From contig JAQWYM010000061.1 of the NCBI GenBank assembly GCA_029253965.1, forward strand, positions 1 to 37,281: 37,281 nt of DNA, written 5' to 3'. Position 1 is the stretch's first letter, and the number at the start of each line of letters is the position of its first letter. The stretch is from Gammaproteobacteria bacterium (GTDB lineage Bacteria; Pseudomonadota; Gammaproteobacteria; UBA4575). Of the stretch, positions 1-37,281 are shown piece after piece. A program made the translations under genes and the position numbers. The notes below the pieces were generated by a model, which worked only from the letters and a program-made list of their open reading frames with translations, ran no database searches and was not told the DNA's origin.

Positions 1-63
1 GTTATGTTGACGAGATACTTCCGCAGTGCGGGCTCGTTTACGTGCAGATGCGCTATTGGCCAC
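1..63 (-). CDS. rpsT: 30S ribosomal protein S20, N-terminal 21 residues (partial)
   Basis: The minus strand reads a GTG start (bases 63-61) followed by ANSASARKRARTAEVSRQHN up to the window edge. This matches the basic N-terminus of ribosomal protein S20, which binds 16S rRNA in the small subunit. An AAGGA ribosome-binding site lies just upstream. S20 genes stand divergently from murJ in many gammaproteobacteria, which supports the call although only 21 codons are visible. The remainder lies outside the window. Confidence 0.85.
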   Translation of the reverse strand, partial: MANSASARKRARTAEVSRQHN

Positions 64-105
64 GTATTATCCTTTTAAATACAGTACTAACTTGTAGGGT
101 CGCGT

Positions 106-134
106 ACTATGCGATCTCCCTGTTTAAATGTCAA
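106..134 (-). promoter_or_regulatory. Candidate sigma-70 promoter of rpsT
   Basis: On the minus strand a perfect -35 hexamer TTGACA (bases 134-129) is followed after 17 bases by CATAGT (111-106), a 4/6 match to the -10 consensus. This would give an rpsT leader of about 35 bases. The position and strength suit a ribosomal protein gene. The call rests on the motif only. Confidence 0.5.
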
Positions 135-237
135 CCACGAAGAGCAGCGCACGCAATCGCCGCAGAAGACGATGCTAAGGGTGCTATTTAGCGGGTGATG
201 GTTTAAAGTTTTTGCAGATAAATCAACTTGATAGCTT

Positions 238-1794
238 GTGAATAAACCCCCATTAAAGGCGACCTTAACGGTCGGCGGTGCTACTTTCATCTCACGTATC
301 TTCGGTTATGTGCGCGATGCCGTTATTTTTATTTTATTTGGCGCCAATGCCGGCACCGATGCCTTCTTCGTGGCTTTTCGCATCCCTAATTTTTTACGCC
401 GAATCTTTGCTGAAGGCGCGTTTTCACAGGCTTTTGTGCCCGTGATGACCTCACATTTAAAGCAAGATAAACCTTCGTTTCGTCGTCTTATTGACCACAG
501 TTGTGGACTACTTAGCCTCTCTTTACTCTTTATTACGGCGCTAGGCATGCTCAGTGCCCCTTGGTTAATCACTTTATTTGCCCCCGGCTTTAATGACCCG
601 ACACAGCAGCAGTTGGCTAGCGACATGCTGCGGATCGTTTTCCCCTACTTATTCTTTATATCACTGACTGCAATGGCGGCTAGCCTACTCAACGTCAAGC
701 AGCGCTTTGCCATTCCAGCGCTGACGCCGGTCTTACTCAATGTCGCTTTAATTCTAGCGGCGATTTTATTAGCGCCAAGAATGGCACAGCCGATTACTGC
801 ACTCGCTTGGGGTGTGTTCATTGGTGGTGCCGCGCAGCTGGCCTTACAAATTCCTTTTCTACTCAAAGAAAACTGCTTACCACGGCCTCGACTAAGTGGC
901 GCTAAGGATGGCGTTAAACGTATTGCCAAGCTGATGTTGCCGGCCATTTTTGGTTCTTCCATCGTGCAGTTGAACCTACTTATTAATACCATTATTGCCT
1001 CTTTCCTAACCGTTGGCAGTATTAGCTGGCTGTATGTCTCTGACCGTTTCGTAGAGCTTCCTTTAGCTCTCTTTGGTGTCGCTATCGCCACCGTTCTTTT
1101 ACCAATGCTATCGCGCCAATTTGTTGCAGCCAATGATGATGACTTTAATAACAGCCTGCATTGGGCGCTGCGCCTGACCTGTTTGTTTGCTATCCCAGCC
1201 ACAGCTGGACTCATTTTATTGGCAGAACCGATTATTATCAGCCTCATGCAGTATCGTGCCTTCACGGCTTTGGATACACAGATGTCAGCTTTCAGTCTGA
1301 TCGCTTATGGTTCAGGCCTACCTGCCTTTATCGCCATAAAAATACTTGCCCCTGGATTTTTTGCACGCGAGAACACACGCACACCGATGTTGATTGGTGT
1401 CGCTGCGATAGCCTTCAATATTGCTTTAAGCCTGTCATTACTCTGGCTCTGGCATCAACAGCAGTGGCTTGCTGCACATGCAGGCTTGGCACTGGCGACC
1501 AGCCTTGCCGGTTACTTAAACGCCTTCTTACTGTATCGCGGCTTGCGCCGAGAACAGGTATTGAAACGTGACACGCGCTACTTTTCATTACTCGCCAAGA
1601 TTATTCTGGCAACGCTCATCCTCAGTGGTCTCTTAGTCAGCATTCTGCCCGAACCCAGCCAGTGGATCGAATCAGGCGTGTTCATCCGTGTGCTGCTTTT
1701 AACTGCCCTGATTGCCGTAGCTGTGCTAGCGTATGCAGCCTCTTTATTCTTGCTCGGCCTACGCCCAGCACAATTTAAATACCCCGCACCCTAA
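238..1794 (+). CDS. murJ: Lipid II flippase MurJ
   Basis: This 518-residue polytopic membrane protein flips the peptidoglycan precursor lipid II across the inner membrane. Family marks are clear: FGYVRDAV near residues 22-29, DAFFVAFRIPN at 41-51 and RIFAEGAFSQAFVP at 55-68. The arginines at about 20, 26 and 53 correspond to the charged cavity residues of MurJ. Successive hydrophobic segments fit the usual 14-helix MOP-family fold. The GTG start gives the normal N-terminal length, though no clear Shine-Dalgarno sequence is present. It heads a same-strand chain with ribF, ileS, lspA and ispH; the gap to ribF is only 6 bases, so co-transcription is likely. Confidence 0.95.
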   Translation: MNKPPLKATLTVGGATFISRIFGYVRDAVIFILFGANAGTDAFFVAFRIPNFLRRIFAEGAFSQAFVPVMTSHLKQDKPSFRRLIDHSCGLLSLSLLFITALGMLSAPWLITLFAPGFNDPTQQQLASDMLRIVFPYLFFISLTAMAASLLNVKQRFAIPALTPVLLNVALILAAILLAPRMAQPITALAWGVFIGGAAQLALQIPFLLKENCLPRPRLSGAKDGVKRIAKLMLPAIFGSSIVQLNLLINTIIASFLTVGSISWLYVSDRFVELPLALFGVAIATVLLPMLSRQFVAANDDDFNNSLHWALRLTCLFAIPATAGLILLAEPIIISLMQYRAFTALDTQMSAFSLIAYGSGLPAFIAIKILAPGFFARENTRTPMLIGVAAIAFNIALSLSLLWLWHQQQWLAAHAGLALATSLAGYLNAFLLYRGLRREQVLKRDTRYFSLLAKIILATLILSGLLVSILPEPSQWIESGVFIRVLLLTALIAVAVLAYAASLFLLGLRPAQFKYPAP

Positions 1795-1800
1795 TCTGCT

Positions 1801-2724
1801 ATGCGCTTGATAAGAAGTTCAAACCAGCTGCCTGAGCTGAAATCACAAACGGTTGCGACTATCGGCAATTTCGATGGCTTCCATCTTGGACATCAGGCCA
1901 TTCTGCGCTATGCCCATGAACAGGCCAAAAAGTATCAGGCTAAGGTAGCCTTATTAAGTTTTGAGCCGACTGCCAAAGAGTTTTTCATGGCTGATCATGC
2001 ACCGGCACGACTCTATACTCTGCGACAAAAGTTAGCGCTTGCAGAGGCGTATGCTGTTGACTACTTTCTTTGCCTGCCTTTTAACCAGCAACTGGCTAAT
2101 ATGCCAGCTACTGACTTTGTCCGTGAGATTTTGTTCAAGGGACTTAACATCAGACATCTTGTTGTCGGTGATGACTTTTGTTTTGGCCATCAACGCAGTG
2201 GTGATTTAGCGTTGTTACAGAAAATGGGTGAAGAGCTTGGTTTTACTGTGCAAGACTGTCGCACACTACTGCATGGCGAATCTCGTGTTAGCAGCTCGGT
2301 CATCCGAGACACGTTACAGAGGGGCGATTTTAAGCTCGTTGAAGCACTGTTAGGCCGCGCCTTCAGTATCAGTGGCAAGGTTTTTCATGGTGACAAACAG
2401 GGCCGTACCATTGGTTTTCCAACCGCTAATATTTGTCTACGGCGCAAAGTCTTGCCGCTTCAGGGTGTCTTTGTTGTGCGCGCTAGTAACGCTGAGCATG
2501 ACTGGCAAGGCGTGGCTAATATCGGCCACCGTCCAACCGTTAATGGTCGGCGTAATCAACTTGAGGTGCACTGTTTAAATTGCACTCAAGACCTCTATGG
2601 GCAAAGCTTAGAGGTCACTTTCTTACATAAACTTCGAGACGAAAAGAAATTCTCTTCTTTCGAAGCGCTTAAACATCAAATATCATTGGATGTAGAGGCC
2701 GCAGAGGCCTACTTCAATCAATAA
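1801..2724 (+). CDS. ribF: Bifunctional riboflavin kinase / FAD synthetase
   Basis: This 307-residue enzyme phosphorylates riboflavin to FMN and adenylylates FMN to FAD. The N-terminal nucleotidyltransferase domain shows [10 protein letters not shown] at 22-31, the HxGH-type nucleotide site, and SSSVIRDTL near 164-172. The C-terminal flavokinase domain begins near residue 190 with [10 protein letters not shown] at 201-210. Length is typical of RibF. It starts 6 bases after murJ and precedes ileS by 31 bases, the standard gammaproteobacterial order. No Shine-Dalgarno sequence is obvious, so translation may be coupled to murJ. Confidence 0.96.
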
Positions 2725-2755
2725 CACTGCTATCTATCCTAGGAATAAAACTGCT

Positions 2756-5581
2756 GTGACCGAGCAATACAAGAAGACCTTAAACCTGCCTAAGACTAGT
2801 TTTCCAATGAAAGGAAATCTGGCCAATCGAGAGCCTGAGTTACTCAAACAGTGGCAGGAGATGGATATTTATCAGCGCATCCAAGAATTCAGCGCCGACT
2901 CTGAAAAGACTTTCATTCTCCATGACGGCCCTCCCTATGCCAATGGTGACATCCATATCGGCCATGCTGTGAATAAAATCTTAAAAGACTTTATCGTCAA
3001 AAGTCGTACCTTCGAGGGCTATCACGCGCCACTTGTTCCGGGTTGGGATTGTCATGGTCTGCCAATTGAAGTCATGGTCGAAAAGAAAAAAGGAAAACCA
3101 GGGCACAAGATTAGCGCCAAGGAATTTCGTCAAGCGTGCCGTGAATACGCCCAGCAACAGGTCAATAAACAACGAGATGACTTTATTCGTCTCGGTGTCT
3201 TTGCTGACTGGAAAAATCCTTATCTAACGATGAATTATCAGGTGGAAGCTAATATTGCGCGTTCATTGGCCAAGATTATCGACAATGGTCATTTAGAGAA
3301 AGGTTTCAAACCCGTTTACTGGAGTGTCGCTAGTGGCTCGGCTCTCGCAGAAGCAGAAGTTGAGTATCGCGATAAGACCTCATACACCATCGATGTGCGT
3401 TTCACAGCAGTCGATCAAAGTGCATTCAAAAAACTTTTCACGGGCGCCAAGGCTGAGCTAGATGCACACCTCGTTATTTGGACAACAACACCATGGACCC
3501 TGCCAGCCAACCAAGCGGTCAGCCTACACCCTGAGCTGCAATATGCTTTGGTTGAAGTTGAGTCACGAGAATATCTGGTCATGGCCGAAGCCTTGGTTGA
3601 ATCTTCAATGCAACGTTATGCCATTGAAGACTATCGCGTCGTCTCCAGTTGCAGCGGTGCCGCAATGGAAAACTGTGCTCTACAGCATCCTTTTTATGCA
3701 CGCAGTGTTCCCGTTGTTTTAGGTGAGCATGTCACCACTGAAGCCGGAACCGGTGCTGTTCATACCGCCCCTGACCATGGCGTAGATGATTTTATTGTTG
3801 GTCAAGCCTATGGTTTAGAAACCCTCAATCTTGTTAATGATAATGGTGTCTATCGCGAACATGTTGAATTGTTTGCCGGTCAGCATGTGCATAAAGTGGA
3901 AGCGGCCATCATCGAGACACTAGAAGCCTCTGCAAAGCTCGTCTTCCAAAGTAAGATTCAACATAGCTTCCCACATTGCTGGCGTACAAAAACGCCTTTG
4001 ATTTTCCGTGCCACGCCGCAGTGGTTTGTGAGCATGACGAAGAATAATTTACTGCAACGCTGTCAGCAAGAATTAGACAATGTCAGCTGGCTGCCTAGCT
4101 GGGGTAAGGCACGTATCACTAGCATGCTAGGCAACAGCCCGGATTGGTGTGTTTCACGTCAACGTACCTGGGGCGTACCGATTCCATTGTTTGTGCATAA
4201 AGAAACACAAGAGTTACACCCCAACAGTAACGCCTTGATTGAACAGATAGCCTTACGCATTGAGAAAGAAGGCATTCAGGCTTGGTTTGATTTGGAACCG
4301 AGTGATGTCCTCGGTGAGGAAGCCGCAGACTATAGTAAGGTCAGTGACACATTGGATGTTTGGTTTGATTCTGGTGTCACACATGAATCTGTAGTGCGAG
4401 CTAACTCAAAACTTTCTTTCCCTGCCGATCTTTACTTAGAAGGCTCAGATCAACATCGCGGTTGGTTCCAATCATCATTGAAGACAAGTATTGCAATGAA
4501 TGACTGTGCACCCTACAAGACTGTTTTAACTCATGGCTTTACGGTGGATGCGCAGGGACACAAGATGTCGAAATCGCAGGGCAATGTTATTGCACCACAG
4601 AAAATATTTAAATCATTGGGTGCAGATGTCTTGCGCTTATGGGTTGCCTCCAGTGACTTTAGCTCAGAAATGACAGTCTCAGATGAAATCCTAAAAAGAA
4701 CGGCAGACTCCTATCGTCGCATGCGAAATACAGTGCGTTACCTGCTCTCTAATTTAGACTCCTTCGATCCAGCGACTGACTTGGTAGCCGATCAAGACTT
4801 GCTTGCCTTAGACCGTTGGATTTTAGACCATACGGCTCAGCTGCAAGAGCAGGTACGCGCTCACTATGAGGCTTATGAATTCCATCAGCTATATCAACTA
4901 CTACATAAATTTTGTAGCGTTGAACTTGGCGGTCTCTATCTTGATATTATTAAAGACCGTGTATACACCACAGTCAGTGATAGTTTGCCACGCCGTTCTG
5001 CACAAACAGCGGTCTACCATATTAGCCAAGCCCTGCTGCGCTGGTTAGCACCCATTCTTAGCTTTACCGCAGAAGAGGCCTATGCACAGCTACCTGGTGA
5101 ACGTAGTGACTCGGTGTTCTTGCAACATTGGTATCAAGCGCTACCGCAACTCAATCGCGGCGATAGCATAAATAAGCAGGACTGGACTAACATCTTTAAT
5201 GTGCGCCAAGCAGCCCTCAAGGTCTTAGAGGGTAAACGTGAGGCTGGCGTTATTGGCGCTAACCTGAATGCGGATATCACACTCTTTGTACCTGCTGAAA
5301 TTGAGCAATCACTGACCAAACTCGGCGAGGAACTTAGATTTATCTTTATTACCTCTGAAGCAACAGTGGCATGCTTGGACAAAGCACCCACGGCTTGTGA
5401 CACATTAATGCTGGCAGATGACATTGAGATAAAAGTAGTGGCTAAAGCTTCTGCCCATGAAAAATGTGTGCGTTGCTGGCATCAGCGCGAAGATGTTGGC
5501 AGTCACACAGATCATCCTGAACTCTGTAGTCGCTGCATTAGTAATGTTGATGGTGATGGCGAACAACGTCTCTATGCGTAG
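2756..5581 (+). CDS. ileS: Isoleucyl-tRNA synthetase
   Basis: This 941-residue class I synthetase charges tRNA-Ile and edits misactivated valine. Visible marks are HIGH at 67-70, [10 protein letters not shown] shortly after it, the CP1 editing domain around 150-400 with [11 protein letters not shown], and KMSKS at 603-607. The C-terminal zinc finger has cysteines 904, 907, 924 and 927. The GTG start is preceded by AGGAA about 11 bases upstream. Its last 8 bases overlap the lspA start, indicating translational coupling. Confidence 0.98.
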
Positions 5582-6119
5582 CTGGCTACTATTGATCAGT
5601 GGCTTAACCGCTGCTGACCAAATCAGTAAATATTTTGTTGTTAGCAATCTTGAGTTCGCTCAAAGTATTGCACTGTTACCCGGCCTAAATATGACGCTAG
5701 TTTATAATGAGGGGGCTGCCTTTGGTTTCTTAGGTGATGCAGGAGGTTGGCAACGCTGGTTTTTAAGTCTCATTGCCATAGGCGTTAGTGGCTATCTTAT
5801 ATTCTGGTTACGTAGCTTAGAGCAGTCACAAAAACGCTTGGCCTGTGCTATCAGCTTAATTATTTCTGGTGCTTTAGGTAATTTGATCGACCGTATAGCA
5901 CAGGGCAAAGTAACTGACTTTGTTGATTTCTATTACTCCAGCAGCAGCAGCTGCATCCCATTTTTCTATCCCTTGTCTGATTATTTTGGTGGCTATAATT
6001 GTCACTGGCCAAGCTTTAACCTAGCAGATATATGCATCAGTCTTGGTGCGATCATTTTATTATTAGATATGTTTTTTGAGGCTAGTAGTGATGAAAAAAG
6101 TACAGATAAAACTAGCTAA
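5574..6119 (+). CDS. lspA: Lipoprotein signal peptidase (signal peptidase II) with an enlarged catalytic loop
   Basis: LspA cleaves signal peptides from prolipoproteins after lipidation, in the inner membrane. The 181-residue product has four hydrophobic segments, the [10 protein letters not shown] block at 44-53 and GALGNLIDR at 99-107. The putative catalytic aspartates are D115 (VTDF) and D152 (FNLAD). Between them lie 37 positions instead of the roughly 19 usual in E. coli or Pseudomonas; the extra residues include a run of five serines and Cys127/Cys143. The ATG at 5574 overlaps ileS by 8 bases; an in-frame ATG at 5556 is also possible. fkpB, often found between lspA and ispH, is absent. 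Confidence 0.93.
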
Positions 6120-7047
6120 TCCTCGTGGATTTTGCGCCGGTGTTGAGCGTGCAATCGAGATTGTAGAACGCGCTCTAGAACAATTTGGCGCGCCTATTTA
6201 TGTGCGTCATGAAGTTGTACATAATCGCTTTGTAGTGAATAACCTACGAGACAAAGGTGCCATTTTCATTGATGAGCTAGAACAGGTGCCTGATAGTTCA
6301 ACCGTCATCTTCAGTGCCCATGGTGTAGCACAGTCTGTCAGAGAAGAAGCTAAACAACGTGGTCTAACTGTTTTTGATGCGACCTGTCCTTTAGTCACCA
6401 AGGTACATATGGAAGTGATTCGTAATTGTCGACAGGGCTTCGACACCATTCTAATCGGTCATCGTGGACATCCAGAAGTTGAAGGCACTATGGGCCAGCA
6501 TGATGAAACTAATGGCGGCAATATCTATTTAGTTGAAACCGTGGAAGATGTCACCCGCCTAGGCTTGGGTAATGATGATGAGCTAGCCTATGTCACACAA
6601 ACCACATTATCTGTTGATGACACCAAAGACATAATTCAAGCCTTACAAAATCGCTTCCCAAAAATTCAGGCGCCAAAGCGCGATGATATTTGCTATGCCA
6701 CACAGAATCGGCAGGATGCAGTTAAAAGTATTGTAGATGATTGTGACCTTTTACTGGTTGTTGGCTCAAACAACAGTTCCAACTCAAACCGCCTTAAAGA
6801 GATCGCCAGCAAAAAAGGTATCGCCGCTTATCTTATAGATGATGCCAGTCAAATTTCAGAACAATGGCTCACAGACTGTCATGTCATTGGCATTACAGCG
6901 GGTGCTTCAGCACCCGAAGTTTTAGTTCAGCAGGTGATGGAAAAAGTATCTCAACTGAGCAATGCTGATGTGCATGAAGTTGATGGCGTAAAGGAAGATA
7001 TTGCTTTTTCTTTGCCGCGTGAATTACGTATAAAAAAAGATGAGTGA
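6091..7047 (+). CDS. ispH: 4-hydroxy-3-methylbut-2-enyl diphosphate reductase
   Basis: IspH performs the last step of the MEP pathway, reducing HMBPP to IPP and DMAPP with a [4Fe-4S] cluster. The 318-residue protein keeps all three cluster cysteines: C15 (NPRGFCAGV), C99 (DATCPLV) and C201 ([11 protein letters not shown]). It also keeps the acid/base glutamate in [11 protein letters not shown] near 129. I chose the ATG at 6091, preceded by GAGG, because it gives the family N-terminus; an upstream TTG would add five atypical residues. It overlaps the end of lspA by 29 bases and meets pilE tail to tail with 2 bases between stop codons. Confidence 0.97.
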
Positions 7048-7049
7048 CC

Positions 7050-7502
7050 TTACCAGCTAGCTTCTGGACGTCTGCGGTTCTTTGAATCCAAACTGAGAGG
7101 CATCAAGCTAGAGTTGATTGCCTTCGGTGTTGCTGTCAGTAACACACATTGATCGCTATGATCATCCTCACAGGTGCTACTCGTTATAAAATAGTAACCA
7201 GCCTTTGAAGTAAAACTTGTTGTAGTGCCCTCTCGCATGTCAGCGCCATATAAATCTTGGTCTTGCTTAGATAGAACATTATAGCGACGATACTGACTAT
7301 AATAATGCTGCTGCTGTTGCATCAAATCAAGCAGACCCTGCTGTGCATCAAGCTGCTGACTCCTTGCCCAATAATCCCGAAATTGTGGCAAAGCTGCAGT
7401 ACTCAGCAGTGCGGTGATGGCAACTACAAGCATCAGCTCAAGTAGACTAAAGCCTCGCCATTCAAAAGTATTATCTACAGGTAACAGTGGATTCAATTTC
7501 AT
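7050..7502 (-). CDS. pilE: Type IV pilus minor pilin, PilE-like
   Basis: This 150-residue prepilin ends the minor-pilin operon. After a 17-residue leader comes the prepilin peptidase site RG^FSLLEL with Glu at +5, then a hydrophobic helix (about 18-40) that packs in the pilus core. QRDYW-type residues follow, together with a QQQHYYSQYRRY segment typical of PilE-class minor pilins. Two C-terminal cysteines (STCEDDHSDQC) could form the D-region disulfide. The ATG at 7502 overlaps the pilX stop as ATGA. By family, the minor pilins prime pilus assembly at the inner membrane and sit at or near the tip. Confidence 0.8.
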   Translation of the reverse strand: MKLNPLLPVDNTFEWRGFSLLELMLVVAITALLSTAALPQFRDYWARSQQLDAQQGLLDLMQQQQHYYSQYRRYNVLSKQDQDLYGADMREGTTTSFTSKAGYYFITSSTCEDDHSDQCVLLTATPKAINSSLMPLSLDSKNRRRPEASW

Positions 7503-8062
7503 AATGTGATTTGTCGCCAGCAACAGGCGAATAATGTTTTTTGCTTATTGATATAGGCATGGTCATCGGCATAACTCAGTCTGACTAACATTTCTAAGAT
7601 GACTACTTGTCTGTTAGAACTAGCAACACCTCGGCTAATCAAACGAAACCAATAAATGTGATTCCCGCTAGACAACACTGACAAAGTATCAGCCTTAGCT
7701 AAGTGCTGGATGCTATAGGCGGGAGCTTGCGGCAAAGACTTAACACCAGCATAGGTCTTTAACCTATGCACCTCTGTTGACCAGTTAATCTGCGCTGATG
7801 AAATCTCATCTCTCGCTATAAATAAGCCATCACTTCTATTTTCATCAAAGGCTGTTTCAGCATAATCTTCAGATTTGAGATATCTAAGCCCAGCGGACAA
7901 GGCAGACTCCGCTGCTATCAATGCCTCTATCTCATCTTCTAAGTAACGATTGAGTAGTAATTCAGTACTTACTGTCTGATGCGCTCGAAGCATTAGACCT
8001 GCATAAAGAATTAAAAAAACAAGCACCAAAGGTAGTACAAAACCTGATGGATTAGTTCTCAT
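7499..8062 (-). CDS. pilX: Type IV pilus minor pilin, PilX-like
   Basis: This 187-residue protein has a very short leader and a GFVLPLVLVF segment at about 7-16 followed by a hydrophobic stretch, as in PilX/GspK-type prepilins, which lack the usual Glu at +5. EIEALIAAESALSAGLRYL, just after the membrane segment, resembles the PilX N-terminal helix. It overlaps pilW upstream and pilE downstream, each by an ATGA junction, so translation is probably coupled. In Pseudomonas-type clusters pilY1 comes next; here pilE follows directly. Confidence 0.75.
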   Translation of the reverse strand: MRTNPSGFVLPLVLVFLILYAGLMLRAHQTVSTELLLNRYLEDEIEALIAAESALSAGLRYLKSEDYAETAFDENRSDGLFIARDEISSAQINWSTEVHRLKTYAGVKSLPQAPAYSIQHLAKADTLSVLSSGNHIYWFRLISRGVASSNRQVVILEMLVRLSYADDHAYINKQKTLFACCWRQITL

Positions 8063-9081
8063 CGAATAGCGATACGACTGTGATCAGAATTTTCACTCAT
8101 CTTAAGCGGCATGTCAGACTCATCAGAAATGGGATAATGCAGTAATATATCTACAGCACTGACACTAGACCATGCTAGTTGCTGCCGTTTTATTTCTCCT
8201 GCTGTTAGCTGAGTCTCAGCATAGCCATCCTGGTTTATATCTAGTTGGTATTTGAAATCAACACGATTAACCCCTGGGTTTAATTCATGACGCCGGCTAG
8301 ACACCCGACCCTCCTTTTTACTCAGTGTCAGCTGTTCTCGATAAATCGCATTGCTTGCAGCAGAAACTGACTTTGATACGTAATAGATCACAGCATAATA
8401 GTCAGTGATATAGCTTGGCCTGTGTTGCGCAAAAGACGCCTCCAGACATTGAGTGTCTTCGGCTAGGTCATTATTCAGAGGATCTAATCCTTCATTACAT
8501 TTATCTAAGCGCTGTCTACCATGCACACTCATATCAATAGTAAGATCCTTATGACTCACCTCTCCTGCTTTAAATAACAATGTGTGTTTAGAATCACAGG
8601 CAATTAATAAGGCTCCCTTACGTAGCCAGCTTAAATCACTATTAGCCGATAAAGTAAATCGATGGGATTCAAATGATTTAATCGACTGTCTGTTTCCGCC
8701 AGCGCGTAAAATCATTAAGGCATCATTACCTTCGAGCGCATCGTTTGCTATTGCTTTGGGCAATTTTTTCGCATCATAACCACGCAGCTGATTGATGAAT
8801 GGGTTATGCCACCAATTAACTTCATCTAATAACGACACTTGTATTGCTGTACTGCCACAGGGTAGATAGCGTGACATTCTAATATCGCGCTTCAATTCGG
8901 TTAAAGCAAAATACACGACATCATTTCTTAATGCCTGATTCTCCAAGAAAAAAGTTGACTGTGTCAGCTGCATAAAGAGCTGCATTAATAATATAAATAA
9001 AAGACTCACGGCTGCAGTTGCAAACATCAGCTCAAGTAAACCATAAGCCTGTATTTTTCTTCCTACTGCATCAGCATTCAT
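8059..9081 (-). CDS. pilW: Type IV pilus minor pilin, PilW-like
   Basis: This 340-residue prepilin is in the size range of PilW, the largest minor pilin. The N-terminus has a short basic leader and QA^YGLLELMFATAAVS, so the residue before the cut would be Ala rather than Gly, while Glu stays at +5. A long hydrophobic helix follows; the C-terminal part has features of PilW such as NDALMILRAGG and VDILLHYPIS. I chose the ATG at 9081, 7 bases past the pilV stop; upstream starts at 9114 and 9153 would overlap pilV and lengthen the leader. The next gene, pilX, overlaps at ATGA. Confidence 0.75.
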   Translation of the reverse strand: MNADAVGRKIQAYGLLELMFATAAVSLLFILLMQLFMQLTQSTFFLENQALRNDVVYFALTELKRDIRMSRYLPCGSTAIQVSLLDEVNWWHNPFINQLRGYDAKKLPKAIANDALEGNDALMILRAGGNRQSIKSFESHRFTLSANSDLSWLRKGALLIACDSKHTLLFKAGEVSHKDLTIDMSVHGRQRLDKCNEGLDPLNNDLAEDTQCLEASFAQHRPSYITDYYAVIYYVSKSVSAASNAIYREQLTLSKKEGRVSSRRHELNPGVNRVDFKYQLDINQDGYAETQLTAGEIKRQQLAWSSVSAVDILLHYPISDESDMPLKMSENSDHSRIAIR

Positions 9082-9088
9082 TCTATGA

Positions 9089-9499
9089 CTACCATTGCCG
9101 AGTAAGAGTGACATGCTGATGTTGTTGAGACAGACTATACCAGCGTATAACAACCTTCATCGCACACATACCAGGATCATTGCTGTATTCAATTTCCAGC
9201 TCAGCCTGTGGCAACCATGTAAGCCTTTCTAACTCTGCGCTTATTAAATCCTGCCTATCGTTTACATAAGAATGATCATTAGTTAACGACTGCTTGTGTT
9301 TATTTTGCATAAGAATTTCTAGCACTGACGCACTCAGTAAGAGGGCATCTTGTTGATAGCCTAAGCCTGTCATTAGTTCAAGGCTTGCCATTTGTGAACG
9401 TAGTATTAATACAGATGAATAACTCAGCAAGAGTAGACTTAAACTTATTTCAATGAGGCTAAAACCTGAATCATGCCCATGAGGTATAAAATTTTTCAT
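9089..9499 (-). CDS. pilV: Type IV pilus minor pilin, PilV-like
   Basis: This 136-residue prepilin has a clear cleavage site DSG^FSLIEISLSLLLLS after a 12-residue leader, with Glu at +5. The rest (a conserved ASLELMTGLGYQQDALLLSASVLEIL-type helix and a short beta-rich tail) fits PilV. Its ATG overlaps the fimT stop as ATGA. It belongs to the fimT-pilV-pilW-pilX-pilE operon, whose products are expected to form a priming subcomplex for type IVa pili. Confidence 0.75.
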   Translation of the reverse strand: MKNFIPHGHDSGFSLIEISLSLLLLSYSSVLILRSQMASLELMTGLGYQQDALLLSASVLEILMQNKHKQSLTNDHSYVNDRQDLISAELERLTWLPQAELEIEYSNDPGMCAMKVVIRWYSLSQQHQHVTLTRQW

Positions 9500-10062
9500 T
9501 CCAACAAACAGTGCTTAATAGGCTGCCTAGCCTTAATCGGCACTCCTTGCTGATTGCGTTTTGACAGCCGCAGACTTCCACGACTATTAAGTACTAGTAC
9601 CCGTGCTTGTTGCACATCGTTTTTAAAACAAAGATAGAAGCTAGCACCTATACCCGTACTATTTCTTGCGTTGGGGTAAAAGCTCACACTATCAGAGGCA
9701 TTACCATTGGCACGCAAACTAATGTCATTCGCTAGTTTTTCTTGTCGCCATATTAATTCTTCCTTGCTTTCATCTCTTTGCCCACGTGGTAAATGCTGGT
9801 CAGCAAATAGAATCCAGCCCAGCTCATATTTTTTCCGCGTGCAGGTCCTACCATTTTCACTGGCGCAAAGACTTATAATTTGTGCCTGATTGATTGCCTT
9901 TGACCGTGCTAGCCGTAGACTCATAATGAGTGCCTGCGCGTACTGATTTAATCGGTACTCAGCTATAACTTTATTTGGCGAAAATGTAACTGCACTGATC
10001 AAAATCAATATGATAGCCAGACTAAATAGCAACTCTAACAATGAATAGGCAGCCGTCAACAT
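9496..10062 (-). CDS. fimT: Type IV pilus minor pilin, FimT/FimU (GspH)-like
   Basis: This is the first gene of the minor-pilin operon, 188 residues long. The N-terminus is only five residues before A^YSLLELLFSLAIIL, so Ala replaces the usual Gly at -1; Glu is at +5. The LNQYAQALIMSLRLARSKAINQ helix and the CASENGRTC block at about 67-75 are hallmarks of GspH/FimT pseudopilins. The ATG is preceded by GGGAG at 10072-10068 with 5-base spacing. That ribosome-binding site lies in one arm of an inverted repeat. The gene could be named fimT or fimU; the family call is firmer than the symbol. Confidence 0.78.
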   Translation of the reverse strand: MLTAAYSLLELLFSLAIILILISAVTFSPNKVIAEYRLNQYAQALIMSLRLARSKAINQAQIISLCASENGRTCTRKKYELGWILFADQHLPRGQRDESKEELIWRQEKLANDISLRANGNASDSVSFYPNARNSTGIGASFYLCFKNDVQQARVLVLNSRGSLRLSKRNQQGVPIKARQPIKHCLLE

Positions 10063-10104
10063 GTTTACTCCCGAGTATTTAAGAATTACCTTTTAGGAGT
10101 AAAC
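10063..10104 (-). promoter_or_regulatory. Inverted repeat sequestering the fimT ribosome-binding site
   Basis: The minus-strand leader carries GTTTACTCC and its exact complement GGAGTAAAC (9-bp arms, 24-base loop). The second arm contains the fimT Shine-Dalgarno sequence and runs up to the ATG. Folding would hide the ribosome-binding site of the whole minor-pilin operon. The upstream stretch 10105-10232 holds a smaller dyad, CTAACAG/CTGTTAG at 10190-10208, but no promoter I can place with confidence. Seen directly: the repeat. Regulation is inference. Confidence 0.5.
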
Positions 10105-10232
10105 GAGCTTAGCTTGATGCAGATTAGATGTCGCTGATGCCTGTGCGCATAGTCTCAAACATACTGATTAGTTGCACGATGTGCGTCTGCTAACAGAGAT
10201 ACTGTTAGTGATATTTTAGCTCAGCTGGAGCC

Positions 10233-10272
10233 TGAGGCTAACCATCAGTATGAGTACTGATGGTTAGCCTCA
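10233..10272. repeat. Perfect 18-bp hairpin downstream of ctpA
   Basis: TGAGGCTAACCATCAGTA and its exact complement are separated by a 4-base loop (TGAG). The hairpin begins 12 bases past the ctpA stop. There is no T-run after the stem on either strand, so it does not look like a standard intrinsic terminator. It could protect the ctpA mRNA end, stop transcription with Rho, or be a dispersed palindromic repeat. Confidence 0.7.
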
Positions 10273-10283
10273 TGATCTATATT

Positions 10284-11609
10284 TTAACCTTTATTTTCTT
10301 TTCTGTTTGTCGCTGTTGTTATTAACTTTTCAATAATGCTTAACGCGCTATCCAAAACAACGTCCTCATCTTCTTTAGCCTTTACAGAAATGACTCTACC
10401 TGTTTCTTCTTGGCTTGCTTCTTTATTGTTTTCCAGATGCCCTTCAAGGTCTGCTTCACGCATAAAGTTATTTGCTTTTTTAACATCGCCACTGACGCTT
10501 CTCTTCACCTTGATAGTAATGTCAGGAGTAATGCCAGAAGCCTGTATAGATCGACCTAGCGGTGTGAAGTAACGTGCTGTTGTTAGTTTAAGCGCCGCAT
10601 TCTCTTGTAATGGTAAAACCGTCTGCACTGAACCTTTGCCGAATGACTTAGAGCCAACAACCGTTGCACGCTTATGATCTTGCAAGGCACCGGCGACAAT
10701 TTCTGAGGCCGAGGCTGAGCCACCGTTAATTAAAACAACAATAGGTAAACCTTTTAATTTATCGGGTGTGCCTGCCGTGTATTTTAATGCAGCATCTGCG
10801 GCACGACCTTCGGTGTAAACTATTAACTCGCCATCATTCAGGAATACATCTGAAACACCCACTGCACCTGTTAAGACACCACCAGGATTGTTTCGCAAAT
10901 CAAGAATAACACCGCGTAAGTTATCGCCTGACTTGGCTAACAGTGAATCTACTGCGTTAAAGATATTTCGTGTTGTTTTTGATTGGAAGCTGGATACACG
11001 AATATAGCCAATATCATCATCCAGTAATTTATTACGTACACTTTTAATGCGAATGACATCACGCATGACTGGGATATTAATAGGTGCAGCCTCATCCTCG
11101 CGTACTACTTTTAAGATTAAGGTGGTACCCGTAGCACCGCGCATCACTTTAACTGCCTCGCTTAAACTCATCCCTTTGACTGACACATCACCTAACTGAA
11201 TAATTAAGTCACCCGCTTTCACACCGGCACGATATGCGGGTGTGTCATCAATCGGGGCAATAACTCGAATAAACCCACCATCAAGACCAACCTCTATACC
11301 AAGACCACCAAACTCTCCTGATGTGCCTATTTTTAGCTCTCTAAATTCTTCCTCACCCAAAAAACTTGAGTGTGGGTCTAAGCTAGCAATCATGCCACGA
11401 ATAGCCCCTTCGATGAGCTTCTGATCATCGACCGTTTCTACATAATTACGCTTCACTCGGGCATAAACATCTGTAAACAGGCGGATGTCAGCCAGCGGCA
11501 ATGGTTCTTCTATTTCTGACTTTGCAACTGCTGGATAGCTTAGCGTTAAGGTAACACCGAGACTAAGGCCTAAGACCATAGCCATCATCATGTTTTTAAT
11601 GTCTTTCAT
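10284..11609 (-). CDS. ctpA: Carboxy-terminal processing protease (S41 family)
   Basis: This is a 441-residue periplasmic serine protease of the Prc/CtpA family. An N-terminal signal sequence (about 1-29, ending TLSYPAVA) precedes a helical region, a PDZ domain at about 95-170 (GGLGIEVG and PAYRAGVKAGD), and the S41 catalytic domain. The Ser/Lys dyad fits S300 in GGSASASEIV and K325 in SFGKGSVQT. They are 25 residues apart, as in characterised CtpB/Prc enzymes. Such proteases trim cell-wall hydrolases and other periplasmic proteins. It follows envC on the same strand, a common arrangement, with a 152-base gap. GGAG stands 10 bases before the ATG. Confidence 0.95.
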   Translation of the reverse strand: MKDIKNMMMAMVLGLSLGVTLTLSYPAVAKSEIEEPLPLADIRLFTDVYARVKRNYVETVDDQKLIEGAIRGMIASLDPHSSFLGEEEFRELKIGTSGEFGGLGIEVGLDGGFIRVIAPIDDTPAYRAGVKAGDLIIQLGDVSVKGMSLSEAVKVMRGATGTTLILKVVREDEAAPINIPVMRDVIRIKSVRNKLLDDDIGYIRVSSFQSKTTRNIFNAVDSLLAKSGDNLRGVILDLRNNPGGVLTGAVGVSDVFLNDGELIVYTEGRAADAALKYTAGTPDKLKGLPIVVLINGGSASASEIVAGALQDHKRATVVGSKSFGKGSVQTVLPLQENAALKLTTARYFTPLGRSIQASGITPDITIKVKRSVSGDVKKANNFMREADLEGHLENNKEASQEETGRVISVKAKEDEDVVLDSALSIIEKLITTATNRKENKG

Positions 11610-11761
11610 CAGTAATGCTCCAATCGCTCAGCCCAAGAGTATGCTTGAGTAAATTAAAATTGTTGTTCCTCAGTGTAACGACATCTAGCGATGAACGAAA
11701 CCGGTGTACTGCTTCGGTCTGAGGCATCAATGGTTATTAATCACTATTCAAGGGAAATGCC

Positions 11762-12907
11762 TTAGCTGCACCACTTTTGTGGGTTTAAAGGCTGACCTTT
11801 CTGACGAATCTCAAAATAAATATTCGCCTCTTTACTTGCACCAAAGTCACCGACCATAGCAATCACTTCGTTTTCTTCAACCATTTCACCAACTTCCTTA
11901 TACAGGCCTTCAGCATGTGCATACAAACTCATATAACCCTCGCCATGGTCAATGATCATTAGCCAGCCATATCCTTTAAACCAATTAGAAAAGACGACTT
12001 TGCCGTGAAATATGGCATGAACTTGTTTTCCTCGCACTGAACGAATGGTGACGCCTTCCCATTTCAACTGATTAGACTGTTGCTGCCGCATCTGACCAAA
12101 TTGGTTTTCTAAACGACCTTTCAACGGCCAGGATAATTTACCGCGCTGTTTTGCAAATTGCTGATCAGGTAACGATTCTCGGCGCAGCTTTTTTAATAGC
12201 TTTTGTAAAGCATGTTGTGCTTTGCTCTGTGCTTCTAATAAACGTTGGTCACTGGCTATATATTGTTTCAAAGCAACTTTAGCATCACTTTTTTCTGTCC
12301 TTGCTAACTGCAATATTTCTGTCTGTTGCTGCTGCCCGATTAAAATCACCTGCAAATCAGTATGTTTCTCATTAATCACATCTATTTTATCTGCAATCTT
12401 TTTTGAAAGCAGCGCTAGCTGTTTTAACTCCTGATCACGTGCCTCTTCAATATATCGATAAATTATCCGATCTCGACCAGAGTAGGCTGGATCAATCTGT
12501 GCTAAAGCTATCTTCCATTGGCTTAATTGATTATCTAGGTAATGCAGGCGTAATTGTTGCTTGAGGCCTTGATACTGTTTTTGAACGTCTTTTTGAATAT
12601 GCTGGTCTTCATTTCCTAGCCTTAATAAACTATTTTCAAGATCAGCCCTCTGCAGTGCAACCGCACGCATATTTTTATGTAATTTACCCAGCTCTTGATC
12701 AAGCGAATGAATTTCTTGTTCGATCTGTTGCTGATCAATACTGCTTTTTTTGAGGCGTTCTTGTATCTTTTTTACCGCCTGTGCAATATCTGAGAGATCA
12801 CGCTGAGTTTGCTGCAAGGCCTCAGTCGCCAATGCTGGGACACAGCAATAGGTGACTATGAGTAGTATCAACAGTCGCCGAATCTGCTTTAAGCTAAGCT
12901 TAATCAT
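11762..12907 (-). CDS. envC: Murein hydrolase activator EnvC (degenerate LytM)
   Basis: This 381-residue periplasmic protein has a signal peptide (about 1-28, ending CCVPALA), then long Gln/Lys/Glu-rich coiled coils (about 30-240) and a C-terminal LytM/M23 domain. Zinc ligands are missing: the family HLHFE motif reads NIYFE and the GxD element reads GVT. This fits EnvC, which activates the septal amidases AmiA/AmiB and does not itself cut peptidoglycan. I chose the ATG at 12907 since it gives a normal signal peptide. An in-frame ATG at 12964 would add 19 residues and would lie against the divergent promoter. ctpA follows. Confidence 0.88.
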   Translation of the reverse strand: MIKLSLKQIRRLLILLIVTYCCVPALATEALQQTQRDLSDIAQAVKKIQERLKKSSIDQQQIEQEIHSLDQELGKLHKNMRAVALQRADLENSLLRLGNEDQHIQKDVQKQYQGLKQQLRLHYLDNQLSQWKIALAQIDPAYSGRDRIIYRYIEEARDQELKQLALLSKKIADKIDVINEKHTDLQVILIGQQQQTEILQLARTEKSDAKVALKQYIASDQRLLEAQSKAQHALQKLLKKLRRESLPDQQFAKQRGKLSWPLKGRLENQFGQMRQQQSNQLKWEGVTIRSVRGKQVHAIFHGKVVFSNWFKGYGWLMIIDHGEGYMSLYAHAEGLYKEVGEMVEENEVIAMVGDFGASKEANIYFEIRQKGQPLNPQKWCS

Positions 12908-12965
12908 GGGCTGAGGCCCTTGTCTAATCACTATCGGAAATCCCTGAACGCTGTGAACTATCATT

Positions 12966-12991
12966 AGTGTATTAATAGTTTATAATACACT
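12966..12991. promoter_or_regulatory. Palindromic operator overlapping the promoter of the ArsR-type gene
   Basis: AGTGTATTA (12966-12974) and TAATACACT (12983-12991) form a perfect 9-bp inverted repeat with an 8-base spacer. A consensus -10 box TATAAT (12981-12986) lies across the right arm, pointing to the regulator gene; its ATG-equivalent start is 34 bases downstream. The -35 region is poor. The minus strand reads TATTAT in the same repeat, so a divergent envC promoter is possible. An operator across the -10 box would suit autorepression by an ArsR protein. Confidence 0.6.
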
Positions 12992-13019
12992 TTGTTTTGA
13001 TTTTAATGGAAAAATCATA

Positions 13020-13352
13020 GTGTCAGATCATAGTTTTGTGACTCTAAGCCATGAAGACCTCATGGCTAGAGAAGAAGATATAGAACAGGCATCTCGCTCG
13101 CTAAAAGCAATGTCGCACCCATTACGCCTTAAAATTCTCTGTGTGCTCGGCAATCAAGAACAGAGCGTACAACACATTGTTGGATGTGTCGGTACATCAC
13201 AAAGCAACATCTCACAACATCTAGCCATCCTCCGTGATAAAGGTATTTTAAAATCACGTAAAGACGCCAACCGTGTGTTTTATAAGGTAGGTGATGCTGG
13301 CACACTCAAGCTCATTGAAATGATGCAACAAGTCTTTTGCTCCGCACACTAA
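13020..13352 (+). CDS. ArsR-family regulator, possible persulfide sensor (BigR/SqrR-like)
   Basis: This 110-residue winged-helix repressor has the ArsR core SHPLRLKILCVLG (32-44), the recognition helix TSQSNISQHLAILRDKGIL (59-77) and the wing KSRKDANRVFYKV. The metal-binding ELCVCDL motif is absent. Instead, Cys41 lies in helix 2 and Cys107 near the C-terminus, with one further Cys56. A helix-2/C-terminal cysteine pair is the hallmark of the reactive-sulfur sensors BigR, SqrR and YgaV. The next gene is a rhodanese, which fits sulfur stress. The GTG start has GGA upstream. Sensing function is inferred from the cysteines and context; a redox or generic role is possible. Confidence 0.75.
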   Translation: MSDHSFVTLSHEDLMAREEDIEQASRSLKAMSHPLRLKILCVLGNQEQSVQHIVGCVGTSQSNISQHLAILRDKGILKSRKDANRVFYKVGDAGTLKLIEMMQQVFCSAH

Positions 13353-13401
13353 ATCACAGTGCCTTGACTAGAGGCAGCAACCAACAAAGGAACATCGCGC
13401 G

Positions 13402-13830
13402 GTGACCACGCCCTATTCTGAATTTATCAGTACTAATTTTATTTTATTTGCAGCACTTGGCATTATCATTGCGTTAATCCTACGCATGGAAATCAAGCGT
13501 GCACTGCGTGGCTTTAAAACAGTTACACCAAAAGAAGCAGTCACCTTAATGAATAGAGAAGAAGCTATCCTCATTGACGTGCGCGAAGATAATGAGCTTG
13601 TTCAAGGCTTTATTCGTGGCTCCAAGCACCTGTCACTCAGCGTTTTAACACAGCGTGTCAATGAGCTTAAGGCACATACTGATAAACCTGTGATTGTTTA
13701 CTGTCGAAGTGGTAATAGATCACTGACAGCTTGTCAGACCTTAAAGAAATACAACTTCAATAACATCATGTCTCTTCGCGGTGGCTTAGAGGCTTGGCGA
13801 AATGACAATCTTCCCGTGGTAAAAAAATGA
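13402..13830 (+). CDS. yibN: Membrane-anchored rhodanese-domain protein (YibN-like)
   Basis: The 142-residue protein has one N-terminal membrane helix (about 9-28) and a single rhodanese domain (about 38-140). The catalytic loop is CRSGNR with Cys101, and VREDNELVQGFIRGS is the usual domain entry. Such domains carry a persulfide and transfer sulfane sulfur; the anchor places this one at the membrane, domain probably in the cytoplasm. The GTG start has AAAGGA about 10 bases upstream. It overlaps grxC by ATGA, and the yibN-grxC-secB-gpsA order is conserved in gammaproteobacteria. An ArsR-type regulator directly upstream is the less usual part. Confidence 0.88.
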   Translation: MTTPYSEFISTNFILFAALGIIIALILRMEIKRALRGFKTVTPKEAVTLMNREEAILIDVREDNELVQGFIRGSKHLSLSVLTQRVNELKAHTDKPVIVYCRSGNRSLTACQTLKKYNFNNIMSLRGGLEAWRNDNLPVVKK

Positions 13831-14093
13831 CAGATAACACAGCAAAAGTAGTAATTTATAGTGGCCGACTTTGTACTTACTGTAACGCTGCAAAGCGTTT
13901 GTTTGAGAAAAAAGGTATCGCATTCGAAGAGGTTATGATTGACTCTGATGACAGTGTGCGCGCTGAAATGGAGCAACGCAGTGGGCGTCAGTCGGTGCCA
14001 CAAATCTTCATTGGTGATGTTCACGTTGGCGGTTATGACGATCTTGCTGAATGTCATCGTGAAGGCAAGTTAGACGAACTATTAGCGTCTTAA
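13827..14093 (+). CDS. grxC: Glutaredoxin (GrxC type)
   Basis: This 88-residue thioredoxin-fold glutathione-dependent oxidoreductase has the active site CTYC (16-19), the cis-proline motif SVPQIFI and the GG-DD glutathione-binding end (HVGGYDDL). Most GrxC proteins have CPYC, so the second position is changed from Pro to Thr; this should alter the thiol pKa and redox potential. Start and rhodanese stop overlap as ATGA, which implies coupled expression with the sulfur-transfer protein. Confidence 0.93.
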   Translation: MTDNTAKVVIYSGRLCTYCNAAKRLFEKKGIAFEEVMIDSDDSVRAEMEQRSGRQSVPQIFIGDVHVGGYDDLAECHREGKLDELLAS

Positions 14094-14138
14094 GTTGCCT
14101 TATCTCCTACAGTCACACCTTACTGAGAGCTAGCCGCT

Positions 14139-14597
14139 ATGAGTGAACAGAAAGAGCAGTTTGATATTCAAAAAATATTCGTTCGTGATATGTCTTTTGA
14201 ATCACCTCAGGCACCGGCTATTTTCACTGAGCAATGGCAGCCTAGCACGGATGTTAACCTCAGCAGCCGCTTCGATGAACTCGCTGATGATCACTATCTA
14301 GTCGATCTCAAAGTTCAAATTACTGCAAAACAAAACGATAAAGTCTCTTTCCTTATCGAAGTGGTGCAATCAGGTATCTTCCTAATCAAGGGTTTTGAAA
14401 AAAAGCAGCAAGAGCAGCTTTTAAACAGTTATTGCCCAAACACTCTATTCCCTTTTCTGCGTGAGGTAATTTCAGAATCTGTGACTAAAGGTGGTTTCCC
14501 ACCGTTGGTGTTAGCACCGGTTAATTTTGACGCCCTCTATGCACAGAAATTAGCGCAGGATGCATCAGGCAGCTCTACTACTTCTACCAAGCATTAG
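14139..14597 (+). CDS. secB: Protein-export chaperone SecB
   Basis: SecB (152 residues) keeps preproteins unfolded and delivers them to SecA. Family features: FDIQKIFVRDMSFESPQAP near the N-terminus, the beta-sheet LKVQITAKQNDKVSFLIEV and the CPNTLFPFLREVISESVTKGGFPPL block that binds substrate and SecA. It lies 45 bases after grxC and 23 bases before gpsA, the common grxC-secB-gpsA order. GAGAG precedes the ATG. Confidence 0.97.
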   Translation: MSEQKEQFDIQKIFVRDMSFESPQAPAIFTEQWQPSTDVNLSSRFDELADDHYLVDLKVQITAKQNDKVSFLIEVVQSGIFLIKGFEKKQQEQLLNSYCPNTLFPFLREVISESVTKGGFPPLVLAPVNFDALYAQKLAQDASGSSTTSTKH

Positions 14598-14620
14598 TCA
14601 CCCATAACGCTAGGCTAAGA

Positions 14621-15637
14621 ATGGCTCCTAATCCCAAAATTGTAGTGCTTGGTGCCGGCGCCTGGGGTACTGCACTGGCAATTCATCTCGCGCAACCTAG
14701 CAGCCATGGTGACGTGCTTTTATATGGCCGTGATCAGGAACGCATGTTGCAAATGGCAACAGCGCGCGTTAATCAACGCTATCTCCCTGAGATCAGTTTA
14801 CCTCCGCGCCTAAAGCCCTCAAGCGATTTTAAGAGCTGTGTGGCCGCGGCGGACTACATTGTGGTCACCATCCCAAGCACCGCCATGAGAACCACCCTAC
14901 AAGCAATCCACCAGCATTCAAGTGATCGGCTACGTGGCGTTATTTGGGCCAGCAAAGGGCTGGAACAGAAAACCGGTAAGTTTTTTCATCAGGTTGCTGC
15001 TGAAGAACTCGATACAGAACTACCCATTGCACTGTTATCTGGCCCTTCTTTTGCTAAGGAAGTCGCTCTTGGCCTGCCAACTGCTGTCACCATTGCCAGT
15101 GAAAAGGCTGACTTTAGTCGTGACTGTGCAAAACTATTTCACCATGGTGCCTTTCGTGCTTATTCCAGCACTGAATTAACCGCCGTTGAGATTGGTGGTA
15201 CCTTTAAGAATATTCTTGCGATTGCCGCCGGTATTGTTGATGGGCTTGAGTTTGGCGCTAATGCACGTGCCGCCTTAATTGCTCGTGGTGTCGCTGAAAT
15301 GATTCGATTTGGACGTGGCCAAGACGTTAATTTAGAGGCCTTAGTGGGCTTATCCGGTATCGGTGACATTATTTTATCTTGCTCAGATGATCAGTCACGC
15401 AACCGCCGTCTGGGGCTAGGACTAGGCCAGGGTCGAAGCCTAGCTGCCATAGAAACCGAGATAGGCCAGGTCTTGGAGGGCAAGCATGCCGCCGAGGTGA
15501 TTCATCAGCTGGCGCAACAGCAACAGCTAGAACTGCCTATCAGCTCAGCTGTTTACGCTGTCTTATTCGATGGCTTAGACCCGAATGAAGCTGTTGAGAG
15601 CCTGATGGCACGTTCATCACGTGATGAGAATGATTAG
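14621..15637 (+). CDS. gpsA: NAD(P)-dependent glycerol-3-phosphate dehydrogenase
   Basis: GpsA (338 residues) makes sn-glycerol-3-phosphate from dihydroxyacetone phosphate for phospholipid synthesis. The N-terminal Rossmann motif GAGAWGTALA (about 8-17) binds the nucleotide. The loop SGPSFAKEVALGLPTAV and the catalytic-lysine region VEIGGTFKNILAIAAGI are both intact. Length fits the family. It ends 9 bases before the convergent trmL gene. Confidence 0.97.
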   Translation: MAPNPKIVVLGAGAWGTALAIHLAQPSSHGDVLLYGRDQERMLQMATARVNQRYLPEISLPPRLKPSSDFKSCVAAADYIVVTIPSTAMRTTLQAIHQHSSDRLRGVIWASKGLEQKTGKFFHQVAAEELDTELPIALLSGPSFAKEVALGLPTAVTIASEKADFSRDCAKLFHHGAFRAYSSTELTAVEIGGTFKNILAIAAGIVDGLEFGANARAALIARGVAEMIRFGRGQDVNLEALVGLSGIGDIILSCSDDQSRNRRLGLGLGQGRSLAAIETEIGQVLEGKHAAEVIHQLAQQQQLELPISSAVYAVLFDGLDPNEAVESLMARSSRDEND

Positions 15638-15646
15638 CAGGCCGAC

Positions 15647-16111
15647 TTAAGCAGAACCGGCAAAGTCCAGTTGCCGCCACGCCTCGTATAAGCACACGGC
15701 AACACTATTCGATAGATTCATGCTGCGACTTTCTGCCAGCATCGGTATGCGTAAAATCTGATCAGCCTCTAAACCTTGCAAAACAGTATCGGGCAAACCA
15801 CGCGTTTCAGGGCCAAACAGCAGGGCGTCACCTGGAGCAAACTTAGCAGCCGTGTGGGCTCTGTTCCCTTTTGTAGATAATGCATACAGGCGCGCATAAT
15901 CCAGCTGGCTCAGGCATAATTGCAGACTGGAGTATTGCTTGACGGTACACCAATCAAGATAATCTAGGCCCGCCCTACGCATGCGCTTGTCATCAAGCTC
16001 AAAGCCCAGGGGTTGGATCAAATGAAGCTGACAACCGGTATTCGCACACAGACGCATGATATTACCTGTGTTGGGTGGAATCTCCGGTTCATATAAAATT
16101 ATGTGAATCAT
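15647..16111 (-). CDS. trmL: tRNA (cytidine/uridine-34 2'-O)-methyltransferase TrmL
   Basis: This 154-residue SPOUT methyltransferase modifies the wobble ribose of leucine tRNAs. The N-terminus [19 protein letters not shown] and the knot motifs [11 protein letters not shown] and [18 protein letters not shown] are diagnostic. The start is fixed by family alignment. Its ATG (16111-16109) overlaps the ATG of the divergent pyrD (16110-16112) within one CATG, so each gene's translation signals must lie in the other gene. Confidence 0.95.
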
Positions 16112-17057
16112 GACATCTGTAGATCAAACTATACTCAGTAGCGACTTTTGCGGGATGCATCTGCAATCACCACTAGTCTTGTTATCCGGTTGCGTTGGCT
16201 TTGGCCAAGAGTTTACGCGTGTGGCAGGTTATTCCAATAAGGACATTGGCGCCATCTGTTTAAAAGGCACCACCCTAGAGCCGCGCTTAGGCAATCCCGC
16301 ACACCGTGTCGCTGAAACACCCGCAGGCATGCTCAATGCTATTGGTTTACAAAACCCAGGCGCCCATGTTGTGGTGCGTGATTATTTGAGCAAACTCGAT
16401 TTCAGTGAAACACGTTATATCGCTAATGTCTCTGGATCAACAATAGAAGAGTACACCGAAGTAACGCGTATCTTTGATGACTCAGACATTGATGCCATTG
16501 AGATCAACATCTCCTGCCCTAATGTCAAAGAGGGCGGCGTTGCCTTTGGTAATGATCCTGATATGTCAGCCCGAGTTGTTGCCGCCTGCCGAAAAGTAAC
16601 TAATAAGCCACTGATCACTAAGCTATCACCTAATCAAACCGATATTGCTGCTAATGCTCGAGGCTGTATAGAAGCCGGCAGTGATGCCTTTGCCGTAATT
16701 AATACCTTGATGGGCATGGCGATTGATATTAATAGTCGCCGGCCGATCATCGGTAATAATCAGGGCGGACTATCTGGCCCTGCAATCAAACCGATCGCGT
16801 TACTCAAGGTGCATCAGGTCTATCAAGTGTGTAAGGCGCATAATATTCCAATCCTAGGTCAGGGTGGCATTAGTTCAGGTGAGGATGCCTTAGAGTTTAT
16901 TATTGCTGGTGCTAGTGCTGTCGGTATTGGCACAGGGCTTTACTACGACCCTCTCTGCTGTAAGGCGATTAATAAAACCATTAGTGATTATCTGCAACAA
17001 CACAAACTCTCTTCAGTCACTGAATTGGTCGGCAGCCTGAGTTTAAATACAGCCTAA
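16110..17057 (+). CDS. pyrD: Dihydroorotate dehydrogenase, class 1B catalytic subunit-like
   Basis: This 315-residue FMN enzyme oxidises dihydroorotate to orotate in pyrimidine synthesis. The catalytic base is Cys136 in [11 protein letters not shown], the class 1 signature; class 2 enzymes use serine. [39 protein letters not shown] and [10 protein letters not shown] agree with class 1B, which normally works with the PyrK electron-transfer subunit. No pyrK is nearby. An in-frame TGA at 16104-16106 excludes any earlier start, so the ATG at 16110 is the earliest possible; no strong ribosome-binding site is seen. Confidence 0.9.
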
Positions 17058-17090
17058 GCTGTTGCGCTAAACTGACACTGAGAAAACCCA

Positions 17091-18503
17091 CTAGGGTGCC
17101 ACTCCGTCACTGTACTCATACATCTGAAGTTCTTGAATCTTCCGCGTCAGTGTATTGCGTCCCCAGCCCAATAGTTTGGCCGCTTGTTGTCGCTTACCGC
17201 CTGATTTCCTCATTGCTACTTCAATCAAGGTGCTTTCAAACTGCGCAACCGCGTCACTTAAAATATCTATCTCGCCACCATCGAGCTTTTGCTCAGCCCA
17301 TAATGTGAGTTGCTTTTTCCAGTCGCCATTAGTCTCAATTTTAATCTTATTGTCACGCAGATCATTCGGCAGGTCTTCCATGTGAATGGATTTACCCGAT
17401 GCCATCACTGTCAACCAACGTGCCACGTTCTCTAACTGACGTACATTACCGGTCCAGTCTAGCTTACTCAAATGTAGCGTTACTTCAGGCTCTAAGAGTT
17501 TACCTTCAACACTCAGTTCACTGGCTGCTGACTGTAGAAAATGTTTTAACAAGACAGGGATATCCTCACGGCGCTCACGCAATGCAGGTACTTGAATACG
17601 AATAACATTAAGCCGATGCATTAAATCTTCACGGAACTGGCCCTTCTCTACTAAGGTCGCTAAGTCCTGATGAGTCGCGGCAATAATACGTGCATCAACA
17701 CTAATAGACTCATGGCCACCGACTCGATAGAACTGACCTTCAGAGAGTACACGCAGCAGACGCGTTTGTAGATCAGCTGGCATATCACCAATTTCATCTA
17801 AAAATAAAGTCCCTCCATCTGCCTGTTCAAAACGGCCACGACGTAGTGTTTGTGCGCCAGTAAATGCACCTTTCTCATGCCCGAATAATTCGGATTCAAG
17901 TAGATCTTTTGGTATCGCCGCCATGTTCAAGGCGATAAATGATTTTTTCTTTCGCACTGAATGTGTATGTAAAGCCTTGGCTACTAATTCTTTACCGGTA
18001 CCTGTTTCACCATTTATGAGGACTGTAATACTAGAAAGGGAAAGCCTACCAATGGCACGAAAGACTTCTTGCATCGCCTGTGATTCACCGATGATTTCAG
18101 GTGTTTCCGCGATCACAGTATTTTCACTTAGACCCTCACTATCATCCACGCAGGCACGTCTAGAGAGTTCAACCACTTCATTCACATCAAAGGGTTTAGC
18201 TAAATATTCAAAGGCACCATTTTGATAAGCAGTCACTGCATTATCCAAGTCGGAGTGAGCTGTCATAACAATAATTGGCAGCTCTGGATTTTGTGTTTGC
18301 ACTTTTTTTAAAAAATCCAAGCCATCCATACCCGGCATTCGAATATCGGTAATGATAAGTTTTGGAACACTCACAGATAATGCCTGCATGGCACTTTCTG
18401 CCTCCTCAAAAGTAGTCACCTCAAAATCTGCTTTCGTTAGCGCACGATCAAGAACCCAACGAATTGACTGATCATCGTCGATAACCCACACATCATTTTT
18501 CAT
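17091..18503 (-). CDS. glnG: Nitrogen regulator NtrC (sigma-54 activator)
   Basis: This 470-residue response regulator has three domains. The receiver (about 1-120) has phospho-acceptor D53 in TDIRMPGMDG. The AAA+ domain (about 138-370) has the Walker A GETGTGK at 165-171, the sigma-54 contact loop GAFTGA at 212-217 and GGTLFLDEIGDM. A Fis-type helix-turn-helix lies at the C-terminus (KRQQAAKLLGWGRNTLTRKI). When phosphorylated by NtrB it activates nitrogen-starvation promoters. It lies 21 bases after glnL on the same strand; NtrC-type sites occur upstream of both glnL and glnA in this window. Confidence 0.97.
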   Translation of the reverse strand: MKNDVWVIDDDQSIRWVLDRALTKADFEVTTFEEAESAMQALSVSVPKLIITDIRMPGMDGLDFLKKVQTQNPELPIIVMTAHSDLDNAVTAYQNGAFEYLAKPFDVNEVVELSRRACVDDSEGLSENTVIAETPEIIGESQAMQEVFRAIGRLSLSSITVLINGETGTGKELVAKALHTHSVRKKKSFIALNMAAIPKDLLESELFGHEKGAFTGAQTLRRGRFEQADGGTLFLDEIGDMPADLQTRLLRVLSEGQFYRVGGHESISVDARIIAATHQDLATLVEKGQFREDLMHRLNVIRIQVPALRERREDIPVLLKHFLQSAASELSVEGKLLEPEVTLHLSKLDWTGNVRQLENVARWLTVMASGKSIHMEDLPNDLRDNKIKIETNGDWKKQLTLWAEQKLDGGEIDILSDAVAQFESTLIEVAMRKSGGKRQQAAKLLGWGRNTLTRKIQELQMYEYSDGVAP

Positions 18504-18524
18504 CTTATGTATTCCTTTATTACC

Positions 18525-19580
18525 CTAGTGCGCATCGATTGGTAGGAGGATGCGAAATTCTGTCTGCCCTGGCTCTGAGTCAAACTCAATCAGACCGTTG
18601 TGTCGGTTGATAAGCATTTGTGAGATGGCCAAGCCTAGACCACTGCCATCAGACTGACCTGAGACCATGGGGAAAAATATTTCATCTCTAATCTCATCAG
18701 GCACACCAGGCCCGTTATCAATAATGCTGATACAGGCGACTAACTTATAAAGTTTGCTCGCGATTGTATGCCGCCTTAAGACTCGTGTTTTAAATATAAC
18801 CATGCCATTCCCGGCCAATGCCCGAATCGCATTACGCGTGATATTTAAAACAGCTTGAACTAATAAGTCTCGATCTAGCTTTATCTCAGGAATGCTTGGA
18901 TCGTAATCAAAACGCAGTGTTATAGACTCTGCATTTTCAATGGCTGTCAGCCCTAAGACATGTTGCAAAACTTCGTGAATATTATGGAACTGCTTGTTCG
19001 GTACCATATTCGGCCCAAGCATTTGGTCGACTAATTTATGCAGGCGATCCGCCTCTTTGATAATAATCTTGGTGTATTCAACGAGTTCAGAATCGTTTAA
19101 TTCATTTTCTAATAACTGGGCTGCACCACGCAAACCACCTAATGGGTTCTTAATCTCATGAGCTAAGCCACGGACAATATTATGCGCTGCCTTATGTTCA
19201 TGAATTAAGGAACTATCTTTGCTGATCTTTAGATGTCTATCTAACGAACTGAGCTCCACTAATGCCCTGCTCTTGCCACCTTCTGTCAATGGGTTGATGG
19301 CGCATGCCACAGTGATTTCAGTGTTATTTGATAAACTTAAGACCAATTCACGCTCTGACCACGCGGAGACTGATTGGAATGATTCTGCGACTAATTCCAG
19401 CAGCGTGTGCTCACCTTTGGACAATAGTGAGGAGAACAACTCGTTTTCAGCGCGATTCAAGCTGACATTGAACATGGTCTCAGCCGCTAAGTTCATAAAC
19501 TCAATGCGTTGCTCAGCATTTATCAAAACGATAGCCGCAGCTTGATGCTCGATAATGGTGGCGTATAAATGATCAGACAT
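18525..19580 (-). CDS. glnL: Nitrogen sensor histidine kinase NtrB
   Basis: This is a 351-residue cytoplasmic kinase with no membrane segment. A PAS-like N-terminal domain (about 5-115) precedes the H-box VRGLAHEIKNPLGGLRGAAQ with His141, then the N-box NITRNAIRAL, the G1 box DNGPGVP and the G2 box GSGLGLAI. By family, PII (GlnB) switches it between NtrC kinase and phosphatase according to nitrogen supply. It follows glnA on the same strand after a 310-base gap with a terminator and an NtrC-type site, so it is probably expressed both by readthrough and from its own promoter. Confidence 0.96.
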   Translation of the reverse strand: MSDHLYATIIEHQAAAIVLINAEQRIEFMNLAAETMFNVSLNRAENELFSSLLSKGEHTLLELVAESFQSVSAWSERELVLSLSNNTEITVACAINPLTEGGKSRALVELSSLDRHLKISKDSSLIHEHKAAHNIVRGLAHEIKNPLGGLRGAAQLLENELNDSELVEYTKIIIKEADRLHKLVDQMLGPNMVPNKQFHNIHEVLQHVLGLTAIENAESITLRFDYDPSIPEIKLDRDLLVQAVLNITRNAIRALAGNGMVIFKTRVLRRHTIASKLYKLVACISIIDNGPGVPDEIRDEIFFPMVSGQSDGSGLGLAISQMLINRHNGLIEFDSEPGQTEFRILLPIDAH

Positions 19581-19592
19581 AACCTTATCTAT

Positions 19593-19607
19593 GCAATTTC
19601 CGAACCA
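19593..19607 (-). promoter_or_regulatory. Possible -24/-12 (sigma-54) element in front of glnL
   Basis: The minus strand reads TGGTTCGGAAATTGC, with GG and GC separated by exactly 10 bases and the TTGC end intact; CA after TGG is replaced by TT. If used, transcription would begin within a few bases of the glnL ATG (19580), giving an almost leaderless message. That makes its role doubtful, so I give it modest weight. An NtrC-type site lies about 190 bases upstream. Confidence 0.35.
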
Positions 19608-19764
19608 ACATGCTCTTAAAGCTGGTCTCTTTGATGGATTTTATAAGAATGCTTTAAAACTGAGCTATTCACAGCTTTTAGGCTTATTTTCAAAACAAGT
19701 GGGCGGTTAATATTTTGTAACTGTATTTATTTCTATCGCTATCTTATATCGAACCATTAATTTT

Positions 19765-19781
19765 TGCACTGTTTTGGTGCA
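19765..19781. promoter_or_regulatory. NtrC-binding site between glnA and glnL
   Basis: TGCACTGTTTTGGTGCA is an almost exact match to the enteric NtrC site (GCAC, 7 bases, GTGC, with flanking T and A). In E. coli an NtrC site in the same gap represses the glnL promoter. The rest of the 310-base gap 19581-19890 holds the terminator at 19813-19841 and the possible -24/-12 element; I see no gene in it. Confidence 0.75.
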
Positions 19782-19812
19782 TCTCTACTGCGAGGAACTT
19801 TCCTTTAGACAA

Positions 19813-19841
19813 AAAAAAACGCCCCATAAGAGCGTTTTTTT
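19813..19841 (-). terminator. Intrinsic terminator after glnA
   Basis: A/T-flanked hairpin: AAAAAACGC-type arm at 19813-19822 pairs with GCGTTTTTT at 19832-19841 over a 9-base loop. On the minus strand a T-run follows the stem, 50 bases past the glnA stop. The symmetry could work on both strands. It probably attenuates transcription from glnA into glnL-glnG. Confidence 0.85.
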
Positions 19842-19890
19842 CGTCCTCCACAAAACGTGAAGGAGCAGCCATATTCTTTTTTAAGAAATA

Positions 19891-21300
19891 TTAGCAGCTG
19901 TAGTACATTTCAAACTCGACAGGATGTGTTGCCTGACGCAGCGCAGTCACTTCTTCCATCTTCAAATTAATGTAAGCGTCGATCATGTCGTCTGTAAAAA
20001 CACCGCCATTAGTCAAGAATGCACGGTCTTCGTTGAGCGCAGCTAGAGCTTCGTCCAAAGAGGCCGCTACTTTTGGAATCGCAGCGTCTTCTTCTGGTGG
20101 TAAGTCATACAGGTCTTTATCCTGTGCTGCACCTGGATCAATCTGATTTTGGATGCCATCAAGGCCTGCCATCATCATCGCTGCAAAGGTTAAGTATGGG
20201 TTAGCTGCAGCATCACCAAAACGCACTTCAATTCGACGCGCTTTTGCATTCGCTTCGAAAGGGATACGAATCGAAGCTGATCGGTTACGTGCTGAGTAGG
20301 CCAACATGACTGGCGCTTCAAAACCTGGGACCAAGCGTTTGTAACTGTTCGTAGAACCGTTAGCAAAGGCATTAATCGCTTTAGCGTGCTTTAAGATACC
20401 ACCGATGTAGTACAAGGCCGTCTGTGAAAGGTTACCGTAGCCATCACCAGCAAATAGGTTTTCACCGTCTTTAAATAGCGATTGGTGAACGTGCATACCG
20501 CTGCCGTTATCACCGACTAAAGGCTTTGGCATGAAGGTCGCTGTTTTACCGTAATTATGCGCAACATTTAACACCGCATACTTCAATATTTGGTTTTGAT
20601 CAGCACGCACAGTCAATGTGTCGAATCGTGTTCCAATTTCACACTGGCCGGCAGTGCCTACTTCGTGATGATGTACTTCAACCTCAACACCCATCTCTTC
20701 TAGTACTTGGCACATGGCGCCACGGACGTCTTGTAATGAATCAACCGGAGGCACTGGAAAGTAACCACCTTTGACACTTGGGCGGTGACCCGTATTACCG
20801 TCTTCATACTGTTTATTGGTATTCCAAGACGCTTCGTCTGAATCGATAGCAAATGAAGCACCACCGATGCTGTTATTCCAGCGCACATCATCAAATACAA
20901 AGAATTCTGGCTCAGGACCAAAATAAGCTGTGTCAGCAATTCCGGTGCTATTTAAATAAGCTTCTGCGCGCTTAGCTACTGATCGTGGATCGCGTTCGTA
21001 ACCTTCCATAGTGGTTGGCTCGAGAATGTCGCAGCGAAGAATTAAGGTAGAGTCAGCAAAAAATGGGTCCATAACAGCGGTAGCCGCTTCTGGCATCAGC
21101 ACCATGTCAGACTCATTAATTCCTTTCCAGCCTTCTATAGAAGAACCATCAAACATTTTACCGTTCTCAAACACTGCTTCATCAACCGTACTTGCCGGCA
21201 CAGTTACATGATGCTCCTTACCCTTTGTATCGGTGAAACGGAAATCGACGTATCGAACGTCGTTATCACTAATCATTTTTAAAACGTCACTGGCGGACAT
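19891..21300 (-). CDS. glnA: Glutamine synthetase type I (adenylylatable)
   Basis: GlnA (469 residues) condenses glutamate and ammonia to glutamine with ATP as a dodecamer. Marks include FDGSSIEGW (about 50-58), EPEFFVFDD, the [13 protein letters not shown]/metal loop, and the adenylylation site Tyr398 in [11 protein letters not shown] placed the start at 21300 ([10 protein letters not shown]): it has AGGAG 8 bases upstream and gives exactly the length of the E. coli enzyme. A longer in-frame reading from 21498 would pass through the sigma-54 promoter and an NtrC site. Expression is expected to be NtrC/sigma-54 dependent. Confidence 0.98.
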
Positions 21301-21386
21301 CGAGTCACTCCTAAATAAATTAAATTCAAATCTACAGGCCATGGCTGCGATACGCACTCCACCCTGCTTTATTCCTCTATACTTAA

Positions 21387-21401
21387 GCACAATACGTGCC
21401 A
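21387..21401 (-). promoter_or_regulatory. Sigma-54 (-24/-12) promoter of glnA
   Basis: The minus strand reads TGGCACGTATTGTGC: TGGCACG is a perfect -24 element, GG and GC are separated by 10 bases, and only one T of TTGC differs. The predicted start near 21376 leaves a leader of about 75 bases before the glnA ATG. Two NtrC sites lie about 95 and 125 bases upstream, the usual enhancer distance. Confidence 0.8.
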
Positions 21402-21463
21402 TAGCAGAAGGTAGCCTACTAGAGCCATTTTTGGAAGCCTCAGAGCTAAAATGCTCCGCTTGA

Positions 21464-21510
21464 CGCACCAATAAAGTGCAGCCACACTCAAGCTGCACTT
21501 TATTGGTGCG
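21464..21510. promoter_or_regulatory. Paired NtrC enhancer sites forming a 19-bp inverted repeat
   Basis: CGCACCAATAAAGTGCAGC (21464-21482) and its exact complement (21492-21510) are separated by 9 bases. Each arm contains an NtrC dyad of the form GCAC, 7 bases, GTGC. Centres at 21472 and 21502 are 30 bases apart, about three helical turns, so two NtrC dimers would sit on the same face of DNA. In E. coli glnA the two strong sites are also about three turns apart. Position relative to the -24/-12 element indicates the glnA enhancer. Confidence 0.85.
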
Positions 21511-21572
21511 GTTTCCAGCTCAATCACTCATCCTACTATGCTCAATAGCAAATCAATACCTTGTACAGTACT

Positions 21573-21590
21573 TGTAATGGGTGTCTCACA
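21573..21590 (+). promoter_or_regulatory. GacA-box-like dyad upstream of the putative small RNA
   Basis: TGTAAT, 6 bases, CTCACA matches the GacA/UvrY upstream activating sequence TGTAAG-N6-CTTACA at 10 of 12 defined positions with exact spacing. It lies about 80-90 bases before the proposed start of the GGA-rich RNA, roughly where Gac boxes occur before rsmY/rsmZ genes. The AT-rich stretch 21601-21660 between them should hold the core promoter, but I cannot choose one -10 box. Tentative. Confidence 0.45.
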
Positions 21591-21664
21591 AAAAACAGCA
21601 TGATTATTTCGCATTAAGTAAAAAATACCTTAAACTAATCTTGTGTTATTAATATTTATTGCAA

Positions 21665-21830
21665 TCACTGTCACAAGTGCATGTACAGGACCAGGAAGGC
21701 CCTCTAAATAACACATCAGGAAGCGTCTCCCCATGGATTGGGGCTGTTTCGACAAGGATGTCGAATAACAGGAACCATTGAACGCTTCAGCGCCCTCGAC
21801 AATGACAAATATCAGGCGAAGCTCAGAAAA
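21665..21830 (+). ncRNA. Putative CsrA/RsmA-sequestering small RNA (CsrB/RsmY/RsmZ type)
   Basis: Within 86 bases there are six GGA motifs, at 21688, 21694, 21719, 21735, 21756 and 21771 (first base). Two lie in hairpin loops: CCCCA-TGGAT-TGGGG (21729-21743, perfect 5-bp stem) and TTCGACA-AGGA-TGTCGAA (21748-21765, perfect 7-bp stem). The second contains ACAAGGATGT, the best CsrA-binding sequence known from in-vitro selection. Other motifs (ACAGGA, CAGGAAGC) resemble RsmY repeats. A GacA-box-like dyad lies upstream. Ends are estimated: 5' end from the AT-rich promoter region, 3' end from a bulged stem at 21784-21822. No T-run terminator is visible, and the glyQ promoter begins at 21832. Confidence 0.55.
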
Positions 21831-21831
21831 G

Positions 21832-21861
21832 TTCACACCTAGGCGGTAGATAGCTTACAAT
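21832..21861 (+). promoter_or_regulatory. Candidate sigma-70 promoter of glyQ
   Basis: TTCACA (21832-21837) and TACAAT (21856-21861) each match consensus at 5/6 and are 18 bases apart. Transcription would begin near 21868, leaving a leader of about 22 bases before the GTG at 21890. This separates glyQS expression from the GGA-rich RNA upstream. Confidence 0.5.
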
Positions 21862-21889
21862 CCTACGCTTTATAGCCAATTTTAATCCC

Positions 21890-22789
21890 GTGAGCGCAAC
21901 TACCAGCTTTCAACAACTCATTCTAACTCTGCAGCAGTATTGGGCCCAACAGGGCTGCAGCCTGCTCCAACCTCATGACCAGGAAATGGGGGCAGGGACG
22001 TTTCATAACGGCACCTTCCTCAGAGCCATTGGCCCTGAACCCTGGCGTGCGGCTTATCCACAGCCTTGTAGAAGACCGACAGATGGGCGATACGGTGAAA
22101 ACCCAAATCGCTTACAGCACTACTATCAGTTTCAGGTCATCCTCAAACCGTCACCTGAGAACATTCAGGAGCTGTACCTAGACTCATTACGTGAGCTAGG
22201 CATTAATCCGCTAGAGCATGATATTCGTTTTGTTGAAGATAACTGGGAGTCACCCACCTTAGGTGCCTGGGGTATTGGTTGGGAAGTTTGGTTGAACGGC
22301 ATGGAAGTTTCGCAGTTCACCTATTTCCAACAGGTGGGTGGCTTAAGTTGTAAGCCAATAAGCGGTGAGATTACCTATGGTTTAGAACGCCTAGCCATGT
22401 ACCTACAGGGTAAGGAAAGTATTTATGACCTGCGTTGGAATGATAGCGACACACATCCCATAAGCTACGCTGATATTTTTTTACAAAGCGAGATTGAACA
22501 GTCTAAATATAATTTTGATGAGGCCAACACCGAGCTCTTATTTAGTGCCTTTGATGCCAATGAAAGTGAATGCCTTCGATTATTAGAAAAAGAGCTCTCC
22601 TATCCGGCTTATGAACGCATCCTCAGCGCTTCACATCTGTTCAACTTATTAGATGCTCGTCAGGTCATTTCGGTTACCGAGCGGCAACAGTTTATTTTAC
22701 GCATTCGCACGCTGGCTCGAGAAGTCGCACAAAGTTTTCTTGCTAGCCGTGAACGCTTAGGCTTTCCTTTGCTTAAGGAGCCATCATGA
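21890..22789 (+). CDS. glyQ: Glycyl-tRNA synthetase alpha subunit
   Basis: This is the 299-residue catalytic subunit of the bacterial alpha2beta2 glycyl-tRNA synthetase. The class II core is clear: [14 protein letters not shown] (about 10-23), the [23 protein letters not shown] block, and [32 protein letters not shown]. The GTG start gives the usual N-terminus. Its stop overlaps the glyS start as ATGA, which helps equal synthesis of both subunits. Confidence 0.98.
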
Positions 22790-24900
22790 GTGAATCACAC
22801 TCTTTAGACGCGCACGATCTATTAATTGAGCTTGGCTCTGAAGAATTGCCACCAGCAACATTGAGCCAACTCAGTCAGGCCTGGCAAGAAGCCTTAGCTG
22901 AGCAGTTCAAACAACAGGGTTTAAGTTTTAAGCAGATTACTGCTTATTATACTCCGCGTCGTTTAGCCGTCATCGTAGAGCAGCTAGCTGCTCGTCAAGA
23001 AGATCAGACGATTGAGCGTCGAGGACCTGCACTAAAAGTTGCCTTTGATGACGCAGGCAATCCAAGCAAAGCCTTACTGGGTTTCTGCAAATCCTCGGGG
23101 CTAAGCGTTGAAGAGCTGCAAGAGATTGAAACTGATAAGGGTACGTGGCTGTATGCAAAGAGCCAACGCAAAGGCTTAGCCATCGATGATCTAATCGAAG
23201 ATATTATTGCAAAGAGCTTGGCTGCTTTACCTATCCCAAGGCCAATGCGTTGGGGTGCCGGTGAGCATGAATTCATTCGACCATTGCACTGGCTAACCTT
23301 ACTCTATGGAGAACGTGGTCTTGCTTGCACTATTAAGGGCATAAGCGCCGACTGCATTACTTATGGCCATCGCTTCCATGCACCAGCAGCGATCACACTC
23401 AAACATCCTTCTGACTATACTTCAGCACTTGCTGCAGCTCAGGTGATTGCTAACTTTGATCAGCGTAAACAATCTATCCTAGATCAACTTGAAAGCATCT
23501 GCAGTGACCTGGGTGCTGTTTTAGATTATGAAGACAGTCTCCTTAATGAGGTCTGTAACCTAGTCGAATACCCTAATGCAATTCTTGGTCAGTTCGATGC
23601 TAAGTTCCTCAATATTCCTGAGGAAGTTTTAGTGGTGACCATGCAAGAATCACAGCGTTATTTTCCACTATATCGCAAACAAGATCATCGTTTGCTGCCT
23701 CAGTTCATTACCATTGCCAACATTAAGAGCATACGCCCCGAAGTAATTTCGCAGGGCAATGAACGTGTTATTCGGCCACGCTTTGAGGATGCAGAATTCT
23801 TTTGGCAGCGCGATAAGACACAAAGTCTTGAGAGCCGAGTCGACAAACTAAACGGCCTATTATTTGAAAAGAAGCTAGGCAGTATTGCTGATAAGGGCAA
23901 ACGAAGTGCTGAGATTTCAGTTGTACTGGCCACAACATTTGGTATTGATGCTGAACTAGCAGAACGCGCTTGCATGCTTTGCAAGTGTGATCTTGTCACA
24001 GAAATGGTCACTGAATTTCCAAAACTGCAGGGCATCATGGGGCGTTATTACGCGCTACATGATGGCGAAGAAGCATCATTAGCAGCAGCCATTGAAGAGC
24101 ATTACTGGCCATTAAAGTCGGGTGCAAAAATTCCTAGTAGTAAACTAGGACAGATCGTTGCATTAGCCGATCGTATAGACAGCCTGCTTGGTATTTTTGC
24201 TAGCGGTAAAAAGCCGTCTGGCGTGAAAGATCCTTATGCACTCCGCAGAGCCGCCTTAAGTTTAGTGCGCATCAGTATTGAAGCTGAACTGGAATTCGAT
24301 CTCCATCAGTTATTACATAAAGCAGCCAGCCTGTTACCAGAGTCATTACAAACAGGTGAGCTAGTAGATGATGTCGAAGCCTTTATTCTTGAGCGCATGC
24401 GTGGCTATCTGGTCGAACAGGGCTTAAACAAAGATTGCTTTGAGGCGGTGCTTGCGAGTCGTGCAAGCCTGACCAGCACTGCTGCATCACTGAACCTGTT
24501 TGATTGTTATCAGCGCAGCTTAGCCGTCTCTAATTTTCGCTCTAGGCCAGAGGCTGCCAGCCTCGCTGCATCTAATAAGCGTATCGGAAATATTCTGAAA
24601 AAAACTGATGTCAGTGACCTTGTTACTTTAGATGCTGCGGCGTTAAGCAGTCCTATTGAACAAAGACTTTGTTCAAGCCTTGATGAGATTGAAACTAATG
24701 TTGAGGCGATGGTGCAGCAACAGCACTATACCGAAGCCTTGCAGACACTGGCCCAACTTAAAGATGATATTGATAACTTTTTTGAGGAGGTTATGGTGAT
24801 GCATGAAGACCCCAGTATCAGAGCTAATCGTATTGCACTAGTTACACGTGTACACAAACTCTTCACAGCCGTTGCGGATATTGCGCTACTGCAGGTTTAA
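22786..24900 (+). CDS. glyS: Glycyl-tRNA synthetase beta subunit
   Basis: The 704-residue beta subunit binds tRNA-Gly and is needed for full synthetase activity. Family marks: [12 protein letters not shown] at about 12-23, [39 protein letters not shown] and the C-terminal anticodon-binding region with [19 protein letters not shown]. Length is normal. Translation is coupled to glyQ (ATGA) and gmhB follows after 3 bases. Confidence 0.98.
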
Positions 24901-24903
24901 AAT

Positions 24904-25434
24904 ATGATGCGCGCAGTAATCATAGATCGTGATGGTGTTATTAATCACAATCGTCCTGACTACGTAAAAAAGGCTACCGAGTGGCATGCCATCGATGGTA
25001 GTTTGGAAGCCATCGCGCGTCTCTCCCAAGCAAAATTTAAAGTCTTTATTGCAAGTAACCAAGCGGCCATTGCCCGTGGTTTATTTGATCATTCTGATCT
25101 ACACCGAATTCATCGCAAAATGCTGCATGAACTGGAAGCCTTGGGTGGTGATGTTGATGGCTTTTTTTTCAGCCCAGTACTTCAAGGCGCCTGCCGCAAA
25201 CCAAATCCAGGCATGCTCTTGGACATCGCTTCTCGTACGGGTATTAAACTGACTGAGACACCTTTTATTGGTGACAGTCTGAAAGACCTGCAAGCAGCAG
25301 AACGTGCTGGCGCTATTCCTGTGTTGGTACGTACAGGTAACGGTTTGCAAACTTTAGCCCAGCCTGAAATGCCAAAAGACGTTAAGGTCTTTGATAATCT
25401 CTCACTTGCTGTTGCTCACATACTTCATGAATAA
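24904..25434 (+). CDS. gmhB: D-glycero-beta-D-manno-heptose-1,7-bisphosphate 7-phosphatase-like
   Basis: This 176-residue HAD-family phosphatase acts in ADP-heptose synthesis for LPS core. The nucleophile motif is DRDGVIN (D8, D10), motif II is ASNQAAIARG, motif III CRKPNPGM and motif IV FIGDSLKDLQAA. Position after glyS and before plsC is typical of GmhB. The zinc loop is reduced: where E. coli and Pseudomonas have CPH...CDCRKP, this protein reads SPVLQGACRKP, keeping one cysteine, and it is shorter than the 191-residue E. coli enzyme. It could be a related HAD phosphatase, but the neighbourhood favours gmhB. ATG codons at 24904 and 24907 are both possible. Confidence 0.85.
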   Translation: MMRAVIIDRDGVINHNRPDYVKKATEWHAIDGSLEAIARLSQAKFKVFIASNQAAIARGLFDHSDLHRIHRKMLHELEALGGDVDGFFFSPVLQGACRKPNPGMLLDIASRTGIKLTETPFIGDSLKDLQAAERAGAIPVLVRTGNGLQTLAQPEMPKDVKVFDNLSLAVAHILHE

Positions 25435-25437
25435 GCC

Positions 25438-26175
25438 ATGCTAATCATCATACGCTCTAGTTTATTATTACTTGGTATGATCGCAGCAACGATTATATAT
25501 TCACTGCCCTGCGTTTTAGCACGCCTGTTACCCTATCGCCTGTGTTTTAAATTTATATCCAGCTGGTGTGCCTTCAATACTTTTTGGGCACGCTTAACCT
25601 GCGGTGTCCGTTATGAGATTCAAGGTTTAGAAAAGGTTCCTGAAAAGTCCTGCGTGATCATGTCTAATCATCAGTCCACTTGGGAGACCTTGGCCTTCCC
25701 CGGTATTTTCCCGACGCTGACCTGGGTAATAAAAAAAGAATTACTGGCTCTGCCATTTTTTGGCTGGGGTATTGGTGGTACGCAGCCGATTGCCCTAGAC
25801 CGTAAGGCCGGTAGACGCGCCTTAACTGAGTTAGTCAAAGATGGCCGTAAAAAGCTGGCCTTAGGTCGCTTTATATTAATTTTCCCTGAGGGTACCCGAA
25901 GGCCCTTTAAGGAACCTGGCAAACTCTTAGCTGGAGGTTTTTTATTAGCAGCGAAGGCGGGGGTGCCGGTATTACCAGTTGCGCATGACGCTGGGCGCCT
26001 GTGGCCAAGCAAAGGATTTCTAAAACAGGCTGGCACGGTACGCGTTATTATTGGTGACTGCATCAGTAGTGAAGGTAAGAGCGCAGAACAACTTCGTGAT
26101 GAATATGCGTTATGGCTTAAACAAGCCCGTCAAACCCTCACTGAGCAACACGCCGCTGAGGTAAATCACAAGTAG
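25438..26175 (+). CDS. plsC: 1-acyl-sn-glycerol-3-phosphate acyltransferase
   Basis: The 245-residue enzyme acylates lysophosphatidic acid to phosphatidic acid at the inner membrane. A hydrophobic N-terminal anchor (about 1-30) precedes the acyltransferase domain. The catalytic motif reads NHQSTWE: His78 with Glu83, i.e. HX4E rather than the common HX4D. The substrate motif FPEGTRRPF has EGTR at 151-154, and GVPVLPVAHDAG follows. HX4E occurs in the Pseudomonas HdtS-type subgroup as I recall it. It begins 3 bases after gmhB and probably closes the glyQS operon. Confidence 0.92.
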   Translation: MLIIIRSSLLLLGMIAATIIYSLPCVLARLLPYRLCFKFISSWCAFNTFWARLTCGVRYEIQGLEKVPEKSCVIMSNHQSTWETLAFPGIFPTLTWVIKKELLALPFFGWGIGGTQPIALDRKAGRRALTELVKDGRKKLALGRFILIFPEGTRRPFKEPGKLLAGGFLLAAKAGVPVLPVAHDAGRLWPSKGFLKQAGTVRVIIGDCISSEGKSAEQLRDEYALWLKQARQTLTEQHAAEVNHK

Positions 26176-26209
26176 CTGCACCCGCAGTCAACTTTTCAGC
26201 AACAACATA

Positions 26210-27241
26210 TTAAGGGCTAGGGTTTGGTATACGCTGCTGAATGGCCTCTATTTCTTCACATATTGACTCACTTAATTTGATATCAATGCTGGCAATGTTT
26301 TCTTCTAATTGTGGCATCGTGGTTGCACCAATAATATTGCTGGTGACGAATGATCGTGAATTAACATAGGCTAATGCCATTTGTGCTGGACTCAATCCAT
26401 TCGCCCTCGCTAGTTTTACATAGGCATCACAGGCTTGCTCTGCCTGCGGATTGCTATAACGAGTGAAGCGATCAAAGAGACTTAATCTGGCGCCTGTTGG
26501 TCTTGCACCATTTTCATATTTTCCACTCAACATGCCAAAACCCAAGGGCGAGTATGCGAGTAAGCCAACTTGCTCACGCTCGGACATTTCAGCCAAGCCT
26601 ACTTCGAAACTTCTATTGAGTAATCCGTAAGGGTTTTGAATAGATGCAATACGTGGCAGTTGCTGTTGTTCTGCAAGCTTCAGGTATTCTGCTAGTCCCC
26701 ATGGGGTCTCATTTGAAATACCAATATGGCGTATTTTGCCACTGCTCACCAACTCAGCTAGCGTGCTCAGTGTTTCCATGATCGCTACACCACTGTGTGA
26801 TGACTGCTGATACCCTAATTGACCAAAGTAGTTTGTACCTCGTGATGGCCAGTGTATTTGATAAAGATCGATATAGTCGGTTTGCAGACGTTTAAGACTG
26901 TCATCCAGTGCCTGCTTAATATGCTCCGCAGTGAGATCAGGACCAGCGCGTAAATAAGGCATCATTCCTGGACCAGAAACCTTACTTGCGAGTATCACTT
27001 GATCTCGCTGCTTATGCTTCGCCAACCAGCTGCCGACATATTTTTCGGTTAAACCTTGAGTTTCTTCTTTTGGTGGTACCGGATACATCTCTGCAACATC
27101 AATAAAATTAACACCTTGATCAACCGCATAATCCAGTTGTTGGTGTGCGTCTTGCTCTGTGTTCTGCTCGCCAAAAGTCATCGTGCCTAAGCAGATAAGA
27201 CTAACTTTGATGTCGGTCTGGCCTAAGGTTTTATACTGCAT
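26210..27241 (-). CDS. tas: NADP(H)-dependent aldo-keto reductase, Tas family
   Basis: This is a 343-residue TIM-barrel reductase. The catalytic tetrad fits D48, Y53, K87 and H130. It follows E. coli Tas closely along its length: LGTMTFGEQN, IDVAEMYPVP, ETQGLTEKYVG, DSLKRLQTDYIDLYQ, IQNPYGLLNRSFEVGLAE and SLFDRFTRYS. The physiological substrate of Tas is not established. It is divergent from the SulP transporter gene; the 175-base gap holds only a small hairpin (CCACAG/CTGTGG, 27301-27319). Confidence 0.93.
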   Translation of the reverse strand: MQYKTLGQTDIKVSLICLGTMTFGEQNTEQDAHQQLDYAVDQGVNFIDVAEMYPVPPKEETQGLTEKYVGSWLAKHKQRDQVILASKVSGPGMMPYLRAGPDLTAEHIKQALDDSLKRLQTDYIDLYQIHWPSRGTNYFGQLGYQQSSHSGVAIMETLSTLAELVSSGKIRHIGISNETPWGLAEYLKLAEQQQLPRIASIQNPYGLLNRSFEVGLAEMSEREQVGLLAYSPLGFGMLSGKYENGARPTGARLSLFDRFTRYSNPQAEQACDAYVKLARANGLSPAQMALAYVNSRSFVTSNIIGATTMPQLEENIASIDIKLSESICEEIEAIQQRIPNPSP

Positions 27242-27416
27242 CGCTAAATCCCCTTCTAAAATCTTTCATTTTTTCAACACTGCGGTAACATCGGGATACG
27301 CCACAGAAGAGCCCTGTGGTATTATATCTGCCCAGAAAACTGGCGCCGCATAAGGCTTTTCTTCGCTATATTGCCTACACTTATTATTGCTAGCTGCCCT
27401 ACTATAAGGACGTATC

Positions 27417-29174
27417 TTGAACTTAGTTAATGCCATGCTCAACGGTTTGTTTAAACGCTTTACACCGTTTAGAGAGTGGATCTTTGAACTCAAAGATCCA
27501 AGCATCCTTCGTGCAGACCTAATTGCAGGTGTTTCTGTGGCGCTGGTGCTCGTTCCACAGTCGATGGCTTATGCACAGCTGGCTGGGTTACCTGCCTATT
27601 ATGGTCTATACGCCTCATTCTTACCGGTCATGGTGGCTTCATTATTTGGCTCATCACGACAGGTGCATACTGGCCCTGTTGCCGTAGTATCGTTACTTAC
27701 TGCGTCAGCACTCGCACCATATGCGAGTGCTGATCCGACTCAGTACGCCGCCTATGCCGTTATGTTGGCACTGATGGTTGGTGTATTCCAGTTGTCATTA
27801 GGCCTCTTACGTATGGGCTTTTTTGTCGACTTTTTGTCACACCCTGTGGTCGTTGGCTTTACCAATGGTGCCGCTATTATTATTGCCACCTCACAGCTCA
27901 GCAAAATGTTTGGTGTCTCAGTTGAAAGTGCTGAACATCACTATGAAACGGTCTGGCGTGTACTAGAAGCCGCTTATTACCATACACATACACTGACAGT
28001 GTTTTATGGTCTCGGCGCTATCGCGATCATGGTTTTATTGAAAAAGTTTGCACCAAAGATACCGGGGGTGTTAGCGGCAGTCGCAGTAACTACCTACCTT
28101 TCATGGCAGTTTGGTTTCGAGGCTAACGGCGGCAAAGTTGTTGGTACCGTGCCACAGGGTTTGCCTAGTTTTAGTATTCCTGATATTGATATGGGTATCG
28201 CACTACAACTACTAACCAGTGCCATTGCTATTGGTCTGATTGGTTTTACTGAAGCGATTTCTGTAGCCAAGGCGATTGCAGCACAAACACGCCAACGCTT
28301 GGATGCAAACCAAGGCTTGGTCGGACAGGGTTTAGCCAATATTACATCCAGCCTGTTTTCAGGTTATGCCGTATCAGGCTCATTCTCACGCTCTGCGATT
28401 AACCTAAGCCAAGGCGCTCGTACCGGTTTTGCAGCTATCTTCAGTGGCTTGATCGTGATGTTGACCTTATTGTTCCTAACACCGCTGCTCTACCACCTTC
28501 CGCAGCCAACACTTGCTGCCATTATTATTCTAGCGGTATTTAATCTGATTAAATTCAAGCCGATTAAATACGCCTGGTTGGTACAAAAACATGATGCAGT
28601 AGTAGCGATGATTACTTTCTTCCTGACTCTGCTATGGGCCCCTCATCTTGAAAAAAGTATCCTTGTTGGCGTCATATTAGCGATGGGCTTGTATATGTAC
28701 CGCACCATGCGTCCGCGTATTGCGATCCTCTCTATGCGTGCCGATGGAAACTTTGCTGATGCCGAGGTGAATAATCTAGAAACCTGCCCGAATATTTCAA
28801 TGATTCGTTTTGATGGCCCATTATTTTTCGCAAATACCGGTTATTTTGAAGAGAAGGTATTAGAGCGTGTTGCCATTAAACCAGTACTGAAATTCATCAT
28901 TATCGATGCTGAAGGTATTAATGAAATTGATGCTACGGGTGAAGAAATGTTGCATCAACTCGCTGTTCGACTGAGTGGTCTAGGAATTGATTTTCTCTTT
29001 TGTCGCACTAAAAAGCAGGTCATGGATGTCTTTAGACGGACTGGCTTTGCTGGCGACGAATGGTTAGACCACTTCCACCGCAATGAGCAGGAAGCGATCA
29101 ATTTTGCTTGGCAGCGTTTAGATAATCATGATGATAGCTGTTGTCCTCTCAGTAGGAGCAAAAGCTCGAGCTAG
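27417..29174 (+). CDS. SulP-family anion transporter with STAS domain
   Basis: The 585-residue inner-membrane carrier has a multi-helix transport domain (about 35-430) starting with VALVLVPQSMAYAQLAGLPAYYGLY, the SulP signature, then a cytoplasmic STAS domain (about 455-560) including IRFDGPLFFANTGYF and IDAEGINEIDATGEE. Members carry sulfate, bicarbonate or dicarboxylates; substrate cannot be read from the sequence. I chose the TTG at 27417 since AAGGA is 6 bases upstream; the first ATG (27435) would lie 24 bases from it. There is no carbonic anhydrase or sulfate-assimilation gene beside it. Confidence 0.92.
   Translation: MNLVNAMLNGLFKRFTPFREWIFELKDPSILRADLIAGVSVALVLVPQSMAYAQLAGLPAYYGLYASFLPVMVASLFGSSRQVHTGPVAVVSLLTASALAPYASADPTQYAAYAVMLALMVGVFQLSLGLLRMGFFVDFLSHPVVVGFTNGAAIIIATSQLSKMFGVSVESAEHHYETVWRVLEAAYYHTHTLTVFYGLGAIAIMVLLKKFAPKIPGVLAAVAVTTYLSWQFGFEANGGKVVGTVPQGLPSFSIPDIDMGIALQLLTSAIAIGLIGFTEAISVAKAIAAQTRQRLDANQGLVGQGLANITSSLFSGYAVSGSFSRSAINLSQGARTGFAAIFSGLIVMLTLLFLTPLLYHLPQPTLAAIIILAVFNLIKFKPIKYAWLVQKHDAVVAMITFFLTLLWAPHLEKSILVGVILAMGLYMYRTMRPRIAILSMRADGNFADAEVNNLETCPNISMIRFDGPLFFANTGYFEEKVLERVAIKPVLKFIIIDAEGINEIDATGEEMLHQLAVRLSGLGIDFLFCRTKKQVMDVFRRTGFAGDEWLDHFHRNEQEAINFAWQRLDNHDDSCCPLSRSKSSS
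27705..27733. repeat. Perfect 12-bp inverted repeat inside the SulP gene
   Basis: TCAGCACTCGCA and its exact complement flank the 5-base loop CCATA, about 290 bases into the coding sequence. It encodes SALAPYASAD. In mRNA it would form a very stable stem. Whether it matters for translation or membrane insertion is unknown. Confidence 0.7.
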
Positions 29175-29237
29175 CAGGGATGAATACGTGCTCGAGTAAG
29201 CTATGGTTTGTTAGAGCACGGCATCACCCGCTTATAC

Positions 29238-29924
29238 TTAACGCCGATAGATAAGGTCACTTAGTGTGTGTCCTAAGCGCAGGCCGCGTTGTTGAAAACG
29301 CGTGTCTGGACGACTGATTGCTAAAGGATGGCTTGCAGAAGTCTGCGGCTTTAACTCAGGATATGCTGCCACTTGTTCTTGCATATCAACGACATAGGGC
29401 TGCCAATCACTGGCTAGATGCAACACGCCCTGTGGACCTAAGACCCGCTGTACCTGATCAAGAAAATTTGGCCGTATCAAACGCCTCTTATGATGTCGTT
29501 TTTTAGGCCATGGGTCTGGAAACCAAACCAACAATCCCGTAATTGAGGCACTGGCAATGCAATCCTCTAACAGTGGCACAACATCCTCGTTGATTAAGCG
29601 TACATTTTTTATTTCTTGCTGATGCAGCCTTTGCATCACCGCACCAATCCCTGGGCGATAGACTTCTACACCAACAAAATTTAAGTCTGGGCGCTGTTTT
29701 GCCAACGACAATAACGAGTCACCGGCACCAAATCCGATATCCAAGACTAATGGCTGCTCTACTGCAAAGTATTGCTGCAGATTTAGAGCCGGTAACTTAT
29801 CAGTAGCGATACCATAATCTGGCCAGTACTGGTCGAATGCCTTTCTCTGTGCTGGTGTAAAGCGTCCCTCTCGAATAACAAAACTTCGATTAGGGCGTCT
29901 ATGTTCAATCTCAGTTTCGGTCAC
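29238..29924 (-). CDS. trmB: tRNA (guanine-N7-)-methyltransferase
   Basis: TrmB methylates G46 of tRNAs. The 228-residue reading shows [18 protein letters not shown] near the N-terminus, the SAM motif [23 protein letters not shown], and the family signature [14 protein letters not shown], followed by HLASDWQPY. The start is uncertain: the GTG at 29924 gives the usual N-terminal length and a 14-base overlap with thiG. The ATG at 29969 would add 15 residues and overlap thiG by 59 bases. It is last in a thiS-thiG-trmB row. Confidence 0.93.
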
Positions 29925-30720
29925 GGCGTGCTGCAATTGTGTTTTCAATAGGAGAGGACGCCGATGCATTCCTTCGCTTTGGCATACGTCCAGCAAGATA
30001 GGCTTGGCGTCCAGCGATAATGCCGTGTTTCATTGCGCTCGCCATCAGCACAGGATCTGCAGCCTCTGCAATTGCAGTATTCATCAGTACACCCTGACAA
30101 CCCAACTCCATAGCTATAGCGGCATCTGAGGCCGTGCCAACGCCGGCGTCAACGAGGATAGGTACCTCTGCATTCTCAATAATTGTGACGATATTATGTG
30201 GATTACAAACACCTAGGCCTGAACCAATAGGTGCTGCCAATGGCATCACTGAAACACAACCAATCTGTTCTAACTGCTTAGCAACAATGGGATCATCATT
30301 AGTGTAGACCATGACATCAAAATCCTCTGAAACTAAGATTTCAGCGGCCTTAAGAGTGGCAACAACATCAGGATAAAGTGTCGTTGGATCACCGAGCACT
30401 TCAAGCTTTACAAGGTTATGACCCGATAATAAGTCTCGTGCTAAGCGACAGACTCTGACGGCATCATCACAGGTATAGCAACCAGCTGTATTCGGCAGCA
30501 GGGTGATACCCTCAGGTAAGTAATCTAATAGGTTAGCCTGATTCTTCTCTTGGCCGAGGTTAGTTCGACGCAGGGCTACGGTTACAATTTCGGCTTCGCT
30601 AGCAATTATTGCTGCTCGCGTTTGCTCAAAATCAGCATACTTGCCTGTACCAACTAACAGCCGTGACTGAAAGCTATGCTGACCAATTTGCAGCAGATCA
30701 TCTTCAAAAACATTACTCAT
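29911..30720 (-). CDS. thiG: Thiazole synthase
   Basis: ThiG (269 residues) builds the thiazole phosphate of thiamine from DXP, dehydroglycine and ThiS thiocarboxylate. The TIM-barrel marks are [35 protein letters not shown], the imine-forming Lys105 in [20 protein letters not shown] and [12 protein letters not shown]. It starts 19 bases after thiS. The C-terminal tail (about 250-269) is basic and overlaps the trmB start. Confidence 0.97.
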
Positions 30721-30739
30721 TACATACTCTCTAGACTAC

Positions 30740-30940
30740 TTAACCGCCGCCAACTGCTTGAATAACCTCAATTTGGTCAGCCGCATGCAATTGCCGGCAA
30801 GCATATTCACTCTTCGGTACAACTTCCTTATTTAACTCAATAGCAATGCGCTCAGCAGAAACACCGATTTCAACAAGAAGGTCTTTAATCGAGAAATGTA
30901 TAGGGACCTCTTTAACGACACCATTGAGCATAATTTCCAT
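30740..30940 (-). CDS. thiS: Sulfur carrier protein ThiS
   Basis: This 66-residue ubiquitin-like protein ends in AVGGG; the terminal Gly is adenylylated and thiocarboxylated to supply sulfur for the thiazole ring. IAIELNKEVVPKSEY and the ADQIEVIQAVGGG end are typical. It is 19 bases from thiG. The leader 30941-31039 has no TPP-riboswitch sequence that I can recognise. Confidence 0.94.
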   Translation of the reverse strand: MEIMLNGVVKEVPIHFSIKDLLVEIGVSAERIAIELNKEVVPKSEYACRQLHAADQIEVIQAVGGG

Positions 30941-31039
30941 AACGAATTGTAGTCGACACTTGGGGCTAGAAGCTAGACATACTCGTAGAAAGCTCAGTTT
31001 TCATCACTTTTCGGCTTTTGTAGTTGTTAAGCGTAGAAT

Positions 31040-31444
31040 TTATGTGAGTTTATTCGAGATCTCAGTGAGTCCTTCTAAGCCCTGTGTAATGTAGGGGGCC
31101 GCGGCGGGCAACAAAACAATCGATGTGCTCCTGCGATCCGGTTGATTATAGACGCGCTTAAGTAACTTTAAGGTTTCTAAACATTCTAAATGACGACTCA
31201 CGGTGGCTGGCTCAATATGGAGATAATTTGCTATTTGCATCGGTGTTGAAACTATCTTTTTTGATAATAGCAATAACAGTTGCCAATGATTAAAATTTAA
31301 ACCGATATCAATTAATTGTTGATTCATGATGTGAGAACACTGGCGCGATAAAATCACCAAGCCAAGTAGCTCATCAGCGCGGTTATTAAGAGCTACCTGT
31401 TTATTCATAAGGCGTTGCGTATTTAATAGAGAATTCATAATCAT
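31040..31444 (-). CDS. MarR-family transcriptional regulator
   Basis: This 134-residue winged-helix protein has LNFNHWQLLLLL (about 49-60), the recognition helix PMQIANYLHIEPATVSRHLECLE and the MarR wing with QPDRRSTSIVLL. It has two Cys residues but no pattern I can tie to a ligand. It lies upstream of thiS on the same strand and is divergent from thiO, so it may regulate the thiazole genes; that is inference from position. The ATG at 31444 has only a weak GGTAA ribosome-binding site; ATG at 31438 is possible. Confidence 0.85.
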   Translation of the reverse strand: MIMNSLLNTQRLMNKQVALNNRADELLGLVILSRQCSHIMNQQLIDIGLNFNHWQLLLLLSKKIVSTPMQIANYLHIEPATVSRHLECLETLKLLKRVYNQPDRRSTSIVLLPAAAPYITQGLEGLTEISNKLT

Positions 31445-31559
31445 TTACCAAAATCATTTATATATTAAGAGAGAGGAATTTAATTAGTAATCTTAACTAT
31501 TTAAAGCGCCACGTAAAGGTCTGCTAACTTTTTGTCATATACTTGGGTAGAATAACCCT

Positions 31560-32630
31560 ATGAAGACAGATATTTGTATTATTGGGGGAGGAGTCATCGG
31601 ACTTTATAGTGCTTACGCACTTCACAGCCGTGGCTTAAAAGTAGCCGTCATTGACCGTGGCGAATTTGGTATGCAATGTACAGCTGCTGCTGGTGGTATC
31701 TTATCACCACTTTTACCATGGGATTACAGTAAGAATATAAACGACTTATGCCGCCATGCTTCGCCTCTGTATAAAAAATTAGGTAAGCAACTATTATCTC
31801 AAACTGGCATTGATATTGAGTATGAAATTAATGGTTTGATGGTCATAGCTGATGAATACGTTGACACTCATAAAATTTGGTGTAGAAATAACAAAATATT
31901 AACTGAATCAGCTAACCATTCAGACAAGCAGATTAGTTCACAATTAATCGAGAATTCTTTGTTACTGCCAGAGCTGAGTCAACTCAACCCCAGACGTCTA
32001 GTAGAAGGACTATGTCAGTATTTGCTTGACCATGGCGTGGTGCTATACAAACAGACAGAGGTTGATAGTTTGCTGCAGCAACAAGGGCAGGTTACAGGCA
32101 TAGAATGTCGTCATGGAGAGATTAATGCAAAGGCGGTACTCTGGGCAACTGGCGCCTGGGCAGTAGAGTTAGCATTGTTAGGTAATCAGATTAAAGCGCC
32201 AGAGGTTCGTCCTATTCGTGGCCAAGCCATTGCCTTTGATGGTCAAGGTATTAATCTTGATCATATCCTTATTCATAAAGGACATTATTTACTTCAGCGC
32301 AGAGATGGCAGTATCTTAGCAGGCAGTACGTTGGAAGACGTTGGCTATAACAATGACGTAACAGAACCAGCTAAGAATGATTTATTAGAGCGTTCCATCA
32401 GCATTATACCCAAGCTTAAACATCAAAAGATTCTACGGCAATGGAGTGGTTTAAGACCAGCTAGTATCAACAAAGAACCGTTGATCGGTGCTGTAGATAC
32501 TATCGCAGGATTATTTATTAATAGTGGGCACCATCGTTATGGAATCACTATGGCTCCCTCGAGTGCGGAACGAGTAGCTGATCAGATTATGCATTATTTG
32601 ATTACTGCAGATAATCCAGAAGTTGTTTAA
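31560..32630 (+). CDS. thiO: Glycine oxidase ThiO
   Basis: This 356-residue flavoenzyme oxidises glycine to the imine used by ThiG. The FAD motif IIGGGVIGLYSAYAL lies at about 7-21, followed by the AAGGILSPLLPW segment typical of ThiO, then VRPIRGQAI and LRQWSGLRPAS with the C-terminal GHHRYGITMAP. The family also includes D-amino-acid oxidases, but the thiS/thiG neighbours favour ThiO. No ribosome-binding site precedes the ATG; TAGAAT at 31548-31553 could be a -10 box, which would make the message nearly leaderless. Confidence 0.9.
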   Translation: MKTDICIIGGGVIGLYSAYALHSRGLKVAVIDRGEFGMQCTAAAGGILSPLLPWDYSKNINDLCRHASPLYKKLGKQLLSQTGIDIEYEINGLMVIADEYVDTHKIWCRNNKILTESANHSDKQISSQLIENSLLLPELSQLNPRRLVEGLCQYLLDHGVVLYKQTEVDSLLQQQGQVTGIECRHGEINAKAVLWATGAWAVELALLGNQIKAPEVRPIRGQAIAFDGQGINLDHILIHKGHYLLQRRDGSILAGSTLEDVGYNNDVTEPAKNDLLERSISIIPKLKHQKILRQWSGLRPASINKEPLIGAVDTIAGLFINSGHHRYGITMAPSSAERVADQIMHYLITADNPEVV

Positions 32631-33080
32631 TCTAAATTTAATGCATTTATGTATATTGAGTCAAAATGAAAACCCCTGCTGGAACAACACCCCAACAGTT
32701 ATTTACTTTCATATGATTTAAATAATCCAAGCATATTAATAATAATTGATCTTATTCAACAGTAGAACGAATACCGCTACTGCATAGTTAGTTATTAATT
32801 TTATGTCACTATGAAGATAGAATGCTCCTTTCCTTTTTTAATCCTCAATGACTACCAATGATTACGCTCTAATTGCACAGTCTACGCAGATAGATGAATC
32901 AACTCGAAGTGAAATTCTAAACAAGTAGAAGATATTGAATTAAAGTTCATGGTTAAGAAATTAGAGACTGAATTAAATCGATAATCAATTATCGAGATTT
33001 TAAAGACTCTATACACTTAAATAAGAAAGTTTTGAGTGACAGCAACCCCTTAGATGAATCAATAATATCAATTACTAAGC
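32631..33080. other. AT-rich intergenic stretch without a convincing gene
   Basis: The gap between the convergent thiO and glmS genes is 450 bases and visibly richer in A and T than its surroundings. An imperfect hairpin at 32676-32698 (CTGCTGG/CCAACAG, one mismatch, followed by TTATTT) may be a weak thiO terminator. A 26-codon reading begins with ATG at 32848 and stops at 32928; a second frame from 32925 continues as VEDIELKFMVKKLETELNR to 32984. A one-base shift would join them, so a decayed small gene is possible but unproven. Neither has a ribosome-binding site. Confidence 0.4.
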
Positions 33081-34907
33081 TCATTCAACCGTTACTGACT
33101 TAGCTAGATTACGAGGTTGGTCGACATCAGTGCCTTTCAATACTGCCACATGATAGGCCAAAACCTGCAAAGGTATTGTGAATAATATTGGGGCCACTGC
33201 GTTTTCTGGAGCATCAATTTCTATCAAACTAACACCATCAACTTCTTCAAAACCACAGCCCTTATCAGCCAGCACATAGAGTTGCCCACCACGTGCACGT
33301 ACCTCTTCCATATTTGATTTCAACTTTACTAGTAGCTGATTATTTGGTGCAACTGTTATCACTGGCATGTCGGCATCAATCAATGCGAGTGGACCATGTT
33401 TGAGCTCACCTGCAGGATAGGCTTCTGCATGAATATATGAAATCTCTTTTAACTTTAAGGCACCTTCCATCGCTATTGGATAGTGTGAGCCTCTACCCAA
33501 GAACAAAGCATGCTGTTTATTAGCAAAATCCTTTGCCAGTGATTTTAATTTATCATCCAAAGCTAATGTAGCCTTGATACGTTCAGGCAGGTCAAGTAGC
33601 TGCGTCAGTAACGCTTGTTCTTTTTGAGCTGATAATTGATGCCGACGACCCACCATGATTATCAACAACATCAAGGCTACTAACTGTGTTGTAAAAGCCT
33701 TACTCGATGCCACGCCAATTTCTGCTCCCGCTTCTGTCAGCAAGACTAAGTCAGAGGCACGCACTAGAGAGCTTTCTTTGACATTGCAAATACATAACGT
33801 CGAGACGTAGCCGAGTGCCTTTGCGCACTCTAAGGCAGCTAATGTATCAGCTGTTTCTCCAGACTGTGAAATTGTGACTAGGAGTGTTTTTGGATGTACC
33901 ACATGCTTGCGATATCTATATTCGCTAGCAATGTCTATTTGACAATATATACCCGCAATCTCCTCAAACCAATACTGTGCTACCTTACCTGCATGATAAC
34001 TACTGCCACAGGCAATAATTTGTACACAGTCAACTTGATCTAGAATCTTGCCAGCAGCCTCTGCCATGTGACCTTCATTGACAGATCCCTCTCGTAAATT
34101 ACAGCGTATCGTATTTCGAACTGCCTCTGCTTGCTCGTAGATTTCTTTTATCATGTAATGCGGATAACCCGCTTTGTCTTCTGTAACCGTTGCCGTTGAT
34201 AGCTTATGTGTTTGCCGCGACACTATTTCCTCATTCTGATAAATACTGTATTTCATAATGCTGATCTCAGCTAGATCACCATTTTCTAAATAAATAACAG
34301 CATCGCAGTTTTCATTTAATGCGAGTGTATCAGAGGCAAGATAATAGCCGTCTGTAGCAATACCTAGCAGTAGCGGGCTGCCCTGTCGTACTGCAATTAG
34401 CCTGTCTTCATACTCTCTATCAATGACTGCAAAGGCATAGCTGCCCTGCAATCGCGAAACACACTTTTGCACTGCCGCTCGTATTGAGCTCTCTGCCTGC
34501 AAATAATAATGTATGAGATGTGCAATGACTTCGCTATCTGTATCAGAAGCAAACGAGTATTGATTGGCAATTAATTCTTTTTTGAGTGCTACATAATTCT
34601 CTATAATACCATTATGAACAATGGCAATACGTTCATGGCTTAGGTGCGGATGTGAGTTAGTCGTATTGGCTTCGCCATGTGTCGCCCAACGCGTATGTGC
34701 GATACCAATATTTCCCTCACTCTTTCCTTTTTCTATTATTGATTTTAGATCTCCAACCTTACCCCTACACTTTTTCAGTAGTATCTTTTGATTCTTTATT
34801 AGTGCAATGCCAGCTGAATCATAGCCACGGTATTCCAATCGCTGCAATCCTTCTAGCAGATGATCCACCACATCTCTGTTAGCTATTGCTGCAATTATTC
34901 CACACAT
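33081..34907 (-). CDS. glmS: Glutamine-fructose-6-phosphate aminotransferase (isomerizing)
   Basis: GlmS (608 residues) makes glucosamine-6-phosphate, the entry to peptidoglycan and LPS amino sugars. Cys2 at the mature N-terminus (MCGIIAAI) is the glutaminase nucleophile; RLEYRGYDSAG and HTRWATHGE belong to the same domain. Two SIS sugar-isomerase domains follow (GSSYHAG, SQSGETADT, GRGSHYPIAMEGALKLKE). The C-terminus LAKSVTVE is canonical. It starts 3 bases after the glmU stop, so glmU-glmS form one operon. It uses glutamine, the product of glnA. Confidence 0.98.
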   Translation of the reverse strand: MCGIIAAIANRDVVDHLLEGLQRLEYRGYDSAGIALIKNQKILLKKCRGKVGDLKSIIEKGKSEGNIGIAHTRWATHGEANTTNSHPHLSHERIAIVHNGIIENYVALKKELIANQYSFASDTDSEVIAHLIHYYLQAESSIRAAVQKCVSRLQGSYAFAVIDREYEDRLIAVRQGSPLLLGIATDGYYLASDTLALNENCDAVIYLENGDLAEISIMKYSIYQNEEIVSRQTHKLSTATVTEDKAGYPHYMIKEIYEQAEAVRNTIRCNLREGSVNEGHMAEAAGKILDQVDCVQIIACGSSYHAGKVAQYWFEEIAGIYCQIDIASEYRYRKHVVHPKTLLVTISQSGETADTLAALECAKALGYVSTLCICNVKESSLVRASDLVLLTEAGAEIGVASSKAFTTQLVALMLLIIMVGRRHQLSAQKEQALLTQLLDLPERIKATLALDDKLKSLAKDFANKQHALFLGRGSHYPIAMEGALKLKEISYIHAEAYPAGELKHGPLALIDADMPVITVAPNNQLLVKLKSNMEEVRARGGQLYVLADKGCGFEEVDGVSLIEIDAPENAVAPILFTIPLQVLAYHVAVLKGTDVDQPRNLAKSVTVE

Positions 34908-34910
34908 AAT

Positions 34911-36278
34911 TTATGATCTTTTCTTTGGTCGTTGCCAATTACTTATAATTGTTTGCTTCGCACGAGATAAAGCCAAGCTCTGCGTTGGAACTTTTTTAGT
35001 GATGGTGGATCCTGCGGCGACAGTGGCGCCATCTTCAATCTCAACCGGTGCTACTAATTGAGTATCCGAACCAATGAATACATTGTCTCCAATTATTGTT
35101 TGATGTTTATTAGCCCCATCGTAATTACAACAGATGGTTCCAGCACCGACATTTGTTTGTTCACCTATTTTCGCATCCCCGATATAGCTTAAGTGATTCA
35201 CCTTACTGCCTTTACCTATTTCTGATTTTTTGGTTTCTACAAAGTTACCAATTTTAACACCTGCAGATAATTTTGTTTGTGGACGTATACGTGCGTAGGG
35301 GCCTAACTCACATCCTTCGCCTATTTTTGCATCCTCAATATGACAAAACGAGTGTATTGATGTGTTCTTAGCTATTGCGCTATTACTAATAACAGAATGA
35401 CTTGAAATACGTGTTCCTGTTGCTATTGTTAACGGGCCAATTAACTCAACACAGGGGCCTATTGAGACGTCGGCTTCTATGTAAACTTGGCCTTCTATAT
35501 AAACAGTTGCAGGGTCAGTCATGCTGACGCCACTGTCTAATAAACTTAAACGACGCCGCTGCTGATATATCAACTCAGCTGCTGCAAGTTGCGCTCGGCT
35601 GTTAACACCCTGAGCTTCATCAGCCTGACAAGATTGTGCAATCACAGTTTTATTCAGCTGTTTGGCTGCTGCAACACAGTCAGTCAAATAGTATTCCGAC
35701 TGTGCATTATCATTATTTATTAAGCGCAAACATTCTCGTAGTGTCGCTAGTCGCGCAGCCATGATGCCACTGTTAACTTCTTTGATCTGTTTAATAATCT
35801 CGTTTGCATCTCCTTCTTCAACGATGCCTTCTACTGCGTTGTCACTACTTCTTACGATGCGACCGTATCCTTTTGGCTCATCAAGATGCATGCTCAATAA
35901 TGCAAGATCAGCTGAGTTCAACTGCAGGCGTAAAGCCTCTAGTGTGTCTATCTGTAACAAAGGCACATCAGCATAGAGTATGAGGACGTGGCTATCATCG
36001 GCAGCGTTAATATATGGGAGCGCTTGTTGAACAGCATGACCGGTACCACCTTGTTCTGTTTGCAGCACCCAATCAACAGGATAGTTCGAACACTGTTTTT
36101 TGATCTGATTTGATTCACTGCCATGAACCACCAGAACGTGATCAGGCCTTAATGCATATGCACTGTTTATGACATGTTCAATAAGGCTTTGACCCGCGAC
36201 CTTATGCAGTACTTTTGCAGTAGAACTGCGCATACGGGTGCCTTTTCCAGCGGCAAGAATAATGATGTTCAAGGCCAT
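34911..36278 (-). CDS. glmU: Bifunctional N-acetylglucosamine-1-phosphate uridyltransferase / glucosamine-1-phosphate acetyltransferase
   Basis: GlmU (455 residues) turns glucosamine-1-phosphate into UDP-GlcNAc. The N-terminal domain begins IILAAGKGTRMRS (5-17), with QTEQGGTGHAVQQAL and LYADVPLL. The C-terminal half is a left-handed beta helix of hexapeptide repeats with GNFVETKKSEIGKGSKVNHLSYIGDA and CCNYDGANKH. Length matches the E. coli enzyme. An atp-operon terminator upstream implies a separate glmU promoter in 36279-36348, which I cannot pinpoint. Confidence 0.98.
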   Translation of the reverse strand: MALNIIILAAGKGTRMRSSTAKVLHKVAGQSLIEHVINSAYALRPDHVLVVHGSESNQIKKQCSNYPVDWVLQTEQGGTGHAVQQALPYINAADDSHVLILYADVPLLQIDTLEALRLQLNSADLALLSMHLDEPKGYGRIVRSSDNAVEGIVEEGDANEIIKQIKEVNSGIMAARLATLRECLRLINNDNAQSEYYLTDCVAAAKQLNKTVIAQSCQADEAQGVNSRAQLAAAELIYQQRRRLSLLDSGVSMTDPATVYIEGQVYIEADVSIGPCVELIGPLTIATGTRISSHSVISNSAIAKNTSIHSFCHIEDAKIGEGCELGPYARIRPQTKLSAGVKIGNFVETKKSEIGKGSKVNHLSYIGDAKIGEQTNVGAGTICCNYDGANKHQTIIGDNVFIGSDTQLVAPVEIEDGATVAAGSTITKKVPTQSLALSRAKQTIISNWQRPKKRS

Positions 36279-36348
36279 AACACTAAATAAATCCTATGCT
36301 ATCAGCCTAATCATTTGATTTGGCTTCAGGTAAATAGATTTCAGGCAC

Positions 36349-36373
36349 AAAAAAGGCGACCCTAAGGCCGCCT
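36349..36373 (-). terminator. Intrinsic terminator of the atp operon
   Basis: On the minus strand AGGCGGCC pairs with GGGTCGCCT (8 pairs including one G-T) around a 4-base loop, followed by six T. It lies 46 bases past the atpC stop and before glmU, so it should end most atp transcription. The remaining sequence of the 140-base gap shows no gene. Confidence 0.9.
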
Positions 36374-36418
36374 ATCGTAGCAATCTATTCGCTTTGAATC
36401 GAATTTTGCTTATATTAC

Positions 36419-36829
36419 TTACGCCTTACGCATTTTCTCAATCAAACGTAGTCGTGCAGTGGCTTCAGCTAATTCAGCTAGAGCTCGGGCACTATCAATT
36501 TTTCCTGATTTTTCCGAGAGTGCTTCTTTTGCTTTTGATTGCGCTTCTAACGCTAAGCTTTCATCTAAATCTTCAGCACGAATCGCAGTATCAGATAATA
36601 TGGTCACCAAATCGGGTTGAACTTCTAACAGTCCACCTGAAACGAAGATGTATTGATCTTCTTCACCATCTATCTCGATTTTTATCTCGCCTGGCTTAAG
36701 CTGAGTAACCAGAGGAGTATGCTTCGGATAAATACCGACATCACCCATGATTGCTGGGGCGATGACGGCATTAACTGTGCCTGAAAATATTTCAGACTCT
36801 GCACTTACGATTTCTAATTGTATAGTCAT
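36419..36829 (-). CDS. atpC: F1F0 ATP synthase epsilon subunit
   Basis: AtpC (136 residues) is the small central-stalk subunit that regulates ATP hydrolysis. The N-terminal beta sandwich shows VSAESEIFSGTVNAVIAPAIMGDVGIYPKHTPLVTQLKPGEI, and the C-terminal two-helix region shows EDLDESLALEAQSKAKEAL. It follows atpD by 23 bases and ends the operon. Length is typical. Confidence 0.97.
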   Translation of the reverse strand: MTIQLEIVSAESEIFSGTVNAVIAPAIMGDVGIYPKHTPLVTQLKPGEIKIEIDGEEDQYIFVSGGLLEVQPDLVTILSDTAIRAEDLDESLALEAQSKAKEALSEKSGKIDSARALAELAEATARLRLIEKMRKA

Positions 36830-36852
36830 GGGTTAAATCCCTAACAGATGTC

Positions 36853-37281
<429 letters not shown>

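Follow-up and report, generated by a model that had tools for sequence, protein, structure and literature searches.

The stretch of DNA analysed here (the window) is a 37,281-nucleotide contig, C39, from the 1.47-Mb draft genome, 83% complete, of a gammaproteobacterium. The genes glnA, ntrB and ntrC lie on its minus strand and glyQ-glyS on its plus strand, and the gap between glnA and glyQ holds a cluster of GGA trinucleotides, described in a preliminary account as a small RNA of the CsrB/RsmY type. The features that bear on this proposal, in window coordinates, are as follows.

17091-18503, minus strand: ntrC (TIGR01818, 696 bits, above cut-off)
21386-21402, minus strand: sigma-54 promoter of glnA, 11 of 13 positions with the GG/GC core; relatives have a similar site
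21464-21480 and 21494-21510, no strand given: two NtrC-type sites (10 and 11 of 13 positions matched) within a long inverted repeat
21551-21563, plus strand: exact match to the IHF consensus, AATCAATACCTTG, found by pattern scan
21642-21772, plus strand: structured core of a putative CsrA-sequestering RNA, the same architecture emerging from independent folds of this sequence and of its same-genus counterpart
21642-21650, plus strand: 5' arm of the closing stem, pairing with 21707-21715 in the folds of both sequences from the genus
21687-21703, plus strand: hairpin with AGGAA (the second GGA) in its loop, folded in the window and in the same-genus genome, with a compensatory CG to UA pair between them
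21729-21743, plus strand: hairpin CCCCA-TGGAT-TGGGG, first half of a 3' module, with double-sided changes at five of five pairs across the family
21744-21771, plus strand: hairpin CTGT-TTCGACA-AGGA-TGTCGAA-(TA)-ACAG, second half of the 3' module, kept in 12 genomes
21832-21861, plus strand: separate sigma-70 promoter of glyQ itself, TTCACA-N18-TACAAT, also kept in the same-genus genome
21890-22789, plus strand: glyQ, used as the syntenic anchor

The inverted repeat at 21464-21510, GCACCAATAAAGTGCAG...CTGCACTTTATTGGTGC, is built from the two NtrC-type sites. It also caused Rfam microRNA matches at 21459-21513, which in a bacterium are chance hits.

Recounting places the six GGA starts at 21688, 21694, 21719, 21735, 21756 and 21771, in agreement with the six within 86 nt (21688-21773) of the preliminary description. 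The cluster is the densest in the window, where no other 92-nt segment on either strand reaches six, and dinucleotide shuffles of the intergenic region give P = 0.001 for such a density. Two of the GGAs do lie, as had been claimed, in the loops of perfect hairpins, one with a 5-bp stem and one with a 7-bp stem, and only 0.05% of shuffles (about 1 in 2000) hold two GGA hairpins with stems of at least 5 bp. The loop of the second reads ACAAGGATGT, which is indeed the optimal CsrA site. A third GGA (AGGAA, 21693-21697) is also looped in a hairpin, the stem of which is stronger in the same-genus genome. Taken alone, the fold of the window sequence is unremarkable against shuffles (z = -1.51). The sequence GTGTTATTA (21644-21652) was considered as a -10 box and dropped, because it forms the 5' arm of the long-range stem in both sequences from the genus.

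Comparisons were made across 19 genomes of the same GTDB family, drawn from the window's own genus (g1) and from the genera g2, g3, g4, g5 and g6, with glyQ located in 17 of the 19. In the third g1 genome, G002, which is 77% complete, neither glyQ nor the RNA was matched. The same-genus genome used for comparison, G001, has at its locus (L113) a GGA region syntenic with that of the window. Across GTCTCCCCATGGATTGGGGCTGT.TCGACAAGGATGTCGA a single position differs between the two, while the flanks of this conserved stretch diverge, with many gaps, up to the glyQ promoter and gene. The architecture is common to both: a closing stem, two hairpins within it, one of them presenting AGGAA, and then two GGA hairpins. 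The G001 fold is better than chance (z = -3.16 against shuffles), and 34 pairs are common to the two folds, out of 38 in the window and 44 in G001. Five of the shared pairs differ in sequence, and all five still pair, two of them through double-sided changes. The G001 sequence is interrupted by 14 Ns immediately 3' of the last hairpin, at the point where the RNA would be expected to end or to have its terminator.

Beyond the genus, arrays of 8-17 GGAs occupy the same place upstream of glyQ in nine genomes of four other genera (four genomes of g2, three of the five in g3, and g4 and g5). In these full arrays many GGAs sit in hairpin loops, with up to eight such hairpins with stems of at least 4 bp per 250 nt, and in g2 the array is closed before glyQ by a clear T-run terminator, GCAAGC..GCTTGCCTTTTTT. 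Common to g1 and to every full array is the 3' module, in which two GGA hairpins stand side by side. Taken over 12 genomes, pairing holds in 84.4% of the cells for its 16 pairs, and eight pairs show changes on both sides, including three of the seven inner pairs of the 21744-21771 hairpin. Covariation in the module is 0.292; shuffles that leave relatedness in place give 0.162, with none of 500 reaching the observed value, and slid controls do not exceed 0.147. The stems singled out in the preliminary description are conserved in relatives, with double-sided changes in both GGA hairpins.

Two covariance models were searched, a full one (R1) and one built from g2-g5 only, without the window's genus (R2). 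R2 matches the window at 21718-21773 (29.7 bits, 7e-6) and G001 at 1e-7; because a model made without g1 still finds the window, membership of the window's RNA in the family is not circular. R1 identifies a single strong copy in each of 12 of the 19 family genomes, with no second strong copy in the window's own genome; no such copy turned up in 271 sampled genomes of the class that lie outside the family or in 80 glyQ loci from other gammaproteobacteria. In a tree of GlyQ the family is a supported clade of two branches (g1+g3+g5 and g2+g4+g6). Since the RNA is found in both branches, it is most simply ancestral to the family, with loss in g6 and in genome G017 and decay in genome G009.

Existing Rfam models do not detect this RNA. 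Neither the window nor any of 13 related loci gave a match at gathering score to any family, CsrB, CsrC, RsmX, RsmY and PrrB_RsmZ included. RsmY was the best relevant match to the window, at 11.6 bits against a cut-off of 57, and four full-array relatives gave no Csr-type match even at E up to 10. A lack of recognisable likeness to CsrB had been remarked on at the outset. The window's own genome does encode CsrA, as a single canonical protein of 61 residues, and a CsrA match was obtained in 15 of the 19 family genomes.

That the region specifies a CsrB/RsmY-type RNA titrating CsrA, as originally proposed, is strongly supported: it is syntenic, it covaries, it is conserved where its flanks diverge, and csrA is present. 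We regard this CsrA-sponge reading as highly likely to be right. Positions 21642-21772 would be transcribed on the plus strand into a small non-coding RNA, which would sequester CsrA dimers through GGAs in at least three hairpin loops and unpaired AGGA linkers and so relieve the action of CsrA on its mRNA targets. It would be the small g1 version of a vertically inherited family RNA located between glnA-ntrBC and glyQS. The whole appears to be a family-restricted CsrB-like RNA, new to Rfam and apparently sigma-54-driven in the relatives.

The last point comes from the upstream regions of the full arrays. All nine have a plus-strand sigma-54 -24/-12 site that keeps the GG/GC core, agrees with the consensus at 11-13 of 13 positions and lies just upstream of the array, or of a small ORF that precedes the array. 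Shuffles score 11 in 0-2% of cases per locus, and the eight loci without a full array have no such site within 720 bases upstream of glyQ. When the nine upstream regions are aligned, an invariant TCAnTnnGTTA block, near the IHF consensus, appears some tens of bases ahead of the -24 element, and a block TTTGTCA(A/C)CAt..GcCA lies further upstream in an enhancer-like position. The gene rpoN is present in 18 of the 19 family genomes, the window's own included. In relatives with larger genomes, the RNA has 8-17 GGAs, and its transcription would probably rely on a sigma-54 promoter assisted by IHF and an enhancer-binding activator, GacA being absent from the lineage. In g1 the sigma-54 promoter would have been lost and the RNA made from another promoter. 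On this reading the input of the family RNA would have been rewired from Gac to sigma-54 and the RNA itself later reduced in g1. To this explanation as a whole, a CsrA-sponge RNA in g1 with a sigma-54 input in relatives that lack GacA and with the promoter lost in g1, we assign a probability of roughly 0.84. Transcription, CsrA binding, sigma-54 dependence and physiological role we infer from what can be read in the genomes: position, structure, covariation, synteny, the presence of csrA and rpoN, the lack of a GacA orthologue, and the sigma-54 motifs of the relatives.

At locus L114, TTGTCAGCATACGCCAACAA, located 576 bases upstream of glyQ, forms an imperfect 20-bp dyad in an enhancer-like position before the sigma-54 promoter of the array. 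It is a candidate operator of an enhancer-binding protein, and half-sites TTTGTCA(A/C)CAt in g2-g4 are related to it. In a phylogenetic profile of enhancer-binding proteins, no group among the matches listed fitted exactly.

The preliminary description had placed the RNA beside a nitrogen enhancer, a remark that leads in a fitting direction: the relatives show a sigma-54 promoter for the RNA, though none is recognisable in g1. A more specific version of the model has NtrC drive the relatives' promoter from the enhancer shared with glnA, which would make the RNA a nitrogen-starvation CsrA sponge; this would refine the explanation given above rather than exclude it. Every locus scanned has NtrC-type sites in the interval from glnA to the array, where they might serve the array as well as the divergent glnA promoter, and in the window ntrC adjoins glnA. 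The sites, however, are nearer to glnA than to the array, the TTTGTCA(A/C)CAt..GcCA block upstream of the array promoter is unlike an NtrC site, and the larger genomes encode many enhancer-binding proteins, so we treat NtrC as a possible but somewhat unlikely activator.

For the window's own RNA the promoter is less easily read. The best plus-strand sigma-54 candidate scores 8 of 13 in the window and 7 of 13 in G001, neither recognisable as a site, and a stretch near 21596-21614 in the window that might be a decayed site is too degenerate to be counted as one. The IHF-like block of the relatives may survive in part as the IHF match at 21551-21563. The RNA has no clear sigma-70 promoter or intrinsic terminator on the plus strand, the missing T-run having been pointed out from the start. 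As to a stand-alone transcript, a g2 array has both a sigma-54 promoter and a T-run terminator, and the window has neither in recognisable form.

These observations could mean that in g1 the RNA is a dying relic, an ancestral CsrA sponge deprived of its sigma-54 promoter and no longer made. The GGA count, down to 5-6 in g1, would fit, as would the state of G009, whose array is decaying without the sigma-54 promoter, and of G017, which lost the RNA. Yet the 3' module hardly differs between the two g1 genomes while adjoining sequence is divergent, changes at shared pairs preserve pairing, and csrA is kept with a canonical sequence. The strong conservation of the hairpins in g1 argues that the RNA is still in use, and we judge a relic unlikely. 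With so few GGAs, g1 could still be on a path of decay like that taken by G009, G017 and g6.

The GGA region might instead act within the glyQS mRNA, as a 5' leader or cis-regulatory element, perhaps bound by CsrA, rather than as a separate small RNA. It is always immediately upstream of glyQ, and in g1 no terminator intervenes, but the sigma-70 promoter of glyQ, kept in G001, lies between RNA and gene, and the g2 array is closed by a strong T-run terminator before glyQ is reached. Moreover, 8-17 GGAs are far above the number usual in mRNA leaders, which commonly carry one or two CsrA sites, and other glyQ loci do without the RNA. We find a leader very improbable.

Control by Gac/BarA, the other half of the preliminary proposal, fared worst. 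The claimed GacA box, TGTAATGGGTGTCTCACA at 21573-21590 on the plus strand, is present with 10 of 12 matches, but the window yields one such match where 1.75 are expected by chance, and the dyad is not conserved in G001. A search for gacA/uvrY with the UvrY/SirA/GacA equivalog model, which passes its cut-off in 14 of 36 other genomes of the class searched and in E. coli, returned no protein at 1e-60 in the 19 family genomes, complete single-contig ones as well as the 83%-complete draft of the window among them. The nearest UvrY-like protein is NarL-like, with about 34% identity to UvrY. The box is best taken as a chance match, and a Gac/BarA-controlled CsrB/RsmY-type RNA, for which the weak RsmY alignment of 11.6 bits might also be cited, is scarcely credible here.

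The small ORF that precedes some of the arrays encodes 42 aa, is conserved and has a good ribosome-binding site (e.g. MSVTTDVFTTVYVVWIAASMAALAWAYRHTVKDKLCGDKKHS). It is confined to g2 and g4, where the sigma-54 promoter stands before it and the GGA array after it, at loci L120 (genome G011, starting 551 bases upstream of glyQ), L121, L122, L125 and L126. It belongs to no Pfam family and was not found in 50 other genomes searched; its product is probably a small membrane protein.

A broader proposal is that the Csr input has been rewired in this family, away from BarA/UvrY and onto a sigma-54 promoter helped by IHF and by an enhancer-binding activator, beside the NtrC-controlled glnA-ntrBC genes. 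CsrA activity would thereby follow a signal acting through sigma-54, nitrogen status for example, and in two genera the conserved 42-aa membrane protein would be encoded on that transcript as well, making it a dual-function sponge. We rate the chances of this proposal as even.

In well-studied gammaproteobacteria, CsrB-type RNAs are read as the output of Gac/BarA-UvrY. CrcZ and CrcY of Pseudomonas, driven by CbrB and sigma-54, sequester Hfq/Crc through A-rich motifs. They resemble the family RNA, as proposed here, in being protein-sponge RNAs whose sigma-54 promoter answers to a nutrient-type activator, but differ in target and motif, the family RNA presumably acting on CsrA through GGA loops. 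GlmY of enterobacteria, dependent on sigma-54, GlrR and IHF, likewise is a small RNA with a sigma-54 promoter and IHF between enhancer and promoter, but it is a RapZ decoy with no GGA array. The GacA-controlled RsmY, RsmX and RsmZ of Pseudomonas are similar to the window's version in length (about 110-140 nt) and in having about six GGAs; the RsmY score far below cut-off, the lack of a GacA box beyond chance and the lack of a GacA found set them apart. CsrB and CsrC (Rfam RF00018 and RF00084; BarA-UvrY) share with the family RNA many looped GGAs, a putatively stand-alone intergenic RNA with terminator (in g2) and an IHF-like site upstream, IHF sites upstream of csrB/rsmB being reported in enterobacteria (PMC5109040). 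They differ in that the family RNA goes unmatched by Rfam models, has a sigma-54 promoter in relatives, and occurs in a family where no UvrY was found. Pf1, Pf2 and Pf3 of Pseudoalteromonas are reported as lineage-specific Csr RNAs with 9-25 GGAs, recognised by their GGA arrays, and Pf2 and Pf3 as binding CsrA (PMC11882849). The RNA described here is likewise lineage-specific and known by its GGA array, with CsrA binding predicted from sequence; Pf1, Pf2 and Pf3 are differently located and have upstream sequences of the CsrB-family type (PMC11882849). A literature search limited to open-access papers found no report in which a CsrB-type RNA was transcribed under sigma-54 or NtrC.

If the proposed reading is correct, a lineage may possess CsrA and a CsrB-like RNA without GacA, transcribed from a sigma-54-type promoter, and the sponge would be a component that can be plugged into another global input. 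Because Rfam misses the RNA, such lineages would be wrongly recorded as possessing CsrA but no sponge. A single family in which the RNA is variously present, shrunken, decayed and lost also offers a natural series for the number of GGA sites that a sponge needs. Genus g3 by itself contains a natural loss series: G017 (L115) has lost the RNA, and G009 (L116) keeps a decayed array without the sigma-54 promoter.
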